Origin: Prauserella cavernicola
GTDB taxonomy: Bacteria; Actinomycetota; Actinomycetes; Mycobacteriales; Pseudonocardiaceae
NCBI RefSeq assembly: GCF_016595675.1
Contig: NZ_JAENJH010000011.1
Span: 1-64,000 of the forward strand
Reading direction: 5' to 3'
DNA: 64,000 bases
Positions 1 through 64,000 of the stretch are shown here, one piece after another. Both the position numbers and the translations under genes were made by a program. Each line of letters opens with the position of its first letter. Within the stretch, counting starts at the first letter, position 1. The notes beneath the pieces are model-generated. The model searched no databases. It was not told where the DNA came from and saw only the letters and a program-made list of their open reading frames with translations.

Positions 1-89
1 ATCTCCTCGGGGGTCCACTGGTCCATCATCACGTTGTTCACCGCGTCCGGAGCTCCGCGGTAGTGCTTGAGCATCAGGTACTTGGCCAT
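1..89 (-). CDS. YCII/DGPF-domain protein, N-terminal part only
   Basis: Only the first 29 or so codons lie in the window; the rest is off the left edge. The reading starts at an ATG at 89-87 behind a clear GAGGAG ribosome site and gives MAKYLMLKHYRGAPDAVNN and a few more residues. The MKYLMLxY-type opening is what YCII-related (DGPF) proteins show; these are small ferredoxin-fold proteins often encoded beside ECF sigma factors. Function cannot be assigned. It is transcribed divergently from the aminotransferase at 221, so the intervening 130 bases hold both promoters. Confidence 0.55.
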   Translation of the reverse strand, partial: MAKYLMLKHYRGAPDAVNNVMMDQWTPEE

Positions 90-174
90 CGTGGTTCTCC
101 TCGGTCCTGGTGCGACCCATTCTGGTCGCGCTCACCCCGGGGACGAAGCACGGCGCGGGATCTCGACCTGACCG

Positions 175-214
175 GGAAAGAAACTTTCCGGGGCCGTGGA
201 GATCGTTCTAGTGT
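175..214 (+). promoter_or_regulatory. Promoter with palindrome before aminotransferase
   Basis: A TAGTGT hexamer (209-214) lies six bases before the ATG at 221, the leaderless arrangement seen repeatedly in this window. A palindrome GGAAAG-AAA-CTTTCC (175-189) covers the expected -35 position and could be an operator. The hexamer is seen directly; the operator role is inferred. Confidence 0.4.
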
Positions 215-220
215 CGGGAC

Positions 221-1249
221 ATGCGCCACGCCTTCGCCGCCGACTTCGACGTCCCGCCCGGCTACCTCAACACGCCCAGCGTGGGCGTCCCGCCCGCCCA
301 CGTGGCCGATGCCGTGGTCGAGACGGTGCGGCGCTGGCGCACGGGCGCGGACGCCCCGGCCGACTTCGACGGCGCCGTGCAGACGACCCGCGAGGGATTC
401 GCCCGGCTCAGCGGCGTGCCCGCCGACCGGGTCGCCATCGCGGGCAGTGTGTCGCAGGCGATCTCCGCAGTCGCCGCGGGACTGCCCGACGGTGCGCGCG
501 TGCTCGTCGCGGAGCAGGAGTTCACCAGCGTCACCTTCCCGTTCGCGGCGCAGGCGCGCCGGGGCGTCACCGTGCGCGAGGCGCCGCTCGCCGACCTTCC
601 GTCCACTGTGGAGGGACACGATCTGGTCGCCGTGAGCGTCGCGCAGTCGGCGGACGGCGCGCTCGTGGACGTCGCCGCGCTGCGGGACGCCGCCGCGGCC
701 GCGAACGTCCCGGTGCTGCTCGACGTCACCCAGGCGGCGGGCTGGCTGCCACTGGAGCTCGACTGGGCCGACTGGGTCACGGGCGGTTCCTACAAATGGC
801 TGCTCTCGCCGCGCGGCGCCGCGTGGCTCGCGGTCCATCCCCGCGCGCTCGAGCGCGGCGTGCCGGTGTCCGCCAACTGGTACGCGGGGGAGGACCCGTG
901 GCAGGCCATCTACGGGCTGCCGCTGCGCCTGGCCGAGGGCGCCCGCCGCTACGACCTCTCGCCGGCCTGGCTGTCCTACGCGGGCGCGGCCGTGGCGCTG
1001 CCCTATCTCGTCTCGCTCGACCGCAAGGCCGTGCACGCCCACTGCACGGGCCTGGCAGACCAGTTGCGCTCCGCGCTCGGCCTGCCGCCCTCGGGTAGCG
1101 CGATCGTGTCACTGGCCGCCGAGAACGCCGGTCCGAGGCTGGCGGAGGCGGGTGTGCGGGCCAGTGTGCGGGCGGGCAGGGCGCGCGTCGGTTTCCACCT
1201 GTACAACACCGCCGACGACGTCCAGCGGGTGCTGGACGCTCTCGCGTGA
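221..1249 (+). CDS. Class V aminotransferase-fold PLP enzyme
   Basis: The 342-residue protein has the class V aminotransferase (cysteine desulfurase/kynureninase-like) fold. The motif GGSYKWLL places the PLP-binding lysine at K192, and D168 in the LLDVTQ motif would contact the pyridine nitrogen. An N-terminal NTPSVG segment resembles the substrate loop of small-molecule members. There is no active-site cysteine loop near the C-terminus as in sulfur-mobilising desulfurases, so a kynureninase-like or amino-acid-processing role is as likely as sulfur transfer. The start ATG has no Shine-Dalgarno but sits six bases behind a -10-like hexamer. It stands alone between a divergent YCII gene and an unrelated membrane protein, so context does not name the substrate. 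Confidence 0.75.
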   Translation: MRHAFAADFDVPPGYLNTPSVGVPPAHVADAVVETVRRWRTGADAPADFDGAVQTTREGFARLSGVPADRVAIAGSVSQAISAVAAGLPDGARVLVAEQEFTSVTFPFAAQARRGVTVREAPLADLPSTVEGHDLVAVSVAQSADGALVDVAALRDAAAAANVPVLLDVTQAAGWLPLELDWADWVTGGSYKWLLSPRGAAWLAVHPRALERGVPVSANWYAGEDPWQAIYGLPLRLAEGARRYDLSPAWLSYAGAAVALPYLVSLDRKAVHAHCTGLADQLRSALGLPPSGSAIVSLAAENAGPRLAEAGVRASVRAGRARVGFHLYNTADDVQRVLDALA

Positions 1250-1274
1250 ACGGCGTCGACTACCGTCCCCCTGC

Positions 1275-2162
1275 GTGGCTGGACAGCAGCGGTACATCCC
1301 CGGAGTGAGTGACACGGCCCCGATGCAGGCGGTCCGGCAGCAGCAGCCGCCGTCGCAGCAACACCCACAGCAGCCGAACCAGCACCCTCCGCGCCAGCAG
1401 TACCCGGCTCAGCCACCTGTCCAGCACCAGCCACAGCAACAGCAGCAGCAACAGCAACCGATCCAGCAGCAACAGCAGCACCCCGCTCAGCACTCGCCGC
1501 ACCCGAGCCAGCCCCCGGCTCAGCGACCCGGTCAGCAGCCGCCGCGGGCCCAGCAGCCGCCGGGCCAGGAGCCACCGCGCCGGGGCGGGCCGGGCAAGCT
1601 GGTGCAGGGCGCCGGGCTGCTCGCGGTCGCGCTCGTGGCCGGGCTCGTGTGGTGGTTCATCCGCTCCGGCTCGGACGAGACAGCGGCCATCGAGCCGACC
1701 CCGACGCAGGAGGACCCGCTCACGAGCGGCGCGTTCGACTACACGACGGTCGCCGGGCCTGAGGTGTCCGACGACTGCGAGGCCAACTCCTACGGCGACG
1801 TCGTGGACTGGTTCGCCGACCACCCGTGCGAACGGGTCTCCCGCGCGCTCTACACCACCGAGACCGACGGGGCCCGCGCGCTGGTGTCGGTGGTCGTGGT
1901 GACCATGCCGCAGGCCAGTGACGCGCAGCAGCTCAAGGCCGTCACCGACACCGAGGGCACCGGCAACGTCAACGATCTCGTGCGCGACGAGTCCGTGTCG
2001 CTGCCCGGCGCGCCCAACGTCGCCCAGGGCGAGTACGCCTCCCGGGCCGAGGACAAGAAGGTGACGATCGTCGAGGCCGCGTTCTTCGGCGAGCACACCG
2101 ACGACGAGCTGATCGCCCGCATCGGCGACGACGCGCTCCGCCTCGCCGAGGCCCAGCCCTAG
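1275..2162 (+). CDS. Gln/Pro-rich single-pass membrane protein
   Basis: A protein of unknown function in three parts. The N-terminal cytoplasmic stretch of over 100 residues is almost only Q, P, H and R. A transmembrane helix follows (around LLAVALVAGLVWWFIRSG). The extracytoplasmic domain of about 150 residues contains two cysteines (the DDCEAN and HPCERV motifs) that could pair. Two starts are possible: GTG 1305 or GTG 1275. I chose 1275 because TACCGT at 1261-1266 sits eight bases ahead, matching the leaderless pattern; neither has a good ribosome site. Similar Q-rich-tail membrane proteins are common in Pseudonocardiales, but I know no function. Convergent with the lipoprotein gene downstream. 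Confidence 0.65.
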   Translation: MAGQQRYIPGVSDTAPMQAVRQQQPPSQQHPQQPNQHPPRQQYPAQPPVQHQPQQQQQQQQPIQQQQQHPAQHSPHPSQPPAQRPGQQPPRAQQPPGQEPPRRGGPGKLVQGAGLLAVALVAGLVWWFIRSGSDETAAIEPTPTQEDPLTSGAFDYTTVAGPEVSDDCEANSYGDVVDWFADHPCERVSRALYTTETDGARALVSVVVVTMPQASDAQQLKAVTDTEGTGNVNDLVRDESVSLPGAPNVAQGEYASRAEDKKVTIVEAAFFGEHTDDELIARIGDDALRLAEAQP

Positions 2163-2226
2163 GCGCGGCGGGCAGTTCCGCTACCGGCGGGAGGTCGTCG
2201 GTCACTCCCTAGGCGCGGCCGGGCAG
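2157..2226. repeat. Direct repeat at two convergent 3' ends
   Basis: CCCTAGGCGCGGC-GGGCAG (2157-2175) recurs as CCCTAGGCGCGGCCGGGCAG (2207-2226), identical except for one extra C. Each copy holds a CTAG that supplies the stop codon of one of the two convergent genes. No clear hairpin terminator is visible between them. Confidence 0.5.
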
Positions 2227-3153
2227 CGCGAGGGCGGCCGGCTGCTCGCCCGCCTCCATGCGCCAGCTCGTGCACCGCGTCGCGGAGCCGATCAGCGCCT
2301 GCGTCGCCAGCGTGCGCAGCGCGACGTCGTCGGTGCGTTCCAGCACGCCGTGCCACGCCGAGGCCGCGTCCGTCTCCGCCGTGATCACCACCGCCGTCGC
2401 CGACGTCTCGTCGCTCACCGGCTCGGGCGGGACGTAGGCGGGCTCGGGCGGGCGGGGATCGGTGCCCGCGGCGGTGAGCACCCGCTCGCACGCGTCGCGC
2501 CGGTCGCGGTGCGCCGCGGCCCCTGAGTCGAGGCCGTTCGCGAAGTCGGCGGACAGGAAGGCGCTCACGAGTCCGTACACCCACACCGCGGCGTGCTCGG
2601 CGGCCAGTGCCTGCTGCAGCGCGTCCACGGCCTCCTGTGTCAGCGTGCCCGTGGTGGCCTTGTCGACGGTGCCCGGCTGCTCGGCGCCCAGTTCGGGCGA
2701 CAGTTGCTGCACCGCGGCACAGCCCGCGGCCACCGAGCCGACGAGACCGGCGCGGTGGGCGGGCAGCGTCGGTACCAGCGTGGCGGCCTGCTCGCGTGCC
2801 TCCGCGAGGCGCTGGGCGAGCGCGGCCACGTCGGCCACGGAGTCCGCGGGCGCGTCGACGTTCTCGGGCCTGGGCTTGTTGAGCCGGTCGACCTCGGAGC
2901 GCAGCGCATCAGCCTGCCCCGAGCGCGCGGCGGCCACCTGCTGGGCCAGCTCCGCCTGGTCCCCGCCCGCCTCGGCGAGCGCGCCCGCCGCCGCCGTGTC
3001 CGCCTCGGCGCGCAACAGCAGTGGCAGCAGCTGGTCGGGACTGTCGTCGTAGCCGGAGCACGCGGACGCCGCGGCCGCGACGGGGATCGCCAGCGCGGCC
3101 AGTGCCGCGCCGCGCAGGACGGCACGCCGGTTCAGCGGAGCTCGGGAGGTCAC
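2209..3153 (-). CDS. Tat-type lipoprotein with ferritin-like DUF4439 domain
   Basis: The 314-residue precursor begins with a twin-arginine signal (R9-R10, followed by a hydrophobic stretch) ending in a lipobox ASA-C with C32 as the lipidated cysteine. The mature part is Ala-rich and helical. Its second half (from about residue 170, beginning EAVDALQQALAAEHAAVWVYG) has the look of the DUF4439 ferritin-like domain with Glu/His-bearing helices. Metal binding is plausible but not shown. A similar alanine-rich envelope protein precedes rimP in mycobacteria, so the position is conserved. The start is a GTG with a weak CAGGAT hexamer eight bases upstream. It is divergent from rimP, so its promoter lies in the 100 bases between them. 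Confidence 0.75.
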   Translation of the reverse strand: MTSRAPLNRRAVLRGAALAALAIPVAAAASACSGYDDSPDQLLPLLLRAEADTAAAGALAEAGGDQAELAQQVAAARSGQADALRSEVDRLNKPRPENVDAPADSVADVAALAQRLAEAREQAATLVPTLPAHRAGLVGSVAAGCAAVQQLSPELGAEQPGTVDKATTGTLTQEAVDALQQALAAEHAAVWVYGLVSAFLSADFANGLDSGAAAHRDRRDACERVLTAAGTDPRPPEPAYVPPEPVSDETSATAVVITAETDAASAWHGVLERTDDVALRTLATQALIGSATRCTSWRMEAGEQPAALALPGRA

Positions 3154-3254
3154 GAGAAGTCATCCTGCCAGGCGGCGCCTGCTGGTCGGCGCGACCGGGT
3201 CCCGGCACGATAAGCTGAACCACCACTTCGAATAAGGACAACAGGAGCATCACG

Positions 3255-3794
3255 GTGCCCAACGAACTCGCCAGCCGGCTCGAGCCCGTCGTGGCCGAAG
3301 CCGTCACGGCCGCGGGTTTCGATCTCGACGCGCTGGACGTGCAGCAGGCAGGCAGGCGCAAGCTCGTCAAGGTCGTGGTCGACGGTGACGACGGGGTCGG
3401 ACTCGACGAGGTCGCCGAGGTCAGCAGGGCGGTCTCCGCGGTGCTCGACGCCCACGATCACCTGATCGAGGGCGCGTACACCCTTGAGGTCACCTCCCCG
3501 GGCGTCGACCGCCCCCTCACCACTCAGCGCCACTGGCGCAGAGCCAAGTTCCGGCTCGTGCGCGTGACCCCCACGGAAGGTGCCGAGTACGTCGGCAGAG
3601 CCGGTGAGGCGGGGTCGGCCTCGGCGCGGATCCTCGTCGACGGGGTGATCCGCGACGTCCGCTACGCCGACGTCGCCAAGGCAGTGCTCGAGATCGAGTT
3701 CAAACAGCCACCCGCGGAGGAACTCAAACTGCTGGAGGCCGACGCCTCCGGCACGACCGACGACGACGCGGAACCGAAGGAGGAGTCGAAGTGA
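3255..3794 (+). CDS. rimP: Ribosome maturation factor RimP
   Basis: This 179-residue protein matches RimP in length and layout: an N-terminal alpha/beta domain with [26 protein letters not shown] and the hallmark [10 protein letters not shown], then a C-terminal SH3-like barrel and an acidic tail. RimP assists maturation of the 30S subunit. The GTG start follows an ACAGGAG site. It opens the classic rimP-nusA-ylxR-infB operon, and its stop overlaps the nusA start by four bases (GTGA). A likely promoter with TAAGCT lies 40-45 bases upstream of the start codon. Confidence 0.96.
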
Positions 3795-4840
3795 ACGTCG
3801 ACATCGCGGCGTTGCGCGCGATCGAACGCGACAAGGACATCCCCTTCGAGACTGTCCTGGAAGCGATCGAGACCGCTCTGCTCACGGCGTACAAGCACAC
3901 GGAGGGCCACCAGCCCCACGCCAAGATCGACATCGATCGCAAGACCGGCTACGTCCGCGTCCTCGCGCACACCCTGGACGACAACGGGGAGGTCGCCGAG
4001 GAGTGGGACGACACGCCCGAGGGCTTCGGCCGGATCGCCGCCACCACCGCGCGCCAGGTCATCCTGCAGCGGTTGCGCGACGCCGAGCACGAGAAGACCT
4101 ACGGCGAGTTCTCCGCCAAGGAGGGCGAGATCGTCGCGGGCGTGATCCAGCGCGACGCGCGGGCCAACGCCAGGGGCATGGTGATCGTCCAGGTCGGCGA
4201 CACCGAGGGTGTGCTCCCGGCGGCCGAGCAGGTCCCCGGCGAGTCCTACCAGCACGGCAGCAGGCTCAAGGCCTACGTCGTCGGCGTCTCGCGCAGCGCG
4301 CGCGGCCCCCAGATCACGCTGTCGCGCACGCACCCGAACCTGGTGCGCAAGCTCTTCGCGCTCGAGGTGCCCGAGATCGCGGACGGCACGGTGGAGATCG
4401 CCGCCGTCGCCCGCGAGGCGGGGCACCGGTCGAAGATCGCGGTGCGCTCCACGGTCTCGGGTGTCAACGCCAAGGGTGCGTGCATCGGCCCGGTGGGCGC
4501 GCGTGTGCGCAACGTCATGAGCGAGCTCGGTGGTGAGAAGATCGACATCATCGACTACTCGGAGGAACCGGCTCGCTTCGTCGGGAATGCGCTGTCTCCC
4601 GCCAAGGTTGTGTCGGTGAAGGTGGTCGACGAGCGCGCCAAGACGGCGAGGGTCGTCGTCCCCGACTTCCAGTTGTCCCTGGCCATCGGCAAGGAAGGGC
4701 AGAACGCCCGCCTCGCCGCGCGGCTGACCGGATGGCGGATCGACATCCGCAGCGATGCTGCTCCGGACGCTTCCGCCAGCCAGCGATCGACCGAACCGGA
4801 CGAGTCGCCACACGCGGCGGCAACCGGTTCGGCCGAGTGA
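3791..4840 (+). CDS. nusA: Transcription termination/antitermination factor NusA
   Basis: NusA binds RNA polymerase and nascent RNA and modulates pausing, termination and antitermination. The 349-residue protein shows the N-terminal polymerase-binding domain (about 1-105), an S1 domain (about 107-175) and tandem KH domains (about 195-330) with the [20 protein letters not shown] and [17 protein letters not shown] loops. It lacks the C-terminal acidic repeats of enterobacterial NusA, as is normal in actinobacteria. The GTG start overlaps the rimP stop. The gene is followed by ylxR in the same operon. Confidence 0.96.
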
Positions 4841-4865
4841 TTGGCCAGGAGCTAAACTGGGTAAG

Positions 4866-5192
4866 GTGCAGCGCCCGCGGCCGGATGCCGCACACCAGGA
4901 ACACGAAGCGACACCGGTTCGTACCTGCGTGGGATGCCGGCAGCGGGCGTTGATCAGCGAGCTGCTGCGAGTGGTCGCGGTGGACGGGGTAGTGGTCGTC
5001 GACGAACGTCGAAGGCTGCCGGGTCGCGGTGCGTGGTTGCACCCCGAACCGGACTGCCTCACCAAGGCCGAACGGCGGCGAGCGTTTCCCAGGGCCCTCA
5101 GAGTCCAGGGAACGCTCGGTACCGACGGCGTGCGGAACCAGTTGGAGCGGCTCGCGCAGCGAGTGGGGGTCCGGGAACTTCCCGGGCCCTAG
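4866..5192 (+). CDS. ylxR: YlxR-family RNA-binding protein (RnpM)
   Basis: A 108-residue basic protein with the family signature RTCVGCR (residues 19-25), the segment GRGAWLHP and a positively charged helix. YlxR/RnpM proteins sit between nusA and infB in most bacteria; in Firmicutes the protein modulates RNase P. Upstream in-frame codons run into the nusA 3' end, so the start was placed at GTG 4866, giving the usual length; an AGGAG lies somewhat far upstream (4847-4851). The role here is inferred from the family. Confidence 0.88.
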   Translation: MQRPRPDAAHQEHEATPVRTCVGCRQRALISELLRVVAVDGVVVVDERRRLPGRGAWLHPEPDCLTKAERRRAFPRALRVQGTLGTDGVRNQLERLAQRVGVRELPGP

Positions 5193-5268
5193 TCGGAACA
5201 AGGAAGCAGGTCGACCCGTCATGAGTCAGCCGTGAAGCTGAAGCCATGAACGCGCGACGATAGGACGA

Positions 5269-5310
5269 GGTCTGCGGGTGCGTGCCTGTCAGACCTCATC
5301 AGTTGAGGAG
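5269..5310 (+). promoter_or_regulatory. infB leader hairpin and ribosome site
   Basis: The 122-base ylxR-infB gap holds a hairpin GGTCTG ... CAGACC (5269-5274 with 5290-5295) followed by GAGGAG (5305-5310), four bases before the GTG start of infB. The hairpin ends ten bases before the ribosome site, so it could influence initiation; this is inference. Confidence 0.35.
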
Positions 5311-5314
5311 AGCA

Positions 5315-8227
5315 GTGGCAGGCAAGGCCCGCGTGCATGAGCTCGCTAAAGAGCTCGGTGTTACGAGTAAAGAAGTTCTCGCCAAGCTCAAGGAGCAGGG
5401 TGAGTTCGTGAAGTCCGCGTCGTCGACCGTCGAGGCGCCCGTCGCCCGTCGGCTTCGCGACGCGTTCGTCGCCAAGGAAGGCAAGGGTGGCCGCGGTCCG
5501 CGGCCGTCGGCGCCGAGTGGGAATGGCTCCGCGCCCACCGCGAAGCCGTCCGCGCCGCAGCAGTCGCAGGCTGCGCGCCCCGGACCCCCGGCTCCGAAGC
5601 CCGGTCCCAAGCCGGGCCCGAAGCCCCCGGCACCTCGCCCGGTCGAGGAGGCCCCGGCGGCGAAGGCGGCTCCCGAGCAGGAGCAGCCCCAACAGTCCCA
5701 GCAGCAGTCCCAGCAACAGCAGCCCCAGCAGCAGCAACCGCAGCAGCCCTCCGGCGGCTCGGTCGTTCCGCCGAAGCCGCAGGGCCCCAAGCCCGGCCCG
5801 AAGCCGGGTCCGAGGCCGCCCAGGGTGGGCAACAACCCGTTCGGCGTCGGTTCCGGTTCGCCGGCTCCCCGTCCGGCCGGGCCGCGCCCCGGTGGCGGCC
5901 AGCAGGGCGAGCGTGGCGGCGGGCAGCGGCCCGGCGGTGAGCGTCCGGCTGCGGGTCCCCGCGGCGGCGCTCCCAGCGGTGGCGGCGGCAACCGGCCGAC
6001 TCCCGGCAACATGCCCCCGCGTCCGAACCCCGGCATGATGCCGACCCGGCCCGCCCGTCCCGCGGGTGGTCCCGGCGGTGGCCGTGGTGGACCCGGTGGC
6101 GGCCGTGGCGGACCCGGCGGTGGCCGTGGCGGACCCGGTGGCGGTCGCGGTGGACCCGGTGGCGGCGGTGGCGGCGGCGGTTTCCGCCCCGGTGGCGGCG
6201 GCGGTGGCGGCGGCGGTTTCCGCCCCGGCGGCGGCGCTCCGGCCGGCGGTGGCGGTGGCTTCCGTCCCGGCGGTGGCCGTGGCGGGCCCGGTGGCCGTGG
6301 TGGCACGGCCGGTGCGTTCGGTCGTCCCGGTGGACCCTCGCGCAAGGGCCGCAAGTCGAAGCGGCAGAAGCGCCAGGAGTACATGGAGAACATGCAGGCG
6401 CCCAGCGTCGGCGGCGTTCGCCTGCCCAAGGGTGGCGGCGAGACGATCCGGCTGCCGCGCGGTGCCTCGCTGACCGACTTCGCCGAGAAGATCGACGCCA
6501 ACCCGGCTTCGCTGGTGCAGGTGTTGTTCCACCTCGGCGAGATGGTCACGGCCACGCAGTCCGTCTCCGAGGACGTGCTCGAGCTGCTCGGCACGGAGAT
6601 GAACTACAACGTGCAGGTGGTCAGCCCCGAGGAGGAGGACCGCGAGCTGCTCGAGGCCTTCGACATCACCTACGGCGAGGACGCCGGTGACGAGGAGGAC
6701 CTGCAGGTCCGGCCTCCGGTGGTGACCGTCATGGGTCACGTCGACCACGGTAAGACCCGTCTGCTGGACACGATCCGGAAGACGAAGGTCCACGAGGGCG
6801 AGGCCGGCGGCATCACCCAGCACATCGGTGCGTACCAGGTGGAGACGGAGCTGGAGGGCAACGAACGGCTCATCACCTTCATCGACACCCCTGGTCACGA
6901 GGCGTTCACCGCCATGCGTGCCCGTGGTGCGCAGGCCACCGACATCGCGGTGATCGTGGTCGCCGCCGACGACGGTGTCATGCCGCAGACGGTGGAGGCG
7001 ATCAACCACGCCCAGGCCGCCAAGGCTCCGATCGTGGTCGCGGTCAACAAGATCGACAAGGAGGGTGCGAACCCTCAGAAGATCCGTCAGCAGCTCACCG
7101 AGTACAACCTCGTCGCGGAGGAGTACGGCGGCGACACGATGTTCGTCGACATCTCGGCGCGCGAGAACATCAACCTCGACGCCCTGCTCGAGGCGATCCT
7201 GCTGACCGCGGACGCCGCACTGGACCTCCGGGCCAACCCGGACATGGAGGCCCAGGGTGTCGCGATCGAGGCACACCTCGACCGCGGGCGCGGTCCGGTG
7301 GCGACGGTGCTGGTCCAGCGCGGCACGCTGCGCATGGGCGACTCCGTGGTCGCGGGCGACGCCTACGGCCGCGTGCGCCGCATGGTCGACGAGTACAACC
7401 GCGACGTCACCGAGGCGACGCCGTCGCGTCCGGTGCAGGTCATCGGCTTCACGTCGGTGCCGCGCGCCGGTGACACGTTCCTCGTGGTGGAGGAGGACCG
7501 GGTGGCCCGGCAGATCGCCGAGCGCCGCCAGGCCCGCATCCGCAACGCGGAGAACGCGGCCAAGCGCAAGCGCGTCAGCCTGGAGGACCTGGACTCCGCG
7601 CTGAAGGAGACCAACACCCTCAACCTGATCATCAAGGGTGACAACTCGGGTACCGTCGAGGCGCTCGAGGCATCGCTCATGCAGATCGACGTGGGTGACG
7701 AGGTCGACCTCAACGTCGTCCACCGCGGTGTCGGTGGTGTGACCGAGAGCGACATCGACCTGGCCGCGGCCTCCGACGCGATCGTCCTTGGATTCAGCGT
7801 GCGGGCACAGGGCAAGGCGACCGAGCGGGCCAACCGCGAGGGCGTCGACGTCCGGTACTACACGGTGATCTACCAGGCGATCGAGGAGATCGAGCAGGCT
7901 CTCAAGGGCATGCTCAAGCCGGAGTACGAAGAGGTCGAGCTGGGCAGGGCCGATGTCCGCGAGGTCTTCAAGTCCTCGAAGCACGGCACCATCGCCGGTT
8001 GTCTCGTCACCTCCGGCCAGATCAGGCGCAACGCCAAGGCGCGCCTGCTCCGCGACAACGTCGTGGTGGCGCAGGACCTTCCGGTCAACTCGCTGCGCCG
8101 CTTCAAGGACGATGTCGTCGAGGTCCGCGACGGGTACGAGTGTGGTCTCACGCTCGGCAAGTTCTCGGACATCAAGGTCGACGACGTGATCGAGACCTAC
8201 GAGCAGCGCGAGAAGCCTCGCGAGTGA
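5315..8227 (+). CDS. infB: Translation initiation factor IF-2
   Basis: IF-2 is the GTPase that places initiator tRNA on the ribosome. The 970-residue protein has an N-terminal IF2_N helix domain ([19 protein letters not shown]), then a long low-complexity spacer: a P/K/Q segment with many Gln codons, followed by a Gly/Arg segment made of repeated GGRGGPGG units. A second IF2_N-like module follows. The G domain has G1 GHVDHGKT (474-481), G3 DTPGHE (524-529) and G4 NKID (578-581), then domains II-IV. The start GTG at 5315 is set by GAGGAG four bases away; an in-frame GTG at 5282 has no such site. The spacer is longer than in enteric IF-2 but usual for actinobacteria. Confidence 0.97.
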
Positions 8228-8241
8228 CACAGGCGAACAGG

Positions 8242-8269
8242 CTGGGCGGGGGCGCGAGTCCCCGCCCAG
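8242..8269 (+). terminator. Hairpin terminator after infB
   Basis: CTGGGCGGGG and CCCCGCCCAG form a perfect 10-base stem with an 8-base loop, just after the infB stop. There is no T tract, as is common for high-GC terminators. Confidence 0.65.
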
Positions 8270-8299
8270 TCCGTCTGTGCCTCCCGAGGTGAGGATCCG

Positions 8300-8593
8300 A
8301 TGTTCGTCGGTGCCCTGGAACTGGATGTGTTGCTCGGCGACCTGCGGTCGCTGAAGCAGAAGCGGTCGGTGGTGCGACCGTTGCTCGCCGATCTGCGCAA
8401 GCGTTTCGACGTGTCCGTGGCCGAGGCAGGCCACCTCGACCTCCACCGGCGCGCGCTGGTTGGAGTGGCCGTCGTGGCCGCGGACGGCGAGCATGTGAGA
8501 GACGTGCTCGACGCGTGCGAACGTGTCGTCGCGGAACGGCCCGAGCTGGAGCTGCTGTCGGCCCGCCGCCGGCTGCTCGGCCCGGACGACTAG
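8300..8593 (+). CDS. DUF503 (YlxP-like) protein
   Basis: A complete 97-residue DUF503 protein: [20 protein letters not shown]-type N-terminus with the family's SLKxKRSV motif, then a ferredoxin-like fold. Members lie between infB and rbfA in many bacteria (ylxP in Bacillus) and have been linked only loosely to ribosome biogenesis. GAGGTGAGGATCCG precedes the ATG. It is separated from infB by a terminator hairpin but is close to rbfA, so the two probably share a transcript. Confidence 0.85.
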
Positions 8594-8627
8594 TGGCTGG
8601 TTGAGAACACGAGTAAGGGGGTGCGCC

Positions 8628-9080
8628 GTGGCCGATCAGGCTCGCGCACGAAGGCTGGCCAAGCGGATCGCGCAGATCGTCGCGTCGGCGTTGGAGCACG
8701 AGGTCAAGGACCCGCGTCTCGGCAACGTGACCGTCACCGACGCCAAGATCACCGGTGACCTGAGGGACGCGACCGTGTACTACACCGTGCTCGGTGAGAA
8801 CCTCGACTCGGTGCCGGACTTCGCGGGTGCCGCGGCGGCGCTGGAGTCCGCGCGCGGGGTGCTGCGCACCAAGGTCGGGCAGGGCACCGGCGTGCGCTAC
8901 ACGCCGACGCTGACGTTCGTGCCCGACAACGTGCCCTCCGACGCTCGGCACATCGACGAGCTCCTCGCGAAGGCCAGGGAGGCCGACGCCGAGGTGGCAC
9001 GCCAGGCGACCAGTGCCCAGCACGCCGGTGAGGCCGATCCCTACCGCGAGCCGCGCGAGGACAAGCCCGACGAGGCCTGA
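8628..9080 (+). CDS. rbfA: 30S ribosome-binding factor RbfA
   Basis: RbfA binds 16S rRNA in late 30S assembly and cold adaptation. The 150-residue protein has the type-II KH fold with [20 protein letters not shown], the [15 protein letters not shown] strand and the [12 protein letters not shown] segment. Its C-terminus is a short acidic tail. The GTG at 8628 follows AAGGGGG; a longer in-frame reading begins inside the DUF503 gene and is not credible. In mycobacteria the next gene would be the DHH phosphoesterase NrnA; here it is absent. Confidence 0.95.
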
Positions 9081-9144
9081 GGCAGGCCGTCGCGGATCCG
9101 GTGGTGTCCGGGTCCGCGAGGCGGCGCCTCGCGCGACAAGGCCG

Positions 9145-10179
9145 CTACTTCCGCGCCACCAGCACATCGCGCACGATGGCCTGGTCCACGCGGTGGGCGA
9201 GCTGCTCGTACGCCCCGCCCTCGCACACCGTCAGCCCTGCCCTGGCCAGGATCGCCACCAGCTCGTCCCTGGAGACGACGTTGGTGTTCCACGACAGCCC
9301 GAGCGCGCCCCCGGTGCGCAGCACCCTCGTCCACACCGGAACCGCGGCGGCCAGCAGGTCGCGCGGACTGCGGGCGAGACCCGCCTCCTGGGTGCGGCTG
9401 CCGTGCTGCACGCCGTAGGGGGCGTCGGTGACGATCACGTCGGCCGACGCGCGGCGCAGCACCTCGTCGGTACGCAGCGTGTCGCAGTTCAGATAGGACA
9501 GTGAGCGTTTCTCGCCCGCCTTGTACCGTTCCTTGGTCGCGGCGTAGGTGATGTCGAGGCGCCTGCCGAGGCGCACCTTCTGCCTGCTCAGCGAACTCAC
9601 GTCGGCGGTGTGCTTGACCCGCTTGGTGCGCAGCCACGTCTTGATGAACTGCTCGTAGGCCTCGAAGTCCCTGCCGTCGACGTCCAGCCCGGTGGCGTCG
9701 AAGCCGTACATCATCGCCTGGTTGAGCGTGGTTCCCCTGCCGCACAACGGATCCAGCAGGCTCAGCCCACCCTCCACCAGCGCGGTGGGGCGGTCGGTGG
9801 CGAGCACGGTGAGGTTCAGCAGCAGCTTGGTGAACAGCTCGTTGGTCTTGCCCGTGTACTTCTGGATCGTCAGCAGGTCCGAGTCGAACTCCGCGGTCGG
9901 CCGCAGCGGCAACGGCCGCAGTAGCTCACCGGTGCGCTCGAAGAGCACGTACGCCGACGACAGGTTGGACAGGTGCGCGACGTCGGTCTCCGACAGCGCG
10001 GACTCCGTCGTGAACGTCACGTAACCGGCGCCACCGATGTCGCTGCGGCCGATCTCGGCGACGGGGGTGGACAGCACCGTCGCCCCGAACACGGCCAGCT
10101 CGGCGCGCAGTAGCTCGCCGGAGGTCTCGGTGTAGACGCGGTTGGCCGACGGGAGGATGAGGATCGCGTACTCGGGCAT
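9145..10179 (-). CDS. TRM11-like SAM-dependent RNA/DNA methyltransferase
   Basis: A 344-residue protein. The first 110 residues form a THUMP-like or mixed alpha/beta domain (PEYAILILPSANRVY). The rest is a Rossmann methyltransferase with SAM motif DPLCGRGTT (143-151) and catalytic motif TDAPYG (251-256). This organisation is that of TRM11/RlmL N2-guanine methyltransferases, where the catalytic motif is normally (D/N)PPY; here its second residue is Ala. The substrate (tRNA, rRNA or DNA) is not evident. The reading frame stays open far upstream, but the MPEYAIL start is supported by a TACGCT hexamer eight bases ahead. It is inserted between rbfA and a MATE gene and is divergent from the latter. 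Confidence 0.75.
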   Translation of the reverse strand: MPEYAILILPSANRVYTETSGELLRAELAVFGATVLSTPVAEIGRSDIGGAGYVTFTTESALSETDVAHLSNLSSAYVLFERTGELLRPLPLRPTAEFDSDLLTIQKYTGKTNELFTKLLLNLTVLATDRPTALVEGGLSLLDPLCGRGTTLNQAMMYGFDATGLDVDGRDFEAYEQFIKTWLRTKRVKHTADVSSLSRQKVRLGRRLDITYAATKERYKAGEKRSLSYLNCDTLRTDEVLRRASADVIVTDAPYGVQHGSRTQEAGLARSPRDLLAAAVPVWTRVLRTGGALGLSWNTNVVSRDELVAILARAGLTVCEGGAYEQLAHRVDQAIVRDVLVARK

Positions 10180-10187
10180 CGCCGATG

Positions 10188-10223
10188 AGCGTAACGGAGG
10201 GTGTCGGTGGCCCTGGTTACGCT
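10188..10223. promoter_or_regulatory. Divergent leaderless promoter pair
   Basis: AGCGTAAC (10188-10195) and GTTACGCT (10216-10223) are exact 8-base inverted repeats. Each contributes a TACGCT -10 hexamer, one firing left to the methyltransferase ATG at 10179 (8-base gap) and one right to GTG 10231 (7-base gap). The symmetry suggests coordinated or mutually exclusive transcription. Confidence 0.55.
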
Positions 10224-10230
10224 TCCGGTC

Positions 10231-11547
10231 GTGGTCAACCCCGTGGAGGAACGCGTCCCCGCCCGCAAGGTCTTCGGCCTCGCCGTGCCCGCGCTCGGTG
10301 TGCTCGCCGCCGAACCGCTGTACGTGCTCGTGGACACGGCGGTCGTCGGCCATCTCGGCGCACTGCCGCTCGCGGGGCTCGCGCTGGGCGGAGTGCTGCT
10401 GTCGCTGGTGTCGACGCAGCTGACGTTCCTGTCCTACGGCACCACGGCGCGTACGGCCCGGCTGCACGGCGCGGGACGGCGCGCCGAGGCGGTGGAGGAG
10501 GGCGTGCAGGCGACGTGGGTCGCGATCGCCGTCGGGCTCGTGGTGTGCGGTCTGGGGCAGCTCGTCGCCGAACCCGTCGCGCGGGCGATGTCGGGCGACG
10601 ACACCGTCACCGGCGAGGCGGTGTCGTGGCTGCGGATCGCGCTGTGCGGCACGCCGATGATCCTCGTGACGATGGCGGGCAACGGCTGGATGCGCGGGGT
10701 GCAGGACGCGGTGCGTCCACTCCGGTACGTGCTCGCGGGCAACGGACTGTCGGCGGTGCTGTGCCCGGTACTCGTCTACCCGGCCGGGATGGGGCTCGAG
10801 GGTTCGGCGGTGGCCAACGTCATCGCGCAGTCGGTGTCCGGCGGCATGTTCCTGTGGGCGCTGGCGCGTGAGCGCGTGCGACTGCGGCCCCGTCCTGTCG
10901 TCATGTGGGAGCAGCTGAAGCTCGGCCGCGACCTCGTGCTGCGCAGCCTCGGCTTCCAGGCGTGCTTCCTGTCCGCGGCCACGGTCGCGGCCCGCACCTC
11001 CACCGAGGCCGTCGGCGCGCACCAGGTGGTGCTGCAGCTGTGGACGTTCCTCTCGCTGGTGCTCGACTCGGTCGCGATCGCCGCGCAGTCGCTCGTCGGC
11101 GCCGCGCTCGGCGGGGGGTCGCAGCGCACGGCACGCGGGGTGGCGGCCCAGATCGTGCGCTACGGGCTGATCCTCGGCTGTGCGCTGTGCGTGCTGTTCG
11201 CCGCGGTGTCGCAGGTACTTCCGCACGCGTTCACCTCGGATGCCGGAGTGCTGGCGGAGATCCCGGGAGCCTGGTGGTTCTTCGTCGCGCTGCAGCCCGT
11301 GGCCGGCGTGGTGTTCGCGCTCGACGGCGTGCTGCTCGGCGCGGGCGATGCCGCGTTCCTGCGCAACGCCACGCTCGCCAGCGCCATCCTCGGTTTCCTG
11401 CCGCTGATCTGGGCGTCGCTCGGGTTCGGCTGGGGACTGGCCGGGATCTGGTCGGGTCTGTCGCTGTTCATGCTCCTGCGACTGGTGTTCGTCCTCGTGC
11501 GCTGGCGCTCGGGCAACTGGGCGGTCGTAGGCGCGGTGCGCGTGTGA
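10231..11547 (+). CDS. MATE-family efflux transporter (DinF-like)
   Basis: A multidrug and toxin extrusion exporter of 438 residues with about 12 hydrophobic helices. It has the DinF-type opening VFGLAVPALGVLAAEPLYVL and the conserved VDTAVVGHLG segment in helix 1/2. MATE pumps move cationic compounds out using sodium or proton gradients; the substrate is unknown. Two starts compete: GTG 10207, six bases after GGAGG (10196-10200), and GTG 10231, seven bases after TACGCT (10218-10223). The promoter lies downstream of 10207, so I favour 10231. A MATE gene near rbfA is also found in mycobacteria (dinF). Confidence 0.85.
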   Translation: MVNPVEERVPARKVFGLAVPALGVLAAEPLYVLVDTAVVGHLGALPLAGLALGGVLLSLVSTQLTFLSYGTTARTARLHGAGRRAEAVEEGVQATWVAIAVGLVVCGLGQLVAEPVARAMSGDDTVTGEAVSWLRIALCGTPMILVTMAGNGWMRGVQDAVRPLRYVLAGNGLSAVLCPVLVYPAGMGLEGSAVANVIAQSVSGGMFLWALARERVRLRPRPVVMWEQLKLGRDLVLRSLGFQACFLSAATVAARTSTEAVGAHQVVLQLWTFLSLVLDSVAIAAQSLVGAALGGGSQRTARGVAAQIVRYGLILGCALCVLFAAVSQVLPHAFTSDAGVLAEIPGAWWFFVALQPVAGVVFALDGVLLGAGDAAFLRNATLASAILGFLPLIWASLGFGWGLAGIWSGLSLFMLLRLVFVLVRWRSGNWAVVGAVRV

Positions 11548-11649
11548 GTGTGGCCGATGGCACCCCCGATCCTGGTATTGATCGGCATTGTTTAGCCGAT
11601 ACAACTACTGGGGACGGCGACGTGCCTTCCCATCCTGCTGCTCACATCG

Positions 11650-13005
11650 ATGACCCAAGGGGGATCCTTGCCGTCCCGGAGTCCGGCGGCCGCGCCAGCC
11701 AGTGCGCGGTCGTGGCTGATCTGGTTGACCGCCGCATTCGTCTACATACTCGCCGTCTTCCACCGCGCCTCCTTCGGAGTCGCCGGTATCGAGGCCGCCG
11801 ACCGCTTCGGGGTCGGCGCCGCCGCCCTCGCCACCTTCACCGTCCTGCAGGTGGGCGTCTACGCCGCCATGCAGATCCCCGCCGGGGTACTCGTCGACCG
11901 CTTCGGCCCCCGCGCACTGCTCAGCGTCGCGCTCGTCTTCCTCGGCTCGGGGCAGATTTTGCTCGCGGTCGCCGACACCTACTCGCTGGGCCTGCTGGCC
12001 CGCGGCGTGCTCGGTGTCGGTGACGCGCTCACGTTCGTCTCCGTGCTGCGGCTGGCGGCCAACCACTTCCCGGCCAGGCAGTACACGCTCGTCACGTCGT
12101 TCACCGGGGCGCTCGGCTTCGCGGGCAGCCTCGCCGCCACACTGCCGCTGACGTTGCTGCTCGCCGGTCCCGGCTGGCTGCCGACGTTCCTGATCGCCGG
12201 CGTGGTGACCATGCTGTTCGTGGTGGTGGTGCAGTGGCGCGTGCACGACAGCCCGCACGTCCGCGTGGCCTCGACGGAGTCGGTGCCGATGCGCGACGTC
12301 GGCAGGCAGGTGCTGACGGCCCTGCGCGTCCCCGGTACGCGGCTCGGCTTCTGGACCCACTTCTCGACGATGTTCGGGCAGAACGTCCTGGTACTGCTGT
12401 GGGGCGTGCCGTTCCTCGTGCAGGGCCAGGGCTACGCGGTGACCACCGCGAGCAGCCTGCTCGCGGTCTTCGTGATCGGAGCGATGGTCGGCGGGCCACT
12501 GGTCGGCAGCTACATCGGCCGCAGGCCCGAGGCCAGGATGCCGATGGTCGTGACCTTCCTCATCGCGAGCGGGCTGACGTGGACGGTGCTGCTGAGCTGG
12601 CCCGGCCGGATCCCACTGGGCGTGCTCGTGCCCGCGTTCGCCGTGCTGTCGCTCGGCGGGCCCGTCTCTGCCATCGGCTTCGCGCTCGCGCGGGACTACA
12701 ACCCGCTGCCGCGCGTGGGCACCGCCACCGGCGTGGTCAACGTCGGCGGGTTCGTCGCCACCACGGTGACGGCGCTGCTCATCGGACTGCTGCTGGAGGC
12801 GACGGGAGGCAACTTCCGGATCGCGCTGCTGTCGGTGGTCGCCATGCTGGCGCTCGGTTCGTGGCGCATGGCCGTCTGGTGGCGGCGGGCTCGGGCGGCC
12901 GTGTTCGCCGCGGAGGAACGCGGTGAGCCGGTGCCGGTGCAGCTGCGCAGGAGGCGCTGGGACGCCTGCGTCCCGGTGCCCGACCGGGTGGCCGCGCCCG
13001 TGTGA
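11650..13005 (+). CDS. MFS transporter
   Basis: A major facilitator protein of about 451 residues with 12 predicted helices: WLIWLTAAFVYILAVFHRAS in helix 1, loop 2-3 motif LVDRFGPR, and a mirrored motif in the second half (GSYIGRRPEARMP). The opening resembles nitrate/hexuronate-type or generic anion MFS members, but no substrate motif is decisive. The start is uncertain. ATG 11650 has no ribosome site, whereas TTG 11668 follows GGGGG by four bases and may be the real start. It lies downstream of the MATE gene with a 100-base gap, so they may be separately transcribed. Confidence 0.75.
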   Translation: MTQGGSLPSRSPAAAPASARSWLIWLTAAFVYILAVFHRASFGVAGIEAADRFGVGAAALATFTVLQVGVYAAMQIPAGVLVDRFGPRALLSVALVFLGSGQILLAVADTYSLGLLARGVLGVGDALTFVSVLRLAANHFPARQYTLVTSFTGALGFAGSLAATLPLTLLLAGPGWLPTFLIAGVVTMLFVVVVQWRVHDSPHVRVASTESVPMRDVGRQVLTALRVPGTRLGFWTHFSTMFGQNVLVLLWGVPFLVQGQGYAVTTASSLLAVFVIGAMVGGPLVGSYIGRRPEARMPMVVTFLIASGLTWTVLLSWPGRIPLGVLVPAFAVLSLGGPVSAIGFALARDYNPLPRVGTATGVVNVGGFVATTVTALLIGLLLEATGGNFRIALLSVVAMLALGSWRMAVWWRRARAAVFAAEERGEPVPVQLRRRRWDACVPVPDRVAAPV

Positions 13006-13033
13006 GCCGCGGGCTTCGTTACAGTGTGCGGCC

Positions 13034-13933
13034 GTGCCGAAACCGCCTCCTCCGCCTCCTGGCCTGCTGATCGTCGACAAACCGAGCGGCATGACGTCCC
13101 ACGACGTCGTCGCCAGGGCCCGCCGGGCCATGGGCACCCGCAAGGTCGGCCACGCGGGCACGCTCGACCCGATGGCGACGGGCGTGCTCGTGCTGGGTAT
13201 CGAGCGAGCGACCAAGCTGCTCGGGCACCTGGCGCTCGACCGCAAGACCTACCTCGCGACCCTCGCTCTCGGCTCGGCGACGACCACCGACGACGCCGAG
13301 GGCGAGCTGCTGAGCGAGGCCGAGCCCGGCGCGGTCGAGGCGGTCACCGACGAGCGCGTCCAGGTCGGCATCGCCGCACTGACCGGTGACATCCAGCAGG
13401 TGCCCAGCGCCGTCAGTGCCGTCAAGGTCGACGGCAAGCGCGCCTACGCGCGCGTGCGCGCAGGCGAGGAGGTGACACTGCCGCCGCGGCCGGTGAGCGT
13501 CTACCGGTTCGACCTGCTCGCCACCCGCCGCGAGGCGGGCCGCGTGGAACTCGACGTGATGGTCGACTGCTCGTCCGGCACGTACGTGCGGGCGCTCGCG
13601 CGGGACCTCGGCGCCGGGCTCGGCGTCGGCGGTCACCTCGCGGCGCTGCGCCGCACCACGGTCGGGCCGTTCACGCTCGCCTCGGCGCGCACGCTCGACG
13701 CCGTCGAGGCCGAGCCGGGTCTGTCGCTGACGCTCGACGAGGCCGTCGCCGCCGCGTTCCCCCGCCGCGACGTCGACGCGGCCACGGCGAGGGCCGTGCG
13801 GCACGGGCAGGCCATCCCCGCGGCGGGCATCGAGGGCACGTACGGCGTCTTCGATCCGGCCGGGCAGGTGCTCGCGCTCGCGGCCGACGCGCGGGACGTG
13901 ACCCGCCCGGTGGTCGTGCTGGCTCCGGCCTAG
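13034..13933 (+). CDS. truB: tRNA pseudouridine-55 synthase
   Basis: TruB makes pseudouridine at position 55 in the T loop of tRNAs. The 299-residue protein has GLLIVDKPSGMTSHDVV, then AGTLDPMATG with catalytic D45, and the YLATLALGSATTTDD strand. A C-terminal PUA-like region follows. The GTG start was chosen because TACAGT lies eight bases ahead (13020-13025); a longer in-frame reading overlaps the MFS gene. ribF starts 10 bases after its stop, a conserved truB-ribF pair. Confidence 0.95.
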   Translation: MPKPPPPPPGLLIVDKPSGMTSHDVVARARRAMGTRKVGHAGTLDPMATGVLVLGIERATKLLGHLALDRKTYLATLALGSATTTDDAEGELLSEAEPGAVEAVTDERVQVGIAALTGDIQQVPSAVSAVKVDGKRAYARVRAGEEVTLPPRPVSVYRFDLLATRREAGRVELDVMVDCSSGTYVRALARDLGAGLGVGGHLAALRRTTVGPFTLASARTLDAVEAEPGLSLTLDEAVAAAFPRRDVDAATARAVRHGQAIPAAGIEGTYGVFDPAGQVLALAADARDVTRPVVVLAPA

Positions 13934-13943
13934 GGTGTTTCTC

Positions 13944-14909
13944 GTGCAGCGTTGGCGGGGTTTGACGGACTTGCCCGGTGGCTGGGGGCGATGCGTCGTC
14001 ACGATCGGGGTCTTCGACGGGGTCCACCGAGGACACCAGGCGTTGATCCGCAGGACGGTGGAGGCCGCGCGGCAGCGGGGCGTGCCGAGCGTGGTGCTCA
14101 CGTTCGACCCGCATCCGTCCGAGGTGCTGCGGCCCGGCAGCCATCCCGCGCAGCTCACCACGTTGCGCCGCAAGGCGGAGCTGGTCGAGCAGCTGGGGGT
14201 GGACGTGTTCGCCGTGCTGCCGTTCACGCCCGAGCTCTCGCGGCTCACCGCCGACGGGTTCGTGCACGAGATCCTCGTCGACAAGCTGCACGCGGCCGCC
14301 GTGATCGTGGGGGAGAACTTCACCTTCGGCCACCACGCCGCCGGCAACGTGGAAACCCTGCGCACGCTCGGCAAGCGGTTCGGGTTCGTGGCGCAGGGCG
14401 CGCAGCTGCAGGGCCGCACGCTGCCCAGCGACGAGCAGGACGACGGCGAGATCACCTTCTCCTCCACGTACGTGCGCTCGTGCATCGACGCGGGCGACGT
14501 CTCGGCCGCGGCCGACGCGCTCGGCCACCCGCACCGGCTCGAGGGCATCGTGGTGCGCGGCGACGGCAGGGGACACGACCTCGGATACCCGACGGCGAAC
14601 CTGTCGGCCCCGCGGTTCGCGGCGATCCCCGCCGACGGCGTGTACGCGTGCTGGTTCGAGCGCTCCACCCACCCGGGGGAGCGGCTTCCCGCCGCCGTGT
14701 CGGTGGGGACCAACCCGACGTTCTCCGGCCGGGAGCGCACCGTCGAGGCGTTCGTGCTCGACGTGGACGAGGACTTCTACGGCCAGCATGTGGCGCTCGA
14801 CTTCGTCGCGCGGCTGCGCGGCCAGATCAAGTTCGACAGCTCCGACGGTCTCGTCGAGCAGATGGCGGGCGACGTCACGCGCACGCGTGAGCTGCTCGGG
14901 CTCACCTGA
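13944..14909 (+). CDS. ribF: Bifunctional riboflavin kinase/FAD synthetase
   Basis: RibF phosphorylates riboflavin to FMN and adenylates FMN to FAD. The 321-residue protein has the N-terminal nucleotidyltransferase domain with GVFDGVHRGHQ (the HxGH-type site), LTFDPHPSEVL and the FSSTYVR motif. The C-terminal flavokinase domain carries GYPTANL and the GTNPTF segment. Of two nearby GTG codons, 13944 gives the typical VQRWRGL opening of actinobacterial RibF; 13935 adds three residues. It follows truB in one operon and is closed by a hairpin at 14954-14975. Confidence 0.95.
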   Translation: MQRWRGLTDLPGGWGRCVVTIGVFDGVHRGHQALIRRTVEAARQRGVPSVVLTFDPHPSEVLRPGSHPAQLTTLRRKAELVEQLGVDVFAVLPFTPELSRLTADGFVHEILVDKLHAAAVIVGENFTFGHHAAGNVETLRTLGKRFGFVAQGAQLQGRTLPSDEQDDGEITFSSTYVRSCIDAGDVSAAADALGHPHRLEGIVVRGDGRGHDLGYPTANLSAPRFAAIPADGVYACWFERSTHPGERLPAAVSVGTNPTFSGRERTVEAFVLDVDEDFYGQHVALDFVARLRGQIKFDSSDGLVEQMAGDVTRTRELLGLT

Positions 14910-14953
14910 GCCCGTACCCGGCCGGGTGCAAAAGCGAACAGCTGGTCGGTTCC

Positions 14954-14975
14954 GGCCCGTGGGTGTGAACGGGCC
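14954..14975 (+). terminator. Hairpin after ribF
   Basis: GGCCCGT and ACGGGCC form a 7-base stem around an 8-base loop 45 bases after the ribF stop. No T tract. Moderate support as a terminator. Confidence 0.4.
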
Positions 14976-15041
14976 TGGCAAGATGCGTTCACGAACAACA
15001 AACGGGGTCTGCACAGAAGTGCCGAGGGGAGCAGGCGGACA

Positions 15042-15521
15042 GTGGAGGACCACAAGATCGTCCAGCGCAACGTCGCGTTGCAGCGCGAGTGGTACGGGGA
15101 ACCACTCGGTGACCGGGTGCGCAGACTGGTGGTCGCCTTCGACGTCTCGCAGGCCTACCTCGCCGAGGTCCTCGGCATCAGCGCGCCCATGCTGAGCCAG
15201 GTGATGAGCGGCAGGCGCGCGAAGATCGGCAACCCCGTGGTGCTGTCGCGGCTCATCATGCTCGAGCGCAAGGTGCTCACCCCCGAGGTCGCGGCGGGCA
15301 GCAAGGAAGCGATCCGCGCCGCGCTCGAGGACGTCAAGACCGCCAGGCCCACGGTCAGCAGGGACAACTTCCCGGTCGGAGCGGGTCCCGACGACCAGTC
15401 GGTGCTGGCGGCGCTGCGCGAGGTCGCCGAGGACGAGAACCTGCTCGACGCCGCGGAGCTGCTCGACGCCGAGTTCCCGGCGATCGCCGACCTGCTGCGC
15501 CGGGCCGGCAAGACGGCGTGA
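15042..15521 (+). CDS. XRE-type helix-turn-helix protein
   Basis: A 159-residue protein with one helix-turn-helix (about residues 20-60: LGDRVRRLVVAFDVSQAYLA, then GISAPMLSQVMSGRRAKIGN) typical of XRE/Cro regulators. A mostly helical, acidic C-terminal half has no recognised sensor domain. The GTG start has a GAGGGGAGCAGG region upstream. Its stop overlaps the start of the 2'-5' RNA ligase gene by four bases, so the two are translationally coupled. The target is unknown; autoregulation of this two-gene unit is a reasonable guess. Confidence 0.75.
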   Translation: MEDHKIVQRNVALQREWYGEPLGDRVRRLVVAFDVSQAYLAEVLGISAPMLSQVMSGRRAKIGNPVVLSRLIMLERKVLTPEVAAGSKEAIRAALEDVKTARPTVSRDNFPVGAGPDDQSVLAALREVAEDENLLDAAELLDAEFPAIADLLRRAGKTA

Positions 15522-16054
15522 GCGGCGTCGCGCGCCTGTTCAGCGCGCTGGTGCCGCCGGAGCACGTCCTCCGCTCGCTGCGCGCCGAACTCGCCCGGCA
15601 CTCCGAGGGGCCGTCCGAGGGACTGCGCTGGAGTGCCGAGAAGGGCAGGCACGTCACGCTCGGTTTCTACGGCACCGACGACCTCGCGAGCAGGGCGGGC
15701 TGGCTGCGCGCCCGGCTCGCCGGGCTCGGGGCGCCGGTGCTGCGGCTCGAGGGAGGCGGCACCTTCCGCGGAGTACTCTGGGCCGGAGTGCGGGGGAGCG
15801 GACTCGCCGCGCTGGCCGAGGCCGCGAGGCCCGGAGGCGACGACCATCCTTTCCACGCGCACCTGACCCTGGCGAGGGGCTCGCGGCACCCGGCGTTGAC
15901 GGCGTGGGCGCGGCTGCTCTCGGACTACCGGAGTCCGGAATGGATCGCGGGCGAGGTGACGCTGCTGCGCAGCGATCCGGGTCGGGGAGGGCACACCTAC
16001 ACCACGGTCGAGCGGTTCGCGCTCGGCCGACCGGTCGACGGAGAACCCTCCTGA
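15518..16054 (+). CDS. thpR: RNA 2',3'-cyclic phosphodiesterase (2'-5' RNA ligase family)
   Basis: A 178-residue 2H phosphoesterase. The two catalytic H-x-T-x motifs are plain: HVTL at 45-48 and HLTL at 115-118, spaced as in ThpR/LigT. Family members open 2',3'-cyclic phosphates or reversibly join tRNA halves with a 2'-5' bond; the physiological substrate is generally unclear. The start overlaps the HTH gene by GTGA. The pairing of a DNA-binding protein with an RNA-end enzyme is worth noting. The gene ends about 80 bases before rpsO. Confidence 0.9.
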   Translation: MSGVARLFSALVPPEHVLRSLRAELARHSEGPSEGLRWSAEKGRHVTLGFYGTDDLASRAGWLRARLAGLGAPVLRLEGGGTFRGVLWAGVRGSGLAALAEAARPGGDDHPFHAHLTLARGSRHPALTAWARLLSDYRSPEWIAGEVTLLRSDPGRGGHTYTTVERFALGRPVDGEPS

Positions 16055-16137
16055 TACCCTCGATAGTTGAGTCCGGCTGCGGTCCGTGGCGGCCGGGACT
16101 GTCCTTACTTACACGGCACATAACCAAGGAGTGACGA

Positions 16138-16407
16138 GTGGCGCTGTCCACCGATGAGAAGAAGCAGATCCTGTCCGAGTACGGCGTCCACGACGCCGAC
16201 ACGGGATCGCCCGAGGCCCAGGTGGCCCTGCTCACCAAGCGGATCACCGGTCTCACCGAGCACCTCAAGATGCACAAGCACGACCATCACTCCCGTCGCG
16301 GCCTGTTGCTGCTGGTCGGCCGTCGTCGCCGGCTGCTCAACTACGTGATGAAGGTGGACGTCGAGCGGTACCGGTCGCTGATCCAGCGTCTCGGCCTCCG
16401 CCGCTGA
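16138..16407 (+). CDS. rpsO: 30S ribosomal protein uS15
   Basis: The 89-residue protein has the standard length and sequence of S15: [41 protein letters not shown], then RRRRLLNYV-type helix. It binds the central domain of 16S rRNA early in 30S assembly. AAGGAG lies five bases before the GTG start. A TACCCT hexamer at 16056-16061 would give a leader of about 70 bases with an imperfect hairpin. The rpsO-pnp order is conserved across bacteria. Confidence 0.98.
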
Positions 16408-16413
16408 CGAGCT

Positions 16414-16451
16414 CCGAGGGGGAGTGACCCGCCGGGTCGCTCCCCCCTCGG
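16414..16451 (+). terminator. rpsO-pnp intergenic hairpin
   Basis: CCGAGGGGGAGTGACCCG and a nearly complementary CGGGTCGCTCCCCCCTCGG form a long stem right after rpsO, with no T tract. In several bacteria, including Streptomyces, an rpsO-pnp hairpin is an RNase III processing site controlling pnp; the same role is plausible here, as is partial termination. Confidence 0.55.
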
Positions 16452-16637
16452 CACAAGAAGCAGAAAAAACGATAGGACGCCGCACCGCGCGAGGACGCCC
16501 AAGCCGGTCCTCGGTAGTGGCTCCCGGGATCTCCCGAGGGCTTCGATCGATGACCGGCCTCGTACCTCGAGCGTCGCCCCCGACGGGTGGGGGATGTGCG
16601 CACCGTCCGAGAGGTAATCAAGAGGAGTAAGTCACCC

Positions 16638-18899
16638 ATGACAGAAGCAAGCGGCAACACCGTGCACGAATCCGAGGCCGTGCTCGACAACGGCTCGTTC
16701 GGCACCCGCACGGTCCGCTTCGAGACGGGCAGGCTGGCCAAGCAGGCCGCCGGCTCGGTCGTCGCCTACCTGGACGACGAGACCATGCTGCTCTCGGCCA
16801 CCACGGCCTCGAAGCAGCCGAAGGAGCACTTCGACTTCTTCCCGCTGACGGTGGACGTCGAGGAGCGCATGTACGCCGTCGGCCGGATCCCCGGCGCGTT
16901 CTTCCGCAGGGAGGGCCGCCCGTCGACCGACGCGATCCTGACCTGCCGCCTGATCGACCGCCCGCTGCGCCCGTCGTTCGCCGACGGCCTGCGCAACGAG
17001 ATCCAGGTCGTCATCACGGTCCAGAGCCTGAACCCCGACGACCCCTACGACGTGCTCGCGATCAACGCGGCGTCGGCCTCGACCCAGATCAGCGGCCTGC
17101 CGTTCTCGGGTCCGATCGGCGGCGTGCGCGTCGCGCTGATCGAGGGCCAGTGGGTCGCGTTCCCGACCTGGTCGCAGTTGGAGAAGGCCACCTTCAACAT
17201 GGTGGTCGCCGGCCGCATCGTCGGTGACGACGTCGCGATCATGATGGTCGAGGCCGAGGGCACCGAGCACACGCTCGACCTGGTCGCCGACGGCGGCACG
17301 GCCCCGACCGAGCAGGTCGTGGCCGAGGGTCTCGCCGCCGCCAAGCCGTTCATCCGCGTGCTGTGCGAGGCGCAGCAGCGGCTCGCCGAGGCGGCCGCCA
17401 AGCCGACCGGCGACTTCCCGGTGTTCCTGCCCTTCCAGCAGGACGCGTTCGACGCCGTCGCCGCCATCGCGACCGACGACCTCACCAAGGCGCTGGCCAT
17501 CGCGGGCAAGCAGGACCGCGACAACGCGACCGACGAGGTCAAGGCCGCCGTCCTGGAGAAGGTCGGTGTCGCCGAGGGCGAGGCCTTCGAGGGTCGCGAG
17601 AAGGAGGTCGGCGCCGCCTTCCGCGCGCTGACCAAGAAGCTCATCCGCCAGCGCATCCTGCGCGACAAGGTGCGCATCGACGGCCGCGGTCTCACCGACA
17701 TCCGGCAGCTGTCCGCCGAGGTCGCCGTGATCCCGCGGGCGCACGGTTCGGCGCTGTTCGAGCGCGGCGAGACCCAGATCCTGGGTGTCACCACGCTGAA
17801 CATGCTCCGCATGGAGCAGCAGCTCGACACGCTCTCGCCGGAGACGACGAAGCGCTACCTGCACCACTACAACTTCCCGCCGTTCTCCACCGGCGAGACC
17901 GGCCGCGTCGGCTCGCCGAAGCGGCGCGAGATCGGCCACGGTGCGCTCGCCGAGCGCGCCCTGGTTCCGGTGCTGCCGAAGCGCGACGAGTTCCCCTACG
18001 CGATCCGTCAGGTGTCCGAGGCCCTCGGCTCCAACGGTTCGACGTCGATGGGTTCGGTCTGCGCCTCGACGCTGGGCCTGTACAACGCCGGTGTGCCGCT
18101 CAAGGCGCCGGTCGCGGGCATCGCGATGGGCCTGGTGTCCGACCAGGTCGACGGCAAGACCGAGTACGTCGCGCTGACCGACATCCTCGGTGCCGAGGAC
18201 GCCTTCGGCGACATGGACTTCAAGGTCGCCGGCACCAAGGAGTTCATCACCGCGCTGCAGCTGGACACCAAGCTCGACGGCATCCCGTCGGACGTGCTGG
18301 CCGGTGCGCTGGACCAGGCCAAGGACGCCCGGCTCACGATCCTCGAGGTCATCGCCGAGGCCATCGACGGCCCCGACGAGATGAGCCCGTTCGCCCCGCG
18401 CGTCACCTCGGTGAAGATCCCGGTCGACAAGATCGGCGAGGTCATCGGCCCGAAGGGCAAGATGATCAACTCGATCACCGAGGAGACCGGCGCCGACATC
18501 TCGATCGAGGACGACGGCACGATCTACGTGGGCGCGGCCGACGGCCCGTCGGCGGAGGCCGCGATCGACAAGATCAACGCCATCGCCAACCCGCAGCTGC
18601 CGAAGGTCGGCGAGCGCTTCCTGGGCACGGTCGTCAAGACGGCCGCGTTCGGCGCGTTCGTCTCGCTGCTGCCGGGCAAGGACGGCCTGGTGCACATCTC
18701 CAAGCTGGGCAACGGCAAGCGCATCGCCAAGGTCGAGGACGTCGTCAACGTCGGTGACAAGCTCCGCGTGGAGATCGCCGACATCGACAACCGCGGCAAG
18801 ATCAGCCTGGTCCTGGTCAAGGAGGACGAGGAGCAGGCCGAGGGCGGCGAGCAGGCCGAGGCCGAGGCCAAGGCTGAGGACACGGCTGACGCCAAGTAG
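16638..18899 (+). CDS. pnp: Polyribonucleotide nucleotidyltransferase (PNPase)
   Basis: PNPase degrades RNA 3' to 5' with phosphate; in actinobacteria it also polymerises tails and can act on ppGpp (GpsI). The 753-residue protein has two RNase PH domains, a helical linker, then KH ([20 protein letters not shown]) and S1 ([20 protein letters not shown]) domains, and an acidic tail. The second PH domain carries the usual [20 protein letters not shown] catalytic region. AGGAG lies 11 bases before the chosen ATG; an upstream in-frame ATG is not supported. The 230-base leader contains the rpsO-pnp hairpin and further small stems. Confidence 0.97.
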
Positions 18900-18930
18900 G
18901 TCCCTGAGCGGGACGACCCATCTGTGACGG

Positions 18931-18968
18931 ACGGCCCGTCTCCCGTCGGACGACGGGGGACGGGCCGT
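18931..18968 (+). terminator. Terminator after pnp
   Basis: ACGGCCCGTCTCCCGTC pairs with GACGGGGGACGGGCCGT over 17 positions (one G-T pair) around a GGAC loop, followed by TTC. Strong hairpin terminator between pnp and the peptidase gene. Confidence 0.8.
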
Positions 18969-18992
18969 TCTCCGACTGACCGGCAAAGGTTC

Positions 18993-21115
<2,123 letters not shown>

Positions 21116-21140
21116 AGGCCGTGAGGACTGTGAGAACGCA

Positions 21141-21587
21141 GTGAGAGCGCGCAACGTCGCCATTCTGCTCACCGTCGCGGTGGCGGTGTACCTGGTGCTG
21201 CTCGCGGGCCGCGCGGTCGCTCTGCTGCGCACCGGCGAGCCGATGCCGATGCTGTTCGGTGTGGCGGTGCTGATCCTGCCGTTGCTCGGCGCGTGGATGC
21301 TGGCGGCGACGTGGCGTTCCGGCAACCGGATCCAGCGCCTGGCCCGCAGGCTCGAGGCCGATGGTGAGCTACCGGACGTCTCCGGGCTGCCGCGGATGCC
21401 CTCGGGCCGGGTCGACCGCAAGGCCGCCGACTCGTGGTTCGACGAGCGCAGGGCCGAGGTCGAGGCCGAACCCGACGACTGGCGCCGCTGGTACCGGCTC
21501 GCCCACGCCTACGACATCGCGGGTGACCGGCGCCGGGCGCGCGCCACGATGCGCAAGGCCATCGAACTGGAGGCCGCCGAGCACTGA
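21141..21587 (+). CDS. Two-helix membrane protein with TPR-like tail
   Basis: A 148-residue protein of unknown function. Two transmembrane helices occupy the N-terminal half (about 5-28 and 40-58). A cytoplasmic tail follows with the segment DWRRWYRLAHAYDIAGDRRRARATMRKAI, which reads as one tetratricopeptide repeat. A membrane protein occupies the same place after dapB in mycobacteria. Start GTG 21141; no strong ribosome site. It is only 25 bases after dapB and probably in the same transcript. Confidence 0.65.
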   Translation: MRARNVAILLTVAVAVYLVLLAGRAVALLRTGEPMPMLFGVAVLILPLLGAWMLAATWRSGNRIQRLARRLEADGELPDVSGLPRMPSGRVDRKAADSWFDERRAEVEAEPDDWRRWYRLAHAYDIAGDRRRARATMRKAIELEAAEH

Positions 21588-21615
21588 GAGCGCTGAGCGC
21601 GCCGGGCCGGTACGG

Positions 21616-22137
21616 CTAGGCGTGCAGGAGGTTCGCGAACAGCGCCGGCGACGCCGCCAGCATGCTGAACCGGACGAACCGGCCCAGCAGCCCTGCTCCC
21701 ACGAACATCGCCATCTTCATGCGCATCAGCCCGGCGAGCACGCTCGTGGCCATGAAGGGTGGCAGTCCCAGCACCGCGCTGATGCCGTAGGTGCCGTTCA
21801 TCCAGTGCGGGTGCCGGTGGCAGCGCTCGCGCAGCGCTTCCAGCCACGACCGCAGCCGCTTGGTGCGCAGGTGCCAGCGGTCGCGGCGGGCCGACGGAGG
21901 TCGTTCGCGATGCAGCCTGCGGTGCAGCACCCCGGGCAGCCGGATGGTGCCGCGCGCCGCGAGGAAGTACAGCAGCTTCCCGCCGATCTGCCCGACCGCG
22001 ACCGCGGCGCCGACGGCCACCCACGGGATGCCGTTCCCGCTGGTCATGAGTCCGATGACGAAAACTTCGATACTGATGACCGGAATCACGGCGGAGCCGA
22101 ACGCGACCCCGAACGTGAGAGCCAGCCAAGCGAGCAC
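21616..22137 (-). CDS. VTT/DedA-like small membrane protein
   Basis: A 173-residue multi-pass protein with an opening helix (WLALTFGVAFGSAVIPVISIE), a central basic loop rich in Arg and His, and further helices with YGISAVLGLPPF and ARGTIRL. It resembles VTT-domain (formerly SNARE-associated) or YqaA-type proteins, some of which are membrane lipid or ion transporters. The GTG start is well set by AGGAGG six bases upstream. Convergent with the preceding gene, divergent from the GtrA-like gene. Confidence 0.6.
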   Translation of the reverse strand: MLAWLALTFGVAFGSAVIPVISIEVFVIGLMTSGNGIPWVAVGAAVAVGQIGGKLLYFLAARGTIRLPGVLHRRLHRERPPSARRDRWHLRTKRLRSWLEALRERCHRHPHWMNGTYGISAVLGLPPFMATSVLAGLMRMKMAMFVGAGLLGRFVRFSMLAASPALFANLLHA

Positions 22138-22285
22138 GAAGAGCCTCCTGAGTCAGTGACCGGTTCACGGTAACGCGATCAGGTGAGAAAACCGTGACGT
22201 TTTCGAGATTTTTCACGGAAGTGAACTCCCCGGACGATCACCTGTGCTTCAACATCCGGAAACCTGAGGGTGGCAACCTAGCGTC

Positions 22286-22807
22286 GTGGCCGCGTCCGCC
22301 GACGAGCACCCCTCCACGTCCCGTGCTGCCCAGCGGTTCGCCCGTTTCTGCGCAGCGGTGACAGCCCGTTTACCGTTCGGTCTCGCCCGGATCGTGCCGC
22401 CGACGTTCCTCGGGTTCGTGCTGATCAACAGCTTCACCTTCGGAGTCGACCTGGTGCTGCTGACGCTGCTGCACGGGGCGCTGGACGTGCCGATCGCGCT
22501 GTCGGTCTCCGTCGCCTACGCGCTGGCGTTCGGGCTGGCCTTCGTGCTCAACCGCACCGTCAATTTCCGCTCGCACGCCCCCGCGGGCCGCCAGGCGGTG
22601 CTCTACGCCATCGCCGTGGTGATCAACTACGTCGCGTTCATCCTCGGCGTGGGCGCGGGACTGACCGGGCTGGGCCTGGACTACCACCTCGCGAGGATCC
22701 TCGCGGGCGGTTGCGAGGGGCTGTTCATGTACACCGTGATGCGCTGGGTGGTGTTCGCCGAGCCCCGGCGCCCCGCAGCGGTGGCGGCCGCGCGACCCGG
22801 TCAGTAG
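22286..22807 (+). CDS. GtrA-like membrane protein
   Basis: A 173-residue protein with four predicted helices in the pattern of GtrA/DPMS3: FLGFVLINSFTFGVDLVLL, SVSVAYALAFGLAFVLNRTV with the conserved NRxxxF motif, and two more helices. GtrA proteins are thought to move or flip polyprenyl-linked sugars used in cell-wall glycans. The start is a GTG; a TAGCGT hexamer lies only one base upstream, so the promoter assignment is uncertain and the true start may be slightly downstream. Confidence 0.75.
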   Translation: MAASADEHPSTSRAAQRFARFCAAVTARLPFGLARIVPPTFLGFVLINSFTFGVDLVLLTLLHGALDVPIALSVSVAYALAFGLAFVLNRTVNFRSHAPAGRQAVLYAIAVVINYVAFILGVGAGLTGLGLDYHLARILAGGCEGLFMYTVMRWVVFAEPRRPAAVAAARPGQ

Positions 22808-22847
22808 GTCCACTCCCGGCCCGGGGGTCCCGTGCCCCTCCGCCGGG

Positions 22848-23408
22848 TCAGCCGTCCAGCTCGAGGTCGAGACCGCCGGTGAGGCGCAGCTCCTTGACCG
22901 TGCGCTCGCCGGTGTCGAGCGTGCGCACGGTGCCGTCGGGCTGCCAGCCCGCGCGCCGGAAGAACGACAGCGACGCCGGGTCCGCCTGCGCGACCCAGGT
23001 GATGCCGCGCTCGGCGCCGCGTTCGCGCAGGCCGGCCGCGGCACCGGCGAGCAGGCGCCCGCCGTGACCCCTGCGGCCCCAGCGCGGCTCCACGAGCACG
23101 GTCGCGATCAGGCCCGTGCGATCCGCGTCGGCGGGCAGGGAGCCGTCGGCGGCGGCGACCTCCTCACCGGGCGCCTGTCCCGCCACGCAGAAGCCGACGG
23201 TGAACTCGCCCTCGAGGGCGAGGTAGACGTCGGTGGCCGGGTGTTCGACGGCCTCGCGCCAGTGCTGGGCCAGCTCGGCCTCGTCGAGCGCGTCGAGAGC
23301 CGCGGCGCCGAGAAGTTCCGCGTAGGCCGCGCGCCAGGTGACCTGCTGGATCCGCGCGATCTCGGTGGCGTCGGCGACAGTGGCGAGGTGGACCGCGGCG
23401 GTGCTCAT
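22848..23408 (-). CDS. GNAT-family N-acetyltransferase
   Basis: A 186-residue acetyltransferase with the acetyl-CoA pyrophosphate-binding motif A VEPRWGRRGHGGRLLAG and a following helix, then a SLSFFRRAGW segment typical of motif B. The substrate cannot be told. ATG start with TAGCGT six bases upstream (23415-23420), a textbook leaderless arrangement. Convergent with the GtrA-like gene. Confidence 0.8.
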   Translation of the reverse strand: MSTAAVHLATVADATEIARIQQVTWRAAYAELLGAAALDALDEAELAQHWREAVEHPATDVYLALEGEFTVGFCVAGQAPGEEVAAADGSLPADADRTGLIATVLVEPRWGRRGHGGRLLAGAAAGLRERGAERGITWVAQADPASLSFFRRAGWQPDGTVRTLDTGERTVKELRLTGGLDLELDG

Positions 23409-23488
23409 ACGCGCACGCTACTGAAGCCGGATGCCCCGCCGGAAAACCGGTGTCGCCGACGGACCGCGGGTCCTTATGGTCGCCGATC

Positions 23489-24268
23489 ATGAACGACACG
23501 CACGCCCCACCGCGCCTGACCAGGCTCACGTTCCACGGCCCGCTCTCCGACGACCGGGCCGGCAGGATGATCCGCAGGCTCGCCGATCGGCCCGGCCCGT
23601 TCTCGGTGCTCGACCTCGGCTGCGGGTGGGGAGAGTTCATGCTGCGCCTGCTCGAGGCGGCTCCCGGCTCCACGGGCGTCGGAGTCGACGTCAACGAGGT
23701 GGACCTCGCTCGCGGGCGCGCCAACGCCGAGGCCAGGGGCCTGGCCGAGCGCGTCCGCTTCGTTCAGGAGTCCGCCGCCGACGTCGTCTCCGGTCCCGCC
23801 ACCGGCCGCGCCGATGTCGTGCTGTGTTTCGGCGCCAGCCACGCGCTCAGCGACGCGCCGCCGCCCGAGCACGTCCCGGCCGCGCTGCGGGCGCTGCGCG
23901 GCCTGGTGCGGCCTGGCGGCCGCGTGCTGCTCGGGGAGAGCTTCTGGCAGCGCCCGCCCACGGGTGACGAGCTGTCGGCGATGTGGCCGGAGGCCTCCGC
24001 CGCCGAGTTCACCGACCTGGCGGGTCTCGTCGACCTCGCCGTCGCGGAGGGTCTCCGTCCCGAGTGGATCGAGACCGCGAGCCGGGACGAGTGGGAGCAG
24101 TTCGAGTCCGGCTACCAGGCCGATGTCGAGGAGTGGCTCGCCGCCAATGCCGGGCATCCGCTGGCCGGGCAGACCCGGGAGCGGGTGGACCGGCACCGCC
24201 GGAGGTGGCTGCGGGGCTATCGCGATGTCCTGGGCCTGGCCTATCTGACACTGGTGCCGGTGGCCTGA
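23489..24268 (+). CDS. SAM-dependent methyltransferase (class I)
   Basis: A 259-residue class I methyltransferase with motif I VLDLGCGWGEF, an acidic motif II (VGVDVNEVDL), motif IV ADVVLCFGASHALSD and a post-IV RPGGRVLLGESFW. The layout is that of small-molecule methyltransferases. The C-terminal third holds a helical region with a DEWEQFESGYQADVEEWL segment. The start was taken at ATG 23489, eight bases after TATGGT, rather than the in-frame GTG 23450 that crosses the promoter. Function beyond methyl transfer is unknown. Confidence 0.75.
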   Translation: MNDTHAPPRLTRLTFHGPLSDDRAGRMIRRLADRPGPFSVLDLGCGWGEFMLRLLEAAPGSTGVGVDVNEVDLARGRANAEARGLAERVRFVQESAADVVSGPATGRADVVLCFGASHALSDAPPPEHVPAALRALRGLVRPGGRVLLGESFWQRPPTGDELSAMWPEASAAEFTDLAGLVDLAVAEGLRPEWIETASRDEWEQFESGYQADVEEWLAANAGHPLAGQTRERVDRHRRRWLRGYRDVLGLAYLTLVPVA

Positions 24269-24321
24269 GCTCCGGCGGCTCGCCGGGAAAGTGTCGGAGG
24301 GTCCTGGCAGCATGGCCGACC

Positions 24322-25533
24322 GTGAGAACCATGAGCTTGCCCGTGGCGCGCCGCACGGCGCTCGCCGCGCAGGGATTCGCCGATCCGCGCCCGCGGGGAG
24401 CGCCGACCAGACGGCATCTGCAGCGCGTGCTGTCGCGCGTGCGGCTCATCCAGCTCGACTCGGTGAACGTCGCCGTCCGGGCCCACTACGCGCCGCTGTT
24501 CGCCCGGCTCGGCGCCTACGAGCCCGCGTTGATCGACGACGCGGCCTGGTCCGACACCGCCAGGAAGCCCAGGATGCTCGTGGAGTACTGGGCGCACGAG
24601 GCGAGCCTGGTGCCGGTGGACGACTGGCCGCTGCTGCAGTCCGGTGCCAAACGGCAGGGCTGGTGGCGGCACTACGGCGCGCTCGCCGAGCAGTCGCCGT
24701 CGCTGGTCGACGACGTGCTCGCGGTGGTCAAGGAGCTCGGTCCGGTGGGCGCGGGCGCCATCGAGAAGGAAGTGGCGGGCGCCTCGCGGCGGGCTCCCGG
24801 GGCGTGGTGGGAGCGCTCGGAGGTCAAGCGGATCTGCGAGTGGCTCTTCGGGATGGGGCAGCTCACCACGGGCACACGGCGCGGGTTCGAACGGCTCTAC
24901 GACCTCACCGAACGGGTGCTGCCCGCCGAGGTACTGGCACGCCGGGTCGACGCCGACGAGGGTGCCCGGCGACTCGTGGCCAACTCGGCGACCGCGCTCG
25001 GGGTGGCCACGGAGACCGACCTGCGCGACTACTACCGGCTGGGCCCGCAGGTGTGCAGGCAGGCCGTGGAGGAGCTGGTCGAGGAGGGCACGCTCGAACC
25101 GGTGCGCGTGGCGACGTGGAAGCAGCGGGCCTACCGGCACCGCGACGCGAGCACGCCGAGGGCCGTGAGCGGGCGCGCGCTGCTGTGCCCGTTCGACCCG
25201 CTGATCTGGGAGCGTGCCCGCACGGAGCGGCTGTTCGGCTTCCGGTACCGCATCGAGATCTACGTGCCCGAGCCGCAGCGCGTGCACGGGTACTACGTGT
25301 TCCCGTTCCTGCTCGACGGCGAGCTCGTGGCCAGGGTGGACCTCAAGTCCGACCGGGCGGCCGGGGTGCTGCGCGCGCAGGGCGCGTTCGCCGAACCGGG
25401 CGCCGACCACGGCCGCGTCGCCGAGGACCTGGCCGCGGAACTCGGGCACATGGCGAGCTGGCTGGGCCTCGACGGTGTCGCCGTGGGGGAGCGGGGCGAC
25501 CTCGCGCCCGCACTGCGCGAGGCGGCGGGCTGA
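24322..25533 (+). CDS. AlkZ/YcaQ-like DNA glycosylase (winged-helix family)
   Basis: A 403-residue member of the family that includes AlkZ (protects Streptomyces from azinomycin crosslinks) and E. coli YcaQ (interstrand-crosslink glycosylase). The catalytic loop motif QLDSVNV is present near residue 45, and WAHEASLVP matches another conserved segment. The C-terminal half carries the tandem winged helices and a CPFDPLIWERARTERLFGF-type motif. Start GTG 24322 (CAGCAT eight bases upstream) or ATG 24331. No antibiotic genes are adjacent, so a housekeeping crosslink-repair role is more likely than self-resistance. Confidence 0.8.
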   Translation: MRTMSLPVARRTALAAQGFADPRPRGAPTRRHLQRVLSRVRLIQLDSVNVAVRAHYAPLFARLGAYEPALIDDAAWSDTARKPRMLVEYWAHEASLVPVDDWPLLQSGAKRQGWWRHYGALAEQSPSLVDDVLAVVKELGPVGAGAIEKEVAGASRRAPGAWWERSEVKRICEWLFGMGQLTTGTRRGFERLYDLTERVLPAEVLARRVDADEGARRLVANSATALGVATETDLRDYYRLGPQVCRQAVEELVEEGTLEPVRVATWKQRAYRHRDASTPRAVSGRALLCPFDPLIWERARTERLFGFRYRIEIYVPEPQRVHGYYVFPFLLDGELVARVDLKSDRAAGVLRAQGAFAEPGADHGRVAEDLAAELGHMASWLGLDGVAVGERGDLAPALREAAG

Positions 25534-25553
25534 CGCCACCACTGCCGGCAAGG

Positions 25554-25592
25554 CCGGAGCCGGGGTGCTCGCGACGGGCACCCCGGCTCCGG
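25554..25592. terminator. Bidirectional terminator, AlkZ-like/DUF4097
   Basis: CCGGAGCCGGGGTGC and GCACCCCGGCTCCGG form a perfect 15-base stem with a 9-base loop between two convergent genes. Confidence 0.75.
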
Positions 25593-25597
25593 TGACG

Positions 25598-25627
25598 GGG
25601 AGCAGGACCGGGCGTGGCCCTGCTCCC
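25598..25627. terminator. Second hairpin in tandem
   Basis: GGGAGCAGG and CCTGCTCCC form a 9-base stem six bases after the first terminator. It is the stem first met by transcription coming from the minus-strand gene. Confidence 0.5.
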
Positions 25628-25647
25628 TCCCCCTCACGTTCCGGCGT

Positions 25648-26556
25648 TCAGCTCGCCGCTTTGACGATCACGGCGTCTCCGGAGCCCGTCCGGGCCCGGA
25701 CCGTCAGCGGCACGGCACCCGCGGGCGGTGCGTCGGCGACGTCGAGTTCGCTCGACACCCTGCCCGCCCCCGAGGACAGGTCGATCTCGGCCGCGACCCC
25801 GTCGTGGATCCCGATGCGGATGTCGCCCGACCCCGTGATCGCCTCGATCGAGCCGCCCGCGGCGTCGGCCACCGACAGGTCGCCGCTGCTGGTGCGGATC
25901 AGCACCTCGCCGGCGACCTCGCCGAGCCACACGTCGCCCGTGCCCGTGGCCACGGTGGCCGAACCCGGCACCGAGGACGCCTCGACGTCACCACTGCCCG
26001 AGCGCAGTTGCAGGCCGGCGGGCAGCGGCCCGAGCTTCACGGCCCCGCTGCCGGTCCGGACGGTCGCCGCTCCCTCGGCGCCCTCCAGGCTCACCGCGCC
26101 CGAGCCGGTGGACAGGTCCACGCGGCCCGCCGTGCCGGTCACCGTGACGTCGGCCGTGCCCCCGCGCACCGTGAGCTCCGAGCCGGCGGGCGCGTGCACG
26201 GTCACGGCGAGCGGTGTGTTGCGCAACGGCAGCGGCTTGGGCCCCTTCACGACCAGCCGGTTGCCGGTCAGCTCGATCCGGCTCTGCTCGACGGCGTCGG
26301 AGGGCGAGCCGGAGAAGTCGGTGCCGAACTGGCCGCCGAAGCGCTCGCCGACCCAGTTCAGCAGGCTCGACACACCCTCGGTCCACGGTGCCTGCGCCGA
26401 CGGCTCGTGCCGGACCTCGACGAGCGTCTCGCCGTCGCCGAGCCGGATGTCGACGCGGCCCACGCTCACGTCCACGTCCAGCTCCAGCGGCCCCTCGGCG
26501 TCGAAGTTCTGGGTGCGCACCAGTTCCTCGGGCGCGTCCTGTGGCTGCTCGGTCAT
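25648..26556 (-). CDS. DUF4097 beta-strand repeat protein
   Basis: A 302-residue acidic protein built from repeated short beta strands (GRVDLSTGSGAVSLEGAEG, AATVRTGSGAVKLGPL, and so on), the right-handed beta-helix-like pattern of DUF4097/DUF4098 (LiaG-like) proteins. There is no signal peptide, so it is probably cytoplasmic. In Firmicutes relatives take part in envelope-stress operons; no role is known in actinobacteria. The ATG at 26556 lies six bases after GGAAGG. A GTG six bases upstream overlaps the stop of the ribbon-helix-helix gene (GTGA), so the two genes are coupled. Confidence 0.75.
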   Translation of the reverse strand: MTEQPQDAPEELVRTQNFDAEGPLELDVDVSVGRVDIRLGDGETLVEVRHEPSAQAPWTEGVSSLLNWVGERFGGQFGTDFSGSPSDAVEQSRIELTGNRLVVKGPKPLPLRNTPLAVTVHAPAGSELTVRGGTADVTVTGTAGRVDLSTGSGAVSLEGAEGAATVRTGSGAVKLGPLPAGLQLRSGSGDVEASSVPGSATVATGTGDVWLGEVAGEVLIRTSSGDLSVADAAGGSIEAITGSGDIRIGIHDGVAAEIDLSSGAGRVSSELDVADAPPAGAVPLTVRARTGSGDAVIVKAAS

Positions 26557-26558
26557 GA

Positions 26559-27083
26559 TCACCCTTCCACCCAGCCGTGCAGATGCGACCGGTTGCCGCC
26601 GCGCGGCTTCGGTCCTCCCCAGTGCTGGTGCTGCTGAGCGCCCTGCAGAGCGCCCTGGACGGCTTGCGAGACGAACGTGTTCAGCGAGACCCCCTGCGCC
26701 GCGGCCTGCTGCTCGGCCTGCGACTTGATCTGCTCGAACAGTCGCAGCGTGATCCGGCTGATGTCACCCGCGTCGGCGGGCGGCGGCGGAGGCGGCGGTG
26801 GCGGAGGGGCCGCCGAGGACGGGCCGGTAGCGGGCTCCGTCTCGCCCCCGGTGACCACCACGCGCACGTCGCGGCCGTCGAGCCTGACCTCCACCACCTG
26901 GTCCGGCAGGTTGGCGGTGACCTCGGCGGCGAGGTCGGCCAGTGCGTTCATCAGTGTCAGGCGGGCGGCGGGTTCGAGCGCCGCCGACAGCACGGCGGCG
27001 GCGCGCTGCGTCTGCTCGTCGCCCGCGGAGGCCGCGGTGCCGAGGTCCTCCCGCAGTCTGTTGAGATACGGCGTCAAGTCCAT
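26559..27083 (-). CDS. Ribbon-helix-helix protein, probable repressor
   Basis: A 174-residue protein in three parts. There is an N-terminal helical domain (1-60) and a short strand-rich segment, then a poly-proline linker (93-102). A C-terminal ribbon-helix-helix/HicB-type domain follows (about 107-150: ISRITLRLFEQIKSQAEQQA then GVSLNTFVSQAVQGAL) and a Gln/His/Gly tail. RHH proteins bind DNA as dimers on direct repeats. The promoter carries four such repeats (27083-27145), so autoregulation is likely. It is coupled to the DUF4097 gene downstream. This is not a classic toxin-antitoxin pair, since the partner is not a small toxin. Confidence 0.7.
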   Translation of the reverse strand: MDLTPYLNRLREDLGTAASAGDEQTQRAAAVLSAALEPAARLTLMNALADLAAEVTANLPDQVVEVRLDGRDVRVVVTGGETEPATGPSSAAPPPPPPPPPPADAGDISRITLRLFEQIKSQAEQQAAAQGVSLNTFVSQAVQGALQGAQQHQHWGGPKPRGGNRSHLHGWVEG

Positions 27084-27146
27084 GACGCCACTATGACGTC
27101 ACTTCTGACATCACGCAACCATCGTTCTGGCGTCGGTGACGTCACC
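27083..27146 (-). promoter_or_regulatory. Promoter with four TGACGTCAC-type boxes
   Basis: Boxes TGACGCCAC (27083-27091), TGACGTCAC (27094-27102), TGACATCAC (27106-27114) and TGACGTCAC (27137-27145, inside the palindrome GGTGACGTCACC) start at steps of 11, 12 and 31 bases, close to whole helical turns. On the minus strand -35 TTGCGT (27118-27113), a 17-base spacer and -10 CATAGT (27095-27090) lie six bases before the RHH gene's ATG. The boxes cover -35 to +1, as expected for a repressor site. Confidence 0.6.
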
Positions 27147-27211
27147 CCCGGGATCGTCGGGTGCGGGCGTTACGCTGCCCCCCGGAGTCAGCGAGGTGGA
27201 GGGAGTCGGAC

Positions 27212-27964
27212 GTGGCCGAGACGGTGTCACCCACGGTGAGGTTGATCGCGAAGACGGAGTTCTTCCCGCCGGAGGACGTGCCGTGGACGACGGACGCCGA
27301 CGGGGGTCAGGCGCTCGCGGAGTTCGCGGGCCGGGCGTGCTACCAGTCGTGGAAGAAGCCGAATCCGAAGACCGCGACCAACGCCGGCTACATCGACCAC
27401 ATCATCGAGGTGGGCCACCTCTCGGTGCTCGAGCACGGCTCGGTGAGCTTCTACATCACCGGGATCTCGCGCTCGCTCACCCATGAGCTGATCCGGCACC
27501 GGCACTTCTCGTACTCGCAGCTGTCGCAGCGGTACGTGCCCGAGCGGGACGCGGCGTTCGTCGAGCCCGACGTCATCGCCGAGGATCCCGAGCTGCACGA
27601 GAAGTTCCTCGCCGCGGCACAGGCCAGTGTGGACGCCTACACCGACCTGCTCGCCGGGCTGGAGCGGAAGTTCGACGACGCGCCGAGCGCCACGCTGCGC
27701 CGCAAGCAGGCCCGCCAGGCCGCGCGCGCGATCCTGCCCAACGCCACCGAGACCCGCATCGTGGTCACCGGCAACTACCGTGCCTGGCGGCACTTCATCG
27801 CCATGCGCGCCACTGAGCACGCCGACGTGGAGATCCGCGCTCTCGCCGTGGAATGCCTGCGGCAGCTGCAGAAGGCGGCGGAGAACGTGTTCGCCGACTT
27901 CACGATCTCGACGCTGCCCGACGGCACCGAGGTCGCGTCCAGCCCGAAGGTTCTCGAGGGCTGA
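27212..27964 (+). CDS. thyX: FAD-dependent thymidylate synthase ThyX
   Basis: ThyX makes dTMP from dUMP using methylene-tetrahydrofolate, NADPH and FAD. The 250-residue protein has the signature RHRxxSxxxxSxR at 95-107 ([13 protein letters not shown]), the EHGSVSFYI strand and the C-terminal [20 protein letters not shown] region. The GTG 27212 follows GGAGGGAG. An ACT-domain gene starts four bases after its stop. thyX upstream of dapA is the same order as in mycobacteria. Confidence 0.96.
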
Positions 27965-27967
27965 CGC

Positions 27968-28360
27968 GTGCGCCGGCTCGTGATCGACGTCCAGCCGGGC
28001 GAGTACGCCGTGGCCCGGCTGGACGCGAAGGCGGAGGTGCCGCCGTCCCTGCTCGGCGCCGATGACGGGCTCGTGTCGCTCACGCGCACGAGCGACGAGC
28101 TTTCCGTGGTGTGCCCGGCCGCGCTGGTGCCCGGTGGGGCCGATGTGGACGGTGACTGGCGGTTGCTGAGCGTGCGCGGACCGCTCGCGTTCACCCTCAC
28201 GGGAATCATCGCGGCGTTGTCGAGCGAGCTCGCCGCCGCGGGTGTCGCGCTGTTCAGTCTGTCCACCTTCGACACCGACCACGTGCTGGTGAAGGGCGCC
28301 GAGCTCGACCGTGCGGTCGCGGCGCTGACGGGCGCGGGGCACGAGGTTCACGGAGTCTGA
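27968..28360 (+). CDS. ACT-domain protein
   Basis: A 130-residue protein whose second half (SVRGPLAFTLTGIIAALSSE, then GVALFSLSTFDTDHVLVKG) is an ACT domain of the aspartate-kinase/CASTOR type; the first half resembles a degenerate first ACT module. Such domains bind amino acids or nucleosides and regulate enzymes. The GTG start lies four bases after thyX, so they are co-transcribed. Its ligand and partner are unknown; a sensor of an amino acid linked to one-carbon metabolism is only a guess. Confidence 0.7.
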   Translation: MRRLVIDVQPGEYAVARLDAKAEVPPSLLGADDGLVSLTRTSDELSVVCPAALVPGGADVDGDWRLLSVRGPLAFTLTGIIAALSSELAAAGVALFSLSTFDTDHVLVKGAELDRAVAALTGAGHEVHGV

Positions 28361-28419
28361 TCCGGCGTGAGGGGCCGCCCGCTACGATCTGGGCGCCACA
28401 CGACGAGGGGACGACCACG

Positions 28420-32809
<4,390 letters not shown>

Positions 32810-32823
<14 letters not shown>

Positions 32824-32917
32824 CCCTGGCCACCAGCAGGGCGGCCACCACGATGACGGCCTGCACCAGCAGGGCTCGGCGGGCACGGCGCTGTTCGACA
32901 CGGGTGGGACGGCTCAT
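32810..32917 (-). CDS. Candidate 35-residue membrane peptide
   Basis: Too short for routine calling. ATG 32917-32915 follows GGGGAG by about six bases. It encodes a strongly basic N-terminus (MSRPTRVEQRRARRA), a hydrophobic stretch LLVQAVIVVAALLVA and a basic end (RARRR), then TGA. The charge-helix-charge pattern is that of a single-pass small membrane protein. Its end overlaps the rnj stop on the other strand. Expression is unproven; it could also be the disposable 5' part of the EamA-side intergenic region. Confidence 0.4.
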
Positions 32918-32956
32918 GTGGTCTCCCCAGTAGGTGCGCGTTGCTCACTCGGTGGA

Positions 32957-33985
32957 CTAGTCGCGGGAGCCGCCGGTTCCGTTCCCGTCGAGGGAACGAT
33001 CCGGCGGGCTCTCGACGGGTAAGGGCTCGGCGGGTGTGGGCTGTGGTGTGCCCGGCGAGGTGAGCTGCACCAGCAGCGCGCCGCCGAGCAGCACCGCCGC
33101 GCCGAGCAGCTGGATCCAGGTCAGTGCCTCGTTGAGCAGCAGCCAGGCCGCCGCCGTGGCGATCAGCGGTTCGACCAGCGCGAGCACGCTGGCCGCGGCG
33201 ACCGGCAGGTGCCGCAGCGACGAGACGCCGGCGAAGTAGGCCAGCGCCGTGGAGAACAGGGCGACGGCCACGAGCAGCACCCAGACCGGCGGCTGCCACG
33301 GCCCGAAGTCGGCAGGGCCGGTCACGATCCCCAGCGGCCACGTCCACGGCGGCGCGACGGCGCACACCGCGACGGCGCCCACCACCATGCCCCAGGTGAC
33401 CATGCCCAGCGGGTGGTGGTTCGCCACGCCGCGCTCGCCGAGCAGGAAGTACGCCGCCGAGCACAGTGCCGCGCCGATGCCCGCGAGCAGGCCGATCGCG
33501 TCGAGCTGCAGCCCCTCGTGCACGCGGGCCACCATCGCGAGCCCGAGCACGGCGAGCGCGATCCCCGCCCACATCGCCCTCGGCAGCCGCACGCGGCGCA
33601 CGAAGCGCACCCACAGCGCCACCAGCACCGGCGAGCTGAACTCGAGCAGGATCGCCACGCCGACGGGGATCCGCGACGCCGCGATGAAGTAGCACAGCTG
33701 CACGCCCGCGACGCCGAGCAGCCCGTAGCCCAGCAGCAGCCGCCACTGGCCCGCGGGCACCTTCAGCAGGCTGGGCCGGACCAGTGCGACGCCCACGAGC
33801 AGTACGACCGCCGCGAGCCCGATGCGCGCCGCGGCGACCTGCTGGGGCGACAGCCCGGCGAGCATGGCCGGTTTGCCGATGACCCCGGAACTGCCGAAGC
33901 ACAGCGAAGCGAGCAGGAGCAAGGCCGTGCCGCGGCCCCGGTGGGCGACGAAAGTGGAACGTGCGGCGGTGACGTGGGCGGACAC
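32957..33985 (-). CDS. EamA/DMT-family transporter
   Basis: A 342-residue drug/metabolite transporter with ten predicted helices in two EamA repeats: LLLLASLCFGSSGVIGKPAM at the start of repeat one and YFLLGERGVANHHPLGMVTW in repeat two, with a Glu/Pro motif (ALVEPLIATAAAWLLLNEAL) in each half as in RhaT/EamA exporters. Substrates of this class are amino acids or nucleobase-like metabolites. The GTG start has TAGAGT six bases upstream. The C-terminal 30 residues are Pro/Glu/Asp-rich and hydrophilic. Confidence 0.85.
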   Translation of the reverse strand: MSAHVTAARSTFVAHRGRGTALLLLASLCFGSSGVIGKPAMLAGLSPQQVAAARIGLAAVVLLVGVALVRPSLLKVPAGQWRLLLGYGLLGVAGVQLCYFIAASRIPVGVAILLEFSSPVLVALWVRFVRRVRLPRAMWAGIALAVLGLAMVARVHEGLQLDAIGLLAGIGAALCSAAYFLLGERGVANHHPLGMVTWGMVVGAVAVCAVAPPWTWPLGIVTGPADFGPWQPPVWVLLVAVALFSTALAYFAGVSSLRHLPVAAASVLALVEPLIATAAAWLLLNEALTWIQLLGAAVLLGGALLVQLTSPGTPQPTPAEPLPVESPPDRSLDGNGTGGSRD

Positions 33986-34026
33986 ACCCGGACTCTAGAA
34001 CCCGAGGGCGACGGTTCTCGCCTCGT

Positions 34027-34860
34027 TTACGCCTGCGGTGACGGCCGCCACGGGCTGCGTGTGTCGGTGGGCCGCGTGGGGTCGTGGAAGTGCGGCAGGT
34101 CGGGCTCGTTCCGGCGCAGCGGCACGAGGCCCTCGGTGATGGCGCGCATGATCGCGCCGTGGGCCTTCACGCCGTCGCCGGGCTTGCCGCCGGAGTAGGC
34201 GGAGAGGTCCACCGGGGTGCCGAAGTGGACGCGAAACGTCGGCCTGCGCAGCGGCGAGGTGAACCCGGAACGCAGCAGCGGCACGAGGTCGGCGGGTCCG
34301 TCGACGCGCTCGGTGCCCCAGTAGACGGCCTCGTGCGCGCCCCACTGGCTGATCGGCACCACGGGCACGCCCGCGGCCAGCGCGAGGCGTGCGGCGCCGG
34401 TCTTGCCGCGCTCCGGCCACAGCCCGGGATCGTGGCTGATCCGGCCCTCGGGATAGACGATGATCGGCGCCCGCGTGGTGCGCATCGCCGTGACGGCGGC
34501 GCCGAACTGGTCCACCGCCGAGGCCGAGCCGCGGTCGACGCGCAGGTGGCCACTCGCTTTCAGGGCGGGACCGATCACCGGGGCGTCCAATAGACCGCCC
34601 GCGAGCAGGAACCTCGGCGCGATGCCGATTCGCCGGCACGCGGCCATGAGCACGAACGCGTCGAAGACGCCGATGTGGTTGGCCGCCATGAGCAGCGGAC
34701 GGTCGCGCAGGGCGCGCGGGACACCGCCCGTCACGCGCAGCTTGCCCGCGAGGCCGACCACCCGCTGGTCGATCGCGAGCATCGCCCGCCAGATCGCCGG
34801 AGTCGCGCCGTCGCGCTCAGGGCGTGTCGTGCTGTCTTCCTCGGGGTGCAGCGCCACCAT
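34027..34860 (-). CDS. 1-acyl-glycerol-3-phosphate acyltransferase family (PlsC-like)
   Basis: A 277-residue PlsC-domain protein. The acyltransferase motif I is NHxxxxD-like (AANHIGVFDAFVL), motif III is VYPEGRISHDPGLWP, and motif IV is VVPISQWGAHEA. Such enzymes acylate lysophosphatidic acid or related lipids at the membrane. The long open frame upstream belongs to the antisense of ftsK; the start was set at the ATG before VALHPEED, with CATCCT seven bases upstream. It is divergent from ftsK with a gap of about 115 bases. Confidence 0.85.
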   Translation of the reverse strand: MVALHPEEDSTTRPERDGATPAIWRAMLAIDQRVVGLAGKLRVTGGVPRALRDRPLLMAANHIGVFDAFVLMAACRRIGIAPRFLLAGGLLDAPVIGPALKASGHLRVDRGSASAVDQFGAAVTAMRTTRAPIIVYPEGRISHDPGLWPERGKTGAARLALAAGVPVVPISQWGAHEAVYWGTERVDGPADLVPLLRSGFTSPLRRPTFRVHFGTPVDLSAYSGGKPGDGVKAHGAIMRAITEGLVPLRRNEPDLPHFHDPTRPTDTRSPWRPSPQA

Positions 34861-34977
34861 GGGGGGAAGGATGCCACGGGTGTGACCGCCACTCGTCAGG
34901 GGATCATGCCGGAATTGTTTCCGGTGTGCCGTGAGTGGCACATGTGAATGCCGTGGCGAGCCGGTTACCGTAGAGGA

Positions 34978-37491
34978 ATGGCGAGCGGGTCGGTGACCAA
35001 GGGGAGAAACACCGCACGTGGCGGCAGTGGCAAGGGCAGGACGCCCGCCAAGGGCGCCGCGCGGTCGCGGCCGTCCTCCTCCTCGTCCTCGTCGTCGACG
35101 AGGACGTCGCGACCCTCGGTTCGCAAGCCGCCACCTCGCAGGTCCTCCTCGACGCCGGGCACGTTCGGCAAGGCCGTGCGCGGCGGCTGGGGCCTGGTCG
35201 CCAAGGGAACCGGCAGCCTCGCGCGCGCGGTCGGCCGCACCCGCGAACTCGAACCCGAGCACCGCAGGGACGGCATCGCGCTCGGCCTGATCGCGCTCGG
35301 CCTCGTCACGGCGGTCGGCGTGTTCTGGCGCGCGGCCGGTCCGGTCGGCGAGTGGGTCACCGTCGGCATGCGCAGCATCTTCGGCGCGGGCGCCGTGGCG
35401 GTGCCGCTCGCGCTCGTGGTGGCCGCCGTGGCGCTGATGCGCTCCGAGGCCCAGCCCGAGACGCGGCCCCGCATGGTCGTGGGCACGCTGCTGGTGACGC
35501 TGTCGATCCTCGGTCTGCTGCACCTGTTCAGCGGCCGCCCTCAGGGCCACGACGACCAGATGTACGCGGGGGGCTGGCTCGGCTGGTTCGCCGGTGACCT
35601 GCCGGCCAGGGGCGTCACGATCTGGGTCGCGGTGCCGCTGCTGATCCTGACGCTCGCGTTCGGGATCCTCGTGTTCACCGCGACGCCGGTGCGCGAGATC
35701 CCGCGCCGCCTGCGCGAATGGGGCGTCGACCCCGCCGACCTCGAGGCCGACGAGCAGGCGCGCCACGATCCGGTGGCCGACGCCGACCCGGCGTCGGTGC
35801 GGCTGCGCAAGCCCTCGCGCCGCCGCCAGTCCAGCGCCGACAAGGCCGCCGAGGACCCGAGCCTGTTCGACGACCTGGCGGCCGAGCCGGCACCGGAGCC
35901 CACTGCCAAGCCGAAGCCCGCCGACGTCCCGGAACGCAAGCAGCGCAAGGCCGAACAGCCCGCGATGACCGTGACCCGCACCGTCGAGGGCGACTACACG
36001 CTGCCGTCGCCGGAGCTGCTGACGCTCGGCGACGCGCCGAAGGCCCGCAGCAAGGCCAACGACGCCATGATCGAGGCCATCACCGGCGTGCTCGAACAGT
36101 TCAATGTGGACGCCCAGGTCACCGGGTTCACCCGGGGCCCCACGGTGACGCGCTACGAGGTGGAGCTCGGGCCGGGTGTCAAGGTCGAGAAGATCACCGC
36201 GCTCACCAAGAACATCGCCTACGCCGTGGCCACCGACAACGTGCGCCTGCTCGCGCCGATCCCCGGCAAGTCCGCGGTCGGCATCGAGGTGCCCAACTCC
36301 GACCGCGAGATGGTGCGGCTCGGCGACGTGCTGCGCTCGTCCACGGCGGCGAACGACGGCCACCCGATGGTCATGGGCCTCGGCAAGGACATCGAGGGCC
36401 ACTTCGTCACCGCGAACCTGACGAAGATGCCGCACCTGCTCGTGGCCGGTTCCACCGGTTCCGGTAAGTCCAGCTTCGTCAACTCGATGCTGGTGTCGCT
36501 GCTCGCTCGCGCGACGCCCGACGAGTGCCGGATGATCCTCATCGACCCGAAGATGGTCGAGCTGACGCCGTACGAGGGCATCCCGCACCTGATCACGCCC
36601 ATCATCACGCAGCCGAAGAAGGCCGCCGCCGCGCTGGCCTGGCTCGTCGAGGAGATGGAGCAGCGCTACCAGGACATGCAGGCCAACCGGGTGCGCCACA
36701 TCGACGACTTCAACAAGAAGGTGCGCTCCGGCGAGATCACCGCACCGCCGGGCAGCGAGCGCGAGTACCAGCCCTATCCCTACATCATGGCGATCGTCGA
36801 CGAGCTCGCCGACCTCATGATGACGGCCCCGCGCGACGTCGAGGACGCCATCGTGCGCATCACCCAGAAGGCCCGCGCCGCCGGGATCCACCTGGTGCTC
36901 GCCACGCAGCGGCCGTCGGTCGACGTCGTCACCGGCCTCATCAAGACCAACGTGCCGTCGCGGCTGGCGTTCGCCACGTCGTCGCTGACCGACTCACGCG
37001 TGATCCTCGACCAGCCGGGCGCCGAGAAGCTCATCGGCATGGGTGACGCGCTGTACCTGCCGATGGGTGCGGGCAAGCCCACCCGCGTGCAGGGCGCGTT
37101 CGTCAGTGACGAGGAGATCGCGGCGATCGTCAATTTCACCAAGGACCAGGCCGAGCCCGACTACACCGACGGCGTCACCGCGGCCAAGGCAGGGGAGAAG
37201 AAGGAGATCGACGCCGACATCGGCGATGACCTCGACGTGCTCCTGCAGGCCACCGAGCTGGTGGTCACGTCGCAGTTCGGCTCCACGTCGATGCTGCAGC
37301 GCAAGCTGCGGGTCGGCTTCGCCAAGGCGGGCAGGCTCATGGACCTGCTGGAGACCAGGGGAGTGGTGGGGCCCTCGGAGGGCTCGAAGGCGCGCGACGT
37401 GCTCGTCAAGCCCGAGGACCTGCCCGGCACGCTTGCCCTGATCCGCGGTGGCGGCGACGCGGCCGGCTCCGACGACGAGGACCTGGACTAG
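34978..37491 (+). CDS. ftsK: DNA translocase FtsK
   Basis: FtsK pumps chromosomal DNA through the closing septum and supports dimer resolution. The 837-residue protein has a basic Ser/Arg-rich N-terminus, four membrane helices (about 95-260), a Pro/Lys linker, the motor domain with Walker A GSTGSGKS (491-498), and the C-terminal gamma winged helix (SMLQRKLRVGFAKAGRLMDL) that reads polar DNA motifs. The ATG 34978 lies six bases after TACCGT; an ATG 30 bases upstream is in front of that promoter and less likely. It is followed by a perfect palindromic terminator. Confidence 0.97.
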   Translation: MASGSVTKGRNTARGGSGKGRTPAKGAARSRPSSSSSSSSTRTSRPSVRKPPPRRSSSTPGTFGKAVRGGWGLVAKGTGSLARAVGRTRELEPEHRRDGIALGLIALGLVTAVGVFWRAAGPVGEWVTVGMRSIFGAGAVAVPLALVVAAVALMRSEAQPETRPRMVVGTLLVTLSILGLLHLFSGRPQGHDDQMYAGGWLGWFAGDLPARGVTIWVAVPLLILTLAFGILVFTATPVREIPRRLREWGVDPADLEADEQARHDPVADADPASVRLRKPSRRRQSSADKAAEDPSLFDDLAAEPAPEPTAKPKPADVPERKQRKAEQPAMTVTRTVEGDYTLPSPELLTLGDAPKARSKANDAMIEAITGVLEQFNVDAQVTGFTRGPTVTRYEVELGPGVKVEKITALTKNIAYAVATDNVRLLAPIPGKSAVGIEVPNSDREMVRLGDVLRSSTAANDGHPMVMGLGKDIEGHFVTANLTKMPHLLVAGSTGSGKSSFVNSMLVSLLARATPDECRMILIDPKMVELTPYEGIPHLITPIITQPKKAAAALAWLVEEMEQRYQDMQANRVRHIDDFNKKVRSGEITAPPGSEREYQPYPYIMAIVDELADLMMTAPRDVEDAIVRITQKARAAGIHLVLATQRPSVDVVTGLIKTNVPSRLAFATSSLTDSRVILDQPGAEKLIGMGDALYLPMGAGKPTRVQGAFVSDEEIAAIVNFTKDQAEPDYTDGVTAAKAGEKKEIDADIGDDLDVLLQATELVVTSQFGSTSMLQRKLRVGFAKAGRLMDLLETRGVVGPSEGSKARDVLVKPEDLPGTLALIRGGGDAAGSDDEDLD

Positions 37492-37498
37492 CGCTAGT

Positions 37499-37553
37499 TG
37501 AGGTGAAGGGCACCTTTACTGCGTTGAACGCAGTAAAGGTGCCCTTCACCTCA
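37499..37553. terminator. Near-perfect 55-base palindrome, bidirectional terminator
   Basis: Two 27-base arms beginning TGAGGTGAAGGGCACC and meeting around one G (37526) are exactly complementary. The arms contain A/T-richer blocks (CTTTACTGCG), giving a T-run-like segment on both strands. It separates ftsK from the convergent phospholipase gene. I have the impression that similar GTGAAGGGCACC palindromes recur in Pseudonocardiales genomes; that needs checking. Confidence 0.8.
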
Positions 37554-37564
37554 CGTGCCAGGAC

Positions 37565-38005
37565 TCAGCTGGCGCCGAACTGGCGGACGGCCTGGTAGTA
37601 GGTCCAGGCGGCGCCGTCGCACTGCCAGCGGCCCGCACAGATCGTCTTCATGTCGGCGTGGAAGTTGTCGTCGATGGCCTTGCGGTTGGCCTCGGTGAAG
37701 CGGCTCTGCGACTTGTAGTTGCGGTAGCCGAAGTCGTGGCGGTGGCAGGCGGCCGTGAAGTCGTAGCCGAGCGGCTTGTCCGGAGACCACGAGCACGCGT
37801 CGGACGACCAGTCGAGCACGTCCGAGTGCGGAGCCGTCGCTCGCGTGGTGCTGAACTGCGACAGCGACAGGTCGTACAGGTAGTCGTCGGTGATCTCCTG
37901 GGCGCTCGCGGCGGGCGCCACGCCCGAGCCGAGGAACAGGGTGACGGTGACGGCGGCGGTACCGACGGCACCGCGGAGGGTGCGGCGCAGGGCGGACGCG
38001 GGCAT
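37565..38005 (-). CDS. Secreted prokaryotic phospholipase A2
   Basis: A 146-residue precursor with a signal peptide (basic start, hydrophobic core, AASA cleavage region near residue 35). The mature part matches the bacterial PLA2 fold seen in Streptomyces: DACSWSPDKPLGYDFTAAC, then HRHDFGYRNY with the catalytic pair H90-D91. Four cysteines (71, 87, 123, 129) can form two disulfides. It would cleave sn-2 ester bonds of phospholipids outside the cell. GAGGAG lies seven bases before the ATG. An inverted repeat just upstream may be an operator. Confidence 0.88.
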   Translation of the reverse strand: MPASALRRTLRGAVGTAAVTVTLFLGSGVAPAASAQEITDDYLYDLSLSQFSTTRATAPHSDVLDWSSDACSWSPDKPLGYDFTAACHRHDFGYRNYKSQSRFTEANRKAIDDNFHADMKTICAGRWQCDGAAWTYYQAVRQFGAS

Positions 38006-38018
38006 GGCGGGGCTCCTC

Positions 38019-38050
38019 GCTGATCAGTCACGGGGACGGTCGTGATCAGC
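38019..38050 (-). promoter_or_regulatory. Inverted repeat upstream of phospholipase gene
   Basis: GCTGATCA (38019-38026) and TGATCAGC (38043-38050) are perfect inverted repeats 16 bases apart, 14-45 bases before the ATG. The spacing and position suit a dimeric regulator. No regulator gene is adjacent. Confidence 0.4.
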
Positions 38051-38120
38051 TTCGGGTGCGCCGGTTGCCACCACCACCGCCGGACGCGCGAACAGTGGGT
38101 GAATTGCCGACTACGTGCCG

Positions 38121-38636
38121 CTACTCGCGGCGATGCCCGTCGAGCTCCAGCAGCATGCGCGTGTTGCCGAGGGTGTTGGGCTTGACGAAGGGCAGGTCGA
38201 GGAACTCGGCGACGCCCGTGTCCAGCGAGCGCCGCATCTGTTCGTACACCTCGCGAGGCACCGGCGTGCCCTCGATGGCCCGGAACCCGTGACCCGCGAA
38301 GAACTCGGTCTCGAAGGTCAGTACGAAGATCCGCGGCAGCCCGAGGTCGACCGCCAGGTCGATGAGCCTGCGGACCAGCAGGTGACCGATGCCGTGGCCG
38401 CGCATCGAGCGCTCCACGGCGACCGTGCGGATCTCCGCGAGGTCCTCCCACAGCACGTGCAGGGCGCCGCAGCCGACGATCTCGCCGTCGAAGTCGGCGA
38501 CCCAGAACTCCTGCATGTCCTCGTAGAGGGTCACGAGCTCCTTCTCGAGGAGCACCTTGCCCGCGTCGGAGTCGACCAGCGCCTTGATCCTGCGGACGTC
38601 CGCGATACGAGCGCGGCGAATGTGCGGTGACTCCAC
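38121..38636 (-). CDS. argA: Amino-acid (glutamate) N-acetyltransferase, ArgA-like
   Basis: A 171-residue GNAT protein resembling the short, stand-alone N-acetylglutamate synthase of actinobacteria (mycobacterial Rv2747 type, also beside ftsK). Visible features are [56 protein letters not shown] and the acetyl-CoA loop [10 protein letters not shown]. It would make N-acetylglutamate for arginine synthesis. The open frame runs far upstream as antisense of rimO; the start was set at GTG 38636, seven bases after TAGCGT (38644-38649). Divergent from rimO. Confidence 0.85.
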
Positions 38637-38699
38637 CCCCGAGACGCTAGCGGGCGGCCTCCGCGCCACCGACCAGGGTCTGCTCGTTACCCTGGTCCG

Positions 38700-40133
38700 G
38701 TGTCTTCCGCTGATTCCTCCCCCGGTCGCCGGGTCTCCCTGCTGACCCTCGGCTGTGCCCGCAACGAGGTCGATTCCGAGGAGCTCGCCGGCAGGCTCAC
38801 CGCCGGTGGCTGGGAGCTCTCCGCGGACCCGGAGGACAGCGACGTCGTCGTGGTCAACACCTGCGGTTTCGTCGAGGCCGCGAAGAAGGACTCGGTGGAC
38901 ACGCTGCTGGCGGCCTCCGACACGGGCGCGAAGGTCGTCGCCGTGGGCTGCATGGCCGAGCGCTACGGGCGCGAGCTGGCCGACAACCTGCCTGAGGCCG
39001 ACGCGGTGCTCGGGTTCGACCACTATCCGGCGCTGGCCGATCGGCTCGCCGACATCGCCGAGGGCCGCGAGATCGCCTCGCACACGCCTGCCGACCGCAG
39101 GACCCTGCTGCCGATCAGCCCGGTGGAGCGGCCCGCGGCGGCGGAGCAGGTCACGGTGCCCGGCCACGCGGGCTGGGGCCCGCGCGTGCTGCGCTCGCGC
39201 CTCGACGACGCGCCGGTCGCCGCGCTGAAGATCGCCTCCGGCTGCGACCGCCGCTGCTCGTTCTGCGCCATCCCGTCGTTCCGCGGCTCGTTCGTGTCCC
39301 GCCACCCCGACGAGATCGTCGCCGAGGCCGAGTGGCTCGCCACCCAGGGCGCGCGCGAGCTGTTCCTGGTCAGTGAGAACTCCACGTCGTACGGCAAGGA
39401 CCTCGGCCGCGAGCTCGGCGGCACCCGCGCGCTGGAGGCGCTGCTGCCGAGGCTGGCGGCCGTCGACGGCATCGACCGCGTGCGCGTGTCGTACCTGCAG
39501 CCCGCCGAGACGCGTCCCGACCTGGTGCGCGTGATCGCGACGACGCCCGGCGTCGCCGACTACTTCGACCTGTCCTTCCAGCACTCCAGCGAGGCGGTGC
39601 TGCGCCGGATGCGCCGGTTCGGCTCCACCGACTCGTTCCTGGCGCTGGTGGACCAGATCCGCGAGTACGCGCCCGAGGCGGGCATCCGCACCAACGTGAT
39701 CGTCGGCTTCCCCGGCGAGACCGAGGACGACGTGGCGGAGCTGGAGCGCTTCCTCACCGGCGCGCGGCTCGACGCGGTCGGCGTGTTCGGCTACTCCGAC
39801 GAGGACGGCACCGAGGCCGAGGGCTTCGACGGCAAGCTCGACGAGGAGACCGTCGCGGAGCGCGTCGGCCGCCTCTCGGCGCTGGTGGAGGAGCTCACCG
39901 CGCAGCGCGCCGAGGACCGGATCGGCACCGTCGTCGACGTACTGGTGGAGACCGTGGACGACGAGGTGACCGGCCGGGCCGCGCACCAGGCGCCCGAGGT
40001 CGACGGCGAGTGCGTGGTGCTCGACGCGGACGGCTGCAAGCCGGGTGAGCTGCTGCGATGCGAGGTCGTGGACAGCGCGGGCGTGGACCTGGTCGTGCGT
40101 CCCCTCGAGCCCGTCGCCGGCAGCGCACCGTGA
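38700..40133 (+). CDS. rimO: Ribosomal protein S12 methylthiotransferase
   Basis: RimO adds a methylthio group to an aspartate of ribosomal protein S12. The 477-residue radical-SAM enzyme has the N-terminal UPF0004 domain with its cysteines ([38 protein letters not shown]), and the radical-SAM CxxxCxxC at C182, C186, C189 ([16 protein letters not shown]). A C-terminal TRAM domain follows. GTG start six bases after TACCCT (38688-38693). The stop overlaps the pgsA start (GTGA). Confidence 0.95.
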
Positions 40134-40756
40134 GTGCCGAGACAGGCGGCGCCGACCGGAAACCCGAGGTGGGCGACGTCGCGGCGACCCCTGCCGTGGC
40201 GGCGGTGCCGACGCTGAACGCGGCCAACGTGCTGACGTTGTCGCGGCTGGTCCTGGTGCCGTTGTTCGTGCTGGCGCTGTTCACCGCCGACGGCACCGAT
40301 CCGGTGTGGCGCTATGTCGCCACGGCGGTGTTCGCGCTCGCCGCGCTCACCGACCGCGTCGACGGCTGGGTGGCGCGCAAGTACAGCCTGATCACCGACT
40401 TCGGCAAGATCGCCGATCCGATCGCGGACAAGGCGCTGATCGGCGCCGCCCTCGTAGGGCTGAGCGTGCTCGGCGAGCTGCCGTGGTGGGTCACGATCGT
40501 CATCGCGGTGCGCGAGCTGGGCGTCACGCTGCTGCGGTTCTGGGTCATCCGGCACGGCGTCATCCCCGCGAGCCGGGGCGGCAAGGCCAAGACACTGGCC
40601 CAGAGCATCGCGATCGGGTCGTACCTGCTGCCGTTGGGCACGTGGGCCGACCCGGTGTGCTGGACGCTGATGGGCCTCGCGCTGGTGCTGACCGTCGCGA
40701 CCGGGCTCGACTACGTGGTCAGGGCAGTCCGGCTGCGGGCGGGACGCGGCGCCTGA
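40130..40756 (+). CDS. pgsA: CDP-diacylglycerol-glycerol-3-phosphate phosphatidyltransferase family
   Basis: A membrane enzyme of 208 residues that would make phosphatidylglycerol phosphate. The CDP-alcohol phosphotransferase motif D-x2-D-G-x2-A-R-x8-G-x3-D-x3-D is complete (D75, D78, G79, A82, R83, G92, D96, D100), and about five helices are visible. The GTG start is fixed by the four-base overlap with rimO. The rimO-pgsA-cinA-clgR order matches mycobacteria (pgsA3), where more than one paralogue exists, so the exact lipid product is less certain than the chemistry. Confidence 0.93.
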
Positions 40757-41217
40757 TGGAGGCGGCGAGGCTGGTCGCCGAGCTGGTCCGGCGAGGCCAG
40801 ACGGTCGCCACGGCCGAGTCGCTCACGGCGGGTTTGGTGTGCGCCGTGCTCACCGAGGTGCCCGGTTCGAGCGCCGTCGTCCGCGGCGGTCTGGTCGTCT
40901 ACGCCACCGACCTCAAGGAGTCGCTGGCGGGCGTCGACGGCGCGCTGCTGGCCGAGCACGGCGCCGTGCACCCCGAGGTCGCCGCCCAGCTCGCCGAGGG
41001 CGCGCGCACGCGCTGCGGGGCCGACTGGGGCCTCGGGCTCACCGGTGTGGCCGGACCGGATCCGCAGGACGGCGTCGCCGTCGGCACCGTCTTCGTCGCC
41101 GTGGCGGGCGCGGGGGTGCGCACCACGCGTACGCTGCGGATTGACGGAGACCGCGAGGCCGTGCGGAGGGCGTCGGTGACCGGCGCGCTCGGACTGCTCG
41201 GGGAACAATTGGCGTGA
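40756..41217 (+). CDS. Nicotinamide-nucleotide amidase (CinA C-terminal domain)
   Basis: A 153-residue stand-alone CinA C-terminal (PncC) protein: [20 protein letters not shown], the SxxxG-type [10 protein letters not shown] motif, [25 protein letters not shown] and VGTVFVAVA. PncC deamidates nicotinamide mononucleotide for NAD recycling. The N-terminal molybdopterin-binding half of full CinA is absent, which is usual for this class. Start overlaps pgsA by one base (TGATG). Confidence 0.9.
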
Positions 41218-41224
41218 TCCGCGC

Positions 41225-41285
41225 GTTCGCCCTTGGCGGACGCTCGTGTCAACACCTGCGTTCTGTCGTCTGGTCTCGGTAACGT
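41225..41285 (+). promoter_or_regulatory. Possible ClgR box and clgR promoter
   Basis: GTTCGC-CCTTG-GCG (41225-41238) matches the GTTCGC-N5-GCG operator described for Streptomyces ClgR. A TAACGT -10 lies at 41280-41285, placing the box about 55 bases before the likely transcript start, an activator position. In GC-rich DNA the short core CGC-N5-GCG alone would be weak evidence. Confidence 0.45.
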
Positions 41286-41311
41286 GGTCAGTAGCTGAAG
41301 GGAGGCGCGAG

Positions 41312-41770
41312 ATGACCGTGCTGTTGCGCGAGGCGATCGGTGATCGGCTCCGCCATGCCCGCACCACCAAGCGTCGGACGCTGCGCGACATCTCCCGCGC
41401 CGCCAAGGTCAGCCTGGGGTACCTCTCGGAGGTCGAGCGAGGCCAGAAGGAGGCGTCCAGTGAGCTGCTCGCGTCCATCTGCGAAGCGCTGGACCTGCCA
41501 CTCGGCGAGCTCCTGCACCACGTCGCCGCGGACGTCTCCGCACTGGACAAGGTCGACACGGCCGACGTCGCCGAGCAGGTGGAGCCCGCCGAGCGCGGCG
41601 AGCCCGCCACTGCGAGTGCCGGAGAGCGCGGCTTCGAGGGCGGCCGCATGGTGTCCGGCGGCCGGATGGTCACCGGCGTCGGCGGCAACGACCTGGCGGA
41701 CCTGCGGCTCTCGCCCACGCTGCGCACCACCATCCACGCGCCGAACTCCAAGGCCGTCCTCGCCGCGTGA
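41312..41770 (+). CDS. clgR: Transcriptional regulator ClgR
   Basis: ClgR activates clp protease and, in mycobacteria, psp genes under envelope stress. The 152-residue protein has an XRE helix-turn-helix (about 10-65: [35 protein letters not shown]) and the family's [18 protein letters not shown] segment. It ends in ...VLAA; a C-terminal Ala-Ala is the feature through which Streptomyces ClgR is degraded by ClpP, so feedback turnover is plausible. GGGAGG precedes the ATG. The psp genes follow. Confidence 0.93.
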
Positions 41771-41972
41771 CGTGCGGGAAGGGGGTCGCGGACGGCGCGG
41801 CCCGGTCGGCCCTCAGGGCCATCCCTGAATTCCCCCGGGGTCGCCTGGAATGACGGTCGTTGACCTGACACGATGGAACCCAACACCGGGGGTCGCGCGT
41901 TGCCAGGACACAGGCGAGCGGTGACAGCACCGGACAACAAGCCCGTGGGACGTGAGAAGGCAGGCGGAGGAG

Positions 41973-42824
41973 ATGGCCAACCCTTTCGTGAAGTTCTGGA
42001 AGTACCTCATGGCGGCGTTCTCGTCGAAGGTTGACGAGCACGCCGACCCGAAGGTGCAGATCCAGCAGGCCATCGAGGAGGCGCAGCGCAACCACCAGGC
42101 GCTCTCCCAGCAGGCGGCTTCGGTGATCGGTAACCAGCGGCAGCTGGAGATGAAGCTCAACCGGCAGCTCGGCGAGGTCGAGAAGCTGCAGGCGTCCACC
42201 CGCCAGGCGCTGGTCCTCGCCGACGAGGCGCGGTCGAAGGGCGACGAGAAGAAGGCCCAGGAGTTCGAGACCGCGGCCGAGGGCTTCGCCGCCCAGCTGG
42301 TCACCGCCGAGCAGAGCATCGAGGACCTCAAGACCCTGCACGACCAGTCGCTGCAGGCGGCCGCCCAGGCCAAGCAGGCCGTGGAGCGCAACGCCAGCAT
42401 GCTGCAGCAGAAGCTGGCCGAGCGCACCAAGCTGCTGTCGCAGCTGGAGCAGGCCAAGATGCAGGAGCAGGTCTCCGCCTCGCTCACGCAGATGACCGAG
42501 CTGGCCGCGCCCGGCAACACGCCGTCGCTCGACGAGATCCGCGACAAGATCGAGAAGCGCTACACCACGGCGCTCGGTTCGGCGGAGCTCGCGCAGAACT
42601 CGGTCCAGGGCCGCATGATGGAGGTTCAGCACTCCACGACGCAGCTCGCCGGCCACAGCAGGCTCGAGCAGATCCGTGCGTCGATGAAGGGCGAGTCGGT
42701 GGCGCAGGTGACCGACGGCTCCGCGGCGTCCGGTTCGGCGGCCCCGGCGGCGTCCTCCGGCCCGGATGTCCAGAAGGAGATCCAGGCCAGGGTCGACGCC
42801 GAGCGTCAGAAGAACGAGGCCTGA
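41973..42824 (+). CDS. pspA: Phage-shock protein A homologue
   Basis: A 283-residue PspA/Vipp1 family protein (35-kDa antigen of mycobacteria). After a short amphipathic start ([17 protein letters not shown]) it is one long coiled coil with regular heptads, then a Ser/Ala-rich tail. PspA coats and stabilises stressed membranes. GGAGG lies very close to the ATG. It is preceded by clgR (200-base gap with its own promoter space) and followed by pspM. Confidence 0.94.
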
Positions 42825-42847
42825 GCGGCAGGCTGGGGACGACGATC

Positions 42848-43849
42848 ATGGCCGAGGGCGGGTCGGGCAAGCCGGGCAAGGGTAATTTCAGCGAGTTCAA
42901 CGCGAAGCTGGAAAAGCACATCGAGCGGCTGCCCGACTACGCCCAGAAGGCCCAGGAAAAGCTTCAGAAGTACCAGAAGTACCTGCCGAACCAGTCCGGC
43001 GACCGGAGCGGTTCGCGGGACGAGAGCACTACCCGGGACGAGACCACGGAGCGTCCCGAGGAGCAGGAGAAGCAGCCGAGGACGGCGAACGCGCCGCTGC
43101 GGCCTCGTGAGGTCGCGGCCATCACGGACGTGCGCGACAAGTGGGCTCGCTGGAACGACCCGGCCGCCAAGCTGGAGCGCCGCAAGCGCAGGACCTCGAA
43201 GGCCGTCACGCTGTTCATGATCCTGACGCTGCTGGCCGTGCTGTGGGCCGTCGGCGGCTACTTCGGGATCACCGGCTCCCAGGAGGGGTTCGAGGGCGCC
43301 TTCGGCGGCATCACCGCCGTGGTGATCTTCGGAGTTCTCGGGGTGCGCACCGGGATGCGCCTGCGTCAGCTCAAGCGCACCGAGGTGCCCGCCCCGGCGG
43401 CCCCGCGGCGGATGCCGTCGGCGAACTCCGCCGCACGCAAGCCGATGGAGCGTCTCGCCGAGAGCGAGGCGACCCTGACGGAGCTGCTCGGGCAGCTCGC
43501 CACGCCCGCGCACGGCGCCTCGGGCGCCGTGCCGGAGGTGTCGGTCGAGGACGCCAGGGCCACCGCCACCGAGGCGGCGACGACCCTGCGTTCCCTGGCC
43601 GCCCGCATCCAGTCCATCGAGCGCGCCAAGGCGTCGGCTCCGGCGGGGGAGCGCCCGGCACTGGACTCCGCGGTCCGCGCGCTCACCGAACAGCTCGACG
43701 ACGGCGTCGAGGGCTACGGCAGCCTCGTCGCCGCCGCCGGCCGTGCCGTCGCGGCCAGCAGCAGTGGGGTGAGCCCCGCGAAGGAGTCGCTCACCGACGC
43801 GACCGACCGTCTCGCCGGTCTGGCACTCGCACTGCGCGAACTGTCCTGA
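42848..43849 (+). CDS. pspM: PspM-like membrane partner of PspA
   Basis: A 333-residue protein. The N-terminus is charged and coiled-coil-prone (FSEFNAKLEKHIERLPDYAQ). Two transmembrane helices follow at about 122-140 and 152-172 (TLFMILTLLAVLWAVGGYFG and FGGITAVVIFGVLGVRTGMR), then a long helical Ala-rich cytoplasmic region. Position after clgR-pspA and the two-helix layout match mycobacterial Rv2743c (PspM), which tethers PspA to the membrane. The fourth gene of the mycobacterial system (pspN) is not present here. Confidence 0.8.
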   Translation: MAEGGSGKPGKGNFSEFNAKLEKHIERLPDYAQKAQEKLQKYQKYLPNQSGDRSGSRDESTTRDETTERPEEQEKQPRTANAPLRPREVAAITDVRDKWARWNDPAAKLERRKRRTSKAVTLFMILTLLAVLWAVGGYFGITGSQEGFEGAFGGITAVVIFGVLGVRTGMRLRQLKRTEVPAPAAPRRMPSANSAARKPMERLAESEATLTELLGQLATPAHGASGAVPEVSVEDARATATEAATTLRSLAARIQSIERAKASAPAGERPALDSAVRALTEQLDDGVEGYGSLVAAAGRAVAASSSGVSPAKESLTDATDRLAGLALALRELS

Positions 43850-43855
43850 CGCCGC

Positions 43856-43885
43856 CGCCCGCTGGTGACCTGTCACCAGCGGGCG
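43856..43885. terminator. Bidirectional terminator, pspM/pyrD
   Basis: CGCCCGCTGGTGAC-CT-GTCACCAGCGGGCG: perfect 14-base arms between two convergent genes. Confidence 0.75.
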
Positions 43886-43893
43886 TGCGCCCG

Positions 43894-44958
43894 TCAGCGC
43901 CGGGGCTTGTTCTGCACGGCCAGGGTCCGGTTGATCCGCCGCACCACGTCGGGGCCGTGCAGCGCGAACGCGGTGTAGACCTGGACGAGGCTCGCCCCCG
44001 CGTCGAGCATGCGCTGCGCGTCGTCGGGGCCTGAGATGCCGCCGACGCCGATCACGGGAAGCCGGTCGCCCGCCTCTTCGCTGACGAACCGCACGACCTC
44101 GCGCGCCCGCTCGGTGAGCGGCCTGCCGGACAGCCCGCCCGCCTCAGCGGCCACGGGTGTGTCGGCGGGTGCGAGTCCTTCGCGGCCGAGTGTGGTGTTG
44201 GTGGCGATGATCCCGGCGACGTCGTGTTCGAGGCACACCTCCAGCAGCTCGCCGAGCGCCTCGTCGGACAGGTCGGGGGCGACCTTCACCAGCAGCGGGG
44301 TCGGCGCCGTTCCCTCCTCGGCGAGTGCGACGGTCATGCCGCGCAGTTCGGCCAGCAGTTCGGCCAGTGCCGTGCGGTCCTGCAGCTCCCGCAGCCCCGG
44401 GGTGTTCGGTGAGCTGACGTTGATGGCCACGTAGTCGGCGTAGCGGTTCAGCGCGTGCAGGGAGGCCTGGTAATCCGCCACGGCGTCCTCGAGCGGGGTG
44501 ACCTTGGACTTGCCGATGCTGATGCCCAGCGGAACGGGCGGCGTGCCGCGCGCGTCCAGGCGAGCCGCGAGGGCGTCCGCACCCGCGTTGTTGAAGCCCA
44601 TCCGGTTGATCACGGCGTCGCTGTCGGCGAGGGTGAACAGGCGGGGGCGGGGGTTGCCGGGCTGGGCCAGCCGGGTGACGGTGCCGACCTCCACGAACCC
44701 GAACCCGAGTGCGGGCCACGTGTGCAGCGCGCGGCCGTCCTTGTCCATCCCCGCGGCGAGGCCGACGCGGTTGGGGAAGCGGATCCCGAAGACGGTGACC
44801 GGGTCGTCGGCGGCGGCGTAGACCCGGCGCAGCGCGGCCAGCGCGGGCGGGACGGAGCCGAGTCCGCCGAGTGCGCGCACGGTGCGCTCGTGCACCACCT
44901 CGGGGTCGGACTTGCTGAGGCGGTACAGCGCGGGACGCACGATCTTGTCGAAGAGCAC
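43894..44958 (-). CDS. pyrD: Dihydroorotate dehydrogenase (quinone), class 2
   Basis: PyrD oxidises dihydroorotate to orotate, feeding electrons to quinone at the membrane; this is step four of pyrimidine synthesis. The 354-residue protein has the class-2 N-terminal helix ([14 protein letters not shown]), [24 protein letters not shown]-binding NRMGFNN, and [14 protein letters not shown] with the catalytic Ser. The GTG start lies six bases after CAGCAT (44970-44965), suggesting a leaderless transcript. A stronger promoter further up would produce a long structured leader (see 45010-45281). Confidence 0.95.
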
Positions 44959-45009
44959 GCGACCATGCTGCCTGATCGCGCTGCGGGACCGAACGGGCCC
45001 CGGAACGTG

Positions 45010-45088
45010 AAAGGCCCCCTGCGCGACTCCCGAACGTCGTCAGCCGTTCGGGCCCGAGCCGGACCAAGCTCGGAAACTGCAGGGGGCC
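45010..45088 (-). ncRNA. Three-way-junction terminator-like element in pyrD leader
   Basis: On the minus strand GGCCCCCTGC (45088-45079) pairs with GCAGGGGGCC (45022-45013), followed by TTT. Inside are two perfect hairpins: CCGAGC/GCTCGG (45073-45068 with 45059-45054) and CCCGAACG/CGTTCGGG (45052-45045 with 45036-45029). The outer 10-base stem plus T tract looks like an intrinsic terminator; on the plus strand there is no T tract. It lies about 50 bases before the pyrD start. Confidence 0.6.
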
Positions 45089-45160
45089 GGTGGCTGCCTG
45101 GTATTCACCGCCAGGCACACGTCACGACTGCGGGCCCGCGACCTCGCGGTCAGCGTGCCC

Positions 45161-45240
45161 AGGTGGTCCGTGTGCTGCCCGTCAGCGGACAGCCACCTCA
45201 CGAGTCCTATAGCCGTTCAACTTCGGACCACCTCCTTTCT
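45161..45240 (-). promoter_or_regulatory. Leader switch: extended Shine-Dalgarno and anti-Shine-Dalgarno
   Basis: AGAAAGGAGGTGGTCC (45240-45225) complements the 16S rRNA 3' end over 16 bases (one wobble). AGGTGGTCCG (45233-45224) also pairs perfectly with CGGACCACCT (45170-45161). That same element can instead pair with AGGTG-GCT-GTCCG (45198-45186) inside the small ORF. The two pairings are mutually exclusive, which is attenuator-like logic. A further hairpin CCGCG-AGGT-CGCGG (45149-45136) and TGCCTGG/CCAGGCA (45117-45095) follow. Confidence 0.55.
45182..45220 (-). CDS. 12-codon leader peptide upstream of pyrD
   Basis: TTG AAC GGC ... TGA encodes (M)NGYRTREVAVR. The start lies ten bases after the exceptional ribosome site AGAAAGGAGG. 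Codons TAT, AGG, ACT and GCT are unusual for this genome, so sequence is probably constrained for RNA pairing or for slow decoding; three of twelve residues are Arg. No function is known to me. The peptide may be a by-product of a translation-sensing leader. Confidence 0.5.
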   Translation of the reverse strand: MNGYRTREVAVR

Positions 45241-45251
45241 CGTGTGCCCCA

Positions 45252-45281
45252 ACGCTATGCGAGACAAGCGTTGTCCGGCAA
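45252..45281 (-). promoter_or_regulatory. Promoter of the pyrD leader transcript
   Basis: -35 TTGCCG (45281-45276), an 18-base spacer and -10 TAGCGT (45257-45252), giving a start near 45245 and a 25-base untranslated stretch before the leader ORF. The spacer holds the inverted repeat GACAA-GCG-TTGTC (45263-45275), a possible operator. The stretch 45282-45354 up to the nei2 stop shows nothing recognisable. Confidence 0.6.
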
Positions 45282-45354
45282 CAGATTTTCAGTTCCGTCA
45301 CGAGAGTCTGTCGATCACCACCGGTGTCGCGGGATGGCGAGTATCCTGTAGTGG

Positions 45355-46158
45355 CTACCGCGCCGGAGCGGGACCGTGCTGGCAGTGCGGGCAGAACCAC
45401 GTGGGCCTGCCCTGCGCGCCGTCGCCCTGCGTGCCCACGCGAAGCCGCCCTCCACAACGGAAGCAGCCCTGCCGGGTGCGCTCGTACACCCAGTTGCGCC
45501 TGCCGCGCGCGGTCTCGCCCGTGGTGCTCTGCTCCCACCGCCAGGCGTTGGCCAGCAACAGCTTCCTGGCCAGCGCCACCGTCTCGGCAGCGTCCACCGC
45601 GGACGCCGGGGTCCACGGTGTCACGCCGAGCAGGAAGCAGATCTCGCACTTGTAGAGGTTGCCGACACCGGCCATCACGCGTTGGTCGAGCAAGGCCACT
45701 CCGAGTTCCAGCGCGGGCCTCGATGCCAGCGCGCGGGTGGCGGTCTCCGCGTGTTCGTCCGTCCACTCCGGATCGAGCAGGTCCGGGCCCAGGTGGCCGA
45801 CGAGGCGCTGTTCCTCGCCCGTCGGCAGCAGCGCGAGGTCGTGCACGCGAAAGCCCACGGCCTCCGTGGTGTCGGTGGTCAGCACCACGCGGGCGTGGTG
45901 TCCCGGCATGCTCCAGCGCGCCCCGCGGGGAAAGACCCGCCACGAGCCGTCCATCTTCAGGTGGCTGTGCAGGCTCAGCTCGCCGGAGAACCGGATGAAC
46001 AGGTGCTTGCCGACGGTGCGCACGCCGAGCACGTCGCGTCCGGCGAGGTCCTTGGTCGCCAGCGCGGGATGGCGGAAGTCGGTGCGCGTGAGCTGTTTGC
46101 CGGTCAGCCCCCTGTCGAGTTTTCTGCCGGTGAGGAAGACGGTGTCGCCCTCGGGCAT
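45355..46158 (-). CDS. nei2: Endonuclease VIII-like DNA glycosylase Nei2
   Basis: A 267-residue Fpg/Nei base-excision glycosylase. It begins MPEGDTVFLTGRKL: the proline after the initiator Met is the catalytic nucleophile and E3 the general acid. The H2TH region (VALLDQRVMAGVGNLYKCEIC) and a C-terminal zinc finger (CFRCGG ... CPHC) are intact. Nei enzymes remove oxidised pyrimidines and nick abasic sites. The start codon lies two bases after the parA-like stop (TGAGGATG), so the two form one operon. Confidence 0.93.
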   Translation of the reverse strand: MPEGDTVFLTGRKLDRGLTGKQLTRTDFRHPALATKDLAGRDVLGVRTVGKHLFIRFSGELSLHSHLKMDGSWRVFPRGARWSMPGHHARVVLTTDTTEAVGFRVHDLALLPTGEEQRLVGHLGPDLLDPEWTDEHAETATRALASRPALELGVALLDQRVMAGVGNLYKCEICFLLGVTPWTPASAVDAAETVALARKLLLANAWRWEQSTTGETARGRRNWVYERTRQGCFRCGGRLRVGTQGDGAQGRPTWFCPHCQHGPAPAR

Positions 46159-46160
46159 CC

Positions 46161-47096
46161 TCAGCCGATCTCGCGCTCGGCGAGCTCGCGCAGCGCGGGG
46201 AACTCCGACGTCGTCTCGGCCGCGGCGGGCTCGTCGGGAGCGGTCTCGGCGGTCTCGACGGCTGCGGCGCCCTCGGCGGTCTCGGGCTGCTCGTGGTCGA
46301 GGCGGTGCCTGCCCGCCCTGCTGGAGCGCAGGATCTTGGCGAGCACCATGTTGAATGTCAGCCCGATCTCCTGCGCGCCCGGCGACTTCCACTCGTGGAT
46401 CGGGACGCACGCGCCCTGCGCCTGCTGGATCGCCAGCCGGTCGGGGATCGCGGTGGGCATCACGAGCCTGCCGAAGGACTCGCGCAGCTCCTGCACGCGG
46501 TACTGGTGCTCGTACGAGCGGGCTCGCAGCCGGTTGACCAGCACCCCGGCGGGCCGCAGCCGCGGGTTGTGCTCCGCGCGGATCGTCTCGATCGCCTCGA
46601 GCGCGCGCTCGGCGCCCGACACGGCGTACATCGTCGGCTCCGTGACCAGCAGCGCCGTGTCGGCGGCCATGAGGGCCGAGCGGGTGAGCCTGCCCAGCGA
46701 CGGCGGGCAGTCGAGGATCGCGATTTCGTACGGGTCGCCGGGCGGCGACGTCGTGAGCTCGTCGAGCGCCCTGGCCAGGTTGTCGAGCCTGCGGCTGTTC
46801 GGACCGGGCTCGTTGAGTAGCTCGAGGTCCTCGGAGCTCACGAGCACGTCGAGGTCCTCGCTCCAGCCGCTCGGCGCGAGCGCCTGCTCGATCACGGCCA
46901 GCCTCGGCGTCTCCAGGACGTCGGTGAGGGTCGCCTCCGTGAGCGGTGGGTCCAGCGTCGCGGTGGCGTTGCCCTGGGGGTCGAGGTCCGCCACGAGCGC
47001 GCGGGACCCCCTGCGCAGCGCAGCCGAGGCGATACCCAGCGCAACTGTCGTCTTACCGACGCCTCCCTTGAGGCTCAGTACGGCCACCGTGTGCAC
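46161..47096 (-). CDS. ParA/Soj-like ATPase (orphan)
   Basis: A 311-residue ParA/MinD family ATPase. The deviant Walker A KGGVGKTT is at 10-17, Walker A' ILDCPPSLGRLT lies mid-protein, and a C-terminal region follows with PTAIPDRLAIQQAQ and an acidic Ala-rich tail. No ParB gene or parS-like site is adjacent, so this is not the chromosomal segregation pair. Orphan members position protein complexes or secretion systems. The start GTG 47096 (VHTVAVLSL) has TACGCT seven bases upstream; a longer open frame lies across that promoter. Co-transcribed with nei2. Confidence 0.85.
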   Translation of the reverse strand: MHTVAVLSLKGGVGKTTVALGIASAALRRGSRALVADLDPQGNATATLDPPLTEATLTDVLETPRLAVIEQALAPSGWSEDLDVLVSSEDLELLNEPGPNSRRLDNLARALDELTTSPPGDPYEIAILDCPPSLGRLTRSALMAADTALLVTEPTMYAVSGAERALEAIETIRAEHNPRLRPAGVLVNRLRARSYEHQYRVQELRESFGRLVMPTAIPDRLAIQQAQGACVPIHEWKSPGAQEIGLTFNMVLAKILRSSRAGRHRLDHEQPETAEGAAAVETAETAPDEPAAAETTSEFPALRELAEREIG

Positions 47097-47179
47097 GACT
47101 GCGAGCGTAGTCGTATCCGGAGCGGAGTCGTGGCCGGTCGAGGTGAGTGGACACGAGTGGCCCAACTACGCTGCGGACC

Positions 47180-47941
47180 ATGCGAACGGAGACTTCGGCC
47201 GGGCACGGGTCGGCCACCGTCCGGAAGGTGCTGGAGGCGGAGCTGCGCGCCGCGCGTGACCGGGGCGCCCAGCGACCCCGGGTGATCGACGTCGGCGGTG
47301 GTAGCGGGGTGTGGGCGGTCCCGTTCGCGTCCGAGGGCTGCCTCGTGACCGTCGTGGAGCCCAACCCGAACGCGCTGGCAACCCTGCAGCGCAGGGCCGC
47401 CGAGGTCGGCGTCTCCGACCTGATCACCGTGGTGGCCGACGACTCCGACGCGCTCGGCACCCGCGTGCCCGACGGTTCGGCCGACCTGGTGCTGGCCCAC
47501 GGGCTGCTCGAGGTGGTGGACGACCCGGCGCGCACGATCTCCGCGCTCGCCGCCGTCGTCGCGCCGGGTGGTGCGGTGTCGGTGCTGGTCGCCAACCGGC
47601 ACGCGGCCGTGCTGCACCGCGCACTCGCCGGCCGCCTCGGTGAGGCACGCAGGCTGCTCAGCGAGCCCGACGGCGTGCTCACCGACGACGCCGAGACGCT
47701 GCTGCGCCGGTTCGACGCAGCAGGTCTCGAGACGCTGCTCACCGGAGCCGGTCTGGACGTCGCGCTCGTCCAGGGCGACGGCGTGGTCTCCGACGCCGTG
47801 CACAGCCTCGCCGCCGAGTCGGCGAACGAGGTGGCGTCGTGGGAGTCCGACGTGGCCGAGTTCGAGGCCCTCGCCGCGGGCACCCCGCCGCTGCGCGACA
47901 TCGCGAGCAGGCTGCACGCGCTGGCCCGCCGCCCGGCGTGA
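47180..47941 (+). CDS. SAM-dependent methyltransferase (class I)
   Basis: A 253-residue class I methyltransferase with motif I VIDVGGGSGVWAVPFA, motif II VTVVEPNPNAL, LITVVADDSDALG, and LVLAHGLLEVVDDPARTISA with a post-IV APGGAVSVLVANRH. The overall look is that of CmoA/UbiE-like small methyltransferases; substrate unknown. ATG start seven bases after TACGCT (47167-47172). Divergent from the parA-like gene and 47 bases upstream of dinB. Confidence 0.75.
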   Translation: MRTETSAGHGSATVRKVLEAELRAARDRGAQRPRVIDVGGGSGVWAVPFASEGCLVTVVEPNPNALATLQRRAAEVGVSDLITVVADDSDALGTRVPDGSADLVLAHGLLEVVDDPARTISALAAVVAPGGAVSVLVANRHAAVLHRALAGRLGEARRLLSEPDGVLTDDAETLLRRFDAAGLETLLTGAGLDVALVQGDGVVSDAVHSLAAESANEVASWESDVAEFEALAAGTPPLRDIASRLHALARRPA

Positions 47942-47988
47942 GCCCACGGCGTCCCGAGTTTGTCGGAGGCGCCGGATAGCCTGCGGGC

Positions 47989-49230
47989 ATGGGACGAAAC
48001 GCGGCGCTGCCCGCGGGCTTCGAGCGGTTCCGCGCGTCGGGGGAGAGCACACCGGACGACACCGGCTGCGGTGTGCTGCACGTCGACATGGACGCGTTCT
48101 TCGCCGCCGTCGAGCTCCGGAGCAGGCCCGAACTCGTCGACCGGCCCGTGGTGGTGGCCGGGGCGGGACCCCGTTCGGTGGTCCTGTCGGCGAACTACCC
48201 GGCGCGGCGTTACGGCGTGCGCTCGGCGATGCCGGTCGGCGCGGCGCGGCGGTTGTGCCCGCAGGCCGTGTGGATCCCGCCGAGCAGGGGTGCCTACAGC
48301 GAGGTCTCCCGTGGGGTCATGGCGATCTTTCGGGACCTGACGCCACTCGTGGAGCCCCTGAGCCTCGACGAGGCGTTCCTGGACGTGAGCGGTGCACTGC
48401 GCAGGCTCGGCACCACCCCGGCCGGCATCGGCGCGCTCATCCGGGAGCGGGTCGCCGCCGAGCACGGCATCACCTGCTCGGTCGGCGTCGCGGGAGCCAA
48501 GTTCGTCGCCAAGCTCGCCTCCGGCATGGCCAAACCGGACGGGATGCTCGTGGTGCCGGTGGCCCAGACCCTGACGTTCTTGCACCCGCTGCCGCTCTCT
48601 GCGCTGTGGGGCGTGGGCAAGAAGACCGAGGAGAACCTGCGCAGACTCGGTCTCGACACCATCGCCGACGTCGCGAAGACGCCGCCGGACCGGCTGCGGC
48701 GCAGCCTCGGCACGGCACTCGGCGAGCACCTGCACGCGCTGGCCAACGGGCTCGACGACCGCGCCGTGGTGCCCGAGTCGGAGGACAAGTCCATCGGCGC
48801 CGAGCACACCTTCGACGTCGACCAGCACGATCGCGCGCTGCTGCACCGCGAACTGCTGCGCCTGGCCGAGCGGGTCGCGGCCACGCTGCGCGCCAAGGGC
48901 GTGCGCGGACGGACGGTGTCGATCAAGGTTCGGTTCGCGGACTTCCGGACCATCACCCGCGCGCGTACTCTGCTTTCGGCGACGGACGTGGCCCGGGAGT
49001 TGCACACCACGGCCGTCGCGCTGCTGGACGAAGCGGCCTCCGGCGCGGCCGTGCGGCTGCTCGGGGTCCGGGTCGAAGGTCTGTCCACCGGCGAAGGTGG
49101 CGAGCAACTCAGCTTCGACACGCCGGCCCCCCGCTGGCGGGAAGCGGAGATCGCCGCCGACGTCGCGCGGTCCAAATTCGGCGCCGCCGCCATCCGACCA
49201 GCCTCGTTGTTATCACCCGATGAGGGGTGA
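47989..49230 (+). CDS. dinB: DNA polymerase IV (Y family)
   Basis: A translesion polymerase of 413 residues. The catalytic acidic residues are D33 (VDMDAFFAAVE) and D127-E128 (SLDEAFLD). NYPARRYGVRSAMP, the helix-hairpin-helix (ALWGVGKKTEENLRRLG) and the little-finger domain are all present. A beta-clamp motif is not obvious in the last residues. ATG start six bases after TAGCCT. No SOS-type LexA box is visible upstream, so damage induction is not supported by the sequence. The 208-base gap to DUF3040 contains that gene's promoter. Confidence 0.93.
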   Translation: MGRNAALPAGFERFRASGESTPDDTGCGVLHVDMDAFFAAVELRSRPELVDRPVVVAGAGPRSVVLSANYPARRYGVRSAMPVGAARRLCPQAVWIPPSRGAYSEVSRGVMAIFRDLTPLVEPLSLDEAFLDVSGALRRLGTTPAGIGALIRERVAAEHGITCSVGVAGAKFVAKLASGMAKPDGMLVVPVAQTLTFLHPLPLSALWGVGKKTEENLRRLGLDTIADVAKTPPDRLRRSLGTALGEHLHALANGLDDRAVVPESEDKSIGAEHTFDVDQHDRALLHRELLRLAERVAATLRAKGVRGRTVSIKVRFADFRTITRARTLLSATDVARELHTTAVALLDEAASGAAVRLLGVRVEGLSTGEGGEQLSFDTPAPRWREAEIAADVARSKFGAAAIRPASLLSPDEG

Positions 49231-49332
49231 CATTCGTCGCGCTGCTGTGCTCGAACGTCCGCAGCCGGGCCTTTCGTGCAAATCTCTACGTGCTTGATGC
49301 GAGATCGGGTAGTCGTTCGGGCGCGGGGCTCG

Positions 49333-49362
49333 TATCCTGGTGGGGACACCCCCGATCGGGGG
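49333..49362 (+). promoter_or_regulatory. Promoter and 5' hairpin of DUF3040 gene
   Basis: TATCCT (49333-49338) would start a transcript near 49345, so that the palindrome CCCCCGATCGGGGG (49349-49362) sits at the extreme 5' end of a leader of about 95 bases. A 5' hairpin of this kind can stabilise mRNA. Confidence 0.4.
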
Positions 49363-49438
49363 GTCGTTGGGTCCACGACGTTGCGCGGTCCGGCGCCCGC
49401 CATGGGGTCGGAGACAACGCTGTGCCGGAGGAGGAAAG

Positions 49439-49852
49439 ATGCCACTCTCCGAGCATGAGCAGCGGCTGCTCGATCAGATCGAGCGCGAGCTCTATGCCGA
49501 GGACCCCAAGTTCGCATCAACGGTACGTGGCAGCAAGATGCGACGCCCCACGCGCCGGAGGCGCATCCAGGGGGTAGCCCTGTTCGTGGTGGGCGTCGCA
49601 TTGCTGGTGCTCGGTGTCGTGGTGCCGTTCCGGGTCGCCGAGATTCCGTTGATCAGCGTGCTCGGGTTCCTCGTCATGTTCTTCGGGGTTCTGGTTGCCG
49701 TCACTGCCATGCGAGCCCGTGGGGAGCCGAGTGAGAAGGACGCCAAGAGCGCCGGTGGCGGGGGCGGAGGCAGCGGTGGGAAACAGCCGCGCCGCAGCTC
49801 CTTCACCCAGCGCATGGAAGAGCGTTTCCGGCAGCGTTTCGAAGATCGTTAG
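49439..49852 (+). CDS. DUF3040 two-helix membrane protein
   Basis: A 137-residue protein with the DUF3040 opening MPLSEHEQRLLDQIERELYA and an EDPKFASTV segment. Two transmembrane helices (about 40-60 and 65-85) are followed by a Gly-rich, basic tail. Family members are actinobacterial and often lie near the dcw cluster (mycobacterial Rv2169c), but have no known function. GGAGGAGGAAAG immediately precedes the ATG, a strong ribosome site. Confidence 0.88.
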   Translation: MPLSEHEQRLLDQIERELYAEDPKFASTVRGSKMRRPTRRRRIQGVALFVVGVALLVLGVVVPFRVAEIPLISVLGFLVMFFGVLVAVTAMRARGEPSEKDAKSAGGGGGGSGGKQPRRSSFTQRMEERFRQRFEDR

Positions 49853-49940
49853 CTCCGGCCTCACAGTGTCGACGTGAGCAGGGTGCCGCACCACGGCACC
49901 CTGCTCACTCGTTTGCACACCCCGCTGCTCGCAAAGCTCA

Positions 49941-49995
49941 GCTCAGCACGAAGGACCCCCCGGCCACCGCGGCCGAGGGGTCCTTCGTGCTGAGC
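49941..49995. terminator. Bidirectional terminator, DUF3040/transglutaminase
   Basis: GCTCAGCACGAAGGACCCC... and ...GGGGTCCTTCGTGCTGAGC form 25-base arms with one mismatch and a 5-base loop between two convergent genes. Confidence 0.75.
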
Positions 49996-50038
49996 ACAGT
50001 CAGAGGTGCGGGCCCGGTGAGCCGCCGGAGTCCGGCGG

Positions 50039-52525
50039 TCAGCTCTCCGCGCGCCTGCGGAACAGCGAACGGGGGAGCAGCCTGCCGCGCCACGACAGCG
50101 GCGCCGTGCGGCGCAGGCTCGCGCGCAGGCTCTGGAACGCGCGCGCGAACTCCGGGTCGTTCTCCCCGGCATCGGGGCTGTACCACGACCGCTCGACCAC
50201 GCCGACGACTGTGCGCAGGTCGTTCTTGCCCTGTTCGTCGAGGTGGTGGCGCTGAGCGACCTTCTGCGCGGCCAGGCGCACCGTGTCGGTCTTCGGGATC
50301 TCGATCCCGCGGTCGGCACACTCGTCGAGCAGCTCGTCCCATGCCGCGCTCGCCGCAGTGGGCTGCCGGTCCTCGATCGTCCGCAGGCGGTTGCGGCGTC
50401 GTTGCTTCCGCAGCAGCGACGGGGTGAGCCCCAGACCGGCCAGCACGAGCAACGCCAGCGCGGCGCTCCAGTGCCACTGCCAGGCGAGCAACAGCAACGA
50501 CAGCAGCCACAGCGCGCCCGCGAGCGGGGCGAGCCAGTTCGGCAGGGGCGGACCGGTCGAGGTGTGGCGCCCGCTCGTCATCCGTCTGCCCAGCACCAGC
50601 ACGGCCGCGGTCAGCAGCACCGCCAGGACGGCGGAGACGAGAGAGCCCCAGCCCGACCACGACGGCGCGGTGTAGAACGGCTCGTCCCTCGGGCCGCCAC
50701 CGCCCTGCGCCTGGTCCTCCGGCACCGGGTTCTGCGAGGACTGCTCGCTCGACGACGAGGTCGGCACGTCGTCCTGCGCCGAGGACGACGGCGCGTCCGG
50801 GGTGTCCTCAGGAGCGAGGTATGGCGGCACGTAGCCGCGGCCGTCGGAGAGCGGCGTCGGGTCGAAGGTCACCCAGCCGCGGTCGCCGAAGTAGACCTCG
50901 ACCCAGGCGTGCGCGTCCTGCGAGGTGATGGTGCGGCCCTCACCCGTCGGGTAGCCCGTGGTGAAGCCGATCGCCACGCGGGAGGGGATGCCGATCGCGC
51001 GCAGCATCACGGCCATCGACGAGGCGTACTGCTCGCAGAAGCCGCGCTTGCCGTTGAGCACGAAGTCGGCCAGCGCATCGGGGTCGGTGACCGGCGCCGT
51101 CTCGGTGTCGTAGACGAACCCGTTCTCGGCGCCGAAGTAACGCCAGATCGCCTCGGCCCTGTCGAAGTTGTTGGTGGCGCCCTCGGTGAGCTGCTCGGCC
51201 AGGTCCACCACGCGCGGGTCGACGTCGTCGGCGGTGGTGTAGACGGGCGGCAGTTCCTCGGTCTTCGGGTCGGTGACCCGCAGGTCGTCCTTCGACGGTT
51301 CCTCGAGCGAGGCGACCTCGATGTACGGCGCGGGGCGCTGCCTGCGCTCGCGGAACACCGTGCCGCTCGTGTTGTCGTAGTACCAGCCCTCGGAGAGATT
51401 GCGCAGGCCGCGCGGAGAGCCGTAGGTCGGCAGCCACAGGTCGAACCAGTTCACCGGCTCGATGCGGATCTCGCGGCTCGGTCCGCTGCCGTCGTCCCCG
51501 GGAGCCGCGGGCAGTGGCCCGTTGGCGGGCACCCCGGCCGGCATTGGGCCGTCCGGCAGCCCCCAGCCCTGGCCTGGACGGTAGGTGTCGAGCGTGAACG
51601 CGCGCATCAGCCGCCGGTCCTCGCCCAGTCCCTGCACCCGGAACAGCTCGACGTTCGAACCCTGGTCGAGCATTCCGCGCAGCGACGTGAACGGGTTGAC
51701 GCCCAGCCCGCCGGGCGCGTTGTCCCCGCCCGAGGACGAGCCGGGCAGGCTGCCCTCGGTGCCGATCGCGGTGACGGTGGAGCCTGCCACGAGCCCGACG
51801 ACGAGCGCCGCGGCCACCACCGCGACCGGCGCCGACGCGCTGCCGGGTGAGGCGCCGATCCCCGGGGTGGTGCGGTTGCGCCACGTGCGCTGGCGGTGGG
51901 CGCCGTCGACGGCGAGCAGCGCGGCGAACGAGGCGGTTCCGAGGGCGAAGGTCCACCAGGGGAGCAGGTCGCCCGCGAGTGCGGAGGGCACCGCGTACAC
52001 GCAGAGCAGGATCAGCCCGGTCGCCGCGGGTGCCGTCGCCGCCACCGCGAGTGTGTCGACCAGGACCGCGACGAGTCCGATCGCGATCGTGACCAGGCAC
52101 AGGATCGGCGGGCTCGCCTCCACGGGAGGCAGCCCGGTGCGGATCTCGTCGAACGCCGCCACCAGCACGTCGTTGAGCTCGGCGAGTGCCTCGGGGCCGG
52201 GGATGATCGCCAGCATCCCGCTGTTGGTGAACACGCCGGTCACCAGGAACAAGAGCACCAGCAGCTGCGCGAGCCCGACGAGCGGAGCCGGTGTGCGGAC
52301 CGTCCGCAGCGCCAGTCCCGTGCAGCCGACGAGCAACGTGACCACGATGATGTAGCCGAGCCACGAGAGCCCCTGGATCACTCCCGTGAGCGAGGTCGCG
52401 GCACCGATGGTGGCCAGGCCCGCCAGCGCGGGCGTGACGATCGTGGTCCCCGGCAGCGACTGCGGCGGCTCCGACGGCGGCGTCGGTGGCGCCGGGTGCG
52501 GCCGCGGCGGTGCGCCGGCCGTCAT
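50039..52525 (-). CDS. Membrane transglutaminase-like protein (DUF3488/TgpA type)
   Basis: An 828-residue membrane protein. Six or so N-terminal helices (to about residue 265) form the DUF3488 region. The extracytoplasmic transglutaminase-like domain has a complete catalytic triad: C497 (KRGFCEQYASS), H539 (QDAHAWVEVYF) and D555 (FDPTP). Another membrane helix pair and a basic cytoplasmic DUF4129-like tail follow. Such proteins act as cell-envelope peptidases or crosslinking enzymes and always accompany DUF58 and MoxR. The start ATG overlaps the DUF58 stop (ATGA). Confidence 0.92.
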   Translation of the reverse strand: MTAGAPPRPHPAPPTPPSEPPQSLPGTTIVTPALAGLATIGAATSLTGVIQGLSWLGYIIVVTLLVGCTGLALRTVRTPAPLVGLAQLLVLLFLVTGVFTNSGMLAIIPGPEALAELNDVLVAAFDEIRTGLPPVEASPPILCLVTIAIGLVAVLVDTLAVAATAPAATGLILLCVYAVPSALAGDLLPWWTFALGTASFAALLAVDGAHRQRTWRNRTTPGIGASPGSASAPVAVVAAALVVGLVAGSTVTAIGTEGSLPGSSSGGDNAPGGLGVNPFTSLRGMLDQGSNVELFRVQGLGEDRRLMRAFTLDTYRPGQGWGLPDGPMPAGVPANGPLPAAPGDDGSGPSREIRIEPVNWFDLWLPTYGSPRGLRNLSEGWYYDNTSGTVFRERRQRPAPYIEVASLEEPSKDDLRVTDPKTEELPPVYTTADDVDPRVVDLAEQLTEGATNNFDRAEAIWRYFGAENGFVYDTETAPVTDPDALADFVLNGKRGFCEQYASSMAVMLRAIGIPSRVAIGFTTGYPTGEGRTITSQDAHAWVEVYFGDRGWVTFDPTPLSDGRGYVPPYLAPEDTPDAPSSSAQDDVPTSSSSEQSSQNPVPEDQAQGGGGPRDEPFYTAPSWSGWGSLVSAVLAVLLTAAVLVLGRRMTSGRHTSTGPPLPNWLAPLAGALWLLSLLLLAWQWHWSAALALLVLAGLGLTPSLLRKQRRRNRLRTIEDRQPTAASAAWDELLDECADRGIEIPKTDTVRLAAQKVAQRHHLDEQGKNDLRTVVGVVERSWYSPDAGENDPEFARAFQSLRASLRRTAPLSWRGRLLPRSLFRRRAES

Positions 52526-53853
52526 GCGTAGCCGCCGAGCAGGGAGGCGCCGGGGGAGACCGCGCGGCACAGTTCCGTCCAGACCTGTGGGATCCCCATC
52601 GCCGGCGTCGCGACCACCACGCCCCAGCCCGCCGCGCGCAGCAGCGCGGCCGACTCGTCCGTGGCGGCAGCCCGGTGCTCCGGTGCGCTGACGCCGCCCG
52701 CCCACGCGGGCGTGTCGAGCAGCACGGCGAGGCTGCGGGTGCCGCGCGGACGGAACTTCGTCAGCTCGTGCACGGAGTCGTTGCTGATCGTGCCCAGCAC
52801 GGCGATGAGCTCCTGTCCCTGAGCCGGGTCGAAGCCCGTGGTGATGTCGCGCTCGTGCGCGGGCTGCAGGGCGGCGAGCGCGTCGAGCACGACGTTGTCG
52901 TGGTTCGGGCCGCCTCCGCCGGGGGTGTCGGCGAGCACTCGGCCATGCTCGCTGACCAGCCGCACCCGCTGTCCCGCGCGGCCGAGGTGCAGACCGACGC
53001 TCGCGGCGAACTCGACGGCCCACTCCAGGCTCGCGCCGGGACCGGCGCCGTGGTGGGCGGCGGCCCGGTGGTCGAGCAGCACTGTCGTGCCGCCGCGCCA
53101 CGGCCGTTCCTCGACGCGCACCATCAGCTCGTCGCGGCGCGCGGTGGAGCGCCAGTGCACCTTGCGCAGGTCGTCGCCCTGCCGGTAGTTGCGCACGATG
53201 ACGTCGGTCTCGCCCTGGCCCGCGTGCAGGCGGATGCTGCCGTCGTCGCCCGAGCCGATCCCTGCGCCTGCGGGCATCCCCCACAGCCGCACGACCCGGG
53301 GCACCACCACGAGCCGGGAGTGCGAGATCAGCTCGCGCTCGAACTCGCACAGGCCGAACGGGTCGGTGATCGTCGCGCGCAGCGGCCCGATCTGCTGGAC
53401 ACCGCGCAGCGAGGGCTGCAGCGGATACCGCAGTGCCACCGAACGGTGCTGGGGCAGCCGCTCCACGACGAAGCGGGGCCGTGAGCCGAGCGCGTAGGGG
53501 ATGCCGTCCTCGAGCAGGATGTTGCCTGCGGGCAGGTGGCCGCTGCGCCAGATGTCGAGCTGAACCTCGCCGTGGCCGCCCACGGGAACGCGTTCGGGCA
53601 GCAGGGTGCGCGAGGCGCCGATGCGCACCTTCGACGCCGAGGCCAGCAATGCCACGAACAGTGGCAGCGCGACCACGAACACGGCGACGCGCAGCAGGTC
53701 GCGCTCGTTGAGCACGACCGAGCACACCGCGGCGGCGACGCCAGCGGCGAGCAGGCAGCGACCCCGGGTCGTGAGCCCGGAGAGCGTGCGCCACGGCGCC
53801 TGCCGCGAGCGGGTCGGCGCGGTGGCCGGATCAGCTGGGGATGACCTGGTCAC
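52522..53853 (-). CDS. DUF58 domain protein
   Basis: A 443-residue protein with two N-terminal membrane helices (TRGRCLLAAGVAAAVCSVVL and LRVAVFVVALPLFVALLA). A beta-rich segment follows, then the DUF58 core with YRQGDDLRKVHWRSTARRD and VLLDHRAAAH, which is a degenerate von Willebrand A fold. It works with the MoxR ATPase as a chaperone pair; the transglutaminase is the usual third partner. The GTG start lies 21 bases after the moxR stop. Confidence 0.9.
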   Translation of the reverse strand: MTRSSPADPATAPTRSRQAPWRTLSGLTTRGRCLLAAGVAAAVCSVVLNERDLLRVAVFVVALPLFVALLASASKVRIGASRTLLPERVPVGGHGEVQLDIWRSGHLPAGNILLEDGIPYALGSRPRFVVERLPQHRSVALRYPLQPSLRGVQQIGPLRATITDPFGLCEFERELISHSRLVVVPRVVRLWGMPAGAGIGSGDDGSIRLHAGQGETDVIVRNYRQGDDLRKVHWRSTARRDELMVRVEERPWRGGTTVLLDHRAAAHHGAGPGASLEWAVEFAASVGLHLGRAGQRVRLVSEHGRVLADTPGGGGPNHDNVVLDALAALQPAHERDITTGFDPAQGQELIAVLGTISNDSVHELTKFRPRGTRSLAVLLDTPAWAGGVSAPEHRAAATDESAALLRAAGWGVVVATPAMGIPQVWTELCRAVSPGASLLGGYA

Positions 53854-53874
53854 GTGGGTCCGTCTCCCGGGTCG

Positions 53875-54954
<1,080 letters not shown>

Positions 54955-55210
54955 ACGACCTCCTGTGCCAGTGCACTCACACATGCCACGAACGTGTGGT
55001 GATCATCCGTGGGAAGACTTCCTCACCCTCGACAAGCCTCCCACGAAGTGTGTCAAACGCGGGCGAACTCCATGATTCAACCCTGCGGTCACACAAGGTC
55101 ACCAGCGCCGATGGCCCGATCAGGTGAGCCCGGCGAAGCCCTCCCGATGACCCTCGGTTCTGACCTATGCTCCGAACCGGAACCAGGCGACTACGGAGAG
55201 GCGCGAGCCG

Positions 55211-55576
55211 ATGACCGACGTGAAACTGGCGGCCCCCGGGGTGTCGCCGGTGCCGGCCGAGGCGTTCGCCGTGTCACCGGAACTGGCTGGCGACGCGTTC
55301 CAGCGGCTGAGCGAGCTGCAGGACGTGGTGGGCCAGCTGGTGCGGCAGGCCAAAGTACTGGGCCGCTCGGTGCCGCTCGGCAGCGGGTACGCGGGCGAGG
55401 TCGGCGACTTCATGGCGCAGTACGGCCTCGGCGGCGAGGAGTCCGCCGCCGAGTCGCTCACCCGCTTCGGCCGCGAGCTCGAAGACCTCAAGGTCCAGAT
55501 CACCGCGGCGCTCGAGCGATACAGCTCCGAGGACGAGGCCTCCGCGGACGGCGTCGACTGCGTGGGCGGCGGCTGA
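55211..55576 (+). CDS. Small helical protein of ESX-like cassette
   Basis: A 121-residue, acidic, mostly helical protein (ELAGDAFQRLSELQDVVGQL and LTRFGRELEDLKVQITAALE) joined by a Gly-containing turn. That helix-turn-helix hairpin shape is what PE and WXG100 proteins have, but there is no W-x-G and no PE motif, so this is a tentative PE-like call from context. It is the first gene of a coupled four-gene unit. GGAGAGG lies about ten bases before the ATG; TATGCT (55166-55171) could be the -10. Confidence 0.55.
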   Translation: MTDVKLAAPGVSPVPAEAFAVSPELAGDAFQRLSELQDVVGQLVRQAKVLGRSVPLGSGYAGEVGDFMAQYGLGGEESAAESLTRFGRELEDLKVQITAALERYSSEDEASADGVDCVGGG

Positions 55577-55580
55577 ACCA

Positions 55581-56162
55581 ATGCGCCGCCTCGCTCTCCT
55601 CCTTCCCCTCGTCTCCCTGCTCGGGCTCGCGGTCGCCTGCGGCCAGGTGCAGGGCGAGCCCTCCGGCGCCGACGGCATCGGCGCGCGCACCGGTGCGCCG
55701 TCGGCGCCTGCTTCGGAGTCCTCGAGCCCCTCCGAGTCCACGACCCAGCCACCTGCCGCGGCCGATCCGTGCGGGCTGCTGTCTCCCGCGGAGCGCTCGA
55801 CCGCCGGTCTGACCTCTCCGGGGGAGCCGAAGTCCATCGGGGGCGCGCAGGCGTGCGACTACACCGAGACCGGTTCCCACGGCGTCACCATCACGCTGGA
55901 CGAGACCTCCGGGCTCGACGAGCTGCGCACCGGCGAGAACGAGTCCGCCGAGGAACTCAGGATCGGCACCCACGACGCGCTGCGGGTCGCCGACGCCGAA
56001 GCCGACGACGGCACGTGCGCGGTCCTGCTGGCGGCGGGGGAGTCCGCGAGCGTGCACGTGGACGTGTCCAACACGAACTTCACCGGTACCGCCGAGGCGT
56101 GCACGCGGGCGGACACGGTGGCCGAGCTGATCGAACCGAAACTGCCGGGAGGGCTGTCATGA
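55581..56162 (+). CDS. DUF3558-type lipoprotein
   Basis: A 193-residue precursor with signal peptide and lipobox LAVA-C20. A Ser/Pro-rich linker follows, then the DUF3558 domain (DPCGLLSPAE, ACDYTET, CAVLLAAGES, ACTRADTVAELI) with paired cysteines. DUF3558 lipoproteins are actinobacterial and commonly found beside ESX-type genes. It starts four bases after the first cassette gene and overlaps the next by ATGA. Confidence 0.8.
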   Translation: MRRLALLLPLVSLLGLAVACGQVQGEPSGADGIGARTGAPSAPASESSSPSESTTQPPAAADPCGLLSPAERSTAGLTSPGEPKSIGGAQACDYTETGSHGVTITLDETSGLDELRTGENESAEELRIGTHDALRVADAEADDGTCAVLLAAGESASVHVDVSNTNFTGTAEACTRADTVAELIEPKLPGGLS

Positions 56163-56749
56163 CCGGCCGGGCGCTACCGAGCACGGACCGCCGCTACGAG
56201 TGGTACAGCCACGAGGCGCTCAAGGCACAGGTCGAGTCGGGCAACGAGCCCGCCGAGGCGGGCGAGATCGGTCGCGAGTGGAGTGAGCTGGCCGGCGCGC
56301 TGCGCGACGCGGGCGACGCGATCACCGGGATGTCCGGCGAGAGCGAACAGGCCTGGACCGGACAGGGCGGCGACGCGCTGCGCCGGGTGCTGGCCAGTGC
56401 CGCGGGGTGGTCGCGCGAGGTCGCGGCCGTGTCGCAGACCCTGGGTGACGCGGTGGGCAGCCAGGCCGAGGCCGCGGCCAGGGCCCGCGCCGAGATGCCG
56501 GAACCGGTGCCCTACGAACCCGGCGACCTGATCCGCAGCGCCGTGGCGGCAGGCGACATCGGCGCGCTCGCGGGGCTGTCCGGCATGTTGTCCGCCATGC
56601 GGGAGGAGTCCGAGGCCGCCAGGCAACGGGCGATCGACGTTCTTTACGCGCGCGACGCCGCGCTGCGCGAGGCCGTGCCCCCGTCGTCGTTCTCGGCGCC
56701 GCCGCCGCTCACGAGCGGATCGGCGCAGGGCGGGCCGGTCCCGCGTTGA
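56159..56749 (+). CDS. PPE/WXG100-like type VII secretion substrate
   Basis: A 196-residue protein whose central helical hairpin bears a W-x-G turn (W66-T67-G68, EQAWTGQGGDALRRVL). Flanking helices WSELAGALRDAGDAI and AGWSREVAAVSQTLGDAVGS match the PPE/WXG100 pattern of ESX substrates. The C-terminus is Pro/Ser-rich. No YxxxD/E export signal is obvious. Coupled on both sides (ATGA in, TTGA out). Confidence 0.7.
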   Translation: MTGRALPSTDRRYEWYSHEALKAQVESGNEPAEAGEIGREWSELAGALRDAGDAITGMSGESEQAWTGQGGDALRRVLASAAGWSREVAAVSQTLGDAVGSQAEAAARARAEMPEPVPYEPGDLIRSAVAAGDIGALAGLSGMLSAMREESEAARQRAIDVLYARDAALREAVPPSSFSAPPPLTSGSAQGGPVPR

Positions 56750-57489
56750 TCCGGCTGTCGGCATCGGCGTTCGACATCCTCTGGTCCGACCTCGGGCACG
56801 GCAGCCCACCTGCTCCGTTGCACGTGCCGAGCGTGGGCGAGACCGACGCCGAGCGTGCGGAGATCCGGCGCGCCGTGCACGACAACCTCGCCGAGCGCGG
56901 GCTGTTCACCCGCGGCGGGCCCGACGAGGCGCTGCGCGAGCGGCTCGGTCTGCTGGCGAGCGCGTCGGTCTACGTCGAGTGTGAAGCGCTGCTGGACCTG
57001 GACGAGCCGGAGCCCGTGCGGGCCGTCGCCGCCGCGCGTGGCCGCGACGGCGTGCTGGCCGTGCAGCCTCAGCGCACCATCGGGTTGTCGGCGATCGGGG
57101 AGGGCGAACTGTTCTCCGCCGCCGTGTCCGTGCTGCCGGAGCTGGAGCCCGGCCCCGGCCAGGGCGTGAGCCTGCCGGCCTCGGCGCTGGGATCCGCCGC
57201 GGATCCCGTGTACGACAGCGCCTCCCGTGGCTCGGCGGCCTACGAGCGGCAGGTGCGCGAGGTGCTCGCCATCCAGGCCAGGCCCGCGCTCGCCGCGGGC
57301 CAGTTCTCCGTGAGTGTCCGAGATGGACACCGGTTGCACCGGCTCGGCGGGGTGAGCTGGTTCGTCACCGACGTGGGCGCCTACCTCGGCACCGTCGCGG
57401 CGGGCCGGGGCGACGAGGACTGGATCAGTGTGGCGCCGGTGGACCAGTCGCGCCTGGCTGCCCGGCTCGCCGACATCGTCGACGCCTGA
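56746..57489 (+). CDS. EspG-family ESX chaperone
   Basis: A 247-residue protein with the features of EspG, the cytosolic chaperone that binds PE-PPE heterodimers: RLSASAFDILWSDLGHG at the start, DEALRERLGLLASASVYVEC in the middle, and the C-terminal RDGHRLHRLGGVSWFVTDVG strand-turn. Start TTG overlaps the previous stop. Its presence supports a substrate role for the two helical proteins upstream. No membrane (EccB-E), ATPase (EccC) or mycosin gene occurs in the window. Confidence 0.8.
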   Translation: MIRLSASAFDILWSDLGHGSPPAPLHVPSVGETDAERAEIRRAVHDNLAERGLFTRGGPDEALRERLGLLASASVYVECEALLDLDEPEPVRAVAAARGRDGVLAVQPQRTIGLSAIGEGELFSAAVSVLPELEPGPGQGVSLPASALGSAADPVYDSASRGSAAYERQVREVLAIQARPALAAGQFSVSVRDGHRLHRLGGVSWFVTDVGAYLGTVAAGRGDEDWISVAPVDQSRLAARLADIVDA

Positions 57490-57500
57490 GCCCCCGCTTC

Positions 57501-57650
57501 CCCCACCACCCACCACGCCCCCCACTTTCCGCCACCGGGACCCCGAAGGTCCGTTCCTGCGGGCTCCGGTGCCTCTGAAAACCCTCAGACGCACGTGTCC
57601 ACTCACCCGCGGCGGCGATCTCCCCCCACTGGCCCCCACCTGATCCCCAC
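57501..57650 (-). repeat. Reverse-oriented GTGGGG box arrays
   Basis: CCCCAC (= GTGGGG reversed) occurs at 57501, 57520, 57624, 57634 and 57645, the last three at 10- and 11-base steps, with a CCCACC near 57509. They lie in the 341-base gap between espG-like and mraZ genes, mirroring the forward array at 57711-57746. Apart from these boxes and the mraZ promoter the gap shows nothing else. Confidence 0.4.
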
Positions 57651-57704
57651 CTCGTTGACCTGCGCAAACTCTGAATGCACGTGCACGATCGAGCTGTTTC
57701 TACG

Positions 57705-57750
57705 TTGACTGTGGTGAAAAGTGGGGTACGGTGGTGACTAGTGGGGCGGA
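57705..57750 (+). promoter_or_regulatory. mraZ promoter with four phased GTGG boxes
   Basis: -35 TTGACT (57705-57710), a 16-base spacer and -10 TACGGT (57727-57732). GTGGTG, GTGGGG, GTGGTG and GTGGGG start at 57711, 57721, 57731 and 57741, exactly 10 bases apart, covering the spacer, -10 and transcript start. MraZ of E. coli binds TGGGN repeats with 5-base spacers, so this is a likely autorepression site for the dcw cluster. Confidence 0.7.
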
Positions 57751-57830
57751 AGGGAAGCCTCGTGGCCGATCTCGCTGAAATCCGCGGGCACGTGGGGATC
57801 GACGGCGGTCGGTAGGGGAGGTGGAGGCCG

Positions 57831-58262
57831 ATGTTCCTCGGCACCCACACCCCGAAACTGGACGACAAGGGGCGGCTCACGTTGCCCGCGAAGTTCCGTG
57901 ACGCGCTGGCGGGTGGGCTGATGATCACCAAGGGACAGGATCACTGCCTCTACGTCTTCCCGCGTGCGGAGTTCGAGCAGATGGCGCGCAAGGTGGCCGA
58001 GGCGCCGTTCACGAACGAATCGGTGCGGGCCTACCAGCGGTATCTGTTCGCGGGAACCGACGAACAGCGTCCGGACGGCCAGGGGCGCATCGCCATCGCC
58101 AACGAGCTCCGTCGCTATGCGGGGCTCAACAAGGACTGCGTGGTGATCGGAGCGATCACCAGGCTGGAGATCTGGGACGCCCCGTCGTGGCAGGGCTACT
58201 TGGAAGAACACGAAGACAGTTACGCCAAGGCGCAGGAGGAGATCCTGCCCGGCGTGTTCTGA
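57831..58262 (+). CDS. mraZ: Transcriptional regulator MraZ
   Basis: MraZ is the ring-forming DNA-binding regulator at the head of the division/cell-wall cluster. The 143-residue protein holds two SpoVT/AbrB-like repeats: [20 protein letters not shown] and [20 protein letters not shown], each with the DxxGR loop. GGGGAGGTGGAGG precedes the ATG. The transcript from the promoter at 57705-57732 would carry a leader of about 90 bases. It probably represses its own operon through the boxes described above. Confidence 0.95.
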
Positions 58263-58339
58263 CGATCGGCCGGGACACCCGCGTGGTCGGGAGGCGCGGG
58301 TTCCCGCTGATCGTGCTGAGGGAACGACGAAGTTCCGAC

Positions 58340-58409
58340 GCGGATGCCGTCAGGCTGCGGCCCTGATGCACCTTCCCCGGTATCAGGTCCGCAACCTGAC
58401 GGCATCCGC
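58340..58409 (+). repeat. Large hairpin between mraZ and rsmH
   Basis: GCGGATGCCGTCAGG... (58340-58367) and ...CCTGACGGCATCCGC (58382-58409) form 28-base arms with two mismatches and a 14-base loop. A second small hairpin GGAAC/GTTCC (58321-58336) lies just before, and an A-run (AAAAAA) follows 20 bases later. It could attenuate or process the dcw transcript. Confidence 0.65.
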
Positions 58410-58457
58410 ATTGGAAGTGAAAAAAACGGGGCGGTGAGGCGAAAGGGGGCGGCGCCT

Positions 58458-59414
58458 GTGAACAACGGCACCGCGCACCTGCCTGTGCTGCTCGACCGCG
58501 TGCTGGAGCTCTTCGCTCCCGCGCTCACCGGCCGCGACGCCGTGCTGGTCGACACCACGCTCGGGCTCGGCGGACACGCCGACGCCCTGCTCTCCGCACA
58601 TCCCTCGCTCCGCCTGATCGGACTCGACCGGGACCCCAACGCGCTCGAGCGCTCCCGTGAACGGCTCGCCCGCCACGGGGAGCGCGCGGAGTTCGTCCAC
58701 GCCGTGTACGACCGGCTGCCCGACGTGCTCGAGGAGCGCGGGCTGTCGCATGTGGACGGCGTGCTGATGGACCTGGGCGTGTCGTCGATGCAACTCGACC
58801 TCGCCGAGCGCGGGTTCGCCTACTCCAAGGACGCACCGCTCGACATGCGCATGGACCCGACCACGGGACGCACCGCGGCCGACGTGCTCAACACCTACGC
58901 GGTCGGCGACCTGACGCGGATCCTGCGCGAGTACGGCGAGGAACGCTTCGCTCACCGCATCGCCAAGGCCGTCGCCGCGGAGCGCGAGAAGCAACCCTTC
59001 GATCGCAGCGAACGGCTCGTCGAACTGCTCTACGACACGGTGCCCGCGCCGAGCAGGCGCACCGGAGGGCATCCCGCGAAGCGCACGTTCCAGGCTCTGC
59101 GCATCGAGGTCAACGGGGAGCTGGACACGCTGCGGACCGCCGTGCCCTCGGCGATCGACGCACTGGTTCCCGGCGGCCGCATCGTCGTGGAGTCCTACCA
59201 GTCGCTGGAGGACCGGATCGTCAAGCGCGCGTTCGCCGAGAAGGCGAGTTCGCGCACCCCCGAGGGGCTGCCGGTGGAGCTGCCGGGCCACGGTCCCGAG
59301 CTGCGCCTGCTCACCCGGGGAGCCGAGAAGGCCGACGAGCGGGAGATCGAACACAACGCGCGTGCCGCCTCGGTGCGGTTGCGCGCGGCCGAACGGATTG
59401 GAGCGGATGCCTGA
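58458..59414 (+). CDS. rsmH: 16S rRNA (cytosine-1402-N4) methyltransferase
   Basis: RsmH (MraW) methylates C1402 in the decoding centre of 16S rRNA. The 318-residue protein has [28 protein letters not shown] (SAM motif I), [20 protein letters not shown] and [14 protein letters not shown]. The chosen GTG follows a GGGGG site; upstream in-frame starts lie in the intergenic hairpin. It overlaps the ftsL start by one base (TGATG). Confidence 0.95.
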
Positions 59415-60187
59415 TGACCGCACCTGCACGCACCCGCACACGTTCCCGCTCCCAGTCCGCGACCCGTACCCGGCAGCGAGCACGCGCGTCCGTCACCACC
59501 GCGCCCGAGGCACCGGAGGTCGTCGGTTCGCCGAAGCGGCGAAGCTCCGCCGCGGAACGGGCCTACGCCCGCCGCGCGCAGCGCGCACAGGAGTTGCGCC
59601 AGGAGGCCGTCCGCGAGCCACAGGCCCAGGGGCTGAAGCTGCGCCTGCGCTGGCCGCGTTCCCGCGCGTCGTTCGTGCTGCTGTTGATGGCGCTCATGGT
59701 GGCGGGAGTGGCGACGACGCTGTGGCTGTCCACTCAGGCCATCGCGGACTCCTACCGGCTGGAAGAGCTGCGGCAGAACAACGCGCAGCTCGCCGAGAAC
59801 TCCGAGCAGCTGCAGCGCGATGTCTCCTCCGCCGAGTCGCCCGGCTCGCTGGCGGACCGGGCCAAGGCGCTCGGCATGGTGCCCGGCGGCAACCCGGCCC
59901 GCATCGTGGTGAACCCCGACGGTTCGCTGCGCGTCGTCGGCGAGCCCACCGAGGCGACCGAACCCGCGCCGCCGCCCGCGCCCGAGCAGCCGGAACCGCC
60001 CGCTCCGGCGGACGGTGAGCAGGCACAGGGCGAGCAGGCTCAGGGGCGGGAGCAGGGCGAGGCCCCCGCGGGGCAGAACGAGAGCCAGGACGGGGCCCAG
60101 GGGGAGAACCAGGGCCAGGACCCGCAGGCCGGTGACGCGGCCGAGGGCCGGTCACAGGAGGAACAGGCAGCGACCGAAGGGGACTGA
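59414..60187 (+). CDS. ftsL: Cell-division protein FtsL-like
   Basis: A bitopic protein of 257 residues in the ftsL position between rsmH and ftsI. The N-terminus is Arg/Ser-rich and cytoplasmic. One transmembrane helix (about 87-107) and a short leucine-zipper-like coiled coil (YRLEELRQNNAQLAENSEQL) follow, with GSLADRAKALGMVP matching FtsL/DivIC. The last 80 residues are an unusual acidic Gln/Gly/Glu/Pro tail with QAQGEQAQG-type repeats, outside the cell. FtsL bridges FtsQ/DivIB and FtsI/FtsW. Confidence 0.85.
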   Translation: MTAPARTRTRSRSQSATRTRQRARASVTTAPEAPEVVGSPKRRSSAAERAYARRAQRAQELRQEAVREPQAQGLKLRLRWPRSRASFVLLLMALMVAGVATTLWLSTQAIADSYRLEELRQNNAQLAENSEQLQRDVSSAESPGSLADRAKALGMVPGGNPARIVVNPDGSLRVVGEPTEATEPAPPPAPEQPEPPAPADGEQAQGEQAQGREQGEAPAGQNESQDGAQGENQGQDPQAGDAAEGRSQEEQAATEGD

Positions 60188-62103
60188 TGCCAGGCCAGGC
60201 ACGATCGCGAGGGGGCGGCGGCGGAACCCGCCGCACCTACTCGGCGAAGGCGCGCAGAGGGGGCGCGCCCAGCAGCGACGGTGGCAACCGGACCCGGTTC
60301 GTGGCCGGGCGGATCTTCCTGGTCGTCCTGCTGGTCGCGGCGGGGCTGAAACTCGTGCAGGTGCAGGGTTTCCAGGCCGAGGCGTTGTCTGAGAAGGCCG
60401 AGCGCCAGCGCACCACGACCATCGACATCCCGGCCCAGCGCGGCTCCATTGTGGACCGCAACGGGCAGGAGCTGGCGTTCAGCGTGGAGACGCGGATGCT
60501 GTGGGCGAACCTGCGGCTGATGCGCAAGACGTGGGACGAGTTCGCGCGCGAGAACCCGGAGACGGGGGAGGACTACAAGACGCGGGTCGCGGAGATCGCC
60601 GAGTTCATCGCGGCGAAGCTGCCCGGCAAGACCACCGAGGCGGAGCTGCTCGAGAAGTTCCACAAGGACGCGTCGTTCACCTATCTCGTCGACGAGGTGG
60701 AGCCCTCGGTCGCCGACGAGATCAAGGCCGAGTTCCCCGAGATCGGTTTCGAGAAGCGGGCCAAGCGCGAGTACCCGGGTGGAACGCTCGCGTCCAACCT
60801 CGTCGGCTTCGCCAACTGGCGTACCGACGATCCGGACGTGTCCAAGCACAACGTCCACGGGCTCTCCGGTCTGGAGAACATGCGCGACAGCGACCTGGCC
60901 GGAACTCCGGGGCAGCAGATCGTGGACACCGCGCAGGGACAGGACGGGGTCGTGATCCCCGGTACCGAGCGAGACCTGCAGGACGCGATCCCCGGTTCCG
61001 ATCTGGAGCTGACGATCGACTCCGACCTGCAGTACGACCTGCAGAACAAGCTCGCGGAGTACGTCAAGGCCGCCGACGCTCAGGGCGGCAGCGCGGTGAT
61101 CATGGACGCCAAGACCGGTGAGGTCTACGCGCTGGCCAACGACAAGTCGCTGGACCCGAACGCGGGCTCGCTCGACCCCGACCTGATGAACAACACCGCG
61201 GTCACCACCCCGTTCGAGCCCGGGTCGGTGAACAAGATCGTCACCGCGGCGGCGGCGGTGGAGCACGGCCTCGTGGAGCCGGACTCGATCCGCCAGGTGC
61301 CGGGGTCGATCAAGATCGCCGACCACACCGTGCACGACGCGTGGGACCACGGCACCCAGCCGTTCACGGCCACCGGCATCTTCGCGAAGTCGTCCAACGT
61401 GGGCACGCTGATGCTCTCGGAGGAGCTCGGACCGGACCGCTATCTCGATATGCTCAAGAAGTTCGGGCTCGGCAAGCGCACCGGAATCGGCCTGCCCGGC
61501 GAGAGCCCCGGCTACATTCCGCCGCGTAGCCAGTGGTCCGGCACGACGTTCGGCAACCTGCCGATCGGGCAGGGCCTGTCGATGACCGTGGTGCAGATGG
61601 CGAGCATGTACCAGGCCATCGCGAACGACGGCGTGCGCGTGGAGCCCAGGGTCGTCAGCGCCAAGGTGAACCAGGACGGCGACCGGGTTCCCGAGCCGAA
61701 GCCGAAGTCGACGCGTGTGGTGAGCGCCAAGACCGCCGACACGGTCAAGGACATGCTGCGCGCGGTGGTCCAGGACGGCGACACCTACCACCGGGGCACC
61801 GCGCCGCAGGCGGCGCTGGAGGGCTACCAGATCTCCGGCAAGACCGGCACCGGTCAGCAGGTCGACCCGAACACCGGCGCCTACAGCGATCATCTTTACA
61901 ACATCACGTTCGCGGGGATCCTGCCCGCGGACGAGCCGCGGTTCGTGGTGGGTATCCGGCTGGACGCCCCGGACACGACGTTGCCGGAGGGTTCCTCGGC
62001 GGCGCCGCTGTTCCAGGAGATCTCGTCCTACCTCGCGCAGCGCTACCAGCTGCCGCTGTCGGACAAGCCGGCTCCGGTCGTGCCGCTGATCCAGGCAGGC
62101 TGA
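60187..62103 (+). CDS. ftsI: Septal peptidoglycan transpeptidase FtsI (PBP3/PbpB)
   Basis: A class B penicillin-binding protein that crosslinks septal peptidoglycan. The 638-residue protein has one N-terminal helix, a pedestal domain (RGSIVDRNGQELAFSVE) and the transpeptidase domain. All three active-site motifs are present: S347-VN-K350 (GSVNK), S402-S-N404 (KSSNVG), and K552-T-G554. Start overlaps ftsL by one base. A strong terminator follows, so the next dcw genes (murE onward) are not continued here and an exporter lies in the opposite direction. Confidence 0.96.
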   Translation: MPGQARSRGGGGGTRRTYSAKARRGGAPSSDGGNRTRFVAGRIFLVVLLVAAGLKLVQVQGFQAEALSEKAERQRTTTIDIPAQRGSIVDRNGQELAFSVETRMLWANLRLMRKTWDEFARENPETGEDYKTRVAEIAEFIAAKLPGKTTEAELLEKFHKDASFTYLVDEVEPSVADEIKAEFPEIGFEKRAKREYPGGTLASNLVGFANWRTDDPDVSKHNVHGLSGLENMRDSDLAGTPGQQIVDTAQGQDGVVIPGTERDLQDAIPGSDLELTIDSDLQYDLQNKLAEYVKAADAQGGSAVIMDAKTGEVYALANDKSLDPNAGSLDPDLMNNTAVTTPFEPGSVNKIVTAAAAVEHGLVEPDSIRQVPGSIKIADHTVHDAWDHGTQPFTATGIFAKSSNVGTLMLSEELGPDRYLDMLKKFGLGKRTGIGLPGESPGYIPPRSQWSGTTFGNLPIGQGLSMTVVQMASMYQAIANDGVRVEPRVVSAKVNQDGDRVPEPKPKSTRVVSAKTADTVKDMLRAVVQDGDTYHRGTAPQAALEGYQISGKTGTGQQVDPNTGAYSDHLYNITFAGILPADEPRFVVGIRLDAPDTTLPEGSSAAPLFQEISSYLAQRYQLPLSDKPAPVVPLIQAG

Positions 62104-62143
62104 GACCTGGCACAGACCTGGCACCTCGGACACCCGCGACAGA

Positions 62144-62189
62144 CGACGACGGCCCGGCGCTTCCCCCGAGGAGCGCCGGGCCGTCGTCG
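62144..62189. terminator. Bidirectional terminator, ftsI/ABC permease
   Basis: CGACGACGGCCCGGCGCT and AGCGCCGGGCCGTCGTCG form a perfect 18-base stem with a 10-base loop between convergent genes. Confidence 0.8.
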
Positions 62190-62198
62190 CGTTCGGGC

Positions 62199-63026
62199 TC
62201 AGAGCCCGGCGAGGCGGAACCTCCGGATCGAGAGCGGCACGAAGATCACCAGCAGCAGCACGCACCAGCCGACGGTGGCGAGCACCGGGTTGGCGATGGG
62301 CCAGGCCACGTCGCCCGCGGGCAGCCCGGGGTTGCCGAACAGCTCGCGGCAGGCGGCCGTCGCGGCGCTGACCGGGTTCCAGTCGGCGATCGTCTGCAGG
62401 ATCGCGGGCATCCCGTCGGTGGGCACGAAGATGTTGGAGATCATCGTGATCGGCATGATCAGCGGGCCGATGCGCGCGGCCGTCTCCTCGTTCTTCGCCA
62501 GCGCCCCGAGGAACACCCCGACCCACGACACCGCGTACTGCAGCAACAGCAGCAGGGCGAACCCGGCGACGGTGGCGCCGACGCCGTTGTGCGCGCGCCA
62601 GCCGAACAGCAGGCCGCACAGGGCCATGATGGCGAGGCTGCCCATCGCGATGATCAGGTCCGCGGCAGTCTGTCCGAACGGGACGGCGGAGCGGGCCATC
62701 GGCATTGAGCGGTAACGGTCCATCACGCCGAGCCCGTTGTCCTTGGCGATCACCGTGAGCGCGCCCATCACGGCGAACACGGTGCTCATCACGAACAGCC
62801 CCGGCATGAGGTACTCGCGGTAGTTGCCGCCGCCCGGAATCGGGATGGCGGAGCCGAAGACGTAGCCGAACAGGATCACCGACACGAGCGGGAACGCGAA
62901 CGTGGCCGCGATCTGGCCCGGCTGGTGCTTGAGCTTGAGCAGGTTGCGGCTCATGACGGCGAGCCCGTCGGAGAGGCCGGAGCGCAGTGCCGACGCGGGT
63001 GCCGACGCGGGTGCGGGCGCGGTCAT
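62199..63026 (-). CDS. ABC-2 type permease (DrrB-like)
   Basis: A 275-residue ABC-2 membrane subunit with six helices and the DrrB-like segments LMPGLFVMSTVFAVMGALTV, DRYRSMPMARSAV and NPVSAATAACRELFGNP. It pairs with the ATPase upstream as a two-gene exporter; relatives export daunorubicin, lipids or other amphiphiles. The ATG start overlaps the ATPase stop (ATGA). Placement directly after ftsI on the other strand breaks the usual dcw order. Confidence 0.9.
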   Translation of the reverse strand: MTAPAPASAPASALRSGLSDGLAVMSRNLLKLKHQPGQIAATFAFPLVSVILFGYVFGSAIPIPGGGNYREYLMPGLFVMSTVFAVMGALTVIAKDNGLGVMDRYRSMPMARSAVPFGQTAADLIIAMGSLAIMALCGLLFGWRAHNGVGATVAGFALLLLLQYAVSWVGVFLGALAKNEETAARIGPLIMPITMISNIFVPTDGMPAILQTIADWNPVSAATAACRELFGNPGLPAGDVAWPIANPVLATVGWCVLLLVIFVPLSIRRFRLAGL

Positions 63027-64000
63027 CGGGCCGCCTCCTCGGTGGTCGTGGTGGTGGGTTTGCCGGTCAGCGTCAGGAACACCTCGTCGAGGGTGGGCCT
63101 GCGGATACCGACGTCCACCGCCTTGACACCCGCCTGGTCGAGCTGGCGCACGATGTCGGGAAGAGCGAGCGAGTCGGATCCCACCGACACGCTCAGCAGC
63201 AGGCGGTCGGCATCGACGTCCGGCTCCACCCCGGCGTTGGCGAGCACGGCGAGCGCCCGCGCGGCCTCCCCGATCTCGGCCGCGTCGCCCACGGTCACGT
63301 CGATGCGGCCCCCGATCCGGGCCTTGAGCTCGTCGGGAGTGCCGGACGCGATCACCTTGCCGGTGTCGATCACCGCGATATTCTGGGCGAGCTGGTCGGC
63401 CTCGTCGAGGTACTGGGTGGTGAGCAGCACGGTGGTGCCCTGGGCGACGAGCTCGCGCACGGTGTCCCAGATCTCGTTGCGGCTGCGCGGGTCCAGTCCC
63501 GTGGTCGGCTCGTCCAGGAATAGCACGGTCGGCGAGATGATCAGGCTCGAGATCAGGTCGAGCCTGCGCCGCATGCCGCCTGAGTAGGTCTTGACCAGCC
63601 GGTCGCCCGCGTGGTCGAGGCTGAAGCGCTCGAGCAGCTCGTCGGCGCGCGCCCGGGCCCGCTTGGAGCCGAGGTGGAAGAGCCTGCCGAAGATGCGCAG
63701 GTTCTCCCGGCCCGTGAGCTGCTCGTCGAGTGCGGCGTGTTGTCCTGCGAGCCCGATCTGCCTGCGCACGGCGGGTGCGTCGCGCACCACGTCGTGGCCC
63801 GCGACCGTGGCCGTGCCCTCGTCGGGCCTGGTGAGTGTCGTGAAAACGCGGACAGCCGTGCTCTTGCCCGCGCCGTTCGGGCCGAGCACGCCGTAGACCA
63901 TGCCGGCGGGCACGGTGAGGTCGAGCCCGTCGAGGGCCTGCGTCTGCCCGAACCTCTTTCGTAGTCCCTCGGCGACGACCACCGCGTCGCCTGTGTGTGT
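63023..64000 (-). CDS. ABC transporter ATPase (DrrA-like), 5' end open
   Basis: The ATPase of the exporter. Walker A GPNGAGKST, signature YSGGMRRRLDL, Walker B VLFLDEPTTGLDP and the H-loop are complete, with the C-terminal DrrA-type extension (GRIDVTVGDAAEIGEAARAL). A GTG at 63982 could start a 319-residue protein, but the frame stays open to the window edge (THTGDAVVVAEG), so the true start may lie outside. Family members carry daunorubicin-like drugs or lipids; the cargo here is unknown. Confidence 0.9.
   Translation of the reverse strand, partial: THTGDAVVVAEGLRKRFGQTQALDGLDLTVPAGMVYGVLGPNGAGKSTAVRVFTTLTRPDEGTATVAGHDVVRDAPAVRRQIGLAGQHAALDEQLTGRENLRIFGRLFHLGSKRARARADELLERFSLDHAGDRLVKTYSGGMRRRLDLISSLIISPTVLFLDEPTTGLDPRSRNEIWDTVRELVAQGTTVLLTTQYLDEADQLAQNIAVIDTGKVIASGTPDELKARIGGRIDVTVGDAAEIGEAARALAVLANAGVEPDVDADRLLLSVSVGSDSLALPDIVRQLDQAGVKAVDVGIRRPTLDEVFLTLTGKPTTTTTEEAAR

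Follow-up and report, generated by a model that had tools for sequence, protein, structure and literature searches.

A Stand-Alone Ms_IGR-5 Small RNA beside pyrD in Prauserella cavernicola: An Apparently Translated RNA Predicted to Be under WhiB7 Control

The Locus

We analyzed a stretch of 64,000 nucleotides from Prauserella cavernicola (contig NZ_JAENJH010000011.1, positions 1 to 64,000), hereafter the window. On its minus strand, upstream of pyrD, a promoter is followed by an extended ribosome site, a 12-codon mini-ORF, and a three-way junction ending in TTT (Table 1). The initial annotation of this locus, made from the sequence alone, proposed either a translation-sensing attenuator of pyrD or a self-contained small RNA. 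The promoter that it described is present in the sequence, at the spacing it gave; a simple promoter scan missed it and reported one other promoter-like site. The three-way junction and its TTT were also found as described, ahead of the pyrD start. Similar closing stems were obtained in 13 folded loci, and a simple scan for canonical terminators found none. Two further RNAs of the window, both on the plus strand, match Rfam families above their cut-offs, i.e., Actino-pnp (16503–16558, 65.9 bits) and mraW (58325–58428, 62.6 bits).

Table 1. Features of the Ms_IGR-5 locus in the window (positions are those of the window).
Feature	Position	Strand	Basis or remark
AT-rich GAAAAT, 3 bases 5′ of −35, predicted WhiB7/WblC site	45285..45290	-	motif match
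Promoter: −35 TTGCCG (45281-45276), 18-base spacer, −10 TAGCGT (45257-45252)	45252..45281	-	sequence
Whole RNA, Rfam RF02471 (Ms_IGR-5)	45007..45245	-	cmscan 81.1 bits, E 2.4e-16
Predicted RNA 5′ end, ACAC	45245	-	
Extended Shine-Dalgarno AGAAAGGAGGTGGTCC, pairing with the entire 16S 3′ tail	45225..45240	-	pairing read from sequence
Possible hairpin P1: GTCC (45228-45225) with GGAC (45207-45204), start codon in loop	45204..45228	-	
12-codon ORF TTG AAC GGC TAT AGG ACT CGT GAG GTG GCT GTC CGC (45220-45185) + TGA (45184-45182)	45182..45220	-	
GAGGTGG, second Shine-Dalgarno-like element in the ORF	45193..45199	-	fixed 5 codons GAG-to-stop
Helix P2, 5′ strand GGTGGCTGTC, ORF codons 8-11	45188..45197	-	covariation
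CGGACCACCT, alternative partner of the ribosome site	45161..45170	-	present here, lineage-specific
Helix P2, 3′ strand GGCAGCCACC	45089..45098	-	covariation, RNAalifold
Three-way-junction terminator closed by GGCCCCCTGC (45088-45079) with GCAGGGGGCC (45022-45013), enclosing two inner hairpins, then TTT	45010..45088	-	folding
pyrD, adjoining gene, outside the system	43894..44958	-	ORF; synteny not conserved

An RNA of a Known Family with Changing Neighbors

The Rfam match covers model positions 1–184 and lies above the gathering cut-off of the family (45). Its limits agree almost to the base with the transcript that had been claimed, from 45245 to near 45010. Our own covariance model R1, built without the window sequence, gives 89.2 bits on 45245–45083. 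Within the class, 249 of 394 sampled genomes carry the family, spread over 86 of 138 genera; it was also found in 118 of the 150 genomes of the window's family, and in none of the 14 control genomes; the surveys of 394 genomes and of 395 genomes (see below) used stricter search filters, by which weak matches are lost. Moreover, AAGGAGGTGRTCC was counted 188 times within the Ms_IGR-5 RNA and never elsewhere in the 1.27 Mb of loci L001–L241, of which 120 were chosen via a pattern with its GGTCC form and some may represent the same species twice. The E value of the Rfam match, together with this confinement of AAGGAGGTGRTCC to the RNA, places the feature beyond chance.

In the passages of the reports that name it, a Ms_IGR-5 transcript is described in S. 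lividans and in M. smegmatis, and as an sRNA transcription unit in S. avermitilis. A search under Rv0812 and ncRv names returned nothing. Phages gave no Ms_IGR-5 match, plasmids gave one partial match (Nocardia farcinica), and the virus sets gave 0, 0, and 1 pattern matches; this single viral match was rejected, as it lies inside an open coding region and is not matched by R1. In the genus of G383, surveyed with the RNA of locus L159, 40 of 396 genomes had no blast match to it, e.g., G604 with 4.4 Mb in one contig; most of the 20 listed are smaller than 5 Mb, which suggests lineage loss or divergence.

The genes around the RNA differ from one lineage to another. In mycobacteria, it lies beside a class IV aminotransferase gene, which we take to be pabC, and a convergent gene for a THAP4-type heme-binding (nitrobindin-like) protein, while in other groups the neighbors encode citrate synthase, PNPOx, Fur, and further families (one representative per cluster scanned). 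Such a change of neighbors means that the RNA travels as a unit. Among the first 121 loci, whose flanks of 0.7–1.5 kb were in some cases shortened by contig ends, pyrD was found in the fetched flank of 6 only, the window included. The distance from the RNA 5′ end to the pyrD start is 289 bases in the window, 260 in L036, and 259 in L050; it reaches 861 in L055, 1113 in L061, and 1568 in L035, where pyrD is a 33-residue edge match.

An attenuator or leader of pyrD, as initially proposed, would fit the window itself, where pyrD starts about 54 bases past the terminator stem, and the similar distances in L036 and L050. On the contrary, the rarity of pyrD near the RNA and the three long distances argue against it: a conserved downstream gene is lacking. 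In addition, the conserved helices P2 and P3 (see below) do not overlap the terminator arms, so that no anti-terminator pairing exclusive with the terminator was found and a classical attenuator is not formed. We consider this proposal as very nearly excluded. The speculative link to arginine and carbamoyl phosphate finds no support either: of the 22 mycobacterial loci L002–L023, 19 have TGG (Trp) as codon 5 and all have TGT (Cys) as codon 7. The other initial reading, a self-contained small RNA, is borne out by a stand-alone Rfam family, its own promoter and terminator, and its changing neighbors. Hence, the feature belongs to a known, barely studied family of small RNAs and stands on its own; it does not control pyrD and adjoins this gene by chance.

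A Ribosome Site and a Mini-ORF of Constant Length

Loci L122–L241 (120) were collected with a pattern that fixed the ribosome site and GTGAGGTGGCTG, leaving the start, length, and stop of the ORF free. One of the 241 loci, cut at its edge (L155), was left out, giving 240; four others without the ACAC anchor (L160, L165, L168, L222) were set aside to give 236, two were too short (L190, L228), and dereplication at 80% identity yielded 141 loci. For the P2/P3 count, L109 was excluded and two sequences scoring <16 were dropped, leaving 138, of which 135 had enough room for the anti-Shine-Dalgarno test.

The claim that the ribosome site complements the entire 16S tail proved correct: it pairs over 16 bases, with one G-U, with the tail GGATCACCTCCTTTCT located in this genome. 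The 12-codon ORF was confirmed too, and its length is a property of the family. Indeed, an in-frame search, the only kind used for these counts, found a start (ATG, GTG, or TTG) before GAG GTG in 238 of 240 loci, and an ORF of exactly 12 codons in 226, of 13 in 10, of 14 in 1, and of 11 in 1. The ribosome site precedes the start by 17, 18, or 19 bases in most loci, the ORF length being constant. NTG stands at a single offset in 133 of the 141 dereplicated loci, against at most 32 at other offsets (motif-internal GTG aside), and where three extra bases precede the motif (L037, L039, L042, L046, L047, L056; read partly by eye), the frame is kept. The rare codons that had been pointed out are so in part: TTG, TAT, and ACT do not occur among the 355 codons of pyrD, and AGG and CGT occur once each. 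Two loci, L022 and L221, carry ATT where the others have their NTG start; ATT is a rare start codon known from infC. Of the 240 loci, 221 end the ORF with TAG, and 162 have TAGC. TAG is unusual as a stop in GC-rich genomes, and its preference here may come from the P3 pairing or from release factor 1.

Start, frame, and stop are thus conserved as in a translated leader. No third-base excess was seen in codons 2–4 of the dereplicated loci, and codons 5 and 7 shift in amino-acid class with little base change (Arg to Trp or Cys, the other bases being the same). This suggests that the objects of selection are translation and the RNA, not the peptide, and it is the act of translation that seems to be kept. 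Ribosome footprints on MS_IGR-5 are reported in M. abscessus and M. smegmatis, in a paper that, in the passages concerned, also warns that ncRNAs often carry footprints.

In 239 of 240 loci, the ORF has a GAG-to-stop distance of 5 codons; GAG GTG is present in all 132 dereplicated 12-codon ORFs, for which this motif, with two mismatches allowed, served as the anchor. The GA of GAGGTGG is conserved though unpaired in P2. Between the element and the last sense codon there are 5 bases, a distance usual for a Shine-Dalgarno sequence relative to the P site, and the ribosome may use the element in this way. In L032 (1553–1680, minus strand), a second copy of GTGAGGTGGCTGTCCG is found in a loop past the stop.

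The End of the ORF Is Held in Two Covarying Helices

Helix P2 pairs the ORF end, GGTGGCTGYC, with the 3′ strand GRCAGYYACC. In the 138 dereplicated loci, it shows 55 double-changed cells versus 15.6 after shuffling (a value reached in 0 of 1000 shuffles) and 9 extra pair types versus 3.8. Helix P3, which contains the stop, shows 105 double-changed cells versus 56. In this count, a P2 register slid by −3 still pairs 73% of the cells, while in a structure-named alignment of 40 sequences slid registers pair 22–50%; there, 92% of the cells are paired and 56 are double-changed versus 19.1 (P1 included). RNAalifold recovered both P2 and P3 from a sequence-only alignment of 40. As the 3′ strand was anchored by a consensus template in the larger count and the 40 sequences were chosen for short loops, the covariation counts lean somewhat to the consensus. 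The last five ORF codons and the stop thus sit in two covarying helices with the 3′ part. The initial idea of an ORF that takes part in mutually exclusive pairings is supported. The conserved partner of the ORF is GGCAGCCACC, which the initial annotation had not named.

The partner that had been named instead, CGGACCACCT after the stop, pairs well with the ribosome site in the window. Comparable pairings occur in 21 of 135 loci, window included, versus 4.9 expected, and 14 of the 21 belong to the window's family, three of them presumably. We therefore rejected it as a conserved switch and regard it as lineage-specific. In the fold of the window, P2 has a probability of about 0.68 and the alternative that hides the ribosome site about 0.32; with ten more 3′ bases, the latter becomes the minimum. 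A switch of this type is plausible in the window's lineage, but it is not the conserved one. The hairpin P1 was not retained as a proved helix either: it is 93.8% paired in the alignment of 40, with one-sided changes only, and its double changes in 140 loci were equaled by 92 of 1000 shuffles.

A Promoter Predicted to Respond to WhiB7

The WblC motif is given as GAAAWY-N3-TKGMNN-N16-19-TANNNT in the passage of PMC7157823 that defines it, and the window promoter fits it at 13 of 13 specified bases. The 141 dereplicated promoters share an A-tract directly 5′ of the −35, with a mean motif score of 11.1 of 13 versus 7.7 in shuffles. For comparison, 28 whiB7 upstream regions of 700 bases scored 10–13 versus 8–10 when shuffled (2 of the 30 whiB7 loci, L302 and L304, were unscored), and 30 regions of the 6C RNA (95 bases around the Rfam match start) gave scores resembling those of their own shuffles. 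The genome carries a WhiB7 gene (L248/L290) with the AT-hook RGRPRK, and its own whiB7 promoter, GAAAATCAGTTGCC, can be set beside the Ms_IGR-5 promoter, GAAAATCTGTTGCC. The GACAA-GCG-TTGTC repeat noted earlier in the spacer does exist in the window; it was not seen, by eye, in the other listed promoters, and we rejected it as an operator.

The RNA is present in 243 of the 317 genomes with a WhiB7 match better than 1e-15 versus 6 of the 77 without (counted by eye). These six are G051, G068, G246, G150, G209, and G370, with a completeness of 68% for G150 and 63% for G370. Stratified by family, the association has a p of 5e-7, which becomes 0.15 once family f29 is removed, in a test that includes f22 and in which strata with all genomes alike weigh nothing; it may thus reflect one joint loss. 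Outside Actinobacteria, the loci carry a T-tract 5′ of their −35 or lack such an element, so that the AT-rich feature has a simpler explanation in an AT-rich UP element. Taken from the motif and the gene content, WhiB7 control is predicted in the window's genome. The stimulus would be best explained by WhiB7, i.e., by translation stress, and the RNA appears to be induced when protein synthesis is blocked. In S. coelicolor, four intergenic WblC-controlled ncRNAs are reported, whose names are not given in the passages of the text that describe them (PMC7157823).

In M. abscessus, ncRNA1 is described as a WhiB7 ChIP peak, induced by tetracycline and 99-fold WhiB7-dependent (PMC10727445). In a group of Mycobacteroides sp. 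LB1, blast and Pfam place the aminotransferase gene by our RNA in 10 of 10 loci and the heme-binding gene in 9 of 10, the latter being convergent with the RNA in 6 of the 6 loci read for strand. From this shared gene arrangement, by which the two were compared, ncRNA1 is very probably the Ms_IGR-5 RNA. The RNA promoters of the Mycobacteroides group have an AT-rich stretch before the −35; on the other hand, the matched text of PMC10727445 mentions neither Ms_IGR-5 nor an ORF.

Relatives outside Actinobacteria

Four of the 120 pattern matches (L137, L221–L223) belong to records whose titles read Zixibacteria, Zixiibacteriota, GN15, and Proteobacteria. Contamination is disfavored by their GC content of 48–57%, by promoter-like sequence 5′ of the RNA, and by terminator tails rich in T. 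In the phylum of G914, R1, a model of 40 sequences, matched 6 of the 395 genomes, G914 included, and in four of the five others (L325–L328) the ribosome site and an ORF of 13–15 codons are kept. As L137 and L221–L223 entered R1, their own R1 scores are not independent. Of the non-actinobacterial loci, three pass the RF02471 cut-off and another three score under it. All 8 retain the mini-ORF, with a GAG-to-stop distance of 5 codons. The full P2 is found in L222, and also in L327 and L328 with letters changed on both strands (GGTGGTGAC/GTCACCACC and GGTGGTGTC/GACACCACC); L326 has one mismatch. An ungapped search of L325, L137, L221, and L223 gave no full helix, the pairing there needing a bulge and resting on folds. 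L329 (E 2.4e-4) was not counted as a relative, as the ORF motif was not seen in it.

A Model of Translation-Dependent Opening and Its Alternatives

We favor, with moderate confidence, a stand-alone translated RNA driven by WhiB7, whose translation would open its own 3′ domain. When translation is inhibited, WhiB7/WblC and the main sigma factor would transcribe the RNA; this step is supported by comparison and, should ncRNA1 and the Ms_IGR-5 RNA be identical, would already be demonstrated in M. abscessus. Ribosomes would then load on the complement of the whole 16S tail and translate the 12-codon ORF, as the comparison of loci indicates. As P2 and P3, two helices seen by covariation, engage the final five codons together with the stop, a ribosome reaching the stop should have to open them, thereby freeing the strand GAAUnCCnGGCAGYYACC. 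If so, the activity of the RNA would depend on ribosomes completing the mini-ORF. The output would probably be an action of the freed strand in trans, or else a ribosome held at the stop by GAGGUGG.

This last possibility can be taken as the whole function. The extended site and GAGGUGG would then park ribosomes, sequestering or protecting subunits during translation stress, with no mRNA pairing. The 16-base complement to the 16S tail, the constancy of the GAG-to-stop distance inside and outside Actinobacteria, and the conservation of the unpaired GA all speak for such an RNA; but titration demands a very high copy number, and the conserved 3′ domain and helices would go unexplained, which makes it rather unlikely in our opinion. 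A broader view, to which we give about the same weak credit, combines both ideas in an old ribosome clamp or sensor RNA, also present in Zixibacteria-type and proteobacterial genomes, of which Ms_IGR-5 would be the actinobacterial branch, wired to WhiB7. Here, the 16S-tail complement would draw a ribosome, 11–15 codons would be translated, and the second Shine-Dalgarno-like element, a fixed 5 codons off, would hold this ribosome at the stop, keeping the masking helix open and the 3′ regulatory strand exposed. The RNA would report whether ribosomes initiate and finish, and actinobacteria would have linked it to antibiotic stress.

Two other readings place the function elsewhere. The 12-residue peptide, with its xEVA core, could be the product, the remainder serving as a stabilizing 3′ UTR. 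The conserved start, frame, and stop are in line with this, as are EV in the 132 dereplicated 12-codon ORFs (where GAGGTG was the anchor) and the like endings outside Actinobacteria (CEVAET, CEVVTS, REVAAT). Yet codons 2–4 lack periodicity, Arg/Trp/Gly and Arg/Cys/Ser swaps occur while the other bases stay the same, and the bases coding for EV have a second role, in P2 or in the internal site, which leaves the peptide inseparable from them; we hold a micro-peptide mRNA to be improbable. Less probable still is a cis-antisense regulator of the 3′ UTR of the convergent neighbor, as proposed for ncRNA1, which is reported to be complementary to the MAB_0732c 3′ UTR, MAB_0732c falling about 10-fold in the whiB7 mutant (PMC10727445, passages on ncRNA1). 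As the neighbors vary by lineage, and as the next gene in the window, pyrD, is co-directional, this cannot be the shared function.

Comparison with Known Systems

Our description shares with the RF02471 model the blocks of the ribosome site, ORF, and terminator. It differs in that Rfam types the family as an sRNA gene and that the Rfam consensus, in our reading, includes P3 and the terminator, while placing the ribosome site opposite the ORF at the position for which covariation supports P2. The uORF of the whiB7 leader is comparable as a short ORF whose translation alters the RNA structure in a context of translation inhibitors, and macrolide-inducible erm leaders are likewise short-ORF attenuators in which translation alters the RNA structure. 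Unlike these attenuators, Ms_IGR-5 ends before any conserved gene, and its helices spare the terminator. SgrS and RNAIII are dual-function sRNAs, combining a regulatory RNA with a translated small ORF, whereas in Ms_IGR-5 the ORF itself would act as the strand that masks the 3′ domain.

Earlier publications cover the family and probably also its dependence on WhiB7 in one species. In the open-licence papers found for the family and for leader peptides with anti-Shine-Dalgarno pairing in actinobacteria, the titles, beginnings of abstracts, and matched passages contain no description of the Ms_IGR-5 ORF, of the ORF-borne helix, or of non-actinobacterial members. This RNA, common in mycobacteria, streptomycetes, and their relatives and classed as an sRNA, is apparently translated and apparently part of the main antibiotic-stress regulon, and an orphan Rfam family gains a testable function and a range beyond Actinobacteria. 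If translation gates the 3′ domain, it would be a regulatory RNA that reads ribosome function directly; we know of no description of this mode for stand-alone sRNAs.

Finally, the Caulobacter sRNA CC2171 (Rfam RF01867), which gave weak matches, starts with GAAAGGAGGUGAUCCAG, a complement of the 16S tail, and its displayed consensus is without GUGAGGUGG. Homology was rejected, as the 16S-tail complement is all that this consensus shares with Ms_IGR-5. CC2171 came to our attention via L325 and L327, and RNAs starting with a whole-16S-tail complement may be commoner.
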